Assembly (NCBI RefSeq): GCF_018861125.1
Contig: NZ_JAHKQN010000015.1
Span: 124,001 to 188,000, forward strand
DNA: 64,000 nt
DNA from: Cellulophaga baltica
GTDB taxonomy: Bacteria; Bacteroidota; Bacteroidia; Flavobacteriales; Flavobacteriaceae
Direction of reading: 5' to 3'
Below, in pieces: positions 1-64,000 of this stretch. The notes under the pieces are model-generated. The model worked only from the letters and a program-made list of their open reading frames with translations. It had not been told where the DNA came from and did no database searches. The stretch's first letter is position 1. The number at the start of each line of letters is the position of its first letter. The translations under genes were made by a program, and so were the position numbers.

Positions 1-1006
1 TGCTGTACGAACATCTTTTACCAGTTTATAAGGGTGCATAACATAATTTCGAATTTGTGATCCCCATTCAATTTTCATTTTAGAAGATTCAATTTCTTGT
101 CGTGCTTCCATTTTTTTACGCAACTCAATTTCGTATAATTGAGATTTCAACATTTTTAATGCCGTAGCTCTGTTATCATGTTGAGAACGAGAGTCTGAAC
201 AAGAAATTTGAATACCCGATGGTTTGTGCGTTAATTGAACTTTAGTCTCTACTTTATTCACATTTTGCCCACCAGCACCAGAAGATCTAGCGGTAGTAAT
301 TTCTATGTCAGCAGGGTTTACATCAATTTCAATACTGTCATCAACCAAAGGGTATACGTATACAGATGCAAATGAGGTATGACGTTTAGCATTACTATCA
401 AAAGGAGAAATACGTACCAAACGGTGCACGCCATTTTCGCCTTTTAGCCAACCAAAAGAAAATTCACCATCTATTTCTAAGGTTACAGTTTTAATACCTG
501 CAACATCACCTTCTTGGTAATTAAGTTCTTTTACTTTGTAACCGTTTTTTTCGCTCCACATCATATACATACGCATAAGCATTGCGGCCCAATCACAGCT
601 CTCAGTACCACCAGCGCCAGCAGTAATTTGAAGTACAGCAGGTAATTCGTCACCTTCTTCAGAAAGCATGTTTTTAAACTCTAGATTTTCAATAACATCT
701 AAAGCTTTGTTATATTGATTTTCAACTTCTGATTCTGAAACTTCACCTTCTTTTAAAAACTCAATCAATACTTCTAAATCATTTACAAGAGTTTCAGAAG
801 AATTATAATCATCAACCCACTTTTTTTTAGATTGAATAAATTTCATGTGTTCTTGAGCCTTCTGGGCGTCATCCCAAAAGTCTGGAGCTAAAGTTTTTTC
901 TTGCTCGTTTTCTATTTCAATAAGTTTCGCATCAACGTCAAAGATACCTCCTTAACGCACCAAGGCGATCTAAAAGACCTTTGTAGTGGTCTGTAGTAAT
1001 CATCAT
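1..1006 (-). CDS. prfB: Peptide chain release factor 2, partial, with programmed +1 frameshift
   Basis: RF2 reads UGA and UAA stop codons and releases the finished peptide on the ribosome. Reading starts at ATG 1006 (a second in-frame ATG lies at 1003) and runs 22 codons to an in-frame TGA at 940-938. Skipping one base (T940) restores a 313-codon frame that reaches the window edge. The shift site is CTT TGA C, preceded by the Shine-Dalgarno-like AGGAGG of codons AGG AGG TAT, which is the classic autoregulatory arrangement: low RF2 favours frameshifting. The release-factor motif [12 protein letters not shown] is visible, with GGQ at 273-265. About 335 residues are present of a usual length near 365, so roughly 30 C-terminal residues lie outside the window. 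It is the last gene visible of a minus-strand run, 63 bases after the transglutaminase gene. Confidence 0.96.
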
Positions 1007-1022
1007 TCTAATATATTTTCAA

Positions 1023-1030
1023 CAAAAATA
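1023..1030 (-). promoter_or_regulatory. Candidate -7 promoter element of prfB
   Basis: On the minus strand this reads TATTTTTG, a match to the Bacteroidota -7 consensus TAnnTTTG, 16 bases before the first ATG of prfB and within the 63-base gap after the transglutaminase gene. No clear -33 TTG was found, so this is a consensus match only. Confidence 0.4.
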
Positions 1031-1069
1031 AGCTTCTTTTTATGGTAAGTTAGTTAATGATAGAAAATT

Positions 1070-1924
1070 TTATTGTTGTTGACTAAGAACTTGAACTGTA
1101 TGGCTAGTTTTATTTTTTCCTAAAGCAAAAACCACACCTTTTAAAGGTGCACAATCTTTATAATCTTTACCGTGGCAAACTTTAATATGGTTGCTATTTG
1201 TAAAAAGATTATTTGTAGGGTCAAAACCTACCCAACCTTTACTGGGTACGTAAGTTTCTGCCCAAGCATGCATTTGTGAATCTCCAAAATATCCGTTGCC
1301 TTGGTGTAAATAGCCAGAAACGTAGCGAGCTGGAATTTTGTTTAACCTTGCTATTGCACAAAATAGATGGGTGAAATCTTGGCAAACACCATGTTTAATT
1401 GTAATAACTTCATCTAAAGTAGAATTTACAGTAGTAGTGTTGGCTTTAAATTTGATATAATTAAAGACCCAACTATTTAAATTTTGTAAATTTTTTAAAA
1501 CGGATAATGACCAATCAAATAAATACAAATTGCGGTCATTATTTTGTAACTGAGTGTAACTTGTAGTTTTTAAAAAAGATTCAAAATCTACTTTAAAATA
1601 CAAACTATTTAAAATATTCATTTCTCGCTCAATCGTTAGTTTTGATTCAATTAGGTCAAGAGCTATTTCTTTTTTTTTAAGGGTAAAGCTTGCATAAAAA
1701 TGAATTTCTTTAAATGCTTTTTTGGGAGTTACACGTATTGAGTTAAAACCATAGCCATTTATAGAAAATTCGTGCGGTATGTTTAACGAATTTTTAAATT
1801 CAACGGCTATTAATTCTTGTGTTTCATTTGTTTCAGGTTGTATTAAGAACTGCCAAAAAGCACTTTTGACCAAACTTTCGTAAGTATTGTTAGTGCAGTA
1901 ATTTATGGTGTATTCTAAATACAT
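1070..1924 (-). CDS. Transglutaminase-like cysteine protease family protein
   Basis: 284-residue protein of the transglutaminase/protease-like superfamily. The N-terminal half (about 1-140) resembles the beta-rich region that precedes this domain in bacterial members, and the core follows at about 150-260. The catalytic triad is visible: Cys181 in HGVCQDF, His219 in MHAWAE and Asp235 in GFDPTNN. There is no signal peptide, so it is probably cytoplasmic. It is the last gene of a minus-strand operon with an alpha-E protein (21-base gap) and a circularly permuted ATP-grasp protein. This set of three is conserved in many bacteria and has been predicted to make and cleave peptide or amide linkages. 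The substrate is unknown. The family call is firm, the function inferred. Confidence 0.88.
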   Translation of the reverse strand: MYLEYTINYCTNNTYESLVKSAFWQFLIQPETNETQELIAVEFKNSLNIPHEFSINGYGFNSIRVTPKKAFKEIHFYASFTLKKKEIALDLIESKLTIEREMNILNSLYFKVDFESFLKTTSYTQLQNNDRNLYLFDWSLSVLKNLQNLNSWVFNYIKFKANTTTVNSTLDEVITIKHGVCQDFTHLFCAIARLNKIPARYVSGYLHQGNGYFGDSQMHAWAETYVPSKGWVGFDPTNNLFTNSNHIKVCHGKDYKDCAPLKGVVFALGKNKTSHTVQVLSQQQ

Positions 1925-1945
1925 ATTTTGTAAATGATTTCACTT

Positions 1946-2893
1946 TTAATAATTAAAAAATTCCTTTTCCATTTTTAAGCTTATTTGCGACAAATCATCT
2001 AGTATTTTTTCTATAAATTTCTGAAAGTTTCCTTCAATATCTTCAATGTATTTATATTGAAACTCTGAACGCACCTTGCCAACCAAAAAGGCTGTAGATT
2101 TTTTATTGTATTTTGTAGTGTTGTCTAAAACTTTGATGAGAGTATATACTTCATTTAAGCAATTCATAATTGACCTCGGGCAATTAGGATTTAAAATTAA
2201 AAATTCTAAAGTAGTAACACTAGTTGGTGTTTTTTTGTACAATCTACGCATCATATCGTAAGACTCAGCACATTTTAAAAGTGTTGTCCATTCAAAACTT
2301 TTGCTAAATTTATCTGTATAACCTCCTTGTGAATTTAAGGCATCATTATACTTAGCATTAATAATACGTATTATTTGAGTAGCTCTTTCAACATTTATAC
2401 CTAACATAATTATGGCATAAACTGGATCGTGTAACAGTGTTCCTCTAATTTTTCCTCTGATAATATCAGTAGTTTCCATAACATGAGTTGTAAAGTCATG
2501 CAATCCACTTTTTACAAAATTTTCAGGAGAATAATTTACAATATAATGGTAAAATTTGTTTAGTGCTTCGTATAGCTCTGTTGATATAAGATCTCTAGCA
2601 CTATTGGCATTTTCCCTAGCATATTTTATATTGTTTATTATAGAATAAGGAGTCTCATGATCTAGACCTATTTTAAAAAGAATTTCATTTTCTTTTAGTA
2701 TATTCTCTTCATCTTTTTCAGGATCACCAACCATAAACATCATAGACTTTAACACAAACTGTCTAGATTGTGATTTTTGATTAGGAGCATCTAATGAAGA
2801 AAAATAATTAACATTTAAGTATCTGGCTATGTGTTCAGAACGTTCGATATATCGACCCATCCAAAACAGGTTATTAGCAACTCTTGCAAGCAT
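1946..2893 (-). CDS. Alpha-E domain-containing protein (DUF403)
   Basis: 315 residues, almost entirely helical in character, opening with MLARVANNLFWMGRYIERSEH, which is typical of the alpha-E family (written here only in part: LFWMGRYIERSEH is the recognisable start). The family has no established enzymatic activity. It is found next to circularly permuted ATP-grasp and transglutaminase-like proteins, where it has been suggested to act as a partner or scaffold of the ATP-grasp enzyme. Here it sits between exactly those two genes, 3 bases after the ATP-grasp gene, so the two are probably translationally coupled. No signal peptide or membrane segment is seen. Confidence 0.9.
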   Translation of the reverse strand: MLARVANNLFWMGRYIERSEHIARYLNVNYFSSLDAPNQKSQSRQFVLKSMMFMVGDPEKDEENILKENEILFKIGLDHETPYSIINNIKYARENANSARDLISTELYEALNKFYHYIVNYSPENFVKSGLHDFTTHVMETTDIIRGKIRGTLLHDPVYAIIMLGINVERATQIIRIINAKYNDALNSQGGYTDKFSKSFEWTTLLKCAESYDMMRRLYKKTPTSVTTLEFLILNPNCPRSIMNCLNEVYTLIKVLDNTTKYNKKSTAFLVGKVRSEFQYKYIEDIEGNFQKFIEKILDDLSQISLKMEKEFFNY

Positions 2894-2896
2894 ATA

Positions 2897-4363
2897 TTAT
2901 ATAGATTTTAGTACCCAAGTATCTTTAGAACCACCACCTTGAGATGAATTAACAATTAAATTTCCTTTTTGAAGCGCAACACGTGTTAAGCCTCCTTTGA
3001 GTACAAATTCTTTATCTTTTCCAAGAACAGTAAATATTCTTAAATCTACATGTCGTTGTTCAAATTCTTCAGTTTCGTCAATATAAGTTGGGTGTACAGA
3101 TAATGACATAATTGGTTGAGCTACATATTTTCTAGGATTAGCTTTTAATTGTTCTTTTGCTAACTCAATTTCTTTTTTACTTAATTTATTACCAATGAGA
3201 ATTCCGTAACCACCAGCTTCATCAACAGGTTTAATAACCAATTCATGAACATGATCTAGTACATACTTTAATTCATCAGGTCTAGAACAGTGGTACGTAT
3301 GTACGTTGTTTAATATAGGTTCTTCTTTTAAGTAGTACTTAATAATTTCGGGCATATAAGTGTAAATTGCTTTATCATCAGCCACGCCAGTACCAGGAGC
3401 ATTAGCAAGCGTTACATTACCTTTTTTATATGCAGAAAATAATCCCGGAACACCTAAAACAGAATCGGCATTAAACTCAAGGGGATCTATAAATTGATCA
3501 TCAACCCTTCTGTAAATAATATCTACTTTTTCAGGACCTTTTATTGTTTTCATATATACAAAATCGTTCTCAACAAATAAATCTCTGCCTTCCACTAATT
3601 CAACGCCCATGGTTTTAGCCAGGTATGAGTGTTCGTAAAAAGCAGAATTATACATACCTGGAGTAAGCACTACTGTATTGGGTATATCTACACCATGAGG
3701 TTTTACAGTCTCTAATAAGTCCAAAAGATTTTCGGCGTAATTTGTAACGCTATATGTTTGATAGTGGTTAAAAACACCAAATAAAGCCCTTTTTAACGCT
3801 GTTCTATTACAAATTACATAACTAACACCTGATGGGCACCTAATGTTATCTTCAAGAACATAATATTTACCGTCGTTATGTTTTATAATGTCAATACCAG
3901 ATATATGATTATAAATACCTTCAGGTGGGTCTAAACCTTTCATCTGGTCTAAATAGTTGTCAGATGAGCTTATAAGTTCCATAGGTACGATACCGTCTTT
4001 AATTATATTTTTATCATGATATATGTCCCATAAAAATAAATTTAAAGCTTTACTTCTTTGAATAGACCCTTTTTCAATAATATCCCATTCTACTGGGTCA
4101 ATGATTCTAGGAAAAAGATCAAAAGGAAAAATCTTCTCCTTTGTTTCTTTATCACCATAAACTTGAAAGGTGATGCCTTGATTAAAAAATGAAGCTTTGG
4201 CCTTAGAATTTAAGTTCACATAATCTTCAATAGAGTGTTCGCCATATAAACTGAAGAGTTTTTGGTAAACCTCTTTTACTTGTCCTTCGGAATCAAAAAT
4301 TTCATCATATAATGCAGCATCTTTTTGGTAGGAGGAAAATATTTTATTTTCAATGTTTGTCAT
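2897..4363 (-). CDS. Circularly permuted type 2 ATP-grasp protein
   Basis: 488 residues of the circularly permuted ATP-grasp family (older names DUF404/DUF407). ATP-grasp enzymes use ATP to activate a carboxylate and join it to an amine or thiol. The family-typical EDNIRCPSG block is at about residues 171-179, and the C-terminal part carries VIKPVDEAGGYG, a lysine plus glycine-rich nucleotide-binding stretch. It is the first gene of the minus-strand operon with the alpha-E and transglutaminase-like genes. No small acceptor peptide gene was seen beside it. The amide product is unknown. The family is clear, the chemistry is inferred from the fold. Confidence 0.9.
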   Translation of the reverse strand: MTNIENKIFSSYQKDAALYDEIFDSEGQVKEVYQKLFSLYGEHSIEDYVNLNSKAKASFFNQGITFQVYGDKETKEKIFPFDLFPRIIDPVEWDIIEKGSIQRSKALNLFLWDIYHDKNIIKDGIVPMELISSSDNYLDQMKGLDPPEGIYNHISGIDIIKHNDGKYYVLEDNIRCPSGVSYVICNRTALKRALFGVFNHYQTYSVTNYAENLLDLLETVKPHGVDIPNTVVLTPGMYNSAFYEHSYLAKTMGVELVEGRDLFVENDFVYMKTIKGPEKVDIIYRRVDDQFIDPLEFNADSVLGVPGLFSAYKKGNVTLANAPGTGVADDKAIYTYMPEIIKYYLKEEPILNNVHTYHCSRPDELKYVLDHVHELVIKPVDEAGGYGILIGNKLSKKEIELAKEQLKANPRKYVAQPIMSLSVHPTYIDETEEFEQRHVDLRIFTVLGKDKEFVLKGGLTRVALQKGNLIVNSSQGGGSKDTWVLKSI

Positions 4364-4560
4364 ACAAAAAGTGTTTATGTTAATTTATTGATTTTTTGTG
4401 ATTTAAACTGTTATAATTCGATAATAAACCAAGAAGTATTTTAGCTATTAAATAAAAATTCGCAGTAAAAATTAAGATTATGTATTTTTAAAGAGAAAAT
4501 AGATTGATCTCACTTTTCTTTATTGAATTTATCTAAATTTAAAACAAAACTATTTGAAAA

Positions 4561-6957
4561 ATGAAAACTATTAATTTAATATGCTGTGTGTTATATCTTA
4601 ATATATTTACAGTAGCTGCTCAGTTTGCAGAAAACAGTAAAAACTATCAAAAATTTACGGGTTATTTTAATTTTTTTCATGACCAAAAAACTGATAAAAT
4701 ATATTTAGAAGTTGATAAGCTAAATTCAGAGTTTTTATATGTCTATGCATTGAGTAGCGGTATAGGTAGTAATGATATTGGTTTAGATAGAGGACAATTG
4801 GGTAATGAGCAAGTAGTTTACTTTAAAAAGGCAGGTAATAAATTGCTATTAGTGCAACCCAACTTAAAATATAGTGCCTTAACAGATAATAAGCTTGAAA
4901 AAAAATCAGTAGAGCAGGCCTTTGCAACTTCAGTTTTATATGGTTTTAAAATTGAAGATGAAAAAAATGGGACCTATATAATAGATATCACAGGTTTTTT
5001 AATGCAAGACGCACATGGTGTTTCTGGCAGATTGAAAAAAAGAAAACAAGGTTCATTTTCACTTGATAAATCTAAAAGTGCTGTAGACTTAGAACGTACT
5101 AAAGCATTTCCTAAAAATATTGAGATTGATTTAATGTTGACATTTAAAGGAGAGGGAATCGGAAGAGAGTTGAGATCTGTAGCTCCTAATCCAAATTTGG
5201 TTACAGTGTCACAGCATCACTCATTTATAGCATTACCAGATAGTGATTTTGAGATGAGGGCTTACGATCCGAGAAGTGGTTCTTATCCTTTTTCGTATTA
5301 TGATTATTCTACGCCAGTTCAAGAACCAACATTACAGCAATTTATAAGAAGGCATCGTTTAAAAAAGAAAAATCCTGAAGCCAAAGTAAGTGAAGCTGTG
5401 GAACCTATTATTTATTATTTAGATAATGGTACGCCAGAACCGGTAAGAAGTGCCTTATTAGAAGGTGGAAAATGGTGGAATCAAGCTTTTGAAGCTATTG
5501 GTTATAAAAATGCTTTTCAATTAAAAATGTTACCTGATGATGCTGATCCTTTAGATTCTAGATACAATGTAATTCAGTGGGTGCATAGATCTACAAGAGG
5601 TTGGAGTTATGGGAGTAGTATTGTAGATCCCAGAACAGGAGAAATTATAAAAGGTCATGTAAGTTTAGGTAGTTTAAGAATTAGACAAGATTTTTTAATA
5701 GCACAGGCTTTAATGAATCAACCTTTTAAAAATCGTGATGATAATTATGAACCTATGTTGGCATTGGCTTTAGCTAGAATTAGGCAATTGTCTGCTCACG
5801 AAATTGGTCATACTTTAGGTTTTGCACATAATTTTGCGGCAAGTACAAACAATAGAGCATCGGTGATGGATTATCCGCACCCACAATTTTCTATTAAAAA
5901 AGGTAAAATTGATTTCTCAAATGCTTATGCTACAGGAATAGGTGAGTGGGATAAAGTTGCTGTGGCCTATTCATATTCTGATTTTACAAATGATAAAAAT
6001 GAAAAAGTTGCATTAAATAAAATTTTAAAAGATGCTCAGGATAATAAACTAAGATACATAACGGATCAAGATTCAAGACCAAAAGGAATTACGAATGGTT
6101 TGAGTCACTTATGGGATAATGGTAAAAGTGCAACGGAAGAGCTAGAAGCTGTTTTAGATGTTAGAGCCCTTGCTATAAAAAACTTTTCGATTGATAATAT
6201 AAAAACAGGGGAAACCTATTCTAATTTAGAAGATGTTTTTGTGCCTCTTTATTTATTTCATAGGTATCAAGTAGAAGCAACATCAAAATTAATAGGGGGT
6301 ATAGATTTCAACTATGCAACTAAAGGTGATGACCAAACCGTCGTGAAGCCTATAGCAAGTAAAGTTCAAAAAGAAGCTTTAGAGAGTGTGTTAAAAACTT
6401 TAGATGCATCTGTAATTAAAATACCAAAAGATAAATTAGAATTATTTCCGCCAAGAGCATTTGGTAAACCTAGAACTAGAGAATCTTTTAAAAGTAAAAC
6501 CGGAATTGCTTTTGATCCTATTTCTGCAGCAGAAACAGCTTCAGATTTAACACTAGAGTTTCTTTTGCATCCTGAGAGAGCATCAAATTTAATGTTGCAA
6601 AAAAGTTTAGATGATAAATTTATAGGGTTAGATGAGCTATTAACAGAAGTTGTAGATGCCACATTTAATAAGAAAGGTGCCGATAATTATTCAAAGGAGG
6701 TTCAATATGCAATTAATTATAGAGTTTTATATTATATAATGAATTTAGCAGTCAATAAAAAAGTACATGGTCAAGTAAATGCTATAGCTAACTTTAAACT
6801 TCAAGAATTAAAAAATAAGTATCAACAAAAGCAAGATGCATTTTCATTTGAAATTGTAAACAGAATTAAACAATTTCAAGAGCAACCTGAAAGCTTTAAA
6901 ATTATACCTGTTGATAAAATACCAGATGGTTCACCAATTGGCATGGATTGTTATTAA
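4561..6957 (+). CDS. Secreted zinc-dependent metalloprotease (DUF5117/DUF5118 type)
   Basis: 798-residue exported protein with an N-terminal signal peptide ending near TVAAQ. The zinc site HEIGHTLGFAH begins at residue 413 (His413, Glu414, His417, His423), and a methionine turn SVMDYP follows about 25 residues later. Together these define a metzincin-type metalloprotease. The regions before and after the catalytic core fit the DUF5118/DUF5117 architecture common in Bacteroidota exported proteases. It is divergent from the ATP-grasp operon, with a 197-base gap, and is followed by a convergent gene. Location is probably periplasm or cell surface. Whether it serves the neighbouring operon is not shown by the sequence. 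Confidence 0.9.
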   Translation: MKTINLICCVLYLNIFTVAAQFAENSKNYQKFTGYFNFFHDQKTDKIYLEVDKLNSEFLYVYALSSGIGSNDIGLDRGQLGNEQVVYFKKAGNKLLLVQPNLKYSALTDNKLEKKSVEQAFATSVLYGFKIEDEKNGTYIIDITGFLMQDAHGVSGRLKKRKQGSFSLDKSKSAVDLERTKAFPKNIEIDLMLTFKGEGIGRELRSVAPNPNLVTVSQHHSFIALPDSDFEMRAYDPRSGSYPFSYYDYSTPVQEPTLQQFIRRHRLKKKNPEAKVSEAVEPIIYYLDNGTPEPVRSALLEGGKWWNQAFEAIGYKNAFQLKMLPDDADPLDSRYNVIQWVHRSTRGWSYGSSIVDPRTGEIIKGHVSLGSLRIRQDFLIAQALMNQPFKNRDDNYEPMLALALARIRQLSAHEIGHTLGFAHNFAASTNNRASVMDYPHPQFSIKKGKIDFSNAYATGIGEWDKVAVAYSYSDFTNDKNEKVALNKILKDAQDNKLRYITDQDSRPKGITNGLSHLWDNGKSATEELEAVLDVRALAIKNFSIDNIKTGETYSNLEDVFVPLYLFHRYQVEATSKLIGGIDFNYATKGDDQTVVKPIASKVQKEALESVLKTLDASVIKIPKDKLELFPPRAFGKPRTRESFKSKTGIAFDPISAAETASDLTLEFLLHPERASNLMLQKSLDDKFIGLDELLTEVVDATFNKKGADNYSKEVQYAINYRVLYYIMNLAVNKKVHGQVNAIANFKLQELKNKYQQKQDAFSFEIVNRIKQFQEQPESFKIIPVDKIPDGSPIGMDCY

Positions 6958-7026
6958 TTGATTTGAAGATAGAAAAGGAACAAAAGAAGGGTAATTGAGA
7001 AAAAAAGTAATTTGTAATTTGAAAGA

Positions 7027-7329
7027 TTAGGGTTTAAAAGTACTTTTTAAATTCTTAATGCCATTTTCCATTCCAGCTTCAGAATTGTAATTATTTGACG
7101 TTCCAATTATTTTTCCTTGCTCGTTTTTTAAATTGAATAAAAAATCACCTTGGTTATTTGTTTTTCTTTCAAATTTAGAAGGGGTGTTTATTAAAGTTTG
7201 CAAATTAGATACAACAGAGTTAAGCTCATGTTTATTAGTAAAGCTAACACTCTTTAATAACGTTATCCCTTTTTCATTTTCAAGCTTAAATGAATACTCA
7301 TTCAGGTTGTTGGTATTTAATTTTATCAT
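7027..7329 (-). CDS. DUF1508 / YegP-like small protein
   Basis: 100-residue soluble protein made of two similar halves, each of the type F-x-L-x-N-x-x-G-x-x-L or I (about residues 13-23 and 65-75). This is the duplicated YegP-like fold. The ending with SEAGMENGIKNLK is typical of the family. The function of YegP proteins is not established. It is convergent with the metalloprotease gene and divergent from the OmpA-family gene, so the 197-base gap at 7330-7526 serves both promoters. Confidence 0.75.
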   Translation of the reverse strand: MIKLNTNNLNEYSFKLENEKGITLLKSVSFTNKHELNSVVSNLQTLINTPSKFERKTNNQGDFLFNLKNEQGKIIGTSNNYNSEAGMENGIKNLKSTFKP

Positions 7330-7407
7330 GTATCTAAATTAATGAAAAATTAAGATATTTTTAATAAAAATATGTAAGAATAGTATTACCAATATGAACA
7401 AATGTGT

Positions 7408-7436
7408 ATTTTGTCGATAATATATGCATTTTGTCG
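7408..7436. repeat. Two 9-base direct repeats 20 bases apart, candidate operator
   Basis: ATTTTGTCG occurs at 7408-7416 and again at 7428-7436. Flanking bases also agree in part (TG before, AA after). The 20-base period places both copies on nearly the same face of the helix, about 91 bases upstream of the OmpA-family start codon. This suits a dimeric direct-repeat-binding regulator. It is an observation only, with no regulator identified. Confidence 0.4.
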
Positions 7437-7487
7437 TAAAAAAGGATTAAGTTTTTATTAACAAATGAGTTTTTTGATTTATATCTA

Positions 7488-7495
7488 TAAATTTG
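7488..7495 (+). promoter_or_regulatory. Candidate -7 element of the OmpA-family gene
   Basis: TAAATTTG matches TAnnTTTG exactly and ends 31 bases before the ATG at 7527, a suitable distance for a short leader. It lies downstream of the paired direct repeats. No convincing -33 TTG at usual spacing was found. Confidence 0.45.
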
Positions 7496-7526
7496 AGGTA
7501 TAATAAACATAAAACACTGAATAAAA

Positions 7527-8627
7527 ATGAAAAAATTAGTACTATTACTAGTTGTACTTGCATCACCATTTGTACGTGCACAAGATTTACCTTCAAACCC
7601 TGAGCCAGGAAAATGTTATGTACGCTGTACAACTCCAGACGTATATGTAAATGAGACAATTACAATTACAACAAAACCTGCTTATAGCGTTTTAAAAACT
7701 GCTCCAGCAACATTTAAAACTGTTACAGAAAGAGTAGAGGTAAAGGCTGCAGGAAAGAAATTAACTGTAATTCCTGAGAAATGGGGAACAGAAACTGTAA
7801 CTTATACTTCTAAAGAGGGTGGGAACACAATTAGCATATCTCCAGCAACTTTCTCTCCATCATCAGAAACTATCGAGCTTAAGCCAGCTTATGCTCAATG
7901 GGAATTAGGTGCTGCTGCTCCTGATTGTGCTTCTGGTAACCCAGATGATTGTAGATACTGGTGTTATAAAGGATATCCTGCTGAATTTACAACTGTTTCA
8001 ACTTCAGTTTTAGCTTCTGCAGCTTCTATTAGTAAAACACCAATCGGATCAAGAGATGCTTCTTACACAAAAAGAGTTTTAATTTCTCCAGCAACTGTTC
8101 AAGAAACTATTATTCCTGCTGAATACAAAGAAATTACTAAGACTGTTTTAGACAAAGATGCATACACTGTTGAAGAAACTATTCCTGCTGTAACCAAAAA
8201 TGTTACAAGAGAAGTTTTAAAAGAAAAAGGTGGTTTAACAACTTGGAAAGAAGTTGAATGTTCATTGGTTGAATACCAAGCTTTACCTATCAACTGGAAC
8301 TTAGGAAGTGCAACTTTAACTTCTGAAGCAAAAGGTATTATTGATAACAGATTAATGCCAGTTTTAGCTCAAAACCCAGGAGTAAAAGTTGAATTAGCTT
8401 CTCATACTGATGTAAGAGGTACTGCTAGCTCAAACAAAGATTTATCTGAAAGAAGAGCAAAAGCTGTTGCTGATTACTTAATCTCTAAAGGAGTTAACTC
8501 TAGTTTGTTAGTTGCTAACGGTTACGGTGAAACTAAAGTTAAAAACAGATGTAAAGAGGGTGTTACTTGTACTGAAAGAGAGCATTCTGTAAACAGAAGA
8601 ACTGAATTTAGATTGATTAACAACTAA
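7527..8627 (+). CDS. OmpA-family outer membrane / peptidoglycan-associated protein
   Basis: 366 residues with a signal peptide (MKKLVLLLVVLASPFVRAQ). The mature N-terminal two thirds (about 30-250) are built from loosely repeated units containing PAxF, PAxY or PAxV followed by alternating Thr/Val, which suggests a beta-repeat region. The region also holds a Cys-rich patch (DCASGNPDDCRYWC). The C-terminal OmpA domain (about 255-366) shows NWNLGSATL, the peptidoglycan-binding helix region with SHTDVRG, LSERRAKAV and NRRTEF. It probably links peptidoglycan to the outer envelope. Codons favour AAC, AGA and GGT more than the neighbours do, which suggests strong expression. A perfect terminator follows. 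Confidence 0.9.
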   Translation: MKKLVLLLVVLASPFVRAQDLPSNPEPGKCYVRCTTPDVYVNETITITTKPAYSVLKTAPATFKTVTERVEVKAAGKKLTVIPEKWGTETVTYTSKEGGNTISISPATFSPSSETIELKPAYAQWELGAAAPDCASGNPDDCRYWCYKGYPAEFTTVSTSVLASAASISKTPIGSRDASYTKRVLISPATVQETIIPAEYKEITKTVLDKDAYTVEETIPAVTKNVTREVLKEKGGLTTWKEVECSLVEYQALPINWNLGSATLTSEAKGIIDNRLMPVLAQNPGVKVELASHTDVRGTASSNKDLSERRAKAVADYLISKGVNSSLLVANGYGETKVKNRCKEGVTCTEREHSVNRRTEFRLINN

Positions 8628-8645
8628 TCAATAACAATAAAATTT

Positions 8646-8681
8646 CAAAAACCCCTTTTGATTAATCAAAAGGGGTTTTTG
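8646..8681 (+). terminator. Perfect 18-bp palindromic terminator after the OmpA-family gene
   Basis: Arms 8646-8663 and 8664-8681 pair without mismatch. The core is CCCCTTTT/AAAAGGGG with an A tract on the left and a T tract on the right. It can act in both directions, but the plus-strand gene ending at 8627 is the obvious client. Confidence 0.85.
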
Positions 8682-9001
8682 TTTTCAATATATAAATAAG
8701 AGAATAGCCTCTATATTATAAACAAGCACCTAATTTTTAGGTGCTTGTTTATTTTCTAAATAGTTATTTGCAATTTGTATTCATTGCAACGTCTTATTTA
8801 TTGTGTAGATGAGTCATCGTAAAACACATTAAATATTTCAAAACCTCTTAAGGCCTCCTTTGGTATGCTGATAAATATACAGAACTCTTACTAGATACTA
8901 GAGGTTTATTAAAATATATTTTTTGCTAAAACTAAGTTTGTTTAACTATATTATTTAAGCATAAGAGTACATTTTAATTAGCTTCCAATTTTTTTAAACT
9001 A
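8682..9001. other. Longest non-coding stretch of the window
   Basis: Apart from the hairpin at 8720-8750, I see no credible gene. Every ATG frame on either strand closes within about 20 codons. A weak inverted repeat, AAACCTCT near 8842 and AGAGGTTT near 8902, is the only other structure. The stretch could hold a small RNA, but nothing in the sequence proves one. Confidence 0.5.
8720..8750 (+). terminator. Second strong hairpin in the long gap
   Basis: Arms AAACAAGCACCTAA (8720-8733) and its exact complement (8737-8750) enclose a 3-base loop and are followed by T-rich sequence. It is a tandem back-up terminator for the OmpA-family transcript, or the 3' end of a short RNA. No open reading frame lies between it and the first terminator. 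Confidence 0.55.
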
Positions 9002-9034
9002 AAAATCCCTTTCGGACATTGTCAAAAAGGGATT
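9002..9034 (-). terminator. Terminator of the thioredoxin-like gene
   Basis: On the minus strand, AAATCCCTTT and AAAGGGATTT form a stem followed by a T run, 20-50 bases after the stop codon at 9054. The loop is about 13 bases. Confidence 0.7.
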
Positions 9035-9053
9035 TGATATTAAGTTAAAAATT

Positions 9054-9509
9054 TTATTTAGTATACTTTGATAAGAATTTTGTGTGGTATTGTATTTCAC
9101 CATTCATACTGTAACCTGACATAGCACCTAATTCATTTCCTTTTTCATTGACAATCTTCATCATTGGAACACTTCCTCTTTTGTTGTATTTAGAAGCTAA
9201 TTTTTTATTATCAGCCAATTGAGTAGCAGAAAGTAAATCTTTATTACGAGGTATATCTACATATAATAATATATATTCATCTGCGTAAGACTTAAATTTA
9301 GGTGTATCTAACAAATCTTTTTTTAATGCAACACATGGCGGACACCAGTCACTACCCGTAAAAAACATTAATATATTTTTATCATTCTTTTTAGCCTTTT
9401 TCATAGCCATGTCATAACTAGTAAGCCAATCATAACCGCTATCGTAATTTGTGTTTGATTGCGCTGTCAAAAAAACAGGAAATAGTAATAATAGTATTAA
9501 CTTTTTCAT
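9054..9509 (-). CDS. Exported thioredoxin-family protein
   Basis: 151 residues with a signal peptide (MKKLILLLLFPVFLTAQS) and a thioredoxin fold. The active site is WCPPC with Cys56 and Cys59. The expected cis-Pro is in the SVPMMKIV segment. It is probably periplasmic and acts as a disulfide reductase or oxidoreductase on exported proteins, resembling the DUF255/thioredoxin_7-like small forms. It lies 17 bases after the YbaB/EbfC gene on the minus strand, so the two are probably co-transcribed, and a terminator follows. Confidence 0.85.
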   Translation of the reverse strand: MKKLILLLLFPVFLTAQSNTNYDSGYDWLTSYDMAMKKAKKNDKNILMFFTGSDWCPPCVALKKDLLDTPKFKSYADEYILLYVDIPRNKDLLSATQLADNKKLASKYNKRGSVPMMKIVNEKGNELGAMSGYSMNGEIQYHTKFLSKYTK

Positions 9510-9526
9510 CTTTTTAATGTTATTTA

Positions 9527-9853
9527 TTATTTGAATAACGAATCCATTCCTGGAATATTGGGCATGCCCTCTTTGGCCACAGCACCAAGTTCTAGTTCGT
9601 TAACGTCTGTAGCTCTTTTAATGGCTTTGTTTAAAACCAAAATTAAATAATCTTCTAATTGCTCCTTATCGGCCAAAAGCTCGTCATCAATTTCTATATT
9701 TTTAACCTCTCTATTAGCCGTAATTGTAATTTTCAATTTATTATCACTTGAGCTTTCATCAACTAAAACAGTGTTAAGGCGTTTTTTAGTTGCTTCTACT
9801 TTTTCTTGGGTTTCTTTTAATTTACCCATCATGCCCATCATATCTCCAAACAT
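9527..9853 (-). CDS. YbaB/EbfC-family nucleoid-associated protein
   Basis: 108 residues. The start [19 protein letters not shown] and the end [10 protein letters not shown] are typical of the family, whose members bind DNA as dimers and coat the nucleoid. The N-terminal helix is long and charged, followed by a beta sheet region ([16 protein letters not shown]). In many bacteria the gene is beside dnaX and recR. Here it is instead paired with a thioredoxin-like gene and divergent from an S9 peptidase. Confidence 0.88.
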
Positions 9854-9911
9854 AATTGTCTATATTTATTAAATGTTTATAATGTAAAATTAATAAATTC
9901 AATATTAAATA

Positions 9912-12059
9912 ATGAATTTTATGACTTCACCATTTAAAAAAGGTTTTATTTTTCTATTAAGTCTTAGTTTTGCATCTTCTTGTAAAAGTGAAAAAAAAGA
10001 TATGCCAGATAACAATTTACCTATAGCAAAAAAGGTGCCGAAAAAATTAGAAATTCATGGAGATACTAGAATTGATAATTATTATTGGTTGAATGATAGA
10101 GATAATGATGAGGTTATAGCATATCTCAATGAAGAAAAATCATATTACGATAAAATGACAGCACATACTGTTGGTTTTCAAGATTCACTTTTTGAGGAAA
10201 TGAAATCTCGTATTAAAGAAGATGATTCTTCAGTGCCTTACAGGCAAAACGGATATTGGTATGAAACACGCTATGAAATAGGAAAAGAATACCCAATATA
10301 CTCAAGAATAGAAGATAAAGCTGATGCAATATCACAAGAGTTGTTTGATTGTAATGAACTTGCAAAAGGGCATGAATATTTTAGTTTAGGAGGTATTGCA
10401 GTAAGTACCAATAATCAATTGGCTGTATTTGGAGTTGATACGGTTTCAAGGCGAGAATACACACTTAAAGTGAAAAACATATTTACGGGAGAGATTTTTG
10501 ATGATGTTATTAAAAAAACCACTGGAGGTGCAGTATGGGCAAATGACAATAAAACATTTTTTTATACTAAAAAAGACCCTGTAACCTTACGTTCGGATAA
10601 AATTTATAAGCATGTATTAGGTACCCCTGTTGAAGATGATGTATTAATATATAATGAAGAAGATGAGACGTTTAATAGTTTTGTTTATAAAACAAAGTCA
10701 AAGAAATATATAGTTATAGGTTCTTCAAGTACGTTAACATCAGAATACAGATTTATAAAAGCCGACGAGCCAAATAGTGAATTTAAGGTGTTTTCAGCTC
10801 GTGAACGTGGTTTGGAGTACTCAATAGCACATTATGATGGTAGTTTTTATGTGTTGACGAATAAAGATAAGGCTACAAATTTTAAGCTGATGAAAACATC
10901 GGAAGAGGAAACGGCTTCAAAATACTGGAAAGAGTTTATTCCACATAGAGAAAAAGTTTTACTTGAAGATATTGAGATTTTTAAAAACTACTATGTTTTA
11001 TCAGAACGTGAGAATGGTTTAAATAAGATTAAAATTGTTAAATGGAATGATAACAAAAGTTATTTTTTACCATTTGATAATGAGACGTATACGGCTTACG
11101 TAAGTACAAATCCTGATTTTGATACAGAAATACTTCGTTATGGTTACAATTCATTAACCACACCAAGTTCTGTTATTGATTTTAATATGACGACCTTAGA
11201 AAAAGAGATTAAAAAGGAGCAGGAAGTTTTAGGGGGTAAGTTTAATAAAGAAAACTACAAGTCCGAAAGAATCTGGGCAACAGCTCGTGATGGTGTAAAA
11301 ATTCCAATGTCAGTTGTGTATCATAAAAATACTAAGCTAGATGGTAATAGTCCATTACTGCAATACGCCTATGGTTCATATGGTTATACGACAGATCCTT
11401 ATTTTTCAACAGTAAGATTAAGTTTATTAGATCGTGGCTTTATTTATGTAATAGCACATGTTAGGGGTGGCGAGTATTTAGGTAGAAATTGGTATGAAGA
11501 CGGTAAGCTTTTAAAAAAGCGAAATACCTTTACTGATTTTATTGATTGTTCAAAACACTTGATTGATAAAAATTATACGAGTGAAGAGCATTTGTATGCA
11601 TTTGGCGGTTCTGCAGGTGGTTTATTAATGGGAGGAGTAGTTAATATGGCGCCGGAACTTTACAACGGTGTTATAGCTTCAGTTCCTTTTGTTGATGTTG
11701 TTACTACAATGTTAGATGATACCATACCGTTAACAACGGGTGAGTATGATGAATGGGGAAATCCTAATAATAAGGAATACTACGATTATATGAAGTCGTA
11801 TTCTCCATATGACAATGTAGAAGCTAAAAAATACCCAAATATGTTAGTAATTACTGGTTTTCATGATTCACAAGTTCAATATTGGGAGCCTGCAAAGTGG
11901 GTAGCAAAGTTAAGAGATGTTAAAAAAGATGGACATAAACTACTGTTTGATATTAACATGGATGCAGGGCACGGTGGGGCTTCAGGGCGTTTTGAAGCCT
12001 TAAAAGAAGTGGCAAAAGAATATGCTTTTCTAATTGATTTGGAAAATAAAATAAATTAA
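9912..12059 (+). CDS. S9-family prolyl oligopeptidase / oligopeptidase B-like lipoprotein
   Basis: 715 residues: a lipoprotein signal with Cys24 in FASSC, a beta-propeller domain (about 70-430) and a C-terminal alpha/beta hydrolase domain. The catalytic triad is Ser567 in FGGSAGG, Asp652 in GFHDSQV and His687 in AGHGG. Sequence around GWW-like and YGSYG motifs fits the oligopeptidase B/prolyl oligopeptidase subfamily, which cuts short peptides. Lipid anchoring would place it in the periplasm or on a membrane rather than in the cytoplasm. It stands alone on the plus strand. Confidence 0.9.
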   Translation: MNFMTSPFKKGFIFLLSLSFASSCKSEKKDMPDNNLPIAKKVPKKLEIHGDTRIDNYYWLNDRDNDEVIAYLNEEKSYYDKMTAHTVGFQDSLFEEMKSRIKEDDSSVPYRQNGYWYETRYEIGKEYPIYSRIEDKADAISQELFDCNELAKGHEYFSLGGIAVSTNNQLAVFGVDTVSRREYTLKVKNIFTGEIFDDVIKKTTGGAVWANDNKTFFYTKKDPVTLRSDKIYKHVLGTPVEDDVLIYNEEDETFNSFVYKTKSKKYIVIGSSSTLTSEYRFIKADEPNSEFKVFSARERGLEYSIAHYDGSFYVLTNKDKATNFKLMKTSEEETASKYWKEFIPHREKVLLEDIEIFKNYYVLSERENGLNKIKIVKWNDNKSYFLPFDNETYTAYVSTNPDFDTEILRYGYNSLTTPSSVIDFNMTTLEKEIKKEQEVLGGKFNKENYKSERIWATARDGVKIPMSVVYHKNTKLDGNSPLLQYAYGSYGYTTDPYFSTVRLSLLDRGFIYVIAHVRGGEYLGRNWYEDGKLLKKRNTFTDFIDCSKHLIDKNYTSEEHLYAFGGSAGGLLMGGVVNMAPELYNGVIASVPFVDVVTTMLDDTIPLTTGEYDEWGNPNNKEYYDYMKSYSPYDNVEAKKYPNMLVITGFHDSQVQYWEPAKWVAKLRDVKKDGHKLLFDINMDAGHGGASGRFEALKEVAKEYAFLIDLENKIN

Positions 12060-12073
12060 TCGAAAAAAATCTA

Positions 12074-12081
12074 TAAATTTG
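12074..12081 (+). promoter_or_regulatory. Candidate -7 element of the cysteine-synthase-like gene
   Basis: TAAATTTG, an exact TAnnTTTG match, lies 66 bases before the ATG at 12148 and just after the preceding gene. It indicates a separate transcription start for this gene. Confidence 0.45.
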
Positions 12082-12147
12082 TAACATATTATTACGATAA
12101 ATTCAACGAAAATCGCGATAATTGTTTTTAAAACTTAGATCCAAAAT

Positions 12148-13188
12148 ATGGAAAATAAGATTGATGCTCACGACAATATTTTAGAGCTTATTGGTAACAC
12201 ACCATTAGTAAAATTAAATAGGGTAGCAGATTCATTAACTGGTAATTTTTACGCAAAAGTAGAAGCTTTTAATCCAGGACACTCTTCAAAAGATAGAATT
12301 GCTAATTATATTATTGAAGAAGCAGAACGTCAAGGTATTTTAAAAGAAGGAAGTACCATTATCGAAACAACATCAGGTAATACAGGGTTTAGTATTGCAA
12401 TGGTAAGTATAATTAAAGGTTACGATTGTATTTTAGCTGTAAGCTCAAAATCATCACCAGATAAAATTGATATGTTACGTTCAATGGGAGCTAAAGTTTA
12501 TGTGTGTCCGGCACATGTGGCACCAGAAGATCCAAGATCATATTATCAAGTAGCAAAAAGACTTCACGAAGAAACTAGCGATAGTATTTATATTAATCAA
12601 TATTTTAATAAATTAAATACTGAAGCACATTATAAAACTACTGGTCCTGAAATTTGGAAACAAACTAATGGGCAAATAACGCATTTAGTCGCTTGTAGTG
12701 GAACAGGTGGGACAATTTCTGGTACTGCACAGTTTTTGAAAGAACAAAACCCTAATGTAAAAGTTATTGGTGTTGATGCTTATGGTTCTGTGATAAAAAA
12801 ATATCATGAAACTAGAAAAATTGATACGAATGAGATTTACCCTTACCGTATTGAAGGTTTAGGTAAAAATTTAATTCCATCTTCAACAAATTTTGATGTG
12901 ATTGATTCGTTTGTGAAAGTAACAGATGAAGAAAGTGCACATACGGCTCGTGAAATTTCACGAACTGAAGGTATGTTTGTTGGGTATACGAGTGGAGCTG
13001 TTTTACAAGCAGTAAAACAACTAAATGAAGCTGGTGAATTTACTAAATATAGCAATGTAGTCGTGATTTTCCCTGACCATGGTTCTCGTTATATGAGTAA
13101 AGTCTACAGTGATCAATGGATGACTGACCAAGGTTTTTTAAATAATAAAACAGAAGAAGCTGTTCAAGAGATACAGTTTATTAAATAA
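12148..13188 (+). CDS. PLP-dependent cysteine-synthase-family enzyme, candidate cysteate synthase
   Basis: 346-residue fold-type II PLP enzyme. Lys48 in HSSKDR is the expected Schiff-base lysine. TSGNTGFS binds the substrate carboxylate and GTGGTISG the cofactor phosphate. The usual NPGGSVKDR block of cysteine synthases reads NPGHSSKDR, and the RIEGLG block resembles cystathionine beta-synthase, so the substrate may not be the ordinary O-acetylserine/sulfide pair. The next gene is an alpha-oxoamine synthase. Sulfonolipid (capnine) pathways use a PLP cysteate synthase (phosphoserine plus sulfite) followed by a cysteate fatty-acyltransferase, and this gene order fits that. Ordinary cysteine synthase remains possible. 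A terminator follows at 13210-13243. Confidence 0.75.
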
Positions 13189-13209
13189 GTTTCAAAATTT
13201 TTTAATATT

Positions 13210-13243
13210 AAAGCAATGATAATTTTACATCATTGCTTTTTTT
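13210..13243 (+). terminator. Terminator after the cysteine-synthase-like gene
   Basis: AAAGCAATGAT (13210-13220) pairs with ATCATTGCTTT (13229-13239), and the T tract continues to 13243. It separates this gene from the following alpha-oxoamine synthase gene. Confidence 0.75.
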
Positions 13244-13278
13244 GTATTCATATTTTATGAATACAACCTAAAAATCTT

Positions 13279-13286
13279 TACTTTTG
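13279..13286 (+). promoter_or_regulatory. Candidate -7 element of the alpha-oxoamine synthase gene
   Basis: TACTTTTG matches TAnnTTTG and ends 21 bases before the ATG at 13308. With the preceding terminator, this suggests that the two neighbouring PLP genes are transcribed separately. Confidence 0.45.
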
Positions 13287-13307
13287 CCGAAAATCAATTT
13301 AGTTTAA

Positions 13308-14567
13308 ATGAAAGATTTATTTGAAAGAATAATTGAGAATAAAGGACCATTAGGAAAATGGGCATCGCAAGCGGAAGGATATTTTGTATTTCCTAAGTTA
13401 GAAGGACCAATTTCTAATAGAATGAAATTCCAAGGAAAAGAAGTTCTAACATGGAGTATTAACGATTATTTAGGTCTTGCAAATTTACCTGAGATTAAAA
13501 AGGTAGATGGAGAAGCGGCTGCAGAATATGGTTCAGCATATCCTATGGGTGCGCGTATGATGAGTGGACACACTGAATTTCATGAACAATTAGAAAAAGA
13601 ATTAGCTGCTTTTTCACAAAAAGAAGCTTCTTACCTTTTAAATTTTGGATACCAAGGTTTTATGTCTGTAATTGACGCATTGGTAACAAAAGATGATATT
13701 ATTGTTTATGATGTAGACTGTCATGCATGTATTATTGATGGTGTACGTTTACACATGGGTAAGCGTTTTACTTTTACACATAACAATACTGAAAGCTTAG
13801 AGAAAAACTTAGAGCGTGCTAAAAAATTAGCAGATCAAACAGGTGGTGGTATTTTAGTTATTTCGGAAGGTGTTTTCGGAATGCGTGGTGAGCAAGGTAT
13901 TTTGAAAGAAATAGTTGCGCTTAAGAAAAAATTTAATTTTAGATTATTAGTTGATGATGCTCACGGCTTTGGTACTTTAGGTAAAACTGGTGCTGGTGCA
14001 GGTGAGGAGCAAGGTGTTCAAGATGATATAGATGTTTACTTAGCAACTTTTGCTAAGTCTATGGCTAGTATAGGGGCATTTGTTGCTGCGGATCAAGAAA
14101 TAATTGATTATTTGAAGTATAACTTACGTTCGCAAATGTTCGCAAAATCATTACCAATGGTTTATGTGAAAGGAGCATTAAAACGTTTAGATATGTTGCG
14201 TACAATGCCAGAGCTTAAAAATAAACTTTGGGAAAACGTAAATGCTTTACAAGGCGGACTTAAGGAAAGAGGTTTTGATATTGGTACAACTACAAGTTGT
14301 GTTACTCCTGTTTACTTAAATGGTAGTATTCCTGAAGCAATGGCTCTAGTTAAAGATTTACGCGAAAATCATGGTGTATTCTGTTCTATAGTTGTTTATC
14401 CGGTAATTCCTAAAGGATTAATACTATTACGTTTAATACCTACAGCTACACATACATTAGTTGATGTACAAGAAACTTTAGATGCTTTTTCTGCAATACG
14501 TGAGCGTTTAGAGAACGGTACTTATAAAAGACTTTCAGCAGCAGTAGCTGCGGCAATGGGGGAATAA
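13308..14567 (+). CDS. Alpha-oxoamine synthase: cysteate- or serine-fatty acyltransferase
   Basis: 419-residue fold-type I PLP enzyme of the family holding serine palmitoyltransferase, 8-amino-7-oxononanoate synthase and 2-amino-3-ketobutyrate ligase. The Schiff-base lysine is Lys250 in TFAKSMASIG. VDDAHGFG gives Asp216 and His219, and DCHACIIDG holds the cofactor-stacking His139. It condenses an amino acid with a fatty acyl thioester with loss of CO2, the first step of sphingoid base or capnine synthesis. The adjacent cysteine-synthase-like gene favours cysteate as substrate (sulfonolipid), while serine (ceramide) is the alternative. Sequence alone does not decide between them. No biotin genes are nearby, which argues against BioF. 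Confidence 0.8.
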   Translation: MKDLFERIIENKGPLGKWASQAEGYFVFPKLEGPISNRMKFQGKEVLTWSINDYLGLANLPEIKKVDGEAAAEYGSAYPMGARMMSGHTEFHEQLEKELAAFSQKEASYLLNFGYQGFMSVIDALVTKDDIIVYDVDCHACIIDGVRLHMGKRFTFTHNNTESLEKNLERAKKLADQTGGGILVISEGVFGMRGEQGILKEIVALKKKFNFRLLVDDAHGFGTLGKTGAGAGEEQGVQDDIDVYLATFAKSMASIGAFVAADQEIIDYLKYNLRSQMFAKSLPMVYVKGALKRLDMLRTMPELKNKLWENVNALQGGLKERGFDIGTTTSCVTPVYLNGSIPEAMALVKDLRENHGVFCSIVVYPVIPKGLILLRLIPTATHTLVDVQETLDAFSAIRERLENGTYKRLSAAVAAAMGE

Positions 14568-14585
14568 CTTCATTAGTCTACAATA

Positions 14586-14624
14586 AAAAAATCCCAAATT
14601 CTAATTTAGAATTTGGGATTTTTT
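14586..14624. terminator. Bidirectional terminator between convergent genes
   Basis: Eighteen-base perfect arms (14586-14603 and 14607-14624) with a 3-base loop, an A tract on the left and a T tract on the right. It serves both the alpha-oxoamine synthase gene ending at 14567 and the acyltransferase gene ending at 14639. Confidence 0.88.
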
Positions 14625-14638
14625 AGTTTTGTTGTAAT

Positions 14639-15757
14639 TTATAAATCTTTTCGGAATGTTTTTCTTCGTTTATAAATTTTAGGGTCAAAATTCTTCCATA
14701 TCTGCTTAATAGCGGTGTTTTCTTCTAATTCAGGTGTTCTTACACAACTTTCAATTCCCATAGCGGTAAACGTATGGTAATATTGGCTGAACATTACTGC
14801 TGTAATACCTTTGTTTTGCCAATCAGGGTGTACGCCAATTAAGTAGAAGATTACTTCTTTACTCTTTTTCTTAGCGTTTAATAAATGAAAAAGACCAGTT
14901 GGGAATAATTTACCGTTTGCTTTTTGTAATGCTTTTGAGAACGAAGGCATAACAATACCAAAGGCTATTAATTTATTGTTTTCATCAACAACAAATTTTA
15001 TGTATTCAGGATTTATAAAACTGATGTATTTTTTTTTAAAATAAGCTTTTTGAATTTCAGTAATGGGTACAAATGAAGATAATGATGCGTATGATTCATT
15101 AAATAAATCAAACATTTGATCAACCATTGGCATTAAATCTTTTGTTTTTCTGAAGTTTAAAGGTGTAACCTTGTATCTACGTTTCACTAAACTGCTTACT
15201 TTTTCAAAAAACTTAGGTTGAGCATTAGCAAATGGAAATCTATTTTCCATATATTCTTTCTCTTTGACGAATCCTAATTTTTCATAATGATTAACATAAT
15301 ACGAGTAGTTGTACCAAGTAACCATCGTGCCTATGTCTTCAAAACCTTCAGTTAATACACCAACTTTATCAAGATTAGAAAAACCAACAGGTCCTTCCAT
15401 ATATTCAAGATTTTTTTGTGTCCCAATTTCTTTTACTTTTTCAATTAAAGTTCTTGAAACCTCAAAATCATCGATAAAATCAAACCAACCAAAACGCATT
15501 TTAGATACTTTTTGTTGCTTAATTTCAATCCAGTTAACAATAGCAGCAATTCTGCCTACAATTTTACCATCTTTATAAGCTAAAAATAGTGATGCTTCAG
15601 CATCTTTAAATGCAGGGTTTTTGTCTTTATTAAAGGTTTCTAGCTCATCTTTAATAATAGGAGGAACCCAATAAGGAGAATCTTTATATAATGTAAATGG
15701 GAATTTTACAAACTTCTTTAAATCTGTAGCAGTTTTTACTTCCGTTACTTTAATCAT
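14639..15757 (-). CDS. GNAT-like acyltransferase, candidate lipid N-acyltransferase
   Basis: 372 residues. Two regions look GNAT-like: an N-terminal part with SLFLAYKDGKIVGRIAAIV (about 56-74) and a C-terminal part with IGVHPDWQNKGITAVMF (about 308-324), the latter resembling the acyl-CoA-binding loop. No signal peptide or transmembrane segment is seen. Homologues in this phylum are usually unnamed N-acetyltransferases. The gene faces the alpha-oxoamine synthase across a shared terminator. Because bacterial ceramide synthase has, to my recall, been described as a GNAT-type protein, N-acylation of the capnine or sphingoid base made next door is a reasonable hypothesis. It is inference from context. 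Confidence 0.65.
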   Translation of the reverse strand: MIKVTEVKTATDLKKFVKFPFTLYKDSPYWVPPIIKDELETFNKDKNPAFKDAEASLFLAYKDGKIVGRIAAIVNWIEIKQQKVSKMRFGWFDFIDDFEVSRTLIEKVKEIGTQKNLEYMEGPVGFSNLDKVGVLTEGFEDIGTMVTWYNYSYYVNHYEKLGFVKEKEYMENRFPFANAQPKFFEKVSSLVKRRYKVTPLNFRKTKDLMPMVDQMFDLFNESYASLSSFVPITEIQKAYFKKKYISFINPEYIKFVVDENNKLIAFGIVMPSFSKALQKANGKLFPTGLFHLLNAKKKSKEVIFYLIGVHPDWQNKGITAVMFSQYYHTFTAMGIESCVRTPELEENTAIKQIWKNFDPKIYKRRKTFRKDL

Positions 15758-15861
15758 GTGTTCTATTTTGAAAAATCAATATTAATAATATTAATCTACA
15801 TCTTAAAACATGATTGCCGCTAAAATAGAATAAGGTGTTGTTAAATTTTATAAGCTAAATA

Positions 15862-16917
15862 CTAAAAGTCAATGGTGCCACTTTCTTTTTGTTTCTTTTT
15901 CTCAGCTTTCTTGAGTTTTTTAAGTTGCTTTTTACTTGGGCCTAAATCAACATCTTCGGCACCACCATCTTTTTTCTTCTCCTTCTTAGTCTTCTTTTTC
16001 ATGTCTTTACGACCAATTTGACCATTTTCCCCAGCTTTTTGCTCATCAATAGGGACAAGCTTATCTTTATGCATATCTAATCGGTATGATACTCCTAATT
16101 TACCGAATATACGAGTAGGAGTGTCTTTAAAGCTACCTCCAAAAGTAACATCGGCTTGTAAATTCTTTTTAAATAAGTGAGCAATACCTGTTCTATATAA
16201 AATATCAGCATAGCGATCACCTTTAATGCCTTGATTTTCAATAAAAACACTCCACTTAGGGTTTCTAAAAGCATGTGTTAATGAAACAATGTAACTTAAT
16301 TCAGGGTCTTCAGTACCAATACGATCATAAGCAATGTTTGAAATAAATACAACTCTTGGTGATATTTTACTTTGTGTAGCAATCATAACTCTTGGAGCTA
16401 CAATTCCTGCATCAGGATAATAAGGGTTATCACCAATAACAAAAGTCGCACCTGCGTAAATTGATACTGCTGGTATTAAATTTCTCCATTGAAATTTATG
16501 ATTAGCTCTCCAACTTATTAAATTAGGTTTATTGCGTTCTGGATTTTTATACGGGTCGTAAACCAAATATTTTAATCCAATTCTATTTCTTGAAAAATCG
16601 GTGATACTATTGTTATAAATTGTATTGTCATATGAAAGTTCTTCTTTTTGAAAAGTACCTTCATAGTATATTTCTAAACTCTCAAATAAAAGTCCGTATC
16701 GTAAAGCAATATCGGTGCTTAATATATTGGAATCGCTTAATAATAAACTATGCTCTTGTTGCTCATAACCAATACCAAATTCTGCTTGAATCACGTTTTT
16801 ACCTACTGCATAAGCGCTAACGGACTCTCCTGGTCTGTTTGAATTTATAACATCAGTGTATTGTGCTGATGCAATTATTGAGCATAGCAAAAAGGAAATA
16901 TAGATTAGATTTTTCAT
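15862..16917 (-). CDS. Outer-membrane porin-like protein (phenol_MetA_deg-like) with Lys-rich tail
   Basis: 351 residues. A signal peptide (ending IIASAQ) is followed by an aromatic and alternating beta-barrel-like region (about 20-280) containing INSNRPGES near the start, as in MetA-pathway-of-phenol-degradation transporter-like proteins of Bacteroidota. Residues about 290-351 form a very basic, Lys-rich segment ending in GTIDF, which is unusual for a barrel terminus and probably periplasmic or extracellular. The substrate is unknown. It is divergent from the DUF4834 gene. Confidence 0.65.
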   Translation of the reverse strand: MKNLIYISFLLCSIIASAQYTDVINSNRPGESVSAYAVGKNVIQAEFGIGYEQQEHSLLLSDSNILSTDIALRYGLLFESLEIYYEGTFQKEELSYDNTIYNNSITDFSRNRIGLKYLVYDPYKNPERNKPNLISWRANHKFQWRNLIPAVSIYAGATFVIGDNPYYPDAGIVAPRVMIATQSKISPRVVFISNIAYDRIGTEDPELSYIVSLTHAFRNPKWSVFIENQGIKGDRYADILYRTGIAHLFKKNLQADVTFGGSFKDTPTRIFGKLGVSYRLDMHKDKLVPIDEQKAGENGQIGRKDMKKKTKKEKKKDGGAEDVDLGPSKKQLKKLKKAEKKKQKESGTIDF

Positions 16918-17001
16918 AATTTATTGTTCGTAACCGTAGTGTTCATAACGGATTTATTATTATTTTAAGATATTTGGCCTTAATTTGCCATCTTATAATT
17001 G

Positions 17002-17009
17002 TACTTTTG
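17002..17009 (+). promoter_or_regulatory. Candidate -7 element for DUF4834-YfhO operon
   Basis: TACTTTTG matches TAnnTTTG and ends 20 bases before the ATG at 17030. It would drive the plus-strand set that begins with the DUF4834 gene. Confidence 0.45.
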
Positions 17010-17029
17010 ATATTAATATTTAGAACGAT

Positions 17030-17293
17030 ATGGGTTTTTTAAGAACGATTTTAATCATACTATTAGTATATTTTTTGTTTAAAATATTACTGAAATTGTT
17101 TGCGCCTAAAATTTTAAATTACGCAGGTAAAAAAGCAGAGCAATATTTTAAAGAAAAGTTTGAAGGTTTTGGTCCTGAGCAACAGTCTCAAACCACACCT
17201 GAAGGTGACGTTATTATAGATACAAAAGAATCAAAAAAATCTAATTCTTCTAAAAAAGTAGGAGAGTATATAGATTTTGAAGAAATAGACTAA
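17030..17293 (+). CDS. DUF4834-family small membrane protein
   Basis: 87 residues. One transmembrane helix at about 4-25 (RTILIILLVYFLFKILLKL) is followed by a charged tail with FAPKILNYAGKKAEQYF, the family's signature, and a low-complexity Ser/Lys linker before the acidic end EYIDFEEID. The function is unknown. It precedes the YfhO gene by 85 bases on the same strand and is probably co-transcribed. Confidence 0.75.
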   Translation: MGFLRTILIILLVYFLFKILLKLFAPKILNYAGKKAEQYFKEKFEGFGPEQQSQTTPEGDVIIDTKESKKSNSSKKVGEYIDFEEID

Positions 17294-17378
17294 CTTTTTA
17301 TCATTTTACAACCAACCGAAATCATGAGCTACGTATTTTTACGAAGCTTTTAATAACAGAAAAACAGTATTGCCTCAA

Positions 17379-19817
17379 ATGAACAATAATTTTAAAGTTT
17401 TTATAATTCATTTTTTTGCTATTGCCTTATTTATCATCACTGCTTTAGCATTTTTTACTCCAGTTTTACAAGGAAAAGTTATTTTTCAATCTGATATTGC
17501 TCAATACACTGGTATGGCAAAAGAGCAGACTGACTTTAAAAAGAAAACAGGTGATGAACCATATTGGACAAATAGTGCATTTGGTGGTATGCCAACGTTT
17601 CAATTAGGAGCACATTACCCTTATAATTACGTAAAAAAACTAGATTTAGCATTACGTTTTTTACCTCGCCCAGCAGATTATTTGTTTTTATATTTATTAG
17701 GGTTTTATATTTTATTAAGCTGTCTAAAAGTTGACTATAGGCTATCAATAATAGGTGCATTAGCATTTGGTTTTTCAACCTATTTGATTATTATTTTAGG
17801 CGTAGGACATAATGCAAAAGCACATGCAATAGCATATTTACCAATGCTTTTGGGTGGTATTTTACTAGTATTTAGAAAAAAATATATTTGGGGTTTTATA
17901 CTTACTGCATTAGCAATGGCATTAGAGATAAATGCCAACCACTATCAAATGACCTATTATTTTATGCTTCTGGTGTTAATTTTAGGAATTGTTTATTTGG
18001 TAGAATCCATCAAAAAGAAAGAATTTAAACACTTTTTTATTTCAGTTGCGATTCTTTTAGCTGGAGTTTTATTGGGTATTGCTACAAATGCAACTAGTTT
18101 AATGGCAACGAAGGAGTACGCAGATTGGAGTACACGTGGTAAAAGTGAATTAACAATAACACCAGACGGTCAACCCAAAGAAAATACAGGAGGTTTAAGT
18201 AAAGAATATATCACGCAATACAGTTACGGAATAACAGAATCATTGAATTTATTTGTACCACGCTTATTTGGTGGTTCAAATAATGAAGATTTAGGAGAAA
18301 GTTCTAAAACCTTTGATTTTTTAGTAGAAAAAGGACTTTCAAAAACAAAAGCATTAGATTTTACTAGCGGAATGCCCTTGTACTGGGGAGATCAACCTGG
18401 TACATCAGCACCAGCTTATATTGGAGCAGTATTGTTCTTGCTTTTCTTTTTAGGTTTATTTTTAATTGAAAGTAATATAAAATGGTGGCTTTTAGGAGGC
18501 GTTATTATGTCATTGTTTTTGTCATGGGGTAAAAACTTTAGTTTACTAACAGATTTTATGATTGATTTCTTCCCTATGTATGATAAATTCAGGGCTGTAT
18601 CATCAATACAAGTAATTTTAGAACTTTGTGTGCCAATTGTAGCAGTCTTAGCTTTAGCTGCTTTGTTTAATGATAAAATTGAAAAAGCTAAAAAAATTAA
18701 GGCCTTAAAAATTAGTTTTATTATAAGTGCAGGCGTTGGTGTTTTACTTTTACTAGCTAAAAGTTTATTCTTTTTTGAAGGAGCTAGTGATAGCTATTTA
18801 GAACAGAATTTTGGTAGAGAATTAATGACAATTATCCGCTTAGATAGAGAGGCGGTTTATATTAATGACACTCTAAGATCTCTAATTTTTGTTCTATTAA
18901 CAGCAGTTGCAATTTGGTTTTTAATCAAAGAAAAATTAAATAAAAATTTGTTTGCCTTGGTAGTTGGTCTACTAATACTTTTTGATTTAGTAGGTGTAGA
19001 TAAAAGGTATGTAAATGATGATGATTTTGTACGCCAACGTGCAATGATTGCACCATTTCCTGAAACTGCAATAGATAAACAAATTGCAGAAGACGAAGGT
19101 ATATTTAGGGTTTATAACCCTTCTGAAGGTTTAAATGGAGCGAGTACTTCATATTACCATCAATCAATTGGAGGTTACCATGCGGCAAAGCCTGCAAAAA
19201 TGCAAGATCTTTTTGATTTTCATATTTATAATGGAAATTTAAATGTATTGAACATGCTTAATGTTAAATACATTTATCAAAAAGACCAAGAGGGTAAAAT
19301 ATACCCTGCATTAAATAATGATGCCAATGGCAATGCTTGGTTTGTTGATAATTTACAAAGAGTGTACTCTGCTGACGAAGCTATTTCTTCATTGAAAGAA
19401 ATAGATACTAAAACAACTGCTGTTATTGATGTTTCAAAATTTTCAGACGTAACAAATTTTTCTATTCAAAAAGATTCTCTAGCAACATTTAATTTAACAA
19501 GTTATAAGCCGAATCATTTAATTTATAATTCCAATAGTACTACTGAAGGTTTTGCTGTGTTTTCAGAAATGTATTACGCAAATGGTTGGAATGCTTATAT
19601 AGATGGTAAATTAACACCTCATTATTGTGTTGATTATGCATTACGTGGATTAAAAGTTCCGGCGGGGAAGCATACAATTGATTTTAAATTCGAACCAAAG
19701 GTGATTCAAACAGGATCTACAGTGGTGCTTTCAAGTACAATACTTTTAGGGTTATTAATCATTGGTGCTTTTGGTTATACATTTTGGAGTTCTAGAAAAA
19801 AGGAAAACCAACAATGA
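17379..19817 (+). CDS. YfhO-family multi-pass membrane protein
   Basis: About 812 residues with roughly a dozen transmembrane helices between residues 10 and 540 and again at the C-terminus, with soluble extracytoplasmic segments between (about 545-780). YfhO proteins belong to the GT-C-like polyprenyl-phosphate-sugar glycosyltransferase group. In Firmicutes they add sugars to cell-wall polymers or lipoteichoic acid. I chose ATG 17379 over an in-frame TTG at 17370, because ATG is preferred and nothing supports the longer form. It overlaps the next gene by ATGA, so the glycosyltransferase and flippase downstream are translationally coupled to it. Together they suggest assembly of an envelope glycan. 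Confidence 0.85.
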   Translation: MNNNFKVFIIHFFAIALFIITALAFFTPVLQGKVIFQSDIAQYTGMAKEQTDFKKKTGDEPYWTNSAFGGMPTFQLGAHYPYNYVKKLDLALRFLPRPADYLFLYLLGFYILLSCLKVDYRLSIIGALAFGFSTYLIIILGVGHNAKAHAIAYLPMLLGGILLVFRKKYIWGFILTALAMALEINANHYQMTYYFMLLVLILGIVYLVESIKKKEFKHFFISVAILLAGVLLGIATNATSLMATKEYADWSTRGKSELTITPDGQPKENTGGLSKEYITQYSYGITESLNLFVPRLFGGSNNEDLGESSKTFDFLVEKGLSKTKALDFTSGMPLYWGDQPGTSAPAYIGAVLFLLFFLGLFLIESNIKWWLLGGVIMSLFLSWGKNFSLLTDFMIDFFPMYDKFRAVSSIQVILELCVPIVAVLALAALFNDKIEKAKKIKALKISFIISAGVGVLLLLAKSLFFFEGASDSYLEQNFGRELMTIIRLDREAVYINDTLRSLIFVLLTAVAIWFLIKEKLNKNLFALVVGLLILFDLVGVDKRYVNDDDFVRQRAMIAPFPETAIDKQIAEDEGIFRVYNPSEGLNGASTSYYHQSIGGYHAAKPAKMQDLFDFHIYNGNLNVLNMLNVKYIYQKDQEGKIYPALNNDANGNAWFVDNLQRVYSADEAISSLKEIDTKTTAVIDVSKFSDVTNFSIQKDSLATFNLTSYKPNHLIYNSNSTTEGFAVFSEMYYANGWNAYIDGKLTPHYCVDYALRGLKVPAGKHTIDFKFEPKVIQTGSTVVLSSTILLGLLIIGAFGYTFWSSRKKENQQ

Positions 19818-21091
19818 AAAAAGTTTTAATCATTACCTATTACTGGCCTCCAGCAGGTGGCCCTGGTGTACAACGGTGGTTAAAATTTGTGAAATATTTA
19901 CGTGATTTTGGTGTAGAACCTATTGTTTATATTCCTGAAAATCCAAATTATCCAATCATTGACGAAGCTTTTTTATATGAAATACCTGAAGTAGTAAAAA
20001 TATACAAACAGCCAATTTTTGAGCCCTATAAATTAGCTTCAATATTCTCATCTAAGAAAACGAAACAGATTAGTTCTGGAATTATTCAGACAAAAAATCA
20101 ATCTACTGCAGAGAAAATAATGCTTTGGATTCGTGGGAATGTATTTATACCTGATGCTCGTAAATACTGGATTAAACCTTCGATAAAGTTTCTAGAAACT
20201 ATTATTGAAAAGGAAGCTGTTGAGACAATAATTACAACAGGACCTCCACATAGTGTACATTTAATTGGGCTAGGTTTAAAAAGAAAACTAACGCTTAATT
20301 GGTTGGCAGACTTTAGAGATCCTTGGACAACAATTGGGTATCACAAGAAATTGAAGCTTACTGCATCATCAGAAAAAAAACATAAAAACTTAGAACGTAC
20401 TGTTTTAAATATGGCAGATAAAATTATTGTAACAAGTGCGACTACTAAGAGGGAGTTTAATGCAATAACTGCAAAGCCAATAGAGGTGATCACAAATGGA
20501 TTTGACACAAATATAGCATCTACAGAAACATTTACTTTAGACACTGATTTTACTATATCACATATAGGGTCATTGCTTACAGGGCGTAACCCGAAGAATT
20601 TATGGAGAGTACTTTCTGAGTTAGCACATGAGAATAATGCTTTTAAAAATGCTTTAAAATTGAACTTAATAGGAGTTGTTAGTGATGATGTGCTTGAAAC
20701 TATTAAAAACTTAGGTTTGGAACCCTTTGTTGAACTTTTAGGCTATGTTTCACATGAAAAAGCTTTAGTTTATCAAAAAAAAACTCAAATACTTTTATTG
20801 GCAGAAATAGATTCAGAAGAAACAAGTGGAATTATACCAGGTAAATTATTTGAATATATGGCATCTAAGCGACCAATTTTAGCTCTAGGACCTAAAAATT
20901 GGGAAGCTGGTAATATTGTGGTAGCTACGCAAACAGGTAATTTTTTCAATTATTCTGAAGAATCTGAATTAAAACAAGTAATTTTAAATTGGTTTAAACT
21001 TTACCAGAAAAATCAATTGACTGTAAATTCTAGAGGTATACAACAATACCATAGAAAAGAACTAACACAAAAACTAGCTAAGCTACTTTAA
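19814..21091 (+). CDS. Family 4-type glycosyltransferase
   Basis: 425 residues. The N-terminal domain opens with ITYYWPPAGGPGVQRW, typical of the GT4-like retaining glycosyltransferases. The C-terminal domain contains SEETSGIIPGKLFEYMASK (about 335-353), the conserved nucleotide-sugar-binding E(x7)E region. It is cytoplasmic and transfers a sugar from a nucleotide donor to a lipid or glycan acceptor. It overlaps YfhO by 4 bases and shares one base with the next start (TAATG), which indicates tight coupling. The acceptor is unknown. Confidence 0.88.
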   Translation: MKKVLIITYYWPPAGGPGVQRWLKFVKYLRDFGVEPIVYIPENPNYPIIDEAFLYEIPEVVKIYKQPIFEPYKLASIFSSKKTKQISSGIIQTKNQSTAEKIMLWIRGNVFIPDARKYWIKPSIKFLETIIEKEAVETIITTGPPHSVHLIGLGLKRKLTLNWLADFRDPWTTIGYHKKLKLTASSEKKHKNLERTVLNMADKIIVTSATTKREFNAITAKPIEVITNGFDTNIASTETFTLDTDFTISHIGSLLTGRNPKNLWRVLSELAHENNAFKNALKLNLIGVVSDDVLETIKNLGLEPFVELLGYVSHEKALVYQKKTQILLLAEIDSEETSGIIPGKLFEYMASKRPILALGPKNWEAGNIVVATQTGNFFNYSEESELKQVILNWFKLYQKNQLTVNSRGIQQYHRKELTQKLAKLL

Positions 21092-22548
21092 TGGGAATTG
21101 TATTAAAACAGTCTCTGAATAATACCATCGTTACTTATTTAGGTTTTGGTGTTGGTGCTATTAACACCTTATTTTTGTACACACGTTTTTTATCTGATGA
21201 GTATTATGGGTTAGTATCTGTAATACTATCAGTAGCGACAGTGTTAATGCCTTTATTAGCTTTTGGTGTGCCTAATACTTTAGTTAAATATTTTAGTGAT
21301 TTTAATGACGCTAAAACTAAAGACGGTTTTTTAACCTTAATGCTGATTTTACCACTATTTTTAATACTTCCAGTAGCTTTAGTTTCTTACTTTGCTTATG
21401 ATGTTATTGGTAATTTTTTAGGAAAGGAAAATGCTATTGTAAAAGGTTACGTTTGGTATATTTTTATTATTGGTATGGCAATGGCTTATTTTGAAGTATT
21501 TTTTGCTTGGGCAAAAGTACAAATGAAATCAGTTTTTGGTAACTTTATGAAAGAAGTATTTGTACGGGTATGTATCACAATTCTTCTAATATTATTGCAT
21601 TTTGAAATAATTACGATACCTAATTTTTTAATTGCATTAGTAATAGCATATGCTTTACGAATGTTAGTTATGAAAATTTACGCATTTAAATTACGTATGC
21701 CTAAGCTGAGTTTTAATTTTCCAAAAAATACAAAAGCAATACTTAGTTACAGTTCTTTAATAATTTTAGGAGGCTCAGCAGCAGTAATTTTATTAGAGGT
21801 TGATAAAGTGATGATTAACCAATTTATTGAGATTGAATATGTGGCTTATTACAGTGTAGCCATATATATTGCCACAGTAATATCGGTACCATCACGCGCA
21901 ATGCATCAAATTACCTACCCATTAACAGCATCGTTGTTATCAACAAAAAATTATGTGGAATTAAAAGATTTATATCAAAGAAGTTCAGTAACCTTATTTA
22001 TAATTTCAGGATTGATTTATATATTAATTTTATTAAACTTAGACCAGCTTTATTTGTTACTACCAAGCGAATATGGTGGTGGATTTATGGTTGTTTTTTT
22101 AATTGGTTTAGCAAAGGTATATGACGCTTTATTAGGGAATAATAATGCAATATTATATAATTCAGACTATTACAAAACACTATTAATAATGGGTATTTTA
22201 TTGGCTGTTATAACCATACTTTTTAATTTAGTATTGATACCACAATTCGAATTAATAGGAGCTGCAATAGCTTCTTTTTTGGCAATTAGTATTTACAATA
22301 CAATAAAAATAATATTTGTAAAAAAACGATTTGGAATTTTACCTTTTACTTCAGATATATTAGTGATAATAGCAGTTTTGCTTTTAATAGGGTTTGTTTT
22401 TTACTTTGTAAATTTCCCTTTTCATCCAATAATTAATATTGTAATTAAAAGTATATTAATTGTACTGGCTTATTTTTCTCTTATTTATAAGTTTAAGCTT
22501 TCTGATGATGTAAATATGATGATTGATATATTTATTAGAAAAAAATAA
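21091..22548 (+). CDS. Oligosaccharide flippase / polysaccharide export membrane protein
   Basis: 485 residues with 12 to 14 predicted transmembrane helices spread over the whole length. The start SLNNTIVTYLGFGVGAINTL and the general pattern fit the polysaccharide biosynthesis/MVF (Wzx-like) flippase family, which moves lipid-linked oligosaccharides across the inner membrane. It is the third gene of the YfhO operon, so the presumed cargo is the lipid-linked glycan made by the preceding glycosyltransferase. A hairpin follows. Confidence 0.85.
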   Translation: MGIVLKQSLNNTIVTYLGFGVGAINTLFLYTRFLSDEYYGLVSVILSVATVLMPLLAFGVPNTLVKYFSDFNDAKTKDGFLTLMLILPLFLILPVALVSYFAYDVIGNFLGKENAIVKGYVWYIFIIGMAMAYFEVFFAWAKVQMKSVFGNFMKEVFVRVCITILLILLHFEIITIPNFLIALVIAYALRMLVMKIYAFKLRMPKLSFNFPKNTKAILSYSSLIILGGSAAVILLEVDKVMINQFIEIEYVAYYSVAIYIATVISVPSRAMHQITYPLTASLLSTKNYVELKDLYQRSSVTLFIISGLIYILILLNLDQLYLLLPSEYGGGFMVVFLIGLAKVYDALLGNNNAILYNSDYYKTLLIMGILLAVITILFNLVLIPQFELIGAAIASFLAISIYNTIKIIFVKKRFGILPFTSDILVIIAVLLLIGFVFYFVNFPFHPIINIVIKSILIVLAYFSLIYKFKLSDDVNMMIDIFIRKK

Positions 22549-22577
22549 TCCCATAGGAACAGGTTCACTATGGGATT
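22547..22577 (-). terminator. Terminator shared by convergent genes
   Basis: AATCCCATAG (22547-22556) pairs with CTATGGGATT (22568-22577), and the loop adds GAAC/GTTC. On the minus strand the stem is followed by a T run, so it mainly ends the minus-strand gene that stops at 22601. It overlaps the stop codon of the flippase gene. Confidence 0.65.
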
Positions 22578-22600
22578 AACAACCAATCTAAAATCTCTTA

Positions 22601-23785
22601 TTAACTTCTTGTTCTATTACTTCTAATAGATTTTGAAACTTTTGTTGAATTACTATTTCTTTTCGTAGAAGTACTTTTTGTATTTGAACTTCTTGATGAT
22701 GTACTTCTTGGAGTACTAACTGATCTAGAAGAAGAGCTTCTACTTGTGGTGTTATTCTTTTTTGACGGACTAGTACTTCTAGTTGTTCTTGAAGTAGTTA
22801 CAGTTTTTGAAGGACTTTTTATAGATCTCGTTGTGTTTCTAGTCGTTGTACTTTTTCTAGTAGTATTATTACTAGGCTTTGTACTTCTTGTAACAGTTCT
22901 AGTCGTCGTTGTTCTATTTGGGCTTTTGTAGGTCGTACTTCTATTTGTTGTTGTTCTAGGCGAACTAACTCTTGTACTTCTTGATGTATTCCCTCTAGAA
23001 TAACCAACTTTATTATTAATAGTAGATTTTCTTGAGTTATAAGCAATATTTCTTTGCGAAGTTCTATTACTCCTTATATTGTTTCTTACTGATACTCTTT
23101 TATCGTTTCTATAAATAGTAGCTCTATTAGTTCTAGCCTTGTTGTATTTGTGTATACTACCAACCGATGCATAAGCTCTACGAGTATTATATCTGTATGG
23201 GTTATAATAAGTGTATCTAATAGGAGAATAATATCTTCTATATGGGCTTGTATTCACTAAACGAAAACCAATTGAAGGTCTTGCAAAAAACCTGTGAAAA
23301 GGACGGTAAACATAATTTCTATTATATACGTTGATATATCCTCTATGGTAGTTAAACTGACCTCTGCTGTTATAATAAACATACATGTTACCAAGTCTTG
23401 AAACTCTACCGTTTGTGTAATTAATATTTACATCACCAATTTCTGATACACGACCATAATAATCGTAATAAACAGGAACATTTTCAACTTGAATTACAGC
23501 GCCATAATCATCATATTGAACATATGGATTATAATCATAGCCAGAATTAAAGGTAATGTTAGCATTACCAATATTTACATTGGCATTAACGTTAGCTCTT
23601 TCATCTATATAAAAATCAAATTCACCATCAGGATAAACAGAAAAAGTAATGCCGTTTTCGATAAAGATAAATGAGTCATTGTAAGAATAAGCATTGCTGT
23701 TTGCAACCTTATCATTTGTAGTTTCAGCTTTCGCCGTTGTAATAGCAAAAATAAAGGCTGAAAATATAAGTATAAATTTTCTCAT
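22601..23785 (-). CDS. Exported protein with tyrosine-rich middle and cationic Ser/Thr/Arg tail
   Basis: 394 residues, function not recognised. A signal peptide ends at TTAKA. Residues about 40-145 hold repeated DYYGRV, NGRVSRLG and NVNIG-type elements suggesting a small beta structure that is found in other flavobacterial proteins. Residues about 145-205 are rich in Tyr, Arg and Asn. From about 210 to the end the protein is low complexity, nearly all Ser, Thr, Arg, Lys, Asn and Pro, very basic and probably disordered. It may bind a polyanion (surface polysaccharide, DNA) or the cell wall. Frames seen on the other strand here are an artefact of this composition. Confidence 0.8.
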   Translation of the reverse strand: MRKFILIFSAFIFAITTAKAETTNDKVANSNAYSYNDSFIFIENGITFSVYPDGEFDFYIDERANVNANVNIGNANITFNSGYDYNPYVQYDDYGAVIQVENVPVYYDYYGRVSEIGDVNINYTNGRVSRLGNMYVYYNSRGQFNYHRGYINVYNRNYVYRPFHRFFARPSIGFRLVNTSPYRRYYSPIRYTYYNPYRYNTRRAYASVGSIHKYNKARTNRATIYRNDKRVSVRNNIRSNRTSQRNIAYNSRKSTINNKVGYSRGNTSRSTRVSSPRTTTNRSTTYKSPNRTTTTRTVTRSTKPSNNTTRKSTTTRNTTRSIKSPSKTVTTSRTTRSTSPSKKNNTTSRSSSSRSVSTPRSTSSRSSNTKSTSTKRNSNSTKVSKSIRSNRTRS

Positions 23786-23807
23786 GATATAAGGTTTTTG
23801 AGTTAAA

Positions 23808-23829
23808 CGAATGTAACTATCTACATTCG
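23808..23829. promoter_or_regulatory. 8-6-8 inverted repeat upstream of the cationic-tail gene, candidate operator
   Basis: CGAATGTA (23808-23815) and TACATTCG (23822-23829) are perfect inverted repeats around a 6-base spacer, starting 22 bases before the start codon at 23785 on the minus strand. There is no T run, so it looks like a dimer-binding site or leader hairpin rather than a terminator. Confidence 0.45.
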
Positions 23830-23943
23830 GTTAATATATACCAAACAGCGTGCCAAAAATTTATTTAGATTGTAATGCGTTGATTTTAAATACCTTATAA
23901 TTTTTTAAAAACTTCTAAAATATATTGTGTGTGAAATTATTAC

Positions 23944-26724
23944 TTACTTTAATTTTTCTTTTAGGTATTTTGCAGTATGTGATTTCTTGTTTTTAGCAAC
24001 AACTTCAGGTATGCCTTGTACAATTAACTCACCACCTTTAGAGCCACCTTCTAAACCTAAATCAATAATATAATCAGCACATTTTATTAAGTCAATATTA
24101 TGTTCAATTACAATTATTGAATGTCCTTTGTCAATTAATGCATTAAATGATTTTAATAATTTTTTAATATCATGAAAATGAAGACCTGTAGTAGGTTCGT
24201 CAAAAATAAAAAGTGATTTTTCTTTTGAAGTCCCCTTTACAAGAAATGAAGCTAGTTTAATACGTTGTGCTTCTCCACCAGATAGGGTAGATGATGATTG
24301 CCCTAAAGTTACGTACCCTAAGCCAACATCTTGTAATGGTTTTAATTTTCTGTAGATTTTTGTTTGTTGATGTTTTTCAAAAAAGTCTAAAGCATCATCA
24401 ATGGTCATCGTTAAAATATCATCAATATTGGCATCTTGAAACTTAACTTCTAAAACCTCCTTTTTAAAACGTTTTCCTTTACAGGTTTCACATTCTAAAT
24501 GCACATCAGCCATAAACTGCATTTCTACAGTGATTTCACCTTCTCCTTTACATTTTTCACAACGACCACCATCAACATTAAAAGAGAAATGTTTGGTTTG
24601 GTAGTTTCTAAGTTTACTCAATTTTTGTGAAGCATATAAAGCTCTTATATCATCGTAGGCCTTTATATAGGTTACAGGGTTTGAACGAGAAGAACGGCCA
24701 ATTGGGTTCTGATCTACAAACTCTACGTGCTTAACATCACTATATTTTCCTTTAACATCAGTAAACTGACCAGATTTTTCTCCAAATCCACCAACTTCTT
24801 TTAATATAATAGGATACAGTAATTTTTTGACTAAAGTGCTTTTTCCACTACCAGAAACACCAGTAACAACGGTAAGAACATTTAAAGGAAAAGTAACATC
24901 TATATTTTTAAGGTTATTTTCACGAGCACCTATAATCTCAATATAGTTTTTGAAAGACCTTCTTTGTTCAGGGACTTTAATTTCTAATGTTCCGTTTAAG
25001 TAGCTTGCTGTAAGTGAGGTTGATTTTAAAATATCATCCATAGTACCATGGGCAACTACATGCCCACCAAGTGTTCCTGCTTCAGGCCCTATGTCAATAA
25101 CCTCATCGGCGGCATTCATAATATCTTCATCATGCTCAACAACTATAACAGTATTACCTAAATTCCGAAGTGATTTTAAAACCTCAATAAGGTTTTCAGT
25201 GTCTTTCGGATGTAAACCAATGCTAGGTTCGTCAAGTATGTACATAGAGCCAACTAAACTACTACCTAATGATGTTGCAAGATTAATTCGCTGACTTTCT
25301 CCACCAGAAAGTGTGTTTGATTTTCTATTTAAAGTTAAATAAGTTAACCCTACCTTATATAAGAAGCCTAAACGGCTTTTGATTTCTATTAATAAACGAG
25401 AAGCAATTTTACTATCGTTTTCATTTAAAGTGATTCCTTCAAAAAAAGCAATTAAATCTTCAATAGGTTGTTCCACTAAATCAGAGATAGATTTATCGGC
25501 TATTTGCACATAGTTTGTTTCTTTTCTTAGTCGTTTACCTTTGCATGTGGTACATTTTGTTTTTCCACGGTAACGAGAAAGCATCACTCGATTTTGAATT
25601 TTATAACTTTTTTCTTCAATTTTAGCGAAGAAATCATGCAATCCTGTAAAATATGAATTTCCATCCCAAACTAACTGTCTTTGTTTTTCGCTAAGTTGGT
25701 ACCAAGGCTTATGAATGGGAAAATCAAACTTGTAAGCATTATTTACTAATTCATCACGGTAGGCACCCATGCTTTCACCTCGCCAAGCAAAAATTGCATT
25801 TTCATATATTGAAAGTGCTGTATTTGGTATAACTAAATCTTCATCAATACCTACAACATCTCCGTAACCCTCACAAGTAGGGCAGGCACCATATGGGTTA
25901 TTGAAGCTGAATAAGTGTACATTTGGTTCTAAAAACTTCATGCCATCTAATTCAAACTTATTACTAAAAGGGGTTTGCTCTTTTGTATTTAAGGTTTCAA
26001 TAATACATTCACCTTTACCTTCAAAAAAGGCAGTGTCAACAGCATTGGCTAATCGATTGTAAAAATCTTCATCATCTTTAGTAATAATACGATCAATAAC
26101 TAAACTAAACTCTTTATCTATTTCAGTAATACTATCATCAATACGTAAAACTTCACCTTTATATTTAATACGTGCGTAACCTTGTTGTGAAAATATTTGT
26201 AATGATTTTAGGGCATCTCTATCTTTCTTTATAGTAATAGGAGCAAGTAAAAGTAATTTTGTTCCTTCAGGGAAGGTCTTTACATAGTCAATAACATCAG
26301 TTACAGTATGCTTTTTTACTTCTTTGCTAGATATTGGTGATATGGTTTTACCGATTCTAGCATACATTAACTTTAAATAATCATAAATCTCGGTTGTTGT
26401 ACCTACTGTAGAGCGCGGATTGGTGGAGTTTACTTTTTGTTCAATTGCAATGGCAGGAGCTATACCTTTTATATAATCAACTTTAGGTTTGTCTAATTTT
26501 CCTAAGAATTGACGTGCATAAGAAGATAAACTTTCAACATACCTACGTTGTCCTTCAGCATAAAGTGTATCAAAAGCAAGACTTGATTTACCTGAGCCTG
26601 ATAAACCTGTAATTACAACAAGTTTATTTCTAGGTATAATTACATCAATATTTTTAAGGTTATGTAGTTTAGCACCCTTAATAATTATATTTTCTTTTGG
26701 GTTCACGTCTAAAATTGCATTCAT
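23944..26724 (-). CDS. uvrA: Excinuclease ABC subunit A (UvrA)
   Basis: 926 residues, full length. UvrA is the damage-recognition ATPase of nucleotide excision repair and hands damaged DNA to UvrB. Two ABC ATPase halves are visible: the first Walker A is GLSGSGKS at about 40-47, the second GVSGSGKS near 630, with signatures LSGGESQR and LSGGEAQR. Zinc-binding CxxC pairs occur in CPTCEGYG, CTTCKGKR, CEKCKGEG and CETCKGKR. It is a single gene, divergent from the sigma factor gene across a 253-base gap. Confidence 0.97.
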   Translation of the reverse strand: MNAILDVNPKENIIIKGAKLHNLKNIDVIIPRNKLVVITGLSGSGKSSLAFDTLYAEGQRRYVESLSSYARQFLGKLDKPKVDYIKGIAPAIAIEQKVNSTNPRSTVGTTTEIYDYLKLMYARIGKTISPISSKEVKKHTVTDVIDYVKTFPEGTKLLLLAPITIKKDRDALKSLQIFSQQGYARIKYKGEVLRIDDSITEIDKEFSLVIDRIITKDDEDFYNRLANAVDTAFFEGKGECIIETLNTKEQTPFSNKFELDGMKFLEPNVHLFSFNNPYGACPTCEGYGDVVGIDEDLVIPNTALSIYENAIFAWRGESMGAYRDELVNNAYKFDFPIHKPWYQLSEKQRQLVWDGNSYFTGLHDFFAKIEEKSYKIQNRVMLSRYRGKTKCTTCKGKRLRKETNYVQIADKSISDLVEQPIEDLIAFFEGITLNENDSKIASRLLIEIKSRLGFLYKVGLTYLTLNRKSNTLSGGESQRINLATSLGSSLVGSMYILDEPSIGLHPKDTENLIEVLKSLRNLGNTVIVVEHDEDIMNAADEVIDIGPEAGTLGGHVVAHGTMDDILKSTSLTASYLNGTLEIKVPEQRRSFKNYIEIIGARENNLKNIDVTFPLNVLTVVTGVSGSGKSTLVKKLLYPIILKEVGGFGEKSGQFTDVKGKYSDVKHVEFVDQNPIGRSSRSNPVTYIKAYDDIRALYASQKLSKLRNYQTKHFSFNVDGGRCEKCKGEGEITVEMQFMADVHLECETCKGKRFKKEVLEVKFQDANIDDILTMTIDDALDFFEKHQQTKIYRKLKPLQDVGLGYVTLGQSSSTLSGGEAQRIKLASFLVKGTSKEKSLFIFDEPTTGLHFHDIKKLLKSFNALIDKGHSIIVIEHNIDLIKCADYIIDLGLEGGSKGGELIVQGIPEVVAKNKKSHTAKYLKEKLK

Positions 26725-26921
26725 ACTCGTATCTTATTACGAACAAAGATACAATTTGAGTGTTTCAATAACTACAATACACGTTTTAACATCGGAAATA
26801 TTGCATATCACAACAATTTTTTTAAATAAGCCTCTTATTTCTATATATTTGACATGTAATTAAAAACCAATAGCCTATAAAGCAAAATTACTTTTTTAAA
26901 CATATTTTAACAGAAAACGAC

Positions 26922-26945
26922 TATAATCCACGCACATGGATTATA
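26922..26945. promoter_or_regulatory. Perfect 9-6-9 inverted repeat before the sigma factor gene
   Basis: TATAATCCA (26922-26930) and TGGATTATA (26937-26945) flank CGCACA. The repeat ends 32 bases before the sigma factor ATG. With no T run it is more likely an operator or a leader hairpin controlling translation than a terminator. Confidence 0.5.
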
Positions 26946-26977
26946 AATTTTAACATTAACCAAAAAAAGTAATTTGT

Positions 26978-27559
26978 ATGGAACTACAGATTGATGACTC
27001 AGTATTAGTAAAAAATTATATCAACGGAGAAGAAAAAGCTCTAGAGGTTTTAATTAATAGACACAACCAGCGTATCTCGAGCTTTATTTACTCGAAAGTT
27101 TTAGATAGAGATATTACGGAAGACATTTTTCAAGATACTTTTATTAAAGTAATTAAAACATTAAGAAAAGGGTCTTATAGTGAAGAAGGTAAATTTTTAC
27201 CGTGGGTAATGAGAATAGCTCACAATTTGGTAATTGACCATTTTAGAAAAAACAAAAGAATGCCAATGTTTGAAGGAAGCGATGATTTTAATATCTTTTC
27301 TGTAATTGGTGATGACAAATTAAATGCTGAAAAGCAATTGATTAAAGATCAAATAGATTCTGATTTAAACCTTTTAATTGAGGAATTGCCAGAAGATCAA
27401 AAAGAAGTTTTATTAATGCGTATCTACAGAGATATGAGTTTTAAAGAAATTTCAGAAAATACAGGAGTTAGTATTAATACTGCTTTAGGAAGAATGCGTT
27501 ATGCTTTAATTAACCTTAGAAAGGTTATTGAAAAGAATAATATCGTTTTAACGAATTAA
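26978..27559 (+). CDS. ECF-type RNA polymerase sigma factor
   Basis: 193 residues. Sigma-70 region 2 spans about 20-90 (DITEDIFQDTFIKV, LPWVMRIAHNLVIDHFRK) and region 4 about 125-185 (LPEDQKEVLLMRIYRDMSFKEIS, then the recognition helix VSINTALGRMRYAL). Unlike typical ECF factors, no anti-sigma gene follows. Instead a 47-residue reading frame is found 69 bases downstream and a shared terminator closes the unit. A perfect dyad precedes the gene. The target promoters are unknown. Confidence 0.93.
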   Translation: MELQIDDSVLVKNYINGEEKALEVLINRHNQRISSFIYSKVLDRDITEDIFQDTFIKVIKTLRKGSYSEEGKFLPWVMRIAHNLVIDHFRKNKRMPMFEGSDDFNIFSVIGDDKLNAEKQLIKDQIDSDLNLLIEELPEDQKEVLLMRIYRDMSFKEISENTGVSINTALGRMRYALINLRKVIEKNNIVLTN

Positions 27560-27628
27560 TAAGCAGTAGAACGATTCATACAATATTTCCGTTTTAGTGG
27601 CGTTATCTTAACATAACAAACAACTATT

Positions 27629-27772
27629 ATGGAAAAAATTTACACTGAGAATCAAAATGCGTGCAAGCTTGCTAAAGCTAGCCCAGAAACTGTTAAGTTC
27701 CTAATGAGTTATTCAAATTCATTACATATTGTTGATTACAATAATCTTCAATTTGAGAATAATTTAAACTAA
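27629..27772 (+). CDS. 47-residue small protein downstream of the sigma factor
   Basis: Short reading frame ATG 27629 to TAA 27772. It begins MEKIYTENQNACKLAKASP and contains ETVKFLMSYSNSLHIV, an amphipathic, probably helical, segment. There is no signal peptide or membrane helix. It has one Cys. Support for coding: it begins at a clean ATG in an otherwise gene-free gap, ends directly before a strong terminator, and the pattern looks like a small protein I associate with this position in other Flavobacteriia, from memory only. It could be a sigma regulator, but no function is shown. Confidence 0.65.
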   Translation: MEKIYTENQNACKLAKASPETVKFLMSYSNSLHIVDYNNLQFENNLN

Positions 27773-27776
27773 AAAA

Positions 27777-27809
27777 TTAAAAAGAGTCGCTATTTGCGAC
27801 TCTTTTTAA
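27777..27809. terminator. Bidirectional terminator overlapping the endonuclease III stop codon
   Basis: Arms TTAAAAAGAGTCGC (27777-27790) and GCGACTCTTTTTAA (27796-27809) pair perfectly around a 5-base loop. It ends the sigma factor unit on the plus strand. Because the endonuclease III gene stops at 27790, its last codons lie inside the right arm. Confidence 0.8.
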
Positions 27810-28455
27810 TTTTATAATACTCATCGAGTACTGTTTTTCTTCCAATTGTTTTTGTGATAATATCATTTTCTAAATTCCAGCCTCTTGCAGGAGAATAATC
27901 ACGACCATACCAAATAATTTGTAAATGTAAATCATTCCATAATTCTTTAGGGAATAATCTTTTTGCATCTTTTTCTGTCTGAACTACATTTTTTCCATTG
28001 GTAAATCCCCAACGAAACATAAGTCTATGTATATGAGTATCAACAGGAAAAGCAGGAATTCCGAAAGCTTGAGAAACAACTACACCTGCCGTTTTATGGC
28101 CTACGGCCGGAAATTCTTCTAATTTTTCCATCTCTTGAGGTACAATACCATCGTATTTATCAATCAACATTTGAGATAAACCATGAATACCCTTAGCTTT
28201 CATAGGTGATAAACCTACTGGACGAATAATATTTCTAATTTCATCAACCGTCATTTTCACCATATCATATGGGTTATCAGCTTTTTCAAATAATAATGGC
28301 GTTATTTGATTTACGCGAACATCAGTACTTTGTGCGGACATAAGTACCGCAATTAAAAGTGTGTAAGGATCTTTATGATCAAGTGGTACAGGTATTGTTG
28401 GGTATAATTCTTTTAATGTATCAATCGTAAATTGTACTTTTTCAGCCTTAGTCAT
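27790..28455 (-). CDS. nth: Endonuclease III-like DNA glycosylase lacking the iron-sulfur cluster
   Basis: 221 residues of the HhH-GPD base-excision repair family, which removes oxidised pyrimidines and nicks the abasic site. The helix-hairpin-helix is LEEFPAVGHKTAG (about 112-124). The catalytic residues are Lys121 and Asp139 (FPVDTHIHRL), matching the E. coli Lys120/Asp138 pair. Classical Nth ends with four cysteines that hold a 4Fe-4S cluster. This protein has no cysteine at all, and the region after YGRDYSPARGW continues with charged residues to the end. The glycosylase/lyase core is intact, so it is probably active without the cluster. Confidence 0.9.
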   Translation of the reverse strand: MTKAEKVQFTIDTLKELYPTIPVPLDHKDPYTLLIAVLMSAQSTDVRVNQITPLLFEKADNPYDMVKMTVDEIRNIIRPVGLSPMKAKGIHGLSQMLIDKYDGIVPQEMEKLEEFPAVGHKTAGVVVSQAFGIPAFPVDTHIHRLMFRWGFTNGKNVVQTEKDAKRLFPKELWNDLHLQIIWYGRDYSPARGWNLENDIITKTIGRKTVLDEYYKIKKSRK

Positions 28456-28557
28456 TGGTATATTTTATAATTCAATTTATAAATCGAATTAGATTCGTTT
28501 AGCAATCTAGATTGCTTATTTGTATTTTTACAAAGAACGAATTTAATTAAAAAAGCT

Positions 28558-29007
28558 ATGAAAACTTTAAAAATAGGGGATAAGGTTCCTGATTTTACAG
28601 CTAAGGATCAAGATGGTAATGAAGTAAAATTATCAGACTATATAGGAAAAAAACTTGTTGTATTTTTTTACCCAAAAGCAAGTACGCCTGGTTGTACCGC
28701 TGAGGCTTGTAATTTAAGAGATAACTATAAAGAATTGCAAGAACAAGGTTATGAATTACTTGGTGTAAGTGCTGATTCAGAAAAAAGACAAACTAACTTT
28801 AGAAATAAATATGAGTTTCCTTTTCCATTACTAGCCGATGAAGATCATACTGTAATTAATGCATTTGGTGTTTGGGGGCCTAAAAAATTTATGGGCCGTG
28901 AGTATGATGGTATTCACAGAATGACTTTTGTAATTGATGAAAAAAGTGAAGTAATAAATGTGATTGAAAAAGTGAAAACTAAAGATCACGCTGCACAAAT
29001 ATTATAA
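28558..29007 (+). CDS. bcp: Thioredoxin-dependent thiol peroxidase (Bcp / peroxiredoxin Q)
   Basis: 149 residues. The peroxidatic cysteine Cys46 sits in TPGCTAEAC and the resolving Cys51 five residues later, the typical Bcp arrangement. The enzyme reduces hydrogen peroxide and organic hydroperoxides with electrons from thioredoxin in the cytoplasm. It is divergent from the endonuclease III gene with a gap of about 100 bases. A DNA repair and an oxidant defence gene side by side is sensible, but the regulatory link is not shown. A terminator follows. Confidence 0.93.
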   Translation: MKTLKIGDKVPDFTAKDQDGNEVKLSDYIGKKLVVFFYPKASTPGCTAEACNLRDNYKELQEQGYELLGVSADSEKRQTNFRNKYEFPFPLLADEDHTVINAFGVWGPKKFMGREYDGIHRMTFVIDEKSEVINVIEKVKTKDHAAQIL

Positions 29008-29015
29008 TACAAAAA

Positions 29016-29046
29016 AACCCTTTAAATGATTGATGTTTAAAGGGTT
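29016..29046. terminator. Terminator after bcp
   Basis: AACCCTTTAAA (29016-29026) pairs with TTTAAAGGGTT (29036-29046), with A-rich sequence before and T-rich sequence after. It lies between convergent genes and can serve both. Confidence 0.75.
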
Positions 29047-29063
29047 ATTTTTTATTTCAAAAG

Positions 29064-30521
29064 CTAAGCTTTTTCTTTTAACGATTTTGGTTTACGCTTA
29101 AAAAGATTGTTCGTTTTAATCATTTCGGCAATACCTTCTGGTAAATGCTTTTCCCAACCTTCTTCATTACTAATAATTTTCTTTAAAACATCTCTAGAGA
29201 AAACATGTAATATTTCAGGGTCGTAATCAATAATGTCCATTACCTTTCCGTTGTATTTGAAGAATTTATACAATTCTTTCATACGCGGATGTACTTTTAT
29301 ATTATTACTGGTCATAATCTGTCCAGTGTCAGGGTTTTTCATTGGATATAAGTAAACTTTCAAATCTTTAAAAAATAATTTTCCGAAAGCTTCTAAGATA
29401 CCACCACTTAAATGACGGTAATATTTCTCATCAAAAATATCAACTAGGTTGTTAACACCCATAGTTAATCCAATCTTTGATTTCGTATAATTATTGAAAT
29501 ATTCTACTAATTTAAAGTATTCTTGAAATTTAGATATCATTACTGTATGGCCAAGAGAACATAAAAGTTCAGCTCTGTCCATAAAATCTTGTTCATCAAT
29601 TTCACCTGATGCTTTTAAATTTGAAAGTGTAATTTCAAAAATAACAACAGTGTTTTTTTCTTCAACGCTTGGTTCTCTTATAAATATATCATAAGATTTT
29701 TTAAGCATATCCATATTTACTTGCGTAACAGGTCTAAAGCTACCACGCAATGCAAGTATATTTTTTTTGTAAAGTAGCGCTGCTGGTAATAAGTTATTAC
29801 CGTCAGGGCCAAACATAACAGCATCGGTCATGTTATTTTTAATAAGTTGCAAACTCATTAATCTATTATCAACTTTTTCAAAACTTGGTCCTGAAAAGTT
29901 AATCATATCAACCTCTAAAGTATCTTTATCTAAATGATCGTATAAATCTTTTAAAATTTTTCTTGGTTGATCGTGGTGATAAAAAGCACCATATATTAAG
30001 TTAACACCTAAAATACCTAGTGTCTCTTGTTGTAAACGCGCTTCATTTTGTTTAAAACGTACATGTATTACAATCTCATCATATTCTTTTTGTTTTGGGT
30101 CTAATTGGTAACGAATTCCTAACCAACCATGACCTTTATATCGCTTAGAAAAGTCAATTGTAGCAACAGTATTAGCATATGAAAAGAACAAACGTTCTGG
30201 GTGTTTTTCACGACTAATTCTATCTTCCATGTTTTTCATCTCATGGCTTAACATTTTTTTTAAGCGAGATTGTGTAACATATCTATTGTCTTTTTCAATA
30301 CCATAAATAGCATCACTAAAATCTTTATCATAAGCACTCATTGCTTTAGCAATAGTACCTGAAGCTCCACCAGACCTAAAAAAATGTCCAGAAGTTTCTT
30401 GGCCTGCGCCAATTTCAGAAAAAGTACCGTAAATATCCGGATTTAGATTAATTCGCAGGGTTTTGGATTTAATAGATGGGATATTTTCAAATCCAATTTC
30501 CTTTTTTAAAACTGACGCCAT
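29064..30521 (-). CDS. Conserved protein of unknown function, about 485 residues
   Basis: 485 residues, not recognised as any characterised enzyme. There is no signal peptide or transmembrane segment, so it is probably cytoplasmic. Notable stretches are GAGQETSGHFFRSGGASG (about 37-54), INFSGPSF near 208 and LTMGVNNLVDIFDEKYY near 375. The high density of charged and conserved-looking motifs suggests an enzyme or large scaffold. Homologues have, as I recall, been labelled nicotinate-nucleotide adenylyltransferase or TonB-dependent receptor. I see neither an HxGH nucleotidyltransferase motif nor a TonB box, plug or barrel, so those labels should not be trusted. It has its own promoter candidate and is divergent from the MBL hydrolase gene. 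Confidence 0.75.
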   Translation of the reverse strand: MASVLKKEIGFENIPSIKSKTLRINLNPDIYGTFSEIGAGQETSGHFFRSGGASGTIAKAMSAYDKDFSDAIYGIEKDNRYVTQSRLKKMLSHEMKNMEDRISREKHPERLFFSYANTVATIDFSKRYKGHGWLGIRYQLDPKQKEYDEIVIHVRFKQNEARLQQETLGILGVNLIYGAFYHHDQPRKILKDLYDHLDKDTLEVDMINFSGPSFEKVDNRLMSLQLIKNNMTDAVMFGPDGNNLLPAALLYKKNILALRGSFRPVTQVNMDMLKKSYDIFIREPSVEEKNTVVIFEITLSNLKASGEIDEQDFMDRAELLCSLGHTVMISKFQEYFKLVEYFNNYTKSKIGLTMGVNNLVDIFDEKYYRHLSGGILEAFGKLFFKDLKVYLYPMKNPDTGQIMTSNNIKVHPRMKELYKFFKYNGKVMDIIDYDPEILHVFSRDVLKKIISNEEGWEKHLPEGIAEMIKTNNLFKRKPKSLKEKA

Positions 30522-30538
30522 GTATTTTGAGTTTGTAA

Positions 30539-30546
30539 CAAAGTTA
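30539..30546 (-). promoter_or_regulatory. Candidate -7 element for the 485-residue gene
   Basis: TAACTTTG on the minus strand matches TAnnTTTG, 17 bases before the start at 30521. It faces the plus-strand element at 30581-30588. Confidence 0.4.
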
Positions 30547-30580
30547 ATAAGATTGGTTAACCTAATAAATAAATATGTTA

Positions 30581-30588
30581 TAAATTTG
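30581..30588 (+). promoter_or_regulatory. Candidate -7 element for the MBL hydrolase gene
   Basis: TAAATTTG matches TAnnTTTG and ends 20 bases before the GTG start at 30609. A TTG at 30553-30555 is a possible but loosely spaced -33 element. Confidence 0.45.
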
Positions 30589-30608
30589 ATATTAAAATAA
30601 CACTTAAG

Positions 30609-31373
30609 GTGACAATTACTTTTTTAGGCACAGGAACATCACAAGGTATCCCTATAATAGGGAGTAAACACCCTGTTTGTTTAAGTGAAAATCAAAAAGA
30701 TAAAAGACTAAGAGTTTCAGTATTAATCTCTTGGGATGACTATAATTATGTAATTGATTGTGGACCAGACTTTAGGCAACAAATGCTTGCTAACCCCATT
30801 GATAAATTAGACGGAATTCTATTTACTCATGAACATTCTGACCATACTGCTGGGTTAGATGATATTCGACCGTTTTTTTTTAGACAAGGTGATATTCCTA
30901 TTTATGCACATAAACGTGTGGTAGACTCCTTAAAACAACGTTTTGAATATATTTTTAAAACAAAAGATAGGTATCCAGGGGCTCCTGCTGTTCAAATTCA
31001 TGAGGTTAAAAATAATGAACCTTTTATCTTAGAAAATAAAACTATTGTACCTGTAAATGTGATGCATAATAAGTTACAAGTATTTGGATATAAAATTCAA
31101 GATTTTGTTTATTTAACAGATGTTAAGACCATTGTTGATGAGGAAATTGAGAAAATTAAAGGAGCTAAAGTTTTAGTTGTTAATGCATTACGTTTAGATC
31201 CGCATATATCTCATTTTAATTTAGAAGAAGCTTTAGCATTTATAGCAAAAGTTAAACCAGAAAAAGCATATTTAACCCATATCAGTCATTTGTTAGGTTT
31301 TCATGAAGAAGTTGAGAAAAACTTGCCTGAAAACGTATATTTGGCCTACGATAATTTATCAATAACCATTTAA
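30609..31373 (+). CDS. MBL-fold metal-dependent hydrolase (PhnP/lipoyl-like group)
   Basis: 254 residues of the metallo-beta-lactamase fold. The zinc motif HEHSDH is at residues 74-79, followed by the HxxD-type metal ligands later (THISH near 237). The start is GTG at 30609, because the family opening ITFLGTGTSQGIP begins directly after it and no ATG precedes it. The family resembles phosphodiesterase-type members such as PhnP. The substrate is unknown. The next gene starts 9 bases downstream and is probably co-transcribed. Confidence 0.88.
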   Translation: MTITFLGTGTSQGIPIIGSKHPVCLSENQKDKRLRVSVLISWDDYNYVIDCGPDFRQQMLANPIDKLDGILFTHEHSDHTAGLDDIRPFFFRQGDIPIYAHKRVVDSLKQRFEYIFKTKDRYPGAPAVQIHEVKNNEPFILENKTIVPVNVMHNKLQVFGYKIQDFVYLTDVKTIVDEEIEKIKGAKVLVVNALRLDPHISHFNLEEALAFIAKVKPEKAYLTHISHLLGFHEEVEKNLPENVYLAYDNLSITI

Positions 31374-31382
31374 GTTTATCAA

Positions 31383-31904
31383 ATGAAAAGTAAGATTTAT
31401 TTATACCTTTTTTTATTCACAGCGCTTATAGCATTGTATTTATTTGTAAGTAGTGGAAAAATGGTACAAGAAAGAGAAGCTAATTATGAATCTTTACAAG
31501 GAAGACAAAAAGAGTTAACTGAAAGTAACAAGCAATTAAAAGACTCTCTACATCAATTAAATTTGAAAATGTTAGAGATGGAATATTTTTCTCTTGACAA
31601 TAATGATGATGCTTTTGCTTATTATGAACATTTGAACATAGAAAATACTTCGGGTTATATTGCAGATAAACTTTTAGAAAGTAACGAAACCAAAGGTGAT
31701 AATCCTTTAGTACCTTATGAAGGCATGGATGGTGATTTTAAAATAAATAAAATAAAAGTTTTAAACCATAAATGGATTGTTGCTGATTTTTCAGATGGAA
31801 AATATTGGGGTGACCTTTTATTAAAATACGAGTTAAAAGATGATCTATCTGTTGATTTTACAGTATTAGATCACCTTTTATATACTAGGAGTAATACAAA
31901 ATAG
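31383..31904 (+). CDS. Single-pass membrane protein with coiled coil
   Basis: 173 residues, not recognised. One N-terminal transmembrane helix (about 4-23) is followed by a coiled-coil-like stretch (about 28-70, rich in Glu, Gln, Leu and Lys). The C-terminal domain (about 75-165) has aromatic and acidic character and contains KVLNHKWIVADFSDGKYWG. Its topology suggests an anchored periplasmic domain. It follows the MBL hydrolase gene by 9 bases and is convergent with the esterase gene, 1 base apart. Confidence 0.7.
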   Translation: MKSKIYLYLFLFTALIALYLFVSSGKMVQEREANYESLQGRQKELTESNKQLKDSLHQLNLKMLEMEYFSLDNNDDAFAYYEHLNIENTSGYIADKLLESNETKGDNPLVPYEGMDGDFKINKIKVLNHKWIVADFSDGKYWGDLLLKYELKDDLSVDFTVLDHLLYTRSNTK

Positions 31905-31905
31905 A

Positions 31906-32565
31906 TTAACTATTGGTAACCAACCAATTTTTTAAAGAATAGAAATTCTGAGGAGCAACTCCATGCCCAACAGGGAATTCTTCGTAGATATTATTAATGT
32001 TTAGTTTGTTTAATAATTCAGGTGCTTTTGAAGCCCAATCAACAGGAATTACTTGATCAACAGAGCCATGAGAAATATAAAATTTAAGCTTGCTGAAATC
32101 ATTTTCTTCGTAACCATTTAATAAAATATTTTCATTGATGTAACCACTTAAAGCCACTACTTTTTGTACTTTTTCAGGATATGACAATGCTACAGAATAG
32201 CTTAATATAGTTCCTTGGCTAAAACCTAAAAGCGTTACATTATTTTCATCTAAGCTATAGGCATTACAAGCTTCTGTTATAAAAACGCTAATTTTATCTC
32301 TCGATTCGATTGCTTGATCATCATCACTCCATTTACCTTTAATATCATCAAAAGTTATAGCGTACCATGCATTACCATATGGTTGCATTTCGTAAGGAGC
32401 TCTTACTGAAATGATACATAATTCTTCAGGTAATTCAGCGGCGAAAGAAAATAAATCTTCTTCATTACTTCCGTAGCCATGAAACATAAAAAGTACGGGT
32501 GGCTTTCCATCTTTTAAGGTTGATGGTTTAATAATATGATATAGCGATAATTCTTTTGTCTGCAT
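31906..32565 (-). CDS. Alpha/beta hydrolase (phospholipase/carboxylesterase family)
   Basis: 219 residues. The nucleophile elbow GFSQG gives Ser116, with Asp170 in GSVDQVIP and His201 in VGHGVAP. The oxyanion stretch FMFHGYGSNEED is at about 27-38. The size and motif order match the small carboxylesterase/phospholipase (acyl-protein thioesterase-like) family, which cleaves ester bonds of lipids or xenobiotics. No signal peptide is seen, so it is cytoplasmic. It is followed on the same strand by two small membrane protein genes upstream, which may share transcripts. Confidence 0.88.
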   Translation of the reverse strand: MQTKELSLYHIIKPSTLKDGKPPVLFMFHGYGSNEEDLFSFAAELPEELCIISVRAPYEMQPYGNAWYAITFDDIKGKWSDDDQAIESRDKISVFITEACNAYSLDENNVTLLGFSQGTILSYSVALSYPEKVQKVVALSGYINENILLNGYEENDFSKLKFYISHGSVDQVIPVDWASKAPELLNKLNINNIYEEFPVGHGVAPQNFYSLKNWLVTNS

Positions 32566-32592
32566 GTTTAAATTGATGTTTAATTAAAAAAT

Positions 32593-32910
32593 TTAGCTTA
32601 TAAATGTAAACCACTTTTGAAATAAAGGTCCGACTATAGGCATTTCTTGTTTTTTACCTGTAATAGCTCCTGAAAATCCATAACCCCAAAGAACAATATA
32701 AAATAAGTATAAACCGTAACCAGCATATGGGCCACCCCATTGACTAATAAATATAGCAAAAGCGATAAATGTCAAATGCAAACCAAATGCTTGTCGTGCG
32801 TGATATCTAGCAAAATCATATTTAGGTTCATTATTCATACTAATTGCAATTAGTGCTCCAACCATTGTAATATATGAGATTATAGCTATTTTTTTTGCTT
32901 GTTTTTCCAT
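32593..32910 (-). CDS. DUF4870-type small membrane protein
   Basis: 105 residues with three predicted transmembrane helices. The patterns HARQAFGLHLT (about 37-47) and the final GPLFQKWF are typical of the DUF4870-like group. The function is unknown. A related but divergent gene lies upstream at 33001-33315, suggesting duplication. Its start lies 27 bases upstream of the esterase gene on the same strand. Confidence 0.75.
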   Translation of the reverse strand: MEKQAKKIAIISYITMVGALIAISMNNEPKYDFARYHARQAFGLHLTFIAFAIFISQWGGPYAGYGLYLFYIVLWGYGFSGAITGKKQEMPIVGPLFQKWFTFIS

Positions 32911-32945
32911 GCTTCAAATTTAGGTTTACTAAATCTTTTGCACAA

Positions 32946-32977
32946 AAAAAGAGGCTTCAAATTTAAAACCTCTTTTT
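32946..32977 (-). terminator. Terminator after the second DUF4870-type gene
   Basis: AAAAAGAGG (32946-32954) and CCTCTTTTT (32969-32977) form a short stem with a 14-base loop. It lies just after the stop codon of the gene ending at 33001 on the minus strand. Confidence 0.6.
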
Positions 32978-33000
32978 ATATTAATTTTGATGTTATTTGC

Positions 33001-33315
33001 TTAACCTAAATCACCAATAAAAGGTATTTTTTCTACTTTCAATTGATTTGCATTTATAGCACCAATTCCCATTAAAATAAAAGGGATTACATTTAAATTT
33101 GATAAAAATTGAAGCCTTGTTATCATCACTAATATATTGGCAATAACAGTAATAATTACAGCTAAAATTATAATTCTAAATGATTGTTTAATATGAAAAT
33201 TTATAAACTCATTGTTTTTATCTCTATTGACAAAATATGCTATAATAAGGCCAATAACGGTTATGTAGCTAATGATTGCCATAGTTTTACCTTCTTCTCT
33301 GATTGATTGATTCAT
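33001..33315 (-). CDS. DUF4870-type small membrane protein (paralogue)
   Basis: 104 residues with an arrangement like its neighbour at 32593-32910: a short polar N-terminus, then three transmembrane helices separated by polar loops, with HIKQSFRI taking the place of HARQAFGL. The similarity of pattern suggests paralogy. The function is unknown. It starts 13 bases after the dihydroorotase-like gene stops on the same strand. Confidence 0.72.
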   Translation of the reverse strand: MNQSIREEGKTMAIISYITVIGLIIAYFVNRDKNNEFINFHIKQSFRIIILAVIITVIANILVMITRLQFLSNLNVIPFILMGIGAINANQLKVEKIPFIGDLG

Positions 33316-33328
33316 GATTGATTAAAGT

Positions 33329-34582
33329 TTAGATTAACACCTCTTTTTCATTGATAATACCATAAACGATACCCTTATGTTTTTGGTTTAAATATGCCGA
33401 ATTTTTACTAGTTGATATACAGTGCTCTTTAGTGAAAACGTATTCTTCATCAGGATTGAAAAGCGTAAAACAAGCTTTTTCTCCTACGGAAAATTTAGGA
33501 GTGTTTATTGCATATCTGTTTCGACCCTTTGTTAATAAAGCAACAGTTTCTTCAACACTAAAAATTTGATTTAAAATTCCGAAGGCACTTTCTAAACCAA
33601 TAGTACCGTAATTAGCATTATCAAATTCTAATATTTTTTCTTCGGTATCAAGTGGTGTATGGTCAGTTGTAACAAAATCAATAATACCATCTTTTAAGCC
33701 TTTTATTAAGGCATTTGTATCTTTTTTTGTTCGTAATGGCGGTAAAACCTTGTAATTAGTATCAAATTCTTCTAAAACTGAATCTGTAAAAAATAGATTA
33801 TGTAACGCAACACTACAACTTACATTTAACCCTTTTTTCTTTGCATTAGCAATTAGTTTTACGGCATTTGCTGTTGAAATAGTTGGTATGTGTAGTTTGC
33901 CACCAGTATATTCTAATATATGTAAATCTCTTGTAATTTGTAAATCTTCAGCTAACGCAGGTATACCTTTTAAGCCTAATTTAGTAGCCGTTTCTTCTTC
34001 GTTTACAACACCTTTGCCAGCAATTTGTTTGTCTAAAGGAAAAGAATACACTAACCCATCAAAACCTTGTGCATACTGCAGAGCAATTTTAAGTAAATTA
34101 GAATTGTTTATCGGGTTTTTAAAATCGCTGAAGGCAACAGCTCCAGCATTTTTCATATCAAAAAGTTCTGCTAAAACTTCTCCTTCTGATTTAACTGTTA
34201 AGGCGCCTAATGGGTATAAGTTGGTAGTTTGTTTTTGCGAAGCGCTTTTTAAGAAAACTATGTTTGAATTAGAATCTGGTATTGGATTTGTACTAGGGTT
34301 TAAAACAACATCTGTAAACCCACTTTTTCCTGCGGTGTACAATCCGTTTTCAATTGTTTCTCGTTCTTCATGGCCTGGTTCGCCAAAACTAACACTACTA
34401 TCAAACCAACCAATTGAAACATGAAGATTTTTTAATTGTATTACTTGCGTATCTTCAGGAGCTTCAATTTTTGTATCTATTGCATCTATAATACCATTTT
34501 TAATAAGAATATCTCTCTTTTTTAAATGCAATTCTGTATTTGAAGCATCTACAATTTTTACGGCTTTTAAAAGTACGTTCAT
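33329..34582 (-). CDS. Dihydroorotase homologue lacking the metal-binding HxH motif
   Basis: 417 residues of the amidohydrolase/dihydroorotase family. In active enzymes the strand-1 block is D-x-H-V-H-x-R-E-P-G. Here residues 61-70 read DSSVSFGEPG, so both zinc histidines are Ser and the substrate-binding Arg is Gly. The later TDHAPH block reads TDHTPLD, keeping the aspartate. It is therefore unlikely to use the standard di-zinc mechanism. Such homologues can be inactive partners of aspartate transcarbamoylase (PyrX-like) or may have another role. The Flavobacteriia form is long known to me as annotated dihydroorotase. It overlaps the BatA-type gene by 4 bases (ATGA). Confidence 0.85.
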   Translation of the reverse strand: MNVLLKAVKIVDASNTELHLKKRDILIKNGIIDAIDTKIEAPEDTQVIQLKNLHVSIGWFDSSVSFGEPGHEERETIENGLYTAGKSGFTDVVLNPSTNPIPDSNSNIVFLKSASQKQTTNLYPLGALTVKSEGEVLAELFDMKNAGAVAFSDFKNPINNSNLLKIALQYAQGFDGLVYSFPLDKQIAGKGVVNEEETATKLGLKGIPALAEDLQITRDLHILEYTGGKLHIPTISTANAVKLIANAKKKGLNVSCSVALHNLFFTDSVLEEFDTNYKVLPPLRTKKDTNALIKGLKDGIIDFVTTDHTPLDTEEKILEFDNANYGTIGLESAFGILNQIFSVEETVALLTKGRNRYAINTPKFSVGEKACFTLFNPDEEYVFTKEHCISTSKNSAYLNQKHKGIVYGIINEKEVLI

Positions 34583-36498
34583 TTCAAATATTTTTGAATA
34601 CCAATTTCAATTAAAGCAAATAATAGTGCTAAAATAACAAACCATTTCCAAAGCTCGTTGATGCTATTATCTTTTTCTAATGCTTCAAATAAATCTGTTA
34701 TAGAGTTATTTTTAGAAGTTGCATTAAGTTGTTTAAGATTGTAATACGTTAAGTTACTCTCTGTTCTCGGATAATTAAAACTGATATATTTAAGTGTTTC
34801 GTTTTTATTTTTAATACTATACACACCATCTTCACTAGGTTGACCATTAAAAGTTAAGGTTACTTTGTTCAAAAATGGTTGCTGTTGTGGTATAAACTCA
34901 ATGTTCTCTTTAGTAATTTTTAAAATTTCATCTTTAGGTAATGTTATAGCAACATCAATAACCTCATTAGTTCCTAAAGAGCTATATAAGTCTTCTTGCT
35001 GTAAACTTTCAACACCCATTTTATAAAAAGTTGGAACAATTAAAGGAGAATTTTTGAAGTTTGAAAAATTGCCAGAAAGTGGAGAGGTAAACATATAAAT
35101 ACCCTTTTTACCCGTTAAAAATGAAGTACCATTCGCATAGGATAGTATACTTGGTAATTTAGATTTTATTTCAAATGATTGATTTGCTTTTGGGTATTGA
35201 AAATTGGTTACTTTCTTGTCAAAAACTGAAGTATATAACGGGTGGTCAAAATTAATAGTGGTAATTTCTTGATTATTAGTTGTTTTGTTCGAAATTACAA
35301 TTCCGAAATTAGATAAAACTGCATTGTAATTGTTTTTTTGTGCATTGTTATTTGGTATAACAACAATACTTCCTCCATTTTGAGAAAAGGTAATTAACGC
35401 TTGTTGTAACACACTAGGTATTTGTTCTAATTCGTTCAAAACAATTAAATTTTGTGATGCTAATACGCTGTAATTTAATTTGTTTATAGAAGTTGATTCA
35501 AAATTAAACTCATCCTCAGTGTAAATTCTACTTAAATAGTTTGTGTCTAACCCAATTACTAAAACATTAATTTTTTCTTTTTTATTAATGCTGAAATAGA
35601 ATTGGTTATCGTAATCTAAACCAGAATCATTTAAAGTTATTTTTCCTAATATTTCTTTGTTGTTAGGTACTGTGAAAGCTACTGATGTAATTTTATCACC
35701 ATTAAAATCAGTGGCTAATTTAGCAATTAGTTTTTCATTGTTATAAACAGATAATGGTATATTTTCAACACCTCCATAATTTGATAAAATAACCTTTAAT
35801 TCAAGGTTATCACCCATGTTTTTATCAACATATAAACTGTCAATTGAAATATTAATATTTTCACTAGACTTAACTTTTATATAGTGTTTTTCAATTTTTG
35901 AAATGCTATCTGTTTTATGATTTGAATTGTTTGTCGTTTGAAAATCAGAAATCAACACAAGATTTTTTTGTGTATCATAAGTATTACTAAACAAAGTATT
36001 TGCTTTTAAAGTAATCTCATTTAAAGTTAATTGATTGCTTGAAAAAGGTAACTTTAATAAATTGCTTTGTATTTCCTTTAAAGTATTATTCCTGTAGATT
36101 GTATTGTTGGTAAAAAGGCTTAATTTTTGATTGCTTGGAGCTTCTTTTAAAAGAGTTTGAATGGTTTTTTCAAGTAAAGAAACATTCCCTTTTTTTGCCT
36201 GCATGCTAAACGAATTGTCAATATATATAACGGTTTCTTTTTTTAGTAAGGCAGTTTTATTCGCGAAAAATGGTTGTGCAAAAGCAATGATTATAGCTGT
36301 AAAAAGTAGTAATCTAGTACACAACAACAACAACTTTTTTATCGATTTACTTTTTCTTGATGAAGCAACTACTTTCTGTAGCATTTTCACGTTGGTAAAA
36401 GGTGTTTTTTTAAATCTGCGTAATTGAAATAAATGAACTAGAATAGGAATGATGAGAAGTAATAAGCCCCAAAGTATTTCTGGATTTTTAAATTGCAT
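34579..36498 (-). CDS. BatA-type membrane protein with N-terminal double-transmembrane domain
   Basis: About 640 residues from ATG 36498. An upstream in-frame ATG at 36567 would overlap the GIY-YIG gene, and the family start MQFKNPEILWGLLLL fits the internal ATG. Two transmembrane helices at the N-terminus (about 5-25 and 57-75) flank RRFKKTPFTNV, as in the BatA/aerotolerance double-transmembrane domain. A von Willebrand-like domain follows (YIDNSFSM) and the final helix lies at the C-terminus. The role in this phylum is unclear, though related proteins accompany Bat operons. It overlaps the dihydroorotase-like gene by 4 bases. Confidence 0.82.
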   Translation of the reverse strand: MQFKNPEILWGLLLLIIPILVHLFQLRRFKKTPFTNVKMLQKVVASSRKSKSIKKLLLLCTRLLLFTAIIIAFAQPFFANKTALLKKETVIYIDNSFSMQAKKGNVSLLEKTIQTLLKEAPSNQKLSLFTNNTIYRNNTLKEIQSNLLKLPFSSNQLTLNEITLKANTLFSNTYDTQKNLVLISDFQTTNNSNHKTDSISKIEKHYIKVKSSENINISIDSLYVDKNMGDNLELKVILSNYGGVENIPLSVYNNEKLIAKLATDFNGDKITSVAFTVPNNKEILGKITLNDSGLDYDNQFYFSINKKEKINVLVIGLDTNYLSRIYTEDEFNFESTSINKLNYSVLASQNLIVLNELEQIPSVLQQALITFSQNGGSIVVIPNNNAQKNNYNAVLSNFGIVISNKTTNNQEITTINFDHPLYTSVFDKKVTNFQYPKANQSFEIKSKLPSILSYANGTSFLTGKKGIYMFTSPLSGNFSNFKNSPLIVPTFYKMGVESLQQEDLYSSLGTNEVIDVAITLPKDEILKITKENIEFIPQQQPFLNKVTLTFNGQPSEDGVYSIKNKNETLKYISFNYPRTESNLTYYNLKQLNATSKNNSITDLFEALEKDNSINELWKWFVILALLFALIEIGIQKYLK

Positions 36499-36547
36499 TC
36501 CTAAATTTTGTTTCGCAAATATAATTAAAATTAGATTGTTGTTTGGT

Positions 36548-36898
36548 TTAATTGTACCAAACCGCATACCTTTTTCGGCGAAGTTCTAAAGCTAATTTTT
36601 CTTCCATCGCTAAAGCTTCTTTTCTTGTGCTTAACGGTGCAATGTGATTGTATAGACTAGGTCTTAAATAACTACCGTATTTCTCAACTATATTAGCCGA
36701 TAATTTGTGTCCTTTTTTGTTAACATACCCTGTTTTATGTTGTTCAAAACGCTCTTTTGGGGTTTTGCTAGTCATGCCTACATATAAACATTCAAGTACG
36801 CCGTTAAATTGCGGATTAGCTAAACGAAACCTCGTGTTTTCAGTATAAACTTTTTTCCGAAGCTCAATAACGTAAATGCGATACTCTATTTTTGGCAT
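36548..36898 (-). CDS. GIY-YIG-like small nuclease-family protein
   Basis: 116 residues. YVIEL and CLYVGMTSKTPKERFEQHKTG give the two-strand and helix pattern of GIY-YIG domains, with the conserved Arg of PKERF and a Glu in the AMEEKLALEL helix. Proteins of this size often act in DNA or rRNA-associated processing, but this one has no extra domain to say how. It lies between a GT2 gene (9 bases after) and a BatA-type gene on the same strand. Confidence 0.68.
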   Translation of the reverse strand: MPKIEYRIYVIELRKKVYTENTRFRLANPQFNGVLECLYVGMTSKTPKERFEQHKTGYVNKKGHKLSANIVEKYGSYLRPSLYNHIAPLSTRKEALAMEEKLALELRRKRYAVWYN

Positions 36899-36907
36899 AT
36901 TTTTTAT

Positions 36908-37915
36908 TTAGCAGAAAAAATAATAATCTTTTGAAGCTTGTAAGTTTTGTTTTTCTAAGTAAGAAGTTATTGCTTTTTGGTCATCATCATTAGCAACGGT
37001 GATAATAACCTTTAAATTATCAAGGTTTTTAATAATTGTGTACGATTGCATTTTAACATCATAAATATGTTTGCCTATTTTCTTTTCATTATCGCAAACC
37101 CAAATAAAATCTATTTCTTTATCAATTAGTTTAGTAGCTACTGATTTCCCTTTTTTTCCTGCTCCCCAAACAACTAATTTATCTGAAGGCTTAAAATCTA
37201 ATTTTGTAAAATAGTTGATTTTTAAGTCTAAAAAAGAATTTTCAGCATAATGCTCACTAGTACGCGATGCTCTTACGCTATAATCTCTCCAGTGGTGTAA
37301 AACAATATCGCAAGGTATGCAAATGTAATTATGTTCGTAAAAACGGAATGCTAAATCATAATCTTCGGGGTAGGTGTTTGGTCTAAAACCACCACATGCA
37401 TCAAAATCAGATTTATAAGCCATCCAACAAGGTGACGGAATTACGCATTCTTTATATATTTCAGAATAATTTAAACCAGTTGCTGTGAGTGAATTTAGCC
37501 ATTTTTCATATCGTAAATAACCATCATTTACACCATTTTTAGAAAAATATTTTACTTGACCAATAGCAATATGCTTTTTACCATGTTGCAAAAGCGAATT
37601 AACCATGATTTTAATTCGATTAGGAGTCATAATATCATCAGAATCCATTCTAGAAATAAAATCACCGGAGGTTTTGGTGTATGCTAATTGTAGGGCATCA
37701 ATAATACCTGATCCACTGTTTTTAAACACTTTAATGCGGTTATCTTTTGTAGTGTAAATATCTAAGAGGTCTCGACTACTATCTGTAGAGCCGTCATCAA
37801 TTGCAATTACTTCAAAGTTTGAATAGGTTTGTGATCGTATCGATTCAAGACATTCAATAAGGTAGTTTTCAGTATTTTTAAAAGGGATTATAATACTAAC
37901 TAAGGGGTTTAGCAT
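36908..37915 (-). CDS. Family 2 glycosyltransferase with C-terminal nucleotide-binding-like domain
   Basis: 335 residues. The N-terminal GT2 domain (about 1-215) starts SIIIPFKNTENYL and has the DDGSTD, SRMDSDD and PEDYDLAFR motifs of family 2 enzymes. From about residue 240 an added domain begins KLVVWGAGKKGKSVA, a GxGxxG-like Rossmann fold, and ends with a short aromatic tail. The fusion is seen in a few sugar-modifying glycosyltransferases and might bind a nucleotide or regulate the enzyme. It overlaps the preceding membrane protein gene by 20 bases. Confidence 0.85.
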   Translation of the reverse strand: MLNPLVSIIIPFKNTENYLIECLESIRSQTYSNFEVIAIDDGSTDSSRDLLDIYTTKDNRIKVFKNSGSGIIDALQLAYTKTSGDFISRMDSDDIMTPNRIKIMVNSLLQHGKKHIAIGQVKYFSKNGVNDGYLRYEKWLNSLTATGLNYSEIYKECVIPSPCWMAYKSDFDACGGFRPNTYPEDYDLAFRFYEHNYICIPCDIVLHHWRDYSVRASRTSEHYAENSFLDLKINYFTKLDFKPSDKLVVWGAGKKGKSVATKLIDKEIDFIWVCDNEKKIGKHIYDVKMQSYTIIKNLDNLKVIITVANDDDQKAITSYLEKQNLQASKDYYFFC

Positions 37916-38381
37916 TCTTATTTTTTTTGTACAGCTTCTTTTGTTCTTTTGGCTTTAATTGTAAATTTTTAACTAGTTTATCTCTAGTAGGTGTTTGTAT
38001 CGCTAAATATATAACTAAACAAACTGCAATATTAAAATATAAAACGTAACCATTTCTCATAAATATAAGGAGAGCTAAAATAGCTGGCGCTTCAATACAA
38101 GCAAATTTTACGATTAATGCTTTTTGGTATTGTATCAGTTTTTTATTTAAAGAATCATTTTTGTTAATAGCAGTTACAGTTTTTCTAAATAAATAAATAC
38201 TCCCAAAATAGCCAAGTATAGCAAAAATAGGTACTAAGTAAATAAATATATCACCAGTAACTTCAAAATTAGTTACAAAACCAACGCCATAAAAGTATGA
38301 TATAGCTCCTAAAATAACTAGCCCAAGCACAAGAGCAATATGTATAATTTTTAAAGTCGGAATTAATTTTCTTTTATCCAT
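37896..38381 (-). CDS. Four-helix membrane protein, unknown
   Basis: 161 residues. Four predicted transmembrane helices (about 12-32, 42-65, 88-106, 110-128) are followed by a basic, Lys-rich cytoplasmic tail. No family is recognised. Its 3' end overlaps the GT2 gene start by 20 bases, so the two are probably translated together. It may be a partner in a cell-surface glycan pathway. Confidence 0.75.
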   Translation of the reverse strand: MDKRKLIPTLKIIHIALVLGLVILGAISYFYGVGFVTNFEVTGDIFIYLVPIFAILGYFGSIYLFRKTVTAINKNDSLNKKLIQYQKALIVKFACIEAPAILALLIFMRNGYVLYFNIAVCLVIYLAIQTPTRDKLVKNLQLKPKEQKKLYKKNKNAKPLS

Positions 38382-38554
38382 TATAATTCAAATTTCGTTT
38401 AAAAATATGAAAAGTTAATCAGAATTAAATGTTAATTTTTTTAACAATTTAAGTTTAGATACTAGATAACGTTAAGCTAACCTGTTAACTTTTTATTAAA
38501 GACTCCTTAATATAAGTTAAATACTTGCTTAACATAGTTAGTAGGCAATTTAGA

Positions 38555-38562
38555 TAGTTTTG
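38555..38562 (+). promoter_or_regulatory. Candidate -7 element of the collagen-like lipoprotein gene
   Basis: TAGTTTTG matches TAnnTTTG and ends 33 bases before the ATG at 38596. A TTG at 38525-38527 is upstream but loosely spaced for a -33 element. Confidence 0.4.
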
Positions 38563-38595
38563 AAACGGAAAAAATAATCGATAAACTTTTACTTT

Positions 38596-40128
38596 ATGAA
38601 AACTATGAAAAAAATTATGATGAGTGCTTTATTGCTCTCACTTATGGGATTGACTGTTGTAAGTTGTGATCCTGAGGATGGAGTTGACGGTACTGATGGT
38701 ATTGACGGTGTTGATGGTCAAGACGGTGCTGATGGTGAAGACGGAGAAGATTTAACAGGTGAAATTACTATGTTCGAAAACAAATCTTCTTTAGAACCTT
38801 TGGTTGCCATACAATCTCAATTTAATTATGTGGAAGCTTATTCGTTAATTAGTTCTTCTGATGAACTTGCTGATGGTTTTAAATTATTGGGAGCTCAAGA
38901 TGGAGCTGGTTTGTTAAATGATGGAGATGGTTATATTTATATAGTTAATGCAGAAGATGATCACGCAGTATCAAGAATTCATTTTGATGCAAATTTAAAT
39001 CCAACAGGTGGAGAATGGTTATTAACTGATGATGTTGCTGATGAAGCGCGCCAATGTTCTGGTACAATGTGGGAAGCTGCAATACATGGTGGTACTCAAG
39101 ACCTTTTCTTATCAGCATCAGAAAGTATTAATTATGATGTAAAAGGTATTGATCCTTATATTGAAACTCCAACACCAACTGCAGATTTTGGTTTAGATGC
39201 ATTAGGAGAGTTTTCGTGGGAAAATGCGGTTCCTTTGCCTAAAGATGCATATTCTGGCAAAACAGTTATAATTGGTGGTGATGATGATTCTTCTGACTCT
39301 GAAGGTCAAGTTACTTTATATTATTCTGAAAATGGTGATGCAGATTTAACTGATGGTAAAATTTACGTATTACGTTTAAAGGAAGTATCTGACGGTGCAG
39401 GTGGCGTAGAGGATGTAATTGCTGGTGAGATTTACAATGAAAGTAATTTAGACATTAAAATTTCTTATGATGTTGAGTTTGTTGAAATTGAAAATGGAGC
39501 GACATTGACTAAAGATGAAATGGAAGATGCTTGTATTGCAGTTCAAGCTTCTGCATTTATGAGAGTTGAAGACGTTGATTATCAAAAAGGTTCAGATGAA
39601 AATGGTAGAAACGTGTATTTTGCAGTAACAGGTAGAGGACCAGGAGCTGGCACCTATAATGACTGGGGAACTGTTTATAAATTAGAATTAGACGAAGATT
39701 CACCTTTAACAGGTTCTCTAACTCAAATTGTAAGTGGAAATACTGATACTAACAATGCAGATGGTAACAATAGCTTATTGCAGAGTCCTGATAATATTTG
39801 TGTAACAGAAAACTTTGTTTATTATCAAGAAGATCCAAATTCTTTTGACAGAGATCATGCTGCTTATATATACCAAACTAACTTAAATGGAGACAACTCT
39901 CAAGTAGTTTTAGAGTTATTAATTCGTCAAGATTTAGATCCAACAGGAAGTACAGGGTATAGCGGTGAGTTTGGTGCATTAATTGATGTTTCTGATAAAA
40001 TTGGAGAGCCTGATACGTTTATGTTGGCTTTACAACCTCATTATTGGGAAAGTGATGATTTTGTTTCAGATGGTTTACCTGACGATCAAGGAGGGCAAAT
40101 TGTATTGTTAAAAGGATTACCTAGATAA
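38596..40128 (+). CDS. Lipoprotein with collagen-like DGxDGx repeats, PhoX/DUF839-like
   Basis: 510 residues. A lipoprotein signal ends at VVSCDPEDG, followed by an acidic tract of repeated DGx units (about 26-52), which is collagen-like in period but Asp-rich. The rest is acidic and beta-rich. Segments such as ECSGTMW-like QCSGTMWEAA, GKTVIIGGDDDSSDSEGQ and LLQSPDNICVTENFVYYQEDP resemble PhoX/DUF839 propellers, which bind calcium and phosphate esters. I would call it PhoX-like with moderate confidence only. It is outer-membrane or surface anchored, 68 bases before a di-heme peroxidase gene on the same strand. Confidence 0.7.
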   Translation: MKTMKKIMMSALLLSLMGLTVVSCDPEDGVDGTDGIDGVDGQDGADGEDGEDLTGEITMFENKSSLEPLVAIQSQFNYVEAYSLISSSDELADGFKLLGAQDGAGLLNDGDGYIYIVNAEDDHAVSRIHFDANLNPTGGEWLLTDDVADEARQCSGTMWEAAIHGGTQDLFLSASESINYDVKGIDPYIETPTPTADFGLDALGEFSWENAVPLPKDAYSGKTVIIGGDDDSSDSEGQVTLYYSENGDADLTDGKIYVLRLKEVSDGAGGVEDVIAGEIYNESNLDIKISYDVEFVEIENGATLTKDEMEDACIAVQASAFMRVEDVDYQKGSDENGRNVYFAVTGRGPGAGTYNDWGTVYKLELDEDSPLTGSLTQIVSGNTDTNNADGNNSLLQSPDNICVTENFVYYQEDPNSFDRDHAAYIYQTNLNGDNSQVVLELLIRQDLDPTGSTGYSGEFGALIDVSDKIGEPDTFMLALQPHYWESDDFVSDGLPDDQGGQIVLLKGLPR

Positions 40129-40141
40129 GATAAAAGAACTT

Positions 40142-40174
40142 AAAAAAGCCTCCAAGTTTCACTTGGGGGTTTTT
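40142..40174 (+). terminator. Terminator or attenuator between lipoprotein and peroxidase genes
   Basis: A stem with CCTCCAAGT (40149-40157) and ACTTGGGGG (40161-40169), one G-U pair, flanked by an A tract and a T run. It begins 14 bases after the lipoprotein gene and ends 22 bases before the peroxidase ATG, so some read-through is likely if they are co-expressed. Confidence 0.7.
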
Positions 40175-40196
40175 GTATTACAAAATAGTGTATTGT

Positions 40197-42002
40197 ATGT
40201 TGAAATATGTATTGAATATTTTCTTTTTCTGTTTTTTGATTAGTTGTAAGCAAGAGCCTAAAGAAAAAGAAATGGAAACCCTTGTTGATTTTAGTTTGGC
40301 TCATGAATATTATTTAAAAAACGTAACCCATGCTGTTGAAGAGATAGATTCTCTCATGTTATATAAGTCAAGTGACTCGGTTTCAAAAAAAATATTTAAA
40401 AACCTAAGGCTTTCATTTAAAAAAGCAGAACCATATATTTCTTATTTAAAGCCAAGTGTTGGGCACAGAATAAACGGTCCTGCGTTACCTATTTTAGCTG
40501 AAGACACAGGTAAAATATTAATGCCTTATGGTTTGCAAAAAATTGAAGAAAGTATATTTGAGGGTGAGGGTGAAAAAGTATATCAAGAAGAATTAAGAAT
40601 TACTAAAGGTCTGTTACAAAACCTTCAAAAATATATAGTGAAGAGGCCATTAAATGAACAACGTTTTTTTATAGCTACTCATGAGCAGTTATTACGTGTT
40701 GTAAGTCATGGAATTTCTGGTTTTGATACACCTGTAAGCCATTTTGGCATTAATGAGAGCGCGGTTTCATTAAATAGCTTAAAAGAGGTTTATAAATTAA
40801 GTATTCAATCAGTTGTTTTTACAAAAAATAAAGAATTAGATGTAGATTTTATAAATACAATAGATAAAGCAGTTGCTTATATTAGAAATAATCCTGATTT
40901 TGATACTTTTGATAGGTATACGTTCATTAGAGATTATTTTAACCCTATAACTCGTAACTGGGTAGCAGTTCGTAAAGAAACTGGAATATGGGAAGGGGCG
41001 GATAACAAGGTTTTTAATTTTGATGCACCAACATTTTTTGAAACAAATACATTTAATGTAAATCACTTTCTACCTGTTGTAAATAAGAAACAATTGAAAG
41101 ATCAAATTGCTTTGGGAAAAAAGTTGTATAAAGATAAAAACCTTTCATTGAGTAAAAAAATGGCCTGTATAACCTGCCATGATCCTAATAAAGGATATGC
41201 AGATGGACTAAAACAAAATTTAGATAATAGCGGTAATCCTTTACAAAGAAATTCACCTACATTACTAAATGCCATTTACCAAAAAGCCTTTTTTTGGGAT
41301 GGGAGATCACCTACTTTAGATGATCAAATTTCAGCTGTATTTTCTAATACTTTGGAGTTTGATTCTAAGGTCCATAGCTTTTCTACTGAGATTTTAAAAG
41401 ATAGTTCATATGTAAAAATTTTTAAAGATGTATATGGTAAAATACCAACTAAAAATATTGAAATAATTAGAGCTATATCTTCTTACGTAGCTACTTTACA
41501 GAGTTTTAATTCTAAATTCGATAGAAATATAAGAGCAGAAATAGACACTTATACTCAAGAAGAAAAAGATGGGATGAATCTTTTTATGGGAAAAGCGTTG
41601 TGTGCAACATGTCATTTTATGCCCTTAACAAACGGTACTGTGCCACCATTTTTTGATGAAACTGAAAAAGAAGTTATTGGGGTTGCTAAAACATCAAATA
41701 ATAAAGAAATTGATACAGATACGGGCTTCTATTTTATGTATGAAGAGCCTTTGCATAAAGGTATGTTTAAAACCCCTACGGTTAGAAATGTAGCGTTAAC
41801 AGCGCCTTATATGCATAACGGAGCTTATAATACTTTAGAACAGGTTATTGACTTTTATAATAAGGGCGGAGGTGGAGGTTTAGGTTTTGATGTGCCACAT
41901 CAAACCTTACCTTTTGATGAGTTAAGTTTAACAGTAAAAGAGCAAGAATCTTTAGTTGCTTTTATGAAAACACTTACTGATGCAAGTGTTGCTACTTATT
42001 AA
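40197..42002 (+). CDS. Di-heme cytochrome c peroxidase (MauG/CcpA type) lipoprotein
   Basis: About 601 residues from ATG 40197. An in-frame TTG at 40173 lies inside the terminator and is rejected. The lipoprotein signal ends at FLISC. Residues about 20-255 form a helical region without heme motifs, atypical for the family. The peroxidase part has two CxxCH heme sites, CITCH (Cys324-His328) and CATCH (Cys469-His473), with MHNGAY later. Such enzymes reduce peroxide or oxidise protein partners in the periplasm. The extra N-terminal part may bind the partner, perhaps the neighbouring lipoprotein. Confidence 0.9.
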   Translation: MLKYVLNIFFFCFLISCKQEPKEKEMETLVDFSLAHEYYLKNVTHAVEEIDSLMLYKSSDSVSKKIFKNLRLSFKKAEPYISYLKPSVGHRINGPALPILAEDTGKILMPYGLQKIEESIFEGEGEKVYQEELRITKGLLQNLQKYIVKRPLNEQRFFIATHEQLLRVVSHGISGFDTPVSHFGINESAVSLNSLKEVYKLSIQSVVFTKNKELDVDFINTIDKAVAYIRNNPDFDTFDRYTFIRDYFNPITRNWVAVRKETGIWEGADNKVFNFDAPTFFETNTFNVNHFLPVVNKKQLKDQIALGKKLYKDKNLSLSKKMACITCHDPNKGYADGLKQNLDNSGNPLQRNSPTLLNAIYQKAFFWDGRSPTLDDQISAVFSNTLEFDSKVHSFSTEILKDSSYVKIFKDVYGKIPTKNIEIIRAISSYVATLQSFNSKFDRNIRAEIDTYTQEEKDGMNLFMGKALCATCHFMPLTNGTVPPFFDETEKEVIGVAKTSNNKEIDTDTGFYFMYEEPLHKGMFKTPTVRNVALTAPYMHNGAYNTLEQVIDFYNKGGGGGLGFDVPHQTLPFDELSLTVKEQESLVAFMKTLTDASVATY

Positions 42003-42763
42003 AATTTTTCAAAAACACCTAAGCCAAATAAGGCAAAATCATATTTAGAAGGGTCATTTGGGTCTAAATTTTTAAGATTTAGATCCAACTCTTTTAAAGC
42101 TTTAGCGTCATTTTGTTTTCTAGTCAATAGACCAAGTTTACGTGCTACATTACCAGAGTGCACATCTAATGGACAAGACAGTGCAGAACTTGATATTTTT
42201 TTCCAGATACCAAAATCTACACCTGTTGATGCATCGCGAACCATCCAACGTAAAAACATATTAATGCGTTTAGCAGCAGAACCTTTTAATGGGTCTGAAA
42301 CATGTTTAGTAGTTCTTGTAGGGTGTGGCATTTCAAAAAAAACTTTTTTAAATGCAGTAATAGATGGTTGCAGTGAATCATTAATAATATATTTCTCAAA
42401 AACAGCTTCTAGTCCACCATGGTTTAGGTAAATATTTCTAAGACTTTTTATAAAGAATTTTAAATCTTCACCATTAAATGTTCTATGCTTAAATTCATCA
42501 AATCGAGCTAAATCATCTTCTTCATAATTCATTATAAAATCATAAGGTGAGTCGTCTAGCAAAGTCATCATCTTTTTAGCATTTGTGATTATGCTTTTTC
42601 TGTTTCCCCAAGCAATTGTTGCTGTTAAAAAACCACTAATCTCAATATCTTCTTTTAAAGAAAAACTATGCGGAATTTGAATGGGGTCTGTATCTAAAAA
42701 AGTTGGATGATTGTATTGCAATACCTTCTCATCTAAAAAGGTTTTTAATTCTTCTTTTTTCAT
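41999..42763 (-). CDS. TIGR02757-family protein
   Basis: 254 residues. The pattern SFSLKEDIEISGFLTATIAWGNR near residues 32-55 and LDVHSGNVARKLGLL are typical of TIGR02757, a conserved bacterial family with a helix-hairpin-helix-like appearance and no firm function. It is convergent with the peroxidase gene and overlaps its stop codon region by 4 bases. It lies 5 bases after the CPBP protease gene on the same strand. Confidence 0.8.
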   Translation of the reverse strand: MKKEELKTFLDEKVLQYNHPTFLDTDPIQIPHSFSLKEDIEISGFLTATIAWGNRKSIITNAKKMMTLLDDSPYDFIMNYEEDDLARFDEFKHRTFNGEDLKFFIKSLRNIYLNHGGLEAVFEKYIINDSLQPSITAFKKVFFEMPHPTRTTKHVSDPLKGSAAKRINMFLRWMVRDASTGVDFGIWKKISSSALSCPLDVHSGNVARKLGLLTRKQNDAKALKELDLNLKNLDPNDPSKYDFALFGLGVFEKF

Positions 42764-42768
42764 AACTT

Positions 42769-43326
42769 TTAATCGGGTAAATTTCCTGTTAGCTTTAATA
42801 ATAATGTAGGCACAATTAATATTCCGTTATGGCAAGCGTGTAAAAGTATAGACCAACCTAGCCCTAACTTTACTCTTGTAAAACCAAGAATAAATCCTGC
42901 TGCTATTTGTGGTGCAACCAAAATAGGAGCGAGCCAAATATTTTCAGTAAACGATTCAAAGTTTGTTAGGTGTATTAGCCCAAATAATAATGCGGAATTA
43001 TAATATGCATATTTGAAAAAGTGTGAATTTTTAAAGAAAACTAAAGGCGCTCTAAAAAGTAACTCTTCCAGTAGAGGTGCAAAAATAACAGCTAGTAGAA
43101 AAATTATAAATTCATTGTACTTCTCAAATAGCTGATCCATTCCATGATTGCCAATTTCTGCACCTGTAGCAGTAATGATAATACTCATCAGTATTCCTAA
43201 ACAAAAACTTGTAAAAATGGTAAGTACAAGAATTTTAGTAAAAGCAGTAAACTTTTCTTGTTTTAAGTTTTTATGAAAAGCAATGTATTGAGGCTTTTTT
43301 ATAAATTCCCAAATTTGCTTGATCAT
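42769..43326 (-). CDS. CPBP-family intramembrane metalloprotease
   Basis: 185 residues with about five transmembrane helices. The EExxxR motif is EELLFR (87-92). Two His-containing motifs follow, FGLIH and LLHACHN, giving the membrane-embedded metal site of the Abi/CPBP family (Rce1-like). Substrates are unknown. It overlaps the LolD-like ATPase by 4 bases, indicating co-translation on the minus strand. Confidence 0.88.
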
Positions 43327-43991
43327 TCTGCATCAACCATTAAACCATCAACAATAGTTAATTTTCTATCAGCCATTGATGCTAATTCATTATTGTGGGT
43401 GATAATAACAAAAGTTTGTCCAAACTCATCTCTAAGTTTAAAAAACAATTTATGGAGGTTGTCGGCACTTTCAGAATCTAAATTCCCACTAGGTTCATCA
43501 GCATAAATAACACTTGGGTTGTTTACTAAAGCACGGGCAACAGCAACACGTTGCTGTTCGCCGCCAGAAAGCTCACTGGGTTTGTGATTGTAACGGTGTG
43601 AAAGGCCTAAAAAGTCAAGTAACTCTTTAGCTCTTTTTTCTGCTTCTGATTTTGAAGCGTTTTTTATAAATGCAGGAATGCAAACGTTTTCTAGGGCTGT
43701 AAATTCAGGTAATAATTGATGAAACTGAAAAATGAAACCTATATTCTCATTTCTAAATTTTGCCAATTCTTTTTCTGTTAATGATGTAATATCAGTGTCT
43801 TTTATTAATAACTGACTATCTTTTTTATTAGACTGAATATCGAGAGTACCCAAAATTTGTAAAAGTGTTGTTTTTCCTGCACCTGATGGGCCAACTATAG
43901 ATACAATTTCACCTTTTTTGATATGCAGATTTACACCTTTTAAGACCTGTAAATCACCATAATATTTTTGGATGTTATTTGCTTTAATCAT
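43323..43991 (-). CDS. ABC transporter ATP-binding protein, LolD/MacB type
   Basis: 222 residues. Walker A GPSGAGKT (about 34-41), signature LSGGEQQR and Walker B VIYADEP are all present. The family includes LolD, the ATPase of lipoprotein release, and MacB-type exporters. No permease gene lies beside it, and it is instead coupled to a CPBP protease gene by a 4-base overlap. The partner permease must be elsewhere, or the unit acts with a non-transport membrane partner. Confidence 0.85.
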
Positions 43992-44087
43992 GCAATTTCA
44001 ATTAAAAATATGAAAGTAAGCATTAGCAAAGACATGGCAAAACTTAAGACTAAACTACCTGTATTAGTGAAACTAATAATAATCGAG

Positions 44088-44095
44088 TATTTTTG
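44088..44095 (+). promoter_or_regulatory. Candidate -7 element of folE
   Basis: TATTTTTG matches TAnnTTTG and ends 31 bases before the ATG at 44127. No TTG at clear -33 spacing was found. Confidence 0.42.
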
Positions 44096-44126
44096 CAGGT
44101 ATAATTTATAGTAAAGCGTTTAAGAT

Positions 44127-44726
44127 ATGGCTTCATACGAACATTTTGAAGAGTATAATATAAAAGTTAAAGAAGAGGTTCAAAATAACTATTCAACAAT
44201 ACTTGATGGTATAGGAGAAGATGTAACAAGAGAAGGTTTAGTAAAAACACCGGAAAGGGCCTCTAAAGCTATGATGTTTTTAACTCAAGGTTACGAGCAA
44301 GATGCTGTTGAAATATTAAAAGGAGCAATGTTTAAAGAAGATTATGATGATATGGTCATCATAAAAGATATTGAGCTTTATTCACTTTGTGAGCACCATA
44401 TGTTGCCGTTTTTTGGTAAAGCGCATGTTGCTTACATACCAAATGGGCATATTGTAGGCCTAAGTAAAATACCACGTGTAGTAGATGTTTTTGCTAGACG
44501 TTTGCAAGTTCAAGAACGTTTGACACATGATATTTTAGAGTGTATTAATAATACTTTAAAGCCTAAAGGTGTTGCCGTGGTTATTGAAGCTTCACACATG
44601 TGCATGATGATGCGCGGTGTGCAAAAGCAAAACTCAGTAACAACAACATCAGGTTTTAGAGGGCAGTTTGAAAAGCAAGAAACTAGAAACGAGTTTTTAA
44701 AATTAATAAGCTCTAGTCTGTCATAA
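44127..44726 (+). CDS. folE: GTP cyclohydrolase I
   Basis: 199 residues. It converts GTP to 7,8-dihydroneopterin triphosphate, the entry to folate and other pterins. Zinc and substrate motifs are visible: [15 protein letters not shown] and the late [11 protein letters not shown] block. Length is typical of the homodecamer-forming enzyme. It stands alone with its own promoter candidate, 63 bases before a small membrane protein gene on the same strand. Confidence 0.95.
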
Positions 44727-44789
44727 TACTAGAACAAATAATTTTTGGCACTCATTTTGATTTAAATTAATAAACCATTAAATTTAAAT

Positions 44790-45092
44790 ATGTCAAAAAT
44801 TAAAGATAAAAAAATACAACACCTGTTATTAGGTATTCTTTTAGATGCCGTTGGTATGCTATCTTTTGTAATACCAGGAATAGGGGAGTTTTCTGATGTA
44901 ATTTGGGCACCAATATCTGCTTGGATTATGACAAGGCTTTACAAAGGTAAAATTGGCCAAGCAGCTGGTATGGTAACTTTTATTGAAGAATTAGTGCCAG
45001 GCCTAGATTTTATACCAACATTTACACTCATGTGGTTTTATACCTATGTATTTAAAAAGTCTGAAATTGAAGATCAACCTATAGAGGTTTAG
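44790..45092 (+). CDS. Small membrane protein
   Basis: 100 residues with two to three hydrophobic segments (about 12-30, 36-50, 75-92) and a charged C-terminus. It contains FIEELVPGLDFIPTFTLMWF. No family is firmly recognised, though similar proteins are common in Bacteroidota. It may be co-transcribed with folE. A shared terminator follows. Confidence 0.7.
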   Translation: MSKIKDKKIQHLLLGILLDAVGMLSFVIPGIGEFSDVIWAPISAWIMTRLYKGKIGQAAGMVTFIEELVPGLDFIPTFTLMWFYTYVFKKSEIEDQPIEV

Positions 45093-45111
45093 TTTCAAGT
45101 TTATATAAAAT

Positions 45112-45146
45112 AAAAGCGGAGATGAATTTTATTCATCTCCGCTTTT
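45112..45146. terminator. Bidirectional terminator between convergent genes
   Basis: Sixteen-base perfect arms (45112-45127 and 45131-45146) around a 3-base loop, with A- and T-rich flanks. It ends the small membrane protein gene and the TonB receptor gene that stops at 45170. Confidence 0.85.
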
Positions 45147-45169
45147 TTATTGTTTTTTACTTTATTCTT

Positions 45170-47389
45170 TTAAAGAGGAACACTCAACCCTAAACTAATG
45201 TTTCTTCCAATATTTGATATGTCATCATACTTTAAACGAGAAAGGTGTGATGCATAATTTTTATTTAAAAGGTTGTTACCTGATATGCGGATGTCCATAG
45301 GAGTATTAAAAATCTCCATTTTGCCACTTATACCAGCACTTAATAAACTATAACCATCTGTTTCGGTTTCATAAGATGCAATTTTATCTTGACTAAAAGT
45401 CGATTTTAAAGTAACAAAAAACTGACTATTTTTTAACCAAGTCTCAGAATTAGTAAATTCAGCTCTTAAGGTATTAGTTATATTCTTTGCTGGAATTAAA
45501 GGTAGATTATCATCGTTTTTCTGTTTACCAGTAACTGTTTGATAACTACTTTCAAAATGCAACCAATCTAATGGATGAGGATGAATATGTATACCAGCTT
45601 CACCACCATATAATTTAGAATCTTCTTGAAGGTATTCATACACTAAATTATCATCTATTTCTTCATCTGTTGGTGAGATGTATATATAGTCATTTATAGA
45701 ATTGTAGAATCCGTTTACAAAAATTTCAAAATGTTCATTTTTATATTCTAGCGCCATATCAGTTTGAATGTTTTGTTCATTATTTAAAGTAAGGTCACCA
45801 ATCTCATAACGGTTTGTACCTTCATGAACACCATTTGAAGTTAATTCAGCTAAATTCGGAGCTCTATAACCAGACGCTACATTTATTCTAGCAACAAAAT
45901 TATCTAAGAAATTAAGTTTGTACCCAATAGCCGCATTAAAGCTGTTGAAATCTCTATCTACTGCACCAATATAATCTTCATCACCTATATCTCCATTCTG
46001 TTCGCCATCAATAGCTCTGTAGTCATAACGAAGCCCAAATTGAATGTCATTGTTCTCATTTAAATGTAAATGAGAAGTACCGTAGAAGCCAATATCATTT
46101 GTAGTCGCATCAGGTATTAATAATTCTTCACCATAATTGGTATTTGTTTGGTTTAAGCCTTGTGCACCAACAATAGTTTCTAAAATACCATATTTAGGTA
46201 AATGATATTGTAAGTTATAGGTAAAAGTATTTAAATTCATGTGCAAAGCAGCACCTTCTTCATCTTCTTCAAATTCCTTTCTAATATTAGAAGTATACCC
46301 CAAAGTAAGATCTAAACTAGATTTTTTTAGCAATAAGGAATTTTTTAAGCTTAATATCTGATTATCAATAGTTTGATGTGGGTCCATCGGATCACGATCA
46401 GTAGTTTGTTCCCCTATTTCTTCCGGAATACCTAAATTAGAATTATTATAATTGTAACGTAGTTCTGTTTTAAAGTTTGTTAACTGATATGCCAACCCTG
46501 TTTTAATATCAAATTCTTTAAATCTAGAGTTGGTCACTCTTTCATCTCCTCCAGTTTTATAATCTACATGCGATGTAACAGCACTGCGTAGTAAAAATTT
46601 TAAATGTTCACCAGATGTTTTAAATCCTGCGTTAGCATTAATACCTAGAGTGTTGGTGTAATAATTTAAATTAACGTCACCTTCAGTATCATTATTTATT
46701 GCAAATTTTTCAGGATTCAGATATAAAACGCCGCCCATAGCATCAGAACCGTAAAGTAAGGAAGCAGGGCCTTTTATAACCTCTACGCTTGATATTCCAG
46801 CATCATTTACCCCTAAACCATGTTCATCACCAAACTGTTGGTTTTCTAATCTTATACCTTGTGTATACACCAAAACCCTGTTAGCGTTTAGACCTCTAAT
46901 TACAGGTTTACCAATACCAATACCGGTAGAAACACTTTCAACCCCTGCAATTTTAGTAATTCCGTCAGCTAGAGTAATCGCTCCTTTATTTTTTAAATCT
47001 GTAATGCTAGCATATTCAACCTTCATCACGTTTTCACTTTGTAATTTGTGAAAAGGTGTAGAAACTATTATTTCTTCCATTTCAATAGCACTTTCATTTA
47101 AAACAGCATCAAAAATAATTTCATCAGAAGTTATAGCTATTGTTTTTGATATGGTTTGGTATCCAATATATGATAATACTACTTTGTACGCTCCTGTTGG
47201 TAAATTAGAAACTTTGTAAACTCCATTTTCATTGGTTACATCTCCTTTTTCTAGTTGAGGGAAATAAACTGAAACTTGCTCTAATGCTTCATTTGTTTTA
47301 GCATCTGTGACAGTACCAGTGACTGAGTTTTGTGAATAAATTGCACTTATAGATAGTATGAAAAGTAATGAAAGAAGTATCTTTTTCAT
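45170..47389 (-). CDS. TonB-dependent receptor, candidate metal uptake
   Basis: 739 residues. A signal peptide and a carboxypeptidase-like regulatory domain (about 22-100) are followed by a plug (about 115-225, with KGPASLLYGSDAMGG) and a beta barrel ending in SVPL. The barrel holds a His/Pro-rich strand, IHIHPHPLDW, of the type seen in metal (zinc/heme) receptors. No STN domain is present, so it is not coupled to a sigma factor. A small His/Cys-containing exported protein gene lies directly upstream on the same strand. Together these suggest divalent metal or metal-chelate import. This is inference. Confidence 0.88.
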   Translation of the reverse strand: MKKILLSLLFILSISAIYSQNSVTGTVTDAKTNEALEQVSVYFPQLEKGDVTNENGVYKVSNLPTGAYKVVLSYIGYQTISKTIAITSDEIIFDAVLNESAIEMEEIIVSTPFHKLQSENVMKVEYASITDLKNKGAITLADGITKIAGVESVSTGIGIGKPVIRGLNANRVLVYTQGIRLENQQFGDEHGLGVNDAGISSVEVIKGPASLLYGSDAMGGVLYLNPEKFAINNDTEGDVNLNYYTNTLGINANAGFKTSGEHLKFLLRSAVTSHVDYKTGGDERVTNSRFKEFDIKTGLAYQLTNFKTELRYNYNNSNLGIPEEIGEQTTDRDPMDPHQTIDNQILSLKNSLLLKKSSLDLTLGYTSNIRKEFEEDEEGAALHMNLNTFTYNLQYHLPKYGILETIVGAQGLNQTNTNYGEELLIPDATTNDIGFYGTSHLHLNENNDIQFGLRYDYRAIDGEQNGDIGDEDYIGAVDRDFNSFNAAIGYKLNFLDNFVARINVASGYRAPNLAELTSNGVHEGTNRYEIGDLTLNNEQNIQTDMALEYKNEHFEIFVNGFYNSINDYIYISPTDEEIDDNLVYEYLQEDSKLYGGEAGIHIHPHPLDWLHFESSYQTVTGKQKNDDNLPLIPAKNITNTLRAEFTNSETWLKNSQFFVTLKSTFSQDKIASYETETDGYSLLSAGISGKMEIFNTPMDIRISGNNLLNKNYASHLSRLKYDDISNIGRNISLGLSVPL

Positions 47390-47491
47390 TGTATTTTTAT
47401 TTTTAATAATGGCTTAAACTTTATAAAAGATTATAGCTCAAATAAATATTTATTATTTTTCATGGTCTTATAAACAGATGATTATTTGTTG

Positions 47492-47824
47492 TTAAGAAAT
47501 TGAAGGGGGCCCTCTAAGAGAAAAGTGTAATTTTTGAAATTTACTTATTTGAATATATAAGTTTTTATGTATTTTAAAATTTGAATACATAAAAGTGAAG
47601 CTGTAGTCTATTGTTTCCGGAAATGTAAAAGGATTAATATCGTAATGTTTAAAATTACAATTTAATTCTACCTGATGAACATGGACTTTGTTTTTTTGAG
47701 TACAAACAATTTCTTGGTGTTCAAATAATGCGTGATAAGATTTAATGATACTCGGCATCGCTAATGCAGTAAGTAAAATACAAACAGTAAAAGAAAGAAG
47801 AGAGTTCTTTGTATGTACTTTCAT
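47492..47824 (-). CDS. Small exported His/Cys-containing protein upstream of the receptor
   Basis: About 110 residues using ATG 47824 (an in-frame ATG at 47851 would add nine residues before the signal). A hydrophobic signal-like segment (about 9-28) is followed by potential metal ligands: HALFEHQEIVC, KVHVHQVELNC and NFKHYD, giving several His and two Cys in a short stretch. No family is recognised. Its position before the TonB receptor suggests a periplasmic metal-binding or sensing partner. The hypothesis is based on composition and neighbourhood only. Confidence 0.65.
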   Translation of the reverse strand: MKVHTKNSLLSFTVCILLTALAMPSIIKSYHALFEHQEIVCTQKNKVHVHQVELNCNFKHYDINPFTFPETIDYSFTFMYSNFKIHKNLYIQISKFQKLHFSLRGPPSIS

Positions 47825-47901
47825 GTTACAAAGAAATGAAACCCTTATCAATTGGTGTGTTAAGAAATATATAAGGTTATTTTAAAACGGAATAATAATT
47901 T

Positions 47902-48219
47902 CTATTTGAATAAAAAACCTAAACCGAATCTGCTCAGCATTTTCTTTTCAAAATTCCAGAAGAAATTAAATTGCCCAAACAACCAGCCAAATGCGACTAG
48001 TAATACTTGATAAATAGGGAAAATAATAAGAATTCGAACAGTCCAATATAAAACAGAAAAATACCAATCATCAGCAAAAATCTCTCTTGTAAAACCTATG
48101 TAATCTAAAAAAGGTCTTGCAATTTTTAATGAAGATGAGCCTGTAAGCGCAAAAACAATTAGTATCATAACAATGGAGAAATTTGATTCTATTCCCCAGC
48201 GTTGTTTTAATTTTTCCAT
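47902..48219 (-). CDS. DUF6787-like small membrane protein
   Basis: 105 residues. The opening MEKLKQRWGIESNF and three hydrophobic segments fit a DUF6787-type family that I recall only loosely. The C-terminus is basic. The function is unknown. It lies 29 bases after the DUF6146-like gene on the same strand and 50 bases upstream of the small His/Cys protein gene's start. Confidence 0.6.
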   Translation of the reverse strand: MEKLKQRWGIESNFSIVMILIVFALTGSSSLKIARPFLDYIGFTREIFADDWYFSVLYWTVRILIIFPIYQVLLVAFGWLFGQFNFFWNFEKKMLSRFGLGFLFK

Positions 48220-48248
48220 ATCATAGTTTATATTTTACAAATATACTA

Positions 48249-48707
48249 TTAAATGCGTGGTATAAAAGTGCCTAAACGTTGATTGTATTTTCTTTGGAAG
48301 TAGATAAAATAGTTGTAAAGTTTATAATTTACCTCGTAACCATAGTCAATTCCTTGGCTGTAATTTATTCGCATTTCATATAAGTTAGGGTCGTATCTAT
48401 TAAATTGTAAAACTCTTTGATTCCACTCGGTTACCCAAATTGCATTTCTATTTTCTAAATAGCTTTGTGTGTAATACCCTTGAGAGTGAGCAACACTTTG
48501 TAGCCAGAAATTAAAACCAGGTTCAATTATGATTATTTCATACTCACTTTCTTCATCATTAATTGTAATCGTATCACCTTCAGTTTTAGTAAAAGCTTCT
48601 TTTTCAGTATCGTTTATGCTAATAGCAGTTTTACTTGTATTGCAACTGTACGCTAAACTAGCTATTAGTATTAATGCGGTAATGACCTGTAAAATTCTTT
48701 TTTTCAT
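48249..48707 (-). CDS. DUF6146-like lipoprotein
   Basis: 152 residues from ATG 48707 (an upstream ATG at 48737 would spoil the signal). The lipobox is LAYSC. The body contains EYEIIIIEPGFNFWL, GYYTQSYLE and NYFIYFQRKYNQR, a pattern I associate with the DUF6146 family of exported Bacteroidota proteins. The function is unknown. It follows the DUF937 gene on the minus strand. Confidence 0.68.
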   Translation of the reverse strand: MKKRILQVITALILIASLAYSCNTSKTAISINDTEKEAFTKTEGDTITINDEESEYEIIIIEPGFNFWLQSVAHSQGYYTQSYLENRNAIWVTEWNQRVLQFNRYDPNLYEMRINYSQGIDYGYEVNYKLYNYFIYFQRKYNQRLGTFIPRI

Positions 48708-48778
48708 AATTATTAAGATACAAAAAAAGCCAAACATAAGTTCGGCCTTTATAAATTGTATAATGAAGAATAATAATA

Positions 48779-49426
48779 TTATTTTCCGAATAAACCACCA
48801 AGTAAGCCACCTAAGCCACTTTTTTGTTGTGTTCCTCCACTATTCATAACCATCCCAGCTACGTCATCTAAAATACTGCCATCACCATCAGAATCTAAGA
48901 AAGATTCAATTAATGATTGTTGTTTACCAGCATTGCTTCCGCCACCTAATAAACCACCAAGAACGTCACCAATACCATTTGCACTAGTTACATTTTGATC
49001 TTGTGTTTGTTTAGATAAAAGTCCCATTAAAATAGGAGCAGCTACTTTTAAAATTGTACCAACAGAACCAGCATCAACTCCAGTTTTTTGACTTAAAGCA
49101 TTTTCTACTTGAGCTTGTTTTCCGCCAAGTACATGGCCTAATATTCCGGCACCATCACTCATTACAGAGTCATCAACACCGCCACTAAATAATCCACCAA
49201 GATTACTTAATATATTTCCATCGTGTTTTCCACTTGTTAAAGCTCCCATTAAGCCTGCAGCACCTTCAGGTGTTGAGGCATTCTTTTTCATTGCACCCAT
49301 TAATAACGGCATAGCCATAGTTAATACGCTTGCAGTTTTGTCTTGTGGTTCATTTGCTTGACCTGCAACACCACTAATAATTTGTTGCCCTATAGGCCCG
49401 CTTAATAAATCTAATATTCCTGACAT
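48779..49426 (-). CDS. DUF937 domain-containing protein
   Basis: 215 residues rich in Gly, Leu, Ser and Ala. The pattern MSGILDLLSGPIGQQII and a repeated helical ILKVAAPILMGLLSKQ fit DUF937 (also called YidB-like). It ends with a Gly-rich KSGLGGLLGGLFGK tail. No signal peptide is seen. The function is unknown. It follows serA by 68 bases on the same strand. Confidence 0.8.
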   Translation of the reverse strand: MSGILDLLSGPIGQQIISGVAGQANEPQDKTASVLTMAMPLLMGAMKKNASTPEGAAGLMGALTSGKHDGNILSNLGGLFSGGVDDSVMSDGAGILGHVLGGKQAQVENALSQKTGVDAGSVGTILKVAAPILMGLLSKQTQDQNVTSANGIGDVLGGLLGGGSNAGKQQSLIESFLDSDGDGSILDDVAGMVMNSGGTQQKSGLGGLLGGLFGK

Positions 49427-49494
49427 TTTTATAGTTTTGGTTTAATATTTTGTTCAATTTACAAAAAAGTTACTAATCATTGAAAAAAAGTCAT

Positions 49495-50445
49495 TTATTT
49501 TAGAAGATTGGTAATTTTAGAGGCTAATTCTAATCCAATTCTACTTTGAGCTTCTTGTGTAGCTCCACCAATATGTGGTGTTAATGATATATCTGGGTGC
49601 ATTAAAATTGGAATCTCTGGTTTTGGTTCAGATTCAAATACATCTAAACCTGCAAAAGATACTTTTCTTTGTTTTAAAGCATCAACTAAAGCAACTTCAT
49701 CTAAAGCACCACCACGAGATGTGTTGATGATACCAACGCCATCTTTCATGCTATTAAATTCACTTTTGCCAATAACGTAAGCAGTTTGTTTAGGCGTATG
49801 AATTGTAATAAAATCAGAAGTTTTTAATAATTCTTCTTTCGGAGTATTGCTTAAATTGAAGGAAACTTCTTGTCCGTCAAAAAATGGAATAGAAACAGTC
49901 ATCTTTTCAACTTCAGTATCGTGATATATAACTTTCATACCCACACCTAGTGCAATTTTAGCTGTAGCTTGTCCAATTTTACCAAAACCAATAATACCTA
50001 AGGTTTTTCCTTTTAATTCAGAACCCTTAGCGTAACTTTTCTTTAGCTCTTTAAATTTACTATCACCATCTAATGGCATATTTCTGTTCGAATCATATAA
50101 ATAACGAACACCACCATATAAATGTGCGAATACTAACTCAGCAACAGAAGCAGAGGAAGCTTCAGGGGTATTTATGACATGAATACCTTTCTTTTCAGCA
50201 TAAGCAACATCAATATTATCTAAACCAACGCCACCACGACCTATTAATTTTAAATTAGGACATTCATCAATTATATCTTTTTGAACTTGTGTAGCGCTAC
50301 GTACTAAAAGAACTTCAATATTTCGAGTATTTATATAGCTTATCAGTTGCTCTTGAGCAACATTTACAGTTAGTACTTCAAAACCATTTGCCTTTAAGGC
50401 TTCAACACCTTCTTGGGCAATTCCATCATTTGCTAATATTCTCAT
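49495..50445 (-). CDS. serA: D-2-hydroxyacid dehydrogenase (phosphoglycerate dehydrogenase type)
   Basis: 316 residues of the short form without an ACT domain. The NAD-binding motif GFGKIGQAT and the active-site region with RGGALDE and His in PHIGG are present. It would convert 3-phosphoglycerate to 3-phosphohydroxypyruvate, the first step of serine synthesis. The gene for the next enzyme, SerC, lies directly upstream, which makes this assignment stronger than the fold alone. The lack of ACT suggests no classical serine feedback. A strong hairpin separates the two genes. Confidence 0.88.
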   Translation of the reverse strand: MRILANDGIAQEGVEALKANGFEVLTVNVAQEQLISYINTRNIEVLLVRSATQVQKDIIDECPNLKLIGRGGVGLDNIDVAYAEKKGIHVINTPEASSASVAELVFAHLYGGVRYLYDSNRNMPLDGDSKFKELKKSYAKGSELKGKTLGIIGFGKIGQATAKIALGVGMKVIYHDTEVEKMTVSIPFFDGQEVSFNLSNTPKEELLKTSDFITIHTPKQTAYVIGKSEFNSMKDGVGIINTSRGGALDEVALVDALKQRKVSFAGLDVFESEPKPEIPILMHPDISLTPHIGGATQEAQSRIGLELASKITNLLK

Positions 50446-50474
50446 TTTAAAACTAGATATTTATTTAAAATATA

Positions 50475-50511
50475 AAATGCCAAGTTCTAAATAATATAGA
50501 ACTTGGCATTT
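50475..50511 (-). terminator. Hairpin between serC and serA
   Basis: On the minus strand, 15-base perfect arms (50497-50511 and 50475-50489) enclose a 7-base loop and are followed by T-rich sequence. It ends 30 bases before the serA start, so it may be a partial terminator that reduces serA expression relative to serC. Confidence 0.65.
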
Positions 50512-50525
50512 ATAAAAAATTGAAA

Positions 50526-51590
50526 TTATGCTTTTCTTTCCATTTCACTCATTACATCTACTAAAACACCTACGCTCTCAAGAGACATAGCGTTATACAT
50601 AGACGCTCTATAACCACCAATTGATCTGTGACCGTTAATGCCACTAACACCAGCTTCTTTCCACATAGCATCAAAAGTATCTTTTAATTTTTCATCAGTT
50701 AAAGTGAAGGTAGCATTCATTGTAGATCTGTCTTCTTCTTTAGCGTATCCTTTAAACACGGGGTTTAAATCTATTTCAGAATATAATAATTGCGCTTTCT
50801 TATTATTAAGTTCTTCAATTACAGAAATTCCGCCTAAACCTTTAAGCCATTCTAAATTTAACATTGTAGTGTATACAGGAAAAACAGCAGGAGTATTAAA
50901 CATACTCTCTTTTGCTATTTGTATTTGGTAATCAAGTATAGAAGGTATTTTTCTAGTTACTTTACCTAAAATATCTTCTTTTATAATTACTAATTGTGTA
51001 CCTGAAGGACCCATGTTTTTTTGTGCTCCTGCATATATTAAATCAAACTGAGAAAAATCTAATTGTCTTGAGAAAATATCAGAACTCATATCACAAACTA
51101 ACGGAATGTTCACTTTAGGGAACGTTTTCATTTGAGTTCCGTAAATTGTATTGTTAGAGGTAATGTGTAAATAATCTAAATCATTAGGTACGCCAAACAT
51201 TTTAGGAATGTGATTAAAACCTTCCTCTTTAGATGACGCTACTTCAACCACTTCTCCGAATAATTTTGCTTCTTTAATTGCATTATTACTCCAAGTACCT
51301 GTATTTAAATAGCCTGCTTTTGTTTCTAAAAGATTGTATGCAACTCTAATGAATTCCATACTTGCGCCCCCTGTTAAAAATAAGGCTTTATATCCTTTAT
51401 CCTCAAGGTCTAAAATTTCTAAAGCTAAAGCTCTAGCATTCTCTATAACTTCTACAAATTCTTTGCTTCTGTGCGACATCTCTATTAAAGATAATCCAGA
51501 GCCATTAAAATCTTGTACGGCTTCAGAAGCTTTTAGTAAAACTTCTTGTGGTAAAATACATGGACCTGCGCTAAAATTGTGCTTTTTCAT
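50526..51590 (-). CDS. serC: 3-phosphoserine/phosphohydroxythreonine aminotransferase
   Basis: 354 residues, PLP-dependent fold type I. The Lys in GAQKNMGPSG is the cofactor-binding lysine. The start HNFSAGPCILP and the end RSIGGYRASMYNA are family hallmarks. It makes O-phospho-L-serine from 3-phosphohydroxypyruvate with glutamate. Because the candidate cysteate synthase elsewhere in the window may also use phosphoserine, this pathway could feed it. It lies between serA and the acyl-CoA reductase gene on the same strand. Confidence 0.95.
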   Translation of the reverse strand: MKKHNFSAGPCILPQEVLLKASEAVQDFNGSGLSLIEMSHRSKEFVEVIENARALALEILDLEDKGYKALFLTGGASMEFIRVAYNLLETKAGYLNTGTWSNNAIKEAKLFGEVVEVASSKEEGFNHIPKMFGVPNDLDYLHITSNNTIYGTQMKTFPKVNIPLVCDMSSDIFSRQLDFSQFDLIYAGAQKNMGPSGTQLVIIKEDILGKVTRKIPSILDYQIQIAKESMFNTPAVFPVYTTMLNLEWLKGLGGISVIEELNNKKAQLLYSEIDLNPVFKGYAKEEDRSTMNATFTLTDEKLKDTFDAMWKEAGVSGINGHRSIGGYRASMYNAMSLESVGVLVDVMSEMERKA

Positions 51591-51663
51591 TTTTGTAGTA
51601 TTATTTTTAAGCTTGCAAAGGTCTTAAAAATATAGCTGATTAAATAATAAATACGCTAAAAAT

Positions 51664-52731
51664 CTATGAGTTTGTTAACAAGAAGCTAATTGTATCAACA
51701 TTATCAGCATAATCACTGATGTTTGGTTTTTGAGTTTTGCCAAATTTCACTTCATAATCAAAAACCCCTTTAGATACCACGCATTGAATTTTGTTTTTGT
51801 CATTATCGAGTTTATTTTTAACACTATCAATCGAATCATATTTTTCGTAAAATAACGAGGCAATAGGCGAGGCGTAACTTTCGTCTTCTTTTAGTATTAA
51901 AAAACCATTATCTAGCAGCTTAAATTCACTCATTAAGTATACTGCTTTATTGTAATCGTAATTATTGGCATATTTAATTTGCTCTACTATAGGGCTAAAT
52001 TTGAATATGGCTTTAAAAAAAGCATCAAAATCATAATCTTGTGGAACTAATAATTTAGAAACACTACGGCAGCCTAAACCGTAGTATTGAAAAATATCTT
52101 CCCCTAAAGCGGTAAGCTCTTCTTCCGTTTCATTACCTGTTAAAACAGCTACAGAATTCCTGTTTTTTCTTATAATATGAGGTTTGTTTTTAAAATAATG
52201 CTCAAAATAGCGTGCAGTATTGTTACTTCCGGTAGCTATAACTAAATCAAAATCAGATAATCTATTGTCTTCAAAAGCGATAGCATCTTTTAAAGTGGGT
52301 TCAATATCAATTAATACTTTAGCAACAAAGGGTAATAATATATTATCATTAGAAGATAGTTTTACAATAGCTTTGTGTCCTGTTATCAAAACTGATAGAA
52401 AATCATGAAACCCTACTAAAGGAATATTACCCGCCATGATTAAAGCAACTGTTTTAGACTCTATTAAATTAGTTAATTTATAGTTTGCTAACCAACTTTC
52501 TAAATTACCTTTTTTTAATTCTTTAGACCAACTTTTGATGCTAAACAAAATGTTTTCGCGATTAAACCATCCATTTTTATGTTTTGCTAAAGCTATTTTA
52601 TCATCAAAAGCCGTAAATAAATCCGATGAAGTTTCAGGAGTTTTCCCATCATTGTTAGCATAAACACAATATTCTTTGAAAAAAGTACCAAGTTTAACAA
52701 AAGCTTCTTTTCTTGTCGTAAGGTCTGTCAT
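51664..52731 (-). CDS. Acyl-CoA reductase (LuxC family)
   Basis: 355 residues, shorter than luminous-bacteria LuxC (about 480). The RKNRNSVAVL region and a Cys in GLGCRSVSKLL match the aldehyde dehydrogenase-like fold with the acyl-thioester cysteine. LuxC enzymes reduce long-chain acyl groups to aldehydes with NADPH. No LuxD, LuxE or luciferase genes lie nearby. The role may be fatty aldehyde or wax and plasmalogen-like lipid metabolism. It is divergent from a ferredoxin gene. Confidence 0.85.
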   Translation of the reverse strand: MTDLTTRKEAFVKLGTFFKEYCVYANNDGKTPETSSDLFTAFDDKIALAKHKNGWFNRENILFSIKSWSKELKKGNLESWLANYKLTNLIESKTVALIMAGNIPLVGFHDFLSVLITGHKAIVKLSSNDNILLPFVAKVLIDIEPTLKDAIAFEDNRLSDFDLVIATGSNNTARYFEHYFKNKPHIIRKNRNSVAVLTGNETEEELTALGEDIFQYYGLGCRSVSKLLVPQDYDFDAFFKAIFKFSPIVEQIKYANNYDYNKAVYLMSEFKLLDNGFLILKEDESYASPIASLFYEKYDSIDSVKNKLDNDKNKIQCVVSKGVFDYEVKFGKTQKPNISDYADNVDTISFLLTNS

Positions 52732-52759
52732 TATATTTGTATAGGATTGTATTAGGTTT

Positions 52760-52767
52760 TACCTTTG
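52760..52767 (+). promoter_or_regulatory. Candidate -7 element of the ferredoxin gene
   Basis: TACCTTTG matches TAnnTTTG. A TTG at 52737-52739 lies 20 bases upstream, a suitable -33 spacing, and is itself part of a second TAnnTTTG match. It ends 48 bases before the ATG at 52816. Confidence 0.48.
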
Positions 52768-52815
52768 CAAAAGTATTGATACTGAAATTAATTCAGCATA
52801 AAAGAAAAGAAAATT

Positions 52816-53169
52816 ATGGCAATTATAATAACTGATGAATGTATAAACTGTGGAGCTTGTGAACCAGAGTGTCCAAATACTGCAATATATGAAGGTGCCG
52901 ATGAGTGGAGATATAGTGATGGTACGTCATTAAACGGTAGTGTTGTTTTACCTGATGGTAAAGAAGTTGATGCTGATGATGTTCAAGAGCCTATTAGTGA
53001 TGAGGTGTATTATATTTCTCCTGATAAATGTACAGAATGTATGGGATTCCATGAAGAGCCTCAATGTGCTGCTGTGTGTCCTGTAGATTGTTGTGTGCCT
53101 GATGATGATCACGTAGAAACGGAAGATGAGCTATTAGCTAAACAAAAATTTATGCACCCTAACGGATAG
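52816..53169 (+). CDS. 2x[4Fe-4S] ferredoxin
   Basis: 117 residues. The first cluster motif is [12 protein letters not shown] near the N-terminus. The second begins [18 protein letters not shown] with a longer spacer, as in the Bacteroidota dicluster ferredoxins, and ends with extra cysteines (DCC). It carries low-potential electrons. The divergent acyl-CoA reductase gene is a conserved neighbour in this group as far as I recall, suggesting a link to reductive lipid metabolism, but the electron partner is not shown. Confidence 0.92.
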
Positions 53170-53187
53170 TATAGAAATAATTTTATA

Positions 53188-53221
53188 AAAAAACCCGAAC
53201 CATTATTGGTTCGGGTTTTTT
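53188..53221 (+). terminator. Terminator after the ferredoxin gene
   Basis: Fifteen-base arms (53188-53202 and 53207-53221) pair perfectly around TTAT, with an A tract before and a T run within the right arm. It is a strong intrinsic terminator. Confidence 0.85.
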
Positions 53222-53278
53222 GTTGCATTGATGTTGTTTAACATCGTATTTCTAAGTTAATAGCATTAAAAATATAAG

Positions 53279-53309
53279 AAAGCTACCTAAAAGTGTGTTA
53301 GGTAGCTTT
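53279..53309 (-). terminator. Terminator after the large TonB receptor gene
   Basis: AAAGCTACCTAA (53279-53290) and TTAGGTAGCTTT (53298-53309) pair perfectly around a 7-base loop. On the minus strand the stem is followed by T-rich sequence. It lies 13 bases after the stop codon at 53322. Confidence 0.72.
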
Positions 53310-53321
53310 CAAAGCAACTAA

Positions 53322-56300
53322 TTAAAATCTATAATTAATTGAAAAGTTAATCATAGTTCCTAATTGGCTAAAGTGATAACCATCGTAAGTCATTTGAGAA
53401 TAACGTTGGTTAAAAGTAATTAGGTTTGATTGGTTTTCAATTTCAGTTAAGCCAGTTGATGTAATAGTTGTATCATCAATAATAGCTTGTCCATCCGCGT
53501 TTTCAGCTTTGAAAGACCATTCAGGTAGAATATCAAATATATTGTTGATGTTTAATGATAGCGTTAACTTATCAGTAGCACTAAAGTTAACACCTAAATC
53601 TGTAACAACTTTTGGAGTAAACTCAGTTCTTAAGTTTTCATCTAAACCTTGTTGCTTAAAGGTAGTTTTACCAAAATAAGTATTGTTTAGAGAGAAACCG
53701 AATTTGTTAATATCATAATTAGCTCCTAAAATCCATTTAGTTTTTGGTCTAGAAGTAAAGAATAAAGCTTCTTGCGTATCATTTACAACTGATTGACCAG
53801 AATCTGCAACTAAATCAATATCATTTACATCTCCATCACGTTCGTTTGTAATAGTATAATTACCAGATAAGTTCAAGCTTAAGCTTCCTTCGCCGATAGC
53901 TATATTTTTTTTACTTAAAACTACATCAATACCAGATGTTTTAGTATCAATAGCATTAGAGAAGAAACTTACATCAGTTAAGTTGTTGTCTGTTAAAATT
54001 TGATCTAAAGCTGTATCTCCTGCATCAGTTCCAGTGATTTCAGATCCTAAAACAATTCTGTCTTTTACAGCAATATTATAATAATCTAAAGTAAAACTAA
54101 AGCTGTTATCAAATTTACCACCAAAACCAATTGTAAAGTTATTCGATGTTTCGGCATCTAATTCAGGAATACCTAAAAGTTTAGCTTGTGTAGATACATT
54201 ATTAATTAAACCACCGACTTGAATACCTTGGCCTGGTACAAAACTGTATTGAGCTTTTTGCGTATAAATTTGGTGTAATGTTGGAGCTCTAAAGCCTGAA
54301 GATATAGATGCTCTTGCAGTTAATTGATCTGTTAATTTTAAACGAGAGCTAAATTTGTAAATAAATGTATTCCCAAAATCAGAATAGTTCTCAGTTCTAA
54401 CAGTACCACTTAATAAAAAAGCGTCAGATACATCATAATCTAAAGAGAAGTAACCACCAATGTTGTATCGGTTAAATTTGCCAGCGTTTTCAGGACTGTT
54501 ACCCGCAAACGAATCGGCACCACCACCGTCATAAGAAGCTAGTTCACCTTCAATAACTTCAAATGTTTCATTTCTAAACTCAGCACCAAAACCTATGCTA
54601 ATTTTATCTGATAATATTCTTGAAATATCAATATTACCTACATTATGAGTGAATTTTGTTCCTCCTGGATCAAATGATTGTTGGCTATTTTCTCTATATA
54701 GTTGTGACCCTTCTGTAATTTCTCCATCGTCGACAACACCGTCTCCGTTAGTATCAATCCAAGTTGATGGGGAGTACACGTAATTTCCATTATGGGTATT
54801 ACTTACTGTATATGTTTGAGTATTACCACCAGTTGTAAAACTTGCGTCAATATTCCAATCATTTTTAGTAGATTTAAACCCTATTGTAGCGTTGTAATCG
54901 CTTAATAAACCTTCAAATGTTGGCAAATAGCCATCATAACCATTTTCTGTAGTAGGGTTGTCTCCAGGGTAAAAATCCGCTAAATAAGAAAAACCATCAT
55001 TATCATCATCTAAAGTTCTCCAGTAAGGAGTTCTGTAATTCGCAAAACTATTTACTTTTTTGTAAACGTAAGCAGCATTACCATAAAGGTTTGTGTTTTC
55101 ACTTAATTTATATCCCATGTTTACTTCAAATTTAGAAGCAGCAGTTTCAGGAGAACCATTAACGTTATTTGCATCAGGGTTTCTACTTAAAAATTCCTCT
55201 ACAAAATCTAAGTCAGCACCAAAATCAGCAGCTTCACCTAAAGCACTAACTGTACCAGGTCTGTTTGCTTGGTTAACTTTAGATAAATCAATAGTATAAT
55301 TAACAAAACCTTTATTATCACCAATTGTAGTACCGTTATTTAAGGCAACGCCAAACATTTCGCCATCACCTTCACTTGTGATACCTGTTCTAATAGTTGC
55401 AGAGCCATCATTAGGACTATCTTTTAAAATAATATTCATTACACCGGCAATCGCATCAGAACCATACTGAGCAGAAGCTCCATCACGTAATATTTCAACA
55501 CGTTTAATTGCATCTGTTGGAATACCAGAGATATCAGCACCAGTTTCACCACGACCAGGAGAGGTTTGTGTGTATAACAGTGCGCTTAAGTTTTTACGTT
55601 TACCGTTAATTAATATTAATGTTCTTGAAGGTCCCATGTTTCTAATCTCATAAGGATCTAAAAGAGATGTTGCATCATTTACCGGAGTTTGTACAGTGTT
55701 AAATGATGGTATTTTATATTGTAATGCTTTGTCAAAAGTTGGTTGCCCAGTTGAAGTAAGTTCTTTAGCACCTACAACATCAACAGGTAATGGTGTATCT
55801 GCGTTACTTCTTGGAGCAGTACGAGAACCAACAACAATAAACTCATCTAACTGATTGCCTTCAGAAAGCTGAACGTTTAGGGTTGAATTTCCGTTAACTT
55901 TTTTCTCCACAGTACCAAAACCAATGTAACTAAATACTAAGGTTGCATCGCTAGCGGCTTCAATAACATAGTTACCATCAAAATCAGTAGTTGTACCAGT
56001 GGAAGTACCTTTAACAACAATGTTAGCACCGGCTAAAGGCATTCCATCTTGATCGGTAATTGTACCAGAAACTGTGTTTTGAAGGTTGAATACGGTATTT
56101 ATCATGTTAATATCAGCAGCTCCAACAGAACCTACTTTACTAACTTCTACCTTGTTATTTTTTTTATGATAAACTACGTAGTATTTGTTACCTAAGTATT
56201 CAAAATCAAAACTTGTTCTTTTCTCTAATTTAGATAAGATAGATTCTAATTTTTCATAATTGTAATCTTTAGGGTCTAATGAAGAACCTGATAATAATGT

Positions 56301-56474
56301 GGGATTGTATGTAAAAAACACGTTGTGTTTTTTGCTTACATCATTTAAAAAGTCAGATAATGTAATTTTCACATCATTTGCTTTGCTATTCGGTACGTCT
56401 GCGTGAGCAATGCCAATAATACCTAAGAATAGGACGACAGAGCTTAAAGTGTTAATTAATTGCTTTTTTTTCAT
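53322..56474 (-). CDS. TonB-dependent receptor with STN signalling domain
   Basis: 1050 residues. The order is signal peptide (ending IAHA), an STN secretin/TonB signalling domain (about 33-108, ITLSDFLNDVSKKHN), a carboxypeptidase-like domain (about 130-210), a plug (about 225-345, with GSDAIAG) and a barrel ending INYRF. The STN domain means that substrate binding signals through the FecR protein to the sigma factor, both encoded directly upstream. No SusD partner gene follows, so it is more like a Fec-type receptor than a SusC. The substrate is unknown. Confidence 0.93.
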   Translation of the reverse strand: MKKKQLINTLSSVVLFLGIIGIAHADVPNSKANDVKITLSDFLNDVSKKHNVFFTYNPTLLSGSSLDPKDYNYEKLESILSKLEKRTSFDFEYLGNKYYVVYHKKNNKVEVSKVGSVGAADINMINTVFNLQNTVSGTITDQDGMPLAGANIVVKGTSTGTTTDFDGNYVIEAASDATLVFSYIGFGTVEKKVNGNSTLNVQLSEGNQLDEFIVVGSRTAPRSNADTPLPVDVVGAKELTSTGQPTFDKALQYKIPSFNTVQTPVNDATSLLDPYEIRNMGPSRTLILINGKRKNLSALLYTQTSPGRGETGADISGIPTDAIKRVEILRDGASAQYGSDAIAGVMNIILKDSPNDGSATIRTGITSEGDGEMFGVALNNGTTIGDNKGFVNYTIDLSKVNQANRPGTVSALGEAADFGADLDFVEEFLSRNPDANNVNGSPETAASKFEVNMGYKLSENTNLYGNAAYVYKKVNSFANYRTPYWRTLDDDNDGFSYLADFYPGDNPTTENGYDGYLPTFEGLLSDYNATIGFKSTKNDWNIDASFTTGGNTQTYTVSNTHNGNYVYSPSTWIDTNGDGVVDDGEITEGSQLYRENSQQSFDPGGTKFTHNVGNIDISRILSDKISIGFGAEFRNETFEVIEGELASYDGGGADSFAGNSPENAGKFNRYNIGGYFSLDYDVSDAFLLSGTVRTENYSDFGNTFIYKFSSRLKLTDQLTARASISSGFRAPTLHQIYTQKAQYSFVPGQGIQVGGLINNVSTQAKLLGIPELDAETSNNFTIGFGGKFDNSFSFTLDYYNIAVKDRIVLGSEITGTDAGDTALDQILTDNNLTDVSFFSNAIDTKTSGIDVVLSKKNIAIGEGSLSLNLSGNYTITNERDGDVNDIDLVADSGQSVVNDTQEALFFTSRPKTKWILGANYDINKFGFSLNNTYFGKTTFKQQGLDENLRTEFTPKVVTDLGVNFSATDKLTLSLNINNIFDILPEWSFKAENADGQAIIDDTTITSTGLTEIENQSNLITFNQRYSQMTYDGYHFSQLGTMINFSINYRF

Positions 56475-56492
56475 ATTTGTGAGTTTTAGTAA

Positions 56493-57488
56493 TTAGTTGT
56501 TCGTAATTAAGAGTTTGTTTTCATGTTTTTGTATTGTGATGCCTGCGGACTTTTCAATTGCATCAATACATATTTTCAAATTTTCATTAGGAATTCCGCC
56601 AGTTATTAAAATATTTTTAGAATTAGTATCAGTAAATTCAGAAGTGATACCATAGGTGTTTTCTATGTATTTCATTACTTCAAAAAGAGATATGTTATTA
56701 AATATGTAGGTTCCATTTTTCCAATGTGCATATTTGATTTTATTACTGACTTTCTCGTGCATGAAGTTTTCATTGTTCTTTGAATATGAAACAATTTCTC
56801 CAGGCGCCATTTTTTGAGAGTCACCATTTTCAAGCAATAAACTTATAGAGCCTTCATCGAGTAATACATTGGTTTTTTCATTGCGAGTATTTACATTAAA
56901 CTGTGTACCAAAAACTTCTACTTTTAAATCATTTGTAGTTACCCAAAACTTTGCTTTAGTAGAAGGTTTAGATTTAACTTTAAAATATGCTTCACCTTTA
57001 AGAATAACATCTCTAGGGTTTTCTTTTTCATATTTTAATTCAGAATTACCGTTTAAGACCACAGTTGTGCCATCAGGTAATTTTAAATTAATAATCTCAC
57101 CAAAACCTGTTTTGTGTATTATTTCATTAGTTTGGAAATTATAATACAAGAAGAACAATAGTAAAACACTCGCTAATATTGCAGGTAATGCTAATGCTTT
57201 TTTGTTGTATGAAGATTTAATGTTGTTTTTTGGTGAAGCAGTAATATTAATTTTATCTAAAACAGAATTTAATTTATTATCGATAAAAGCTTTGTCTAGC
57301 GTTTTGTGTTCAAAATTAATTCCTAATATAATATCTCTAGCATTATATATAGTATCAACTTGGTCAGCGTTGTCTTGTATCCAATTATTCCAAAAAGCAA
57401 TATCATTTCTATTTTTTTTATATACCCAATTTTGAAATGAGGTATCATTTAAAAGATTTTCTAAAAGATGTTGTTTATTGTTCTCCAT
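56493..57488 (-). CDS. FecR-family anti-sigma factor
   Basis: 331 residues. An N-terminal cytoplasmic domain (about 1-85, with HLLENLLNDTSFQNWV) is followed by one transmembrane helix (about 100-117), a FecR domain (about 125-225, GEIINLKLPDGT) and a DUF4974-type C-terminal domain (GTYIFNNISLFEVMKY). The protein holds the sigma factor inactive until the STN domain of the receptor binds. It lies 18 bases before the receptor gene and 90 bases after the sigma factor gene, so the three are one unit. Confidence 0.93.
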   Translation of the reverse strand: MENNKQHLLENLLNDTSFQNWVYKKNRNDIAFWNNWIQDNADQVDTIYNARDIILGINFEHKTLDKAFIDNKLNSVLDKINITASPKNNIKSSYNKKALALPAILASVLLLFFLYYNFQTNEIIHKTGFGEIINLKLPDGTTVVLNGNSELKYEKENPRDVILKGEAYFKVKSKPSTKAKFWVTTNDLKVEVFGTQFNVNTRNEKTNVLLDEGSISLLLENGDSQKMAPGEIVSYSKNNENFMHEKVSNKIKYAHWKNGTYIFNNISLFEVMKYIENTYGITSEFTDTNSKNILITGGIPNENLKICIDAIEKSAGITIQKHENKLLITNN

Positions 57489-57578
57489 GCGTAATATAAA
57501 ATATTGGCTTTATACCTATATATTAAGTAAGAGAGGTGAGTTTTTATTTTATACCCTAAAAAAACAAAAAAAATGCAT

Positions 57579-58154
57579 TTATTTTTTTAAAACGGCAGCC
57601 AACATGTTGTTTTCTATGTTGTTTCTAAGTTTAGTAAAAGCTTTTTGTAGTGTATTTGATACGCTTTGGTATGTAATACTCATTGTAGTGGCTATATCAG
57701 AAGTTGAAAGCTTACTATAATATTTTAAGTAGATAACTTCTCTTTCTCTAGTAGATAGTGTGTTTAGTATTTTTGTAACAGTTTCTTTTTTTGCGGTAGT
57801 AAATTCCTGATTTATTCTTAACTCTTCAGCTGAAAATTCAAAATTTAATGATTTAGCTTTAACGCTTTCAATATCCGTATAAGTGCGTTCCTTTTTCAAA
57901 TAGGTTAATAGTGATCTTCTAAATGAAATAAATAAATACGATTTTACACTTTTTACTTCTTTAATACCTTTTCTGTGTTCATATAGGTAAATAAAGAAAT
58001 TTTGTAAACAATCTTCAGTAGCTTGAGTGTTATTGCAAATTTTTAACCCATAATTATGTAAAGGAGAATAATATAGCTTGAAAATAGCAGAAAATGCATC
58101 AGCATTACCTTCTAAAAATAAACGCCATAATATTTCTTCTTTGTTAGTTTGCAT
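57579..58154 (-). CDS. FecI-type ECF RNA polymerase sigma factor
   Basis: 191 residues from ATG 58154 (an in-frame ATG at 58163 would add three residues). Region 2 is at about 15-80 (NADAFSAIFKLYYSPL, EDCLQNFFIYLYEH) and region 4 at about 120-180 (LSTREREVIYLKYYSKLSTSDIA, then MSITYQSVSNTLQKAF). It is the sigma factor of the trio with FecR and the STN receptor. It would direct transcription of the receptor gene when substrate is present. Confidence 0.92.
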   Translation of the reverse strand: MQTNKEEILWRLFLEGNADAFSAIFKLYYSPLHNYGLKICNNTQATEDCLQNFFIYLYEHRKGIKEVKSVKSYLFISFRRSLLTYLKKERTYTDIESVKAKSLNFEFSAEELRINQEFTTAKKETVTKILNTLSTREREVIYLKYYSKLSTSDIATTMSITYQSVSNTLQKAFTKLRNNIENNMLAAVLKK

Positions 58155-58335
58155 TATCCGCACTTAAAGTTTTACGATTATTAATATAAATTTGGTTAAC
58201 GAAACGTTAAAGTAGTTATTTTACTAATAATCTTCTAAAGTTTTTTTAAAAATATTGAAAATAATTAGGTGAATTGATGATTTCACAAAAAATATCTTTG
58301 TTTTTATATATTGTATAAATTATCATAGTAAAAAC

Positions 58336-58343
58336 TATATTTG
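58336..58343 (+). promoter_or_regulatory. Candidate promoter of ychF
   Basis: TATATTTG matches TAnnTTTG and ends 22 bases before the ATG at 58366. A TTG at 58311-58313 lies 22 bases upstream. Confidence 0.48.
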
Positions 58344-58365
58344 TATCGTTAAAAAAAATAAACTG

Positions 58366-59460
58366 ATGAAAGCAGGAATCGTAGGATTGCCAAATGTGGG
58401 TAAGTCCACATTATTTAATTGTTTGTCTAATGCAAAAGCTCAAAGTGCAAACTTTCCTTTTTGTACAATAGAACCTAATATAGGTGTGGTAAATGTACCA
58501 GACCCAAGATTACAAAAATTAGAAGAATTGGTGGTTCCAGAGCGTGTTTTGCCTGCAACTGTAGAAATTGTTGATATTGCTGGTTTGGTAAAAGGGGCAA
58601 GTAAGGGCGAGGGTTTAGGTAATCAGTTTTTAGGGAATATTCGTGAAACTGATGCAATTTTACATGTTTTGCGTTGTTTTGATAATGATAATATTGTTCA
58701 TGTTGATGGTTCTGTTGATCCTATTAGAGATAAAGAGACTATTGATATGGAATTGCAGTTGAAAGATTTAGAGACTGTAGATAAAAAATTAGAGAAAGTT
58801 AAAAGAACTGCTAAAACAGGTAATAAAGATGCTCAAAAAGAAGAAGCTGTATTATTAAAGATAAAAGAAGCTTTAGAAGCAGGTACTTCGGTAAGAGCTG
58901 TTGAGGTTTCACCTGAAGATCATGCTGAGTATGTTCATCCATTACAATTTATTACAGATAAACCAGTAATGTATGTGTGCAATGTAGATGAGGAATCTGC
59001 GGTAAGTGGTAATGCCTATGTAGAAAAAGTTAAAGAGGCTGTAGCGCAAGAAAATGCTGAGGTTATATTTTTAGCTGTTGGTACCGAAGCTGATATTACA
59101 GAGTTAGAAACATATGAAGAAAGACAAATGTTTTTAGAAGATTTAGGTTTAGAAGAACCAGGTTCTGGAAAATTGATTCGTGGTGCTTATAAATTATTGA
59201 ATTTAGAGACTTATTTTACCGCAGGAGTTAAAGAAGTTCGTGCATGGACAATTCCTGTTGGCGCAACTGCTCCGCAAGCGGCTGGTGTTATACACACTGA
59301 TTTTGAAAAAGGTTTTATTAGAGCAGAAGTTATTGCGTATAGTGATTACGTAGCACTTGGTAGTGAAGCTAAAGTAAAAGAGGCTGGTAAAATGAAAGTA
59401 GAAGGTAAAGAGTATATTGTAAAAGATGGCGATGTTATGCATTTTAGATTCAACGTCTAA
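58366..59460 (+). CDS. ychF: Redox-regulated ATPase YchF (Obg-like)
   Basis: 364 residues. The G1 motif GLPNVGKST is at about 8-16, and the coiled-coil/helical insertion (about 120-160) is followed by a TGS domain at the C-terminus ([17 protein letters not shown] region). YchF binds ATP rather than GTP and associates with the ribosome under stress. Length is as expected. It is a single gene with its own promoter candidate, followed by a terminator. Confidence 0.94.
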
Positions 59461-59489
59461 TATATTTCGTCATTAAAAAAAATATTAAG

Positions 59490-59521
59490 CCTTACTTGAT
59501 TATTTTAAGTGAGGTTTTTTT
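59490..59521 (+). terminator. Terminator after ychF
   Basis: CCTTACTT (59490-59497) pairs with AAGTGAGG (59507-59514), with one G-U pair, and seven T follow. It is 30 bases after the stop codon. Confidence 0.72.
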
Positions 59522-59660
59522 ATGCGAAAATTTGAAATTAGACTTCAATTTTGGGATATAAACAAAATAAAAATGTTTATTGTTGATTACTTTCGGCATC
59601 TGCTATTTTATCTTTCGATTACAGTTGTTATATTAGCAACGCTTTCGAACAAACCTATTT

Positions 59661-61523
59661 ATGGCTGACAATACAAATACACAATATACTGAAGATAATA
59701 TTCGATCATTAGACTGGAAAGAGCATATTCGTATGCGTCCTGGTATGTATATTGGTAAGTTAGGTGATGGTTCATCAGCCGATGATGGTATTTATATTCT
59801 TGTAAAAGAGGTTATAGATAACTGTATTGATGAATTTGTAATGGGTTCTGGTCGTACCATAGAAATTAATATTAAAGAAAATTTAGTTTCTGTTCGTGAT
59901 TACGGTCGTGGTATTCCACTTGGTAAAGTTGTAGATGTAGTATCTAAAATGAATACTGGTGGTAAGTATGATTCGCGAGCATTTAAAAAATCGGTAGGTT
60001 TAAATGGTGTTGGTACAAAAGCTGTTAATGCCTTGTCGACCTTTTTTAAAGTAGAATCTTCACGAGAAAGTAAATTAAAAACTGCAGAATTTCACCAAGG
60101 TAATTTGGTTGCAGAAGAAGGACCTATTGATTCTTCAAAGAGAAAAGGAACCAAAGTTTCTTTTATCCCTGATGAAGCTATTTTTAAGAATTATAAGTTT
60201 CGTAACGAGTATATAGAGCGGATGCTTAAAAACTATGTGTATCTAAATCCTGGGTTGACTATAGTTTTTAATGGCGAAAAATTCTATTCAGAAAACGGAC
60301 TTAAAGATCTTTTAGAGGATAATAACAATGTAGAAGATATGTTGTATCCTGTTATTCATTTAAAGGGTGATGATATTGAAGTTGCCATTACGCACAGTAA
60401 AACGCAATACAGTGAAGAATATCATTCTTTTGTAAATGGGCAACATACTACACAAGGTGGTACGCATCAAGCGGCTTTTCGCGAAGCAATAGCGCGTACA
60501 GTTCGTGATTTTTATGGTAAAAGTTACGATGCATCTGATATTCGGAAGTCAATTATATCTGCAATTGCAATAAAAGTAATGGAGCCTGTTTTTGAAAGTC
60601 AAACAAAAACAAAATTAGGTTCAACAGATATGGGAGGTGAATTCCCAACCGTTCGTACGTATATAAATGATTTTATAGGTACAAAGCTTGATAACTACTT
60701 GCATAAAAATCCTGATACTGCTGAAAAGTTGCAGCGTAAGATTATGCAAGCTGAAAAAGAACGTAAGGAGCTGTCCGGTATTCGAAAATTGGCAAAAGAT
60801 AGAGCTAAGAAAGCAAGTTTACATAATAAAAAGCTTCGAGATTGCCGTGTGCATTTAGGAGACACTAAAAATGATAGATATTTAGAAAGTACACTTTTTA
60901 TAACAGAGGGTGATTCTGCATCTGGTTCTATTACAAAATCTCGTGATGTAAATACTCAAGCTGTTTTTAGTTTAAGAGGTAAGCCTTTGAATTCTTATGG
61001 AATGAGTAAAAAGATAGTTTACGAAAACGAAGAATTTAATTTGTTGCAAGCGGCATTGAATATTGAAGATTCAATGGAAGACTTAAGGTATAATAATATA
61101 GTAATTGCAACTGATGCAGATGTTGATGGTATGCATATTCGTTTGTTGTTAATCACGTTCTTTCTTCAGTTTTTTCCTGAGTTAATAAAAGAGAATCATC
61201 TTTATATTTTACAAACGCCATTATTTAGAGTTCGAAATAAAAAGAAAACATATTACTGTTATAGCCCAGAAGAAAAGCAAGAAGCAATGGAGGCTTTAAC
61301 GGGTAAACCAGAAATTACACGATTTAAAGGTTTAGGTGAAATTTCCCCTGATGAATTTAAGCACTTCATTGGTGGTGATATTCGCTTAGAACCTGTTATG
61401 TTGGATAAGACCATGTCAATAGAGAACTTACTGCAATTTTATATGGGTAAAAATACTCCTGACAGACAAAAATTTATAATAGAAAACCTTAAAGTAGAGT
61501 TAGACTTAGTAGAAGATAACTAA
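59661..61523 (+). CDS. parE: DNA topoisomerase IV subunit B
   Basis: 620 residues. The GHKL ATPase domain (about 15-230) has [19 protein letters not shown] and [12 protein letters not shown]. The Toprim domain has [12 protein letters not shown] and [14 protein letters not shown]. The start [21 protein letters not shown] fits ParE of this group rather than GyrB. Topoisomerase IV separates replicated chromosomes. The gene is 32 bases before the subunit A gene, which is co-transcribed. Confidence 0.93.
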
Positions 61524-61555
61524 ATAGAAACCAAGATAATACGATTAATTCTTGA

Positions 61556-64000
61556 ATGGAAGAAAATGAAGAATTGAACGAAGAACATAATGATCACCAA
61601 GAAAATTCTCAAGATACCCTGACCAAGGTAACGGGAATGTATAAAGATTGGTTTTTAGATTATGCTTCATATGTAATTTTAGAACGAGCAGTGCCTGCAA
61701 TTGAAGATGGTTTTAAGCCAGTTCAAAGGCGAATTATGCATGCTTTAAAAGAGCTGGATGATGGTCGTTACAACAAAGTAGCAAATGTAGTAGGGCATAC
61801 AATGCAGTATCACCCACATGGTGATGCAAGTATTGCTGATGCTATGGTGCAAATTGGTCAGAAAGACTTGTTGATTGATACTCAGGGTAACTGGGGGAAT
61901 ATTTTAACGGGTGATAGTGCTGCTGCATCAAGATATATCGAGGCCAGATTGTCAAAATTTGGACTTGAAGTGGTTTTTAGTCCTAAAATCACCGAATGGC
62001 AGGCTTCTTATGATGGAAGAAAAAAAGAACCTGTAAATCTTCCTGTAAAATTTCCATTATTACTCGCTCAAGGTGCAGAAGGTATTGCTGTTGGTTTGTC
62101 AACGAAAGTTTTACCTCATAATTTTATTGAACTTATTGATGCTTCTATCAAACATTTGAAGGGGCAAAAATTCACCATATATCCAGATTTTCCAACTTCA
62201 GGAATTATCGACGTTAGTAATTATAATGACGGTTTAAGAGGTGGTAAAATTCGTGTTCGGGCAAAAATATCTCAATTAGATAAGAATATACTGGTTATTA
62301 GTGAAATACCTTACTCTACTAATACTTCTAGTTTAATAGATTCTATATTAAAAGCAAACGAAAAAGGTAAAATTAGAGTTCGTAAAATTGAAGATAATAC
62401 TGCTGCAGATGTTGAAATTTTGGTGCATTTGCCATCTGGTTTGTCGCCAGATAAGACTATTGATGCTTTATATGCATTTACGGCTTGTGAAACTTCAATT
62501 TCGCCATTAGGTTGTATTATTGAAGACAATAAACCGTTGTTTATTGGTGTGACGGAAATGTTAAAACGTTCAACGGATTATACCGTTGAGTTGTTAACGG
62601 CAGAATTACAGGTGCAACTTAGAGAGTTGGAAGAACAATGGCATTTTGCTTCATTGGAAAGAATATTTATTGAAAATCGTATTTATCGCGATATTGAAGA
62701 AGAAGAGACCTGGGAAGGTGTAATTGCTGCGATTGATAAAGGTTTAAAACCTCACATTAAACATCTAAAACGTGCCGTTACCGAAGATGATATTGTTCGT
62801 CTTACAGAAATTAGAATTAAACGTATTTCTAAATTTGATATTGATAAAGCACAACAGCTTATTGATAGTCTTGATGAAAGAATTGCACAGGTCAAGTATG
62901 ATTTAGAGCATATTATTGATTTTGCTATTGATTATTTTAAAAATCTGAAATCTAAATACGGTACAGGTCGTGAGCGTAAATCTGAAATTAGAATTTTTGA
63001 TGATATTGAGGCAACAAAAGTGGTTATTCGTAACACGAAGCTTTATGTAAATAGAGAAGAGGGTTTTGTGGGTACATCATTAAAGCGTGATGAATATGTA
63101 ACAGATTGTTCTGATATTGATGATATTATAGTAATCACCAAGCAAGGTGAAATGATGATTACTAAGGTGGATTCTAAAACTTTTATTGGTAAAAACATCC
63201 TCCATGTTGCTGTTTTTAAGAAGAAAGACAAGCGGACCATCTATAACATGATATATAAAGATGGTAAAGGTGGGCCGAGTTATATAAAAAGATTTAATGT
63301 GACAGCGGTGACTAGAGATAAAATATATGATTTAACAAATGGAGCAAATAATTCGGATGTTTTATATTTTTCTGCAAATCCAAATGGTGAAGCTGAAATA
63401 GTCACTGTGCTTCTTCGACAAGCAGGTAGCATAAAAAAATTGAAATGGGATATAGATTTCGCGAATATTCTTATTAAAGGACGATCTTCAAAAGGTAATT
63501 TGGTTACAAAATATCCAGTTAAACGTATTGAACTTAAAGAAAAAGGAGTTTCCACATTAAAACCTCGTAAAATTTGGTTCGATGATGTTGTTCGTAGATT
63601 AAATGTTGATGGTAGAGGTGAGTTGCTTGGTGAGTTTAAGGGTGAAGATCTTTTGCTAGTGGTTACTCAAAAAGGATATGTGAAAACATTTTCACCAGAG
63701 CTTTCTGCGCATTTTGATCAAGATATGATTGTTTTAGAAAAATGGAATCCTAAAAAGCCAATTTCAGCAATCTATTACGATGGGGAAAAAGAGAAATATT
63801 ACATTAAAAGATTCTTGATTGAGAATGAAAATCGAGAAGATTTGTTTATTTCTGAACATCCAAAAACAGTTTTAGAATTAGTTTCTACAGATTGGAGGCC
63901 TGTTGTTGAGCTTGAATTTGTGAAACCTAGAGGTAAGGATGTGAAGCCTAATCAAGAAGTTGATATTGAGGATTTTATATCGGTTAAAGGAATTAAAGCT
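61556..64000 (+). CDS. parC: DNA topoisomerase IV subunit A, partial
   Basis: 815 codons are present and the frame is still open at the right edge, so the C-terminus is missing (start ATG 61556). The catalytic Tyr127 is in AASRYIEARL, within the winged-helix domain that breaks and rejoins DNA. QYHPHGDASIADAM and the GKGGP-rich later segment also fit ParC/GyrA type proteins. Downstream, about 500-815, beta-propeller-like repeats appear (VVTQKGYVKTF, ITKQGEMMITK). It pairs with ParE upstream. Confidence 0.94.
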   Translation, partial: MEENEELNEEHNDHQENSQDTLTKVTGMYKDWFLDYASYVILERAVPAIEDGFKPVQRRIMHALKELDDGRYNKVANVVGHTMQYHPHGDASIADAMVQIGQKDLLIDTQGNWGNILTGDSAAASRYIEARLSKFGLEVVFSPKITEWQASYDGRKKEPVNLPVKFPLLLAQGAEGIAVGLSTKVLPHNFIELIDASIKHLKGQKFTIYPDFPTSGIIDVSNYNDGLRGGKIRVRAKISQLDKNILVISEIPYSTNTSSLIDSILKANEKGKIRVRKIEDNTAADVEILVHLPSGLSPDKTIDALYAFTACETSISPLGCIIEDNKPLFIGVTEMLKRSTDYTVELLTAELQVQLRELEEQWHFASLERIFIENRIYRDIEEEETWEGVIAAIDKGLKPHIKHLKRAVTEDDIVRLTEIRIKRISKFDIDKAQQLIDSLDERIAQVKYDLEHIIDFAIDYFKNLKSKYGTGRERKSEIRIFDDIEATKVVIRNTKLYVNREEGFVGTSLKRDEYVTDCSDIDDIIVITKQGEMMITKVDSKTFIGKNILHVAVFKKKDKRTIYNMIYKDGKGGPSYIKRFNVTAVTRDKIYDLTNGANNSDVLYFSANPNGEAEIVTVLLRQAGSIKKLKWDIDFANILIKGRSSKGNLVTKYPVKRIELKEKGVSTLKPRKIWFDDVVRRLNVDGRGELLGEFKGEDLLLVVTQKGYVKTFSPELSAHFDQDMIVLEKWNPKKPISAIYYDGEKEKYYIKRFLIENENREDLFISEHPKTVLELVSTDWRPVVELEFVKPRGKDVKPNQEVDIEDFISVKGIKA

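What the first reader, a model, noticed from the sequence alone, without database searches (positions are those of the whole stretch)
12148..15757. Candidate sulfonolipid (capnine) or sphingolipid locus: cysteine-synthase-like enzyme, alpha-oxoamine synthase and GNAT acyltransferase side by side
The cysteine-synthase-like enzyme carries NPGHSSKDR where cysteine synthases have NPGGSVKDR, and the next gene is an alpha-oxoamine synthase of the serine palmitoyltransferase group. Published capnine pathways in Bacteroidota use a PLP cysteate synthase (from phosphoserine and sulfite) and a cysteate fatty-acyltransferase. A GNAT-type acyltransferase faces this pair across a shared terminator and could N-acylate the base. 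serC elsewhere in the window makes phosphoserine. The third-gene role is my inference, and a keto-reductase is not in the window.
Basis: partly seen in the sequence, partly recalled or inferred. Interest (0 to 1): 0.75.

Follow-up and report, generated by a model that had tools for sequence, protein, structure and literature searches.

The report
Capnine genes beside a ceramide-synthase-like acyltransferase
Two neighbouring genes of this Flavobacteriaceae-type bacterium look like the known enzymes that build the backbone of sulfur-containing membrane lipids, and the facing gene belongs to the bacterial ceramide-synthase family and may perform the still unassigned last step, adding the second fatty chain.

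Summary
Gene 1 (12148-13188) is a cysteate synthase, CapA (NCBIfam equivalog, 651.9 bits, cut-off 600). Gene 2 (13308-14567) is a cysteate fatty-acyltransferase, CapB/SulA: it carries Lys280, the residue that separates SulA from serine palmitoyltransferase (Lys in 115 of 115 CapB-type rows, Ala in 47 of 47 SPT-type rows). This pair is a published pathway. The new part is gene 3 (14639-15757): a full-length homologue of E. coli YghO, of the bCerS family of ceramide N-acyltransferases, for which Pfam and NCBIfam scans gave no specific model. Elsewhere in Bacteroidota relatives sit directly beside SPT (46 of 94 fetched loci, one a natural fusion), 20 of them with a CerR-like gene. Capnine N-acylation is thus the best guess, but three results weaken it. 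Adjacency to CapB is kept no better than that of unrelated genes. The steadiest partner is an outer-membrane-type gene. And 59 of 218 CapB-bearing genomes of the class lack a strong family match, while 8 of 29 CapB-less ones carry gene 3's own branch. Five relatives lack gene 3 in an otherwise collinear locus: a natural test. I judge it a known pathway plus a useful, unproven enzyme assignment.

The parts
12148..13188 (+). capA: PLP-dependent cysteate synthase (phosphoserine + sulfite to cysteate)
   Evidence: NCBIfam NF053679 CysteaSynCapA 651.9 bits, cut-off 600; best solved structure 9k2p 519 bits, next a cystathionine beta-synthase at 276; upstream of capB in 79 of 80 named loci
13308..14567 (+). 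capB/sulA: cysteate fatty-acyltransferase (3-ketocapnine synthase); PLP lysine K250, diagnostic K280
   Evidence: 28eh 'Cysteate-C-fatty acyltransferase' 721 bits, 7u7h 563, SPT 3a2b 241; K280 aligns with SulA K281; Lys in 115 of 115 CapB-type and Ala in 47 of 47 SPT-type rows, duplicates and fragments included
14586..14624 (.). perfect 18-bp inverted repeat with A/T-rich ends between the convergent genes; terminator-like on +, use by both genes inferred
14639..15757 (-). tandem-GNAT acyltransferase of the YghO/bCerS (bacterial ceramide synthase) family; proposed capnine N-acyltransferase
15862..16917 (-). Phenol_MetA_deg-family protein (taken for an outer-membrane barrel), upstream of and co-directional with the GNAT; likely the same transcription unit
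   Evidence: Pfam PF13557 9.2e-34; within 300 bp of the GNAT on the same strand in 48 of 52 named loci, found in 14 of 14 family-f1 loci and beside the GNAT in 7 of 7 fetched relocated loci
9912..12059 (+). S9 prolyl oligopeptidase, conserved neighbour upstream of capA (control for synteny; no role proposed)
   Evidence: Pfam; kept in 68 of 69 full-flank CapB loci
50526..51590 (-). serC phosphoserine aminotransferase (precursor supply)
   Evidence: NCBIfam PRK05355 448.5 bits, cut-off 253
49495..50445 (-). phosphoglycerate-dehydrogenase-like gene (below the curated cut-off)
   Evidence: TIGR01327 278 bits, cut-off 454

Best explanation
This is a sulfonolipid (capnine) biosynthesis locus. CapA makes cysteate from phosphoserine and sulfite; CapB condenses cysteate with a fatty acyl thioester to 3-ketocapnine; a reductase encoded elsewhere reduces it. 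The first two steps are assigned by family and diagnostic residues, the reductase is assumed. The facing gene is a tandem-GNAT acyltransferase of the bacterial ceramide synthase (YghO/bCerS) family. Most likely it transfers a second acyl chain to the amine of capnine or 3-ketocapnine, giving N-acylcapnines such as sulfobacins, as its SPT-linked relatives are thought to do for sphingoid bases. That substrate is inferred. Split confidence: CapA/CapB about 0.95; YghO/bCerS family membership about 0.95; capnine as the substrate of this protein about 0.5.
For: CapA equivalog above cut-off. CapB: 721 bits to a cysteate acyltransferase structure, 241 to SPT; Lys280 diagnostic, 115 of 115 against 0 of 47 rows. 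GNAT against E. coli YghO: hhalign 99.9%, 365 columns, 26% identity; YghO is listed as homologue of Caulobacter CC_1154, which is needed for dihydroceramide formation (PMC9386255 passages; PMC11324152 passages). Family members beside SPT in 45 of 94 fetched loci plus one single-ORF fusion, in 17 families by the labels; CerR-like gene in 20 of these loci. The host genome shows no SPT-class enzyme, yet keeps the GNAT; of 33 CapB+ SPT- genomes 30 have a family member. Leeuwenhoekiella polynyae has it at 51%; another species of that genus contains sulfobacin A (PMC9859067 passages).
Against: Adjacency to CapB is conserved synteny: GNAT in 47 of 69 full-flank loci, unrelated downstream genes in 47-50, S9 peptidase in 68. 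The GNAT's steadiest partner is the MetA-like gene. 59 of 218 CapB+ genomes of the class have no strong family match (48 none at E 1e-5). The window's own branch (E <= 1e-60) occurs in 30 of 218 CapB+ and 8 of 29 CapB- genomes and in 11 CapB-less genomes of the phylum sample; one member sits in a cerR-GNAT-SPT cluster (L131). 0 of 27 genomes of genus g4 (taken for Psychroflexus) have it although 26 of 27 have CapB. 3 of 7 genomes without SPT or CapB still have a match. No reductase was placed. The 94 loci were my choice from the list, with most of family f15 left out, whose 5 fetched loci have no SPT neighbour; 46 of 94 is not an unbiased rate.
Confidence: 0.5

Rival explanations
1. The GNAT is an N-acyltransferase of the ceramide-synthase family but acts on another long-chain amine or amino-acid lipid, together with the co-directional MetA-like gene; it lies beside capAB only by inherited gene order.
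For: MetA-GNAT pair steady in family f1; synteny control; the same branch in CapB-less genomes; in three loci of family f21 it sits with genes that I read by eye as ketosynthase, FabZ-like and glycosyltransferase (L140, L129, L136; no family search).
Against: The functional clues to the family point to sphingoid bases (SPT neighbours, fusion, CerR-like neighbours), and the host shows no SPT-class enzyme, which leaves capnine as its only evident sphingoid-like base.
Confidence: 0.35
2. The GNAT is an ordinary small-molecule or protein acetyltransferase with no role in lipids.
For: Only generic GNAT Pfam matches; fold neighbours include acetyltransferases such as glucosamine N-acetyltransferase and mycothiol synthase.
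Against: Full-length homology to YghO and to SPT-linked and SPT-fused proteins.
Confidence: 0.1
3. The pair is a sphingolipid locus (serine palmitoyltransferase with a cysteine synthase).
For: Both enzymes belong to those superfamilies.
Against: CapA above and SPT far below their curated cut-offs; Lys280; no SPT-model match in the genome at 1e-100.
Confidence: 0.03

Closest known systems
CapA/CapB capnine pathway (Capnocytophaga ochracea CapA/CapB, Flavobacterium johnsoniae Fjoh_2419, Chryseobacterium gleum Cys/CFAT, Alistipes finegoldii SulA)
   Same: Same two enzymes by equivalog score, best structure matches and diagnostic lysine; side by side here and in 79 of 80 named Flavobacteriaceae loci.
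   Different: Nothing essential found; another member.
bCerS (Caulobacter CC_1154/CCNA_01212), E. coli YghO, CerS of Bacteroides fragilis BF9343_4218
   Same: Full-length tandem-GNAT homology to YghO (26% over 365 columns); SPT-linked relatives in 17 families of the phylum sample.
   Different: The window protein lies in a diverged branch (YghO scores it 107.7 bits against 236-271 for the 24 best-scoring members), in a genome without an SPT-class enzyme. CC_1154 and BF9343_4218 themselves were not compared.
Serine palmitoyltransferase (Sphingobacterium multivorum 3a2b)
   Same: Same superfamily and PLP lysine as CapB.
   Different: Ala where CapB has Lys280; only 241 bits.

Membership tests
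Cysteate synthase CapA | NCBIfam NF053679 above its curated cut-off | tested here: met
   651.9 against 600
Cysteate synthase CapA | cysteate formation from phosphoserine and sulfite | not testable with these tools
   needs an assay
Cysteate fatty-acyltransferase CapB/SulA | Lys at SulA position 281, Ala in SPT | tested here: met
   K280 in the window; 115 of 115 CapB-type rows Lys, 47 of 47 SPT-type rows Ala
Cysteate fatty-acyltransferase CapB/SulA | closest solved relative is a cysteate acyltransferase | tested here: met
   28eh 721 bits over 1-419
Serine palmitoyltransferase | NCBIfam SPT models above cut-off | tested here: not met
   291 of 640, 280 of 500, 204 of 670 bits
YghO/bCerS acyltransferase sequence family | full-length homology to YghO | tested here: met
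   hhalign E 8.6e-35, 365 columns; phmmer 107.7 bits
YghO/bCerS acyltransferase sequence family | direct homology to the Caulobacter protein CC_1154/CCNA_01212 | not tested
   sequence not at hand; the link to YghO is from PMC9386255 passages
Ceramide synthase by function | an SPT in the genome to supply a sphingoid base | tested here: not met
   no SPT-class match in the host; best CerR-profile match 134 bits, not a clear orthologue. So not claimed as a ceramide synthase, only as a member of its sequence family
Sulfonolipid N-acyltransferase | N-acylates capnine in vivo or in vitro | not testable with these tools
   needs mutant lipidomics or an assay
Sulfonolipid N-acyltransferase | co-distribution with CapB beyond chance | tested here: inconclusive
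   strong family matches in 159 of 218 CapB+ and 14 of 29 CapB- genomes, odds ratio 2.9, p 0.009; at E <= 1e-5 170 of 218 and 19 of 29, odds ratio 1.9, p 0.16; not corrected for kinship

The most novel reading that the evidence does not exclude
Ceramide-type and sulfonolipid-type lipids of Bacteroidota are finished by one acyltransferase family (YghO/bCerS), and this gene is the so far unassigned fourth enzyme of sulfonolipid synthesis, the capnine N-acyltransferase. Lineages that lack it while keeping capAB (Gramella, Christiangramia, Salegentibacter, Gillisia, Mesonia, Psychroflexus) should then contain free capnine or a replacement enzyme.
Probability: 0.45. Interest if true: 0.6.

Novelty: new member of a known kind. 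Interest (0 to 1): 0.42.

Why it matters
Sulfonolipids are linked to gliding, to choanoflagellate development and to control of inflammation (PMC11211663, introduction). Three enzymes are named in the papers seen here; the N-acylation step that makes the final lipids has none there. The gene proposed here has ready tests, including species that lack it in an otherwise intact locus, and it would join sulfonolipid and ceramide synthesis under one acyltransferase family that annotation leaves as plain GNAT.

Tried and rejected
Rejected: ORF1 as CysK/CysM/CBS; ORF2 as SPT; a sphingolipid reading.

Rejected as evidence: adjacency of GNAT and CapB. It looked decisive (52 of 80 named loci, all 52 convergent, 43 of 52 with a gap under 440 bp) until the control showed equal retention of unrelated neighbours.

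Rejected as mine: the idea that GNAT-less genus g4 is Capnocytophaga. The best named match of its CapB is Psychroflexus curvus at 94%, and G053's contig has the same length as that record, 510,259 bases. Capnocytophaga itself could not be reached; all 12 genome searches are used.

Literature: the listings showed me no paper naming a sulfonolipid N-acyltransferase. Several were cut (20 of 27 listed; 40 of 68; 30 of 155), I saw only titles, abstract openings and the passages cited, and most subscription journals are missing, so absence from print is not shown. Liu 2022, Hou 2022, Vences-Guzman 2021, Stankeviciute 2022 and Godchaux and Leadbetter 1983 were not read (recalled, or seen in reference lists).
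Full report
What is there. The first is CapA: it passes the curated equivalog cut-off for cysteate synthase (651.9 against 600 bits) and misses those for cysteine and cystathionine synthases. Its best solved relative is 9k2p (519 bits); the next is a cystathionine beta-synthase at 276. The second is CapB/SulA: 721 bits over its whole length to a chain named cysteate-C-fatty acyltransferase (28eh), 563 to 7u7h (which I take for the A. finegoldii SulA structure; the PDB name is '7-keto-8-aminopelargonate synthetase-like enzyme'), 241 to a true SPT. The SulA paper (PMC9304779, abstract and passages) names Lys281 as the one clear active-site difference from SPT and reports that serine is not a substrate. 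In 7u7h, numbered from its methionine, residue 281 is that lysine; the window has Lys280 there and the PLP lysine at 250. In an alignment of 162 alpha-oxoamine synthase rows from the loci held (some duplicates and fragments), the position is Lys in 115 of 115 CapB-type rows and Ala in 47 of 47 SPT-type rows. A perfect 18-bp inverted repeat separates the convergent genes. serC lies in the window.

The family across Bacteroidota. In 148 genomes at least 90% complete, 140 have a match at E <= 1e-3. I fetched 94 loci from that list, chosen for spread and leaving out most of family f15: 45 have an SPT-type gene within 600 bp on the same strand, one is a single ORF with SPT and acyltransferase fused (L189, G128; one genome only), one has CapB 6.9 kb away, 47 have neither (some of these run into contig ends). 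The 46 span 17 families by the labels, and 20 of them also carry a CerR-like gene. Counting SPT as NF047600 matches of at least 393 bits (my threshold; only 4 genomes exceed the curated 640) and CapB as at least 435 bits, 108 genomes have SPT, 54 CapB, 21 both, 7 neither. A family member is in 137 of the 141 with either (missing in G053, G041, G064 and G024) and in 3 of the 7 with neither. Of the 33 with CapB and no SPT, 30 have one; these include the host. Kinship was not corrected for.

Tree. 120 of the 160 usable rows were used (named ones thinned to one in five; proteins under 300 aa and duplicate loci dropped before). Rooted on YghO, itself a long branch, there are two large groups. One (72 rows, support 86) holds 45 SPT-linked rows including the fusion and 27 unlinked. 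The other (47 rows, support 100) holds the window, all 20 CapB-linked rows in the tree, one row 6.9 kb from CapB, 25 unlinked, and one SPT-linked row (L131, in a cerR-GNAT-SPT cluster). Eleven of the unlinked rows come from genomes without CapB, so this group is not dedicated to capnine.

Neighbourhood control. In 80 named Flavobacteriaceae CapB loci, CapA is upstream of CapB in 79 and the GNAT is downstream and convergent in 52. But among the 69 loci with full flanks the S9 peptidase is kept in 68, CapA in 68, the GNAT in 47, the MetA-like gene in 50, YfhO in 49 and a glycosyltransferase in 47. The GNAT is therefore no more attached to CapB than bystanders are. Its steadiest partner is the MetA-like gene: within 300 bp on the same strand in 48 of 52 named loci, present in 14 of 14 f1 loci, and beside it in all 7 relocated loci that I fetched, of 17 found. 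Of the 28 named loci without a nearby GNAT, 27 genomes could be searched: 17 have it elsewhere (46-70% identity), 10 do not (four of the ten are metagenome assemblies that may be incomplete). In five of the ten (Mesonia, Gramella, Christiangramia, Salegentibacter, Gillisia) it alone is missing from an otherwise collinear block. All 27 genomes of genus g4 lack it while 26 have CapB; g4 is taken for Psychroflexus.

Class-wide test. In 247 genomes of the class CapB (E <= 1e-110) is in 218. A family profile finds a strong member in 159 of 218 CapB+ and 14 of 29 CapB- genomes (odds ratio 2.9, p 0.009); with 16 weak matches counted, 170 and 19 (p 0.16). The window's own branch is in 30 of 218 and 8 of 29. 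So the family often, but not always, goes with CapB, and the 59 CapB+ genomes without a strong member must use something else or leave capnine bare. A bare form is real chemistry: free capnine is reported in Capnocytophaga (PMC9304779 passages).

Mechanism. Shown by sequence: CapA and CapB identity, the inverted repeat, family membership of gene 3. Inferred: serC supplies phosphoserine; a reductase elsewhere acts as CapC (in two other species several unlinked reductases do this; PMC11211663, two of its five parts and passages); the GNAT places the second acyl chain on the amine, before or after reduction, an order disputed for Caulobacter (PMC11087976 passages). I put capnine as its substrate at about one half.

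Verdict. As a finding it is a further member of a published pathway; the facing gene is a good, testable candidate for the unassigned last enzyme, with real evidence against exclusivity.

Noticed in passing
L189:3992-6379 (-), G128:C73: One continuous ORF of about 795 aa fuses an SPT to a YghO-family acyltransferase: a natural one-protein candidate for two ceramide steps. Seen in one genome.
   Followed up: partly
21 of 148 genomes (family f21, G033, G091, G099): Genomes carry both a CapB-type and an SPT-type enzyme, although a review (PMC10191378, passages) says production of sulfonolipids and sphingolipids may be mutually exclusive in Bacteroidota.
   Followed up: partly
218 of 247 genomes of the class: CapB-type enzymes (E <= 1e-110) are in 88% of this class sample, so sulfonolipids may be commoner than reported.
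   Followed up: no
window 15862-16917 and 14639-15757: A MetA-like (Phenol_MetA_deg) gene and the GNAT form a steady co-directional pair in family f1 and the named Flavobacteriaceae; its role is unknown.
   Followed up: partly
L140:10866-15746 (also L129, L136): In three loci of family f21 the GNAT sits with genes that look by eye like ketosynthase, FabZ-like and glycosyltransferase (and, in L140, an SDR), with CapB 6.9 kb away in L140: a possible acyl-chain module.
   Followed up: no
window 9912-12059: An S9 prolyl oligopeptidase is kept near capA in 68 of 69 full-flank named loci, as often as capA itself.
   Followed up: no
Pfam and NCBIfam: Scans of YghO and two relatives found no specific model for the YghO/bCerS family, so such proteins are probably annotated as plain GNAT or not at all.
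   Followed up: no
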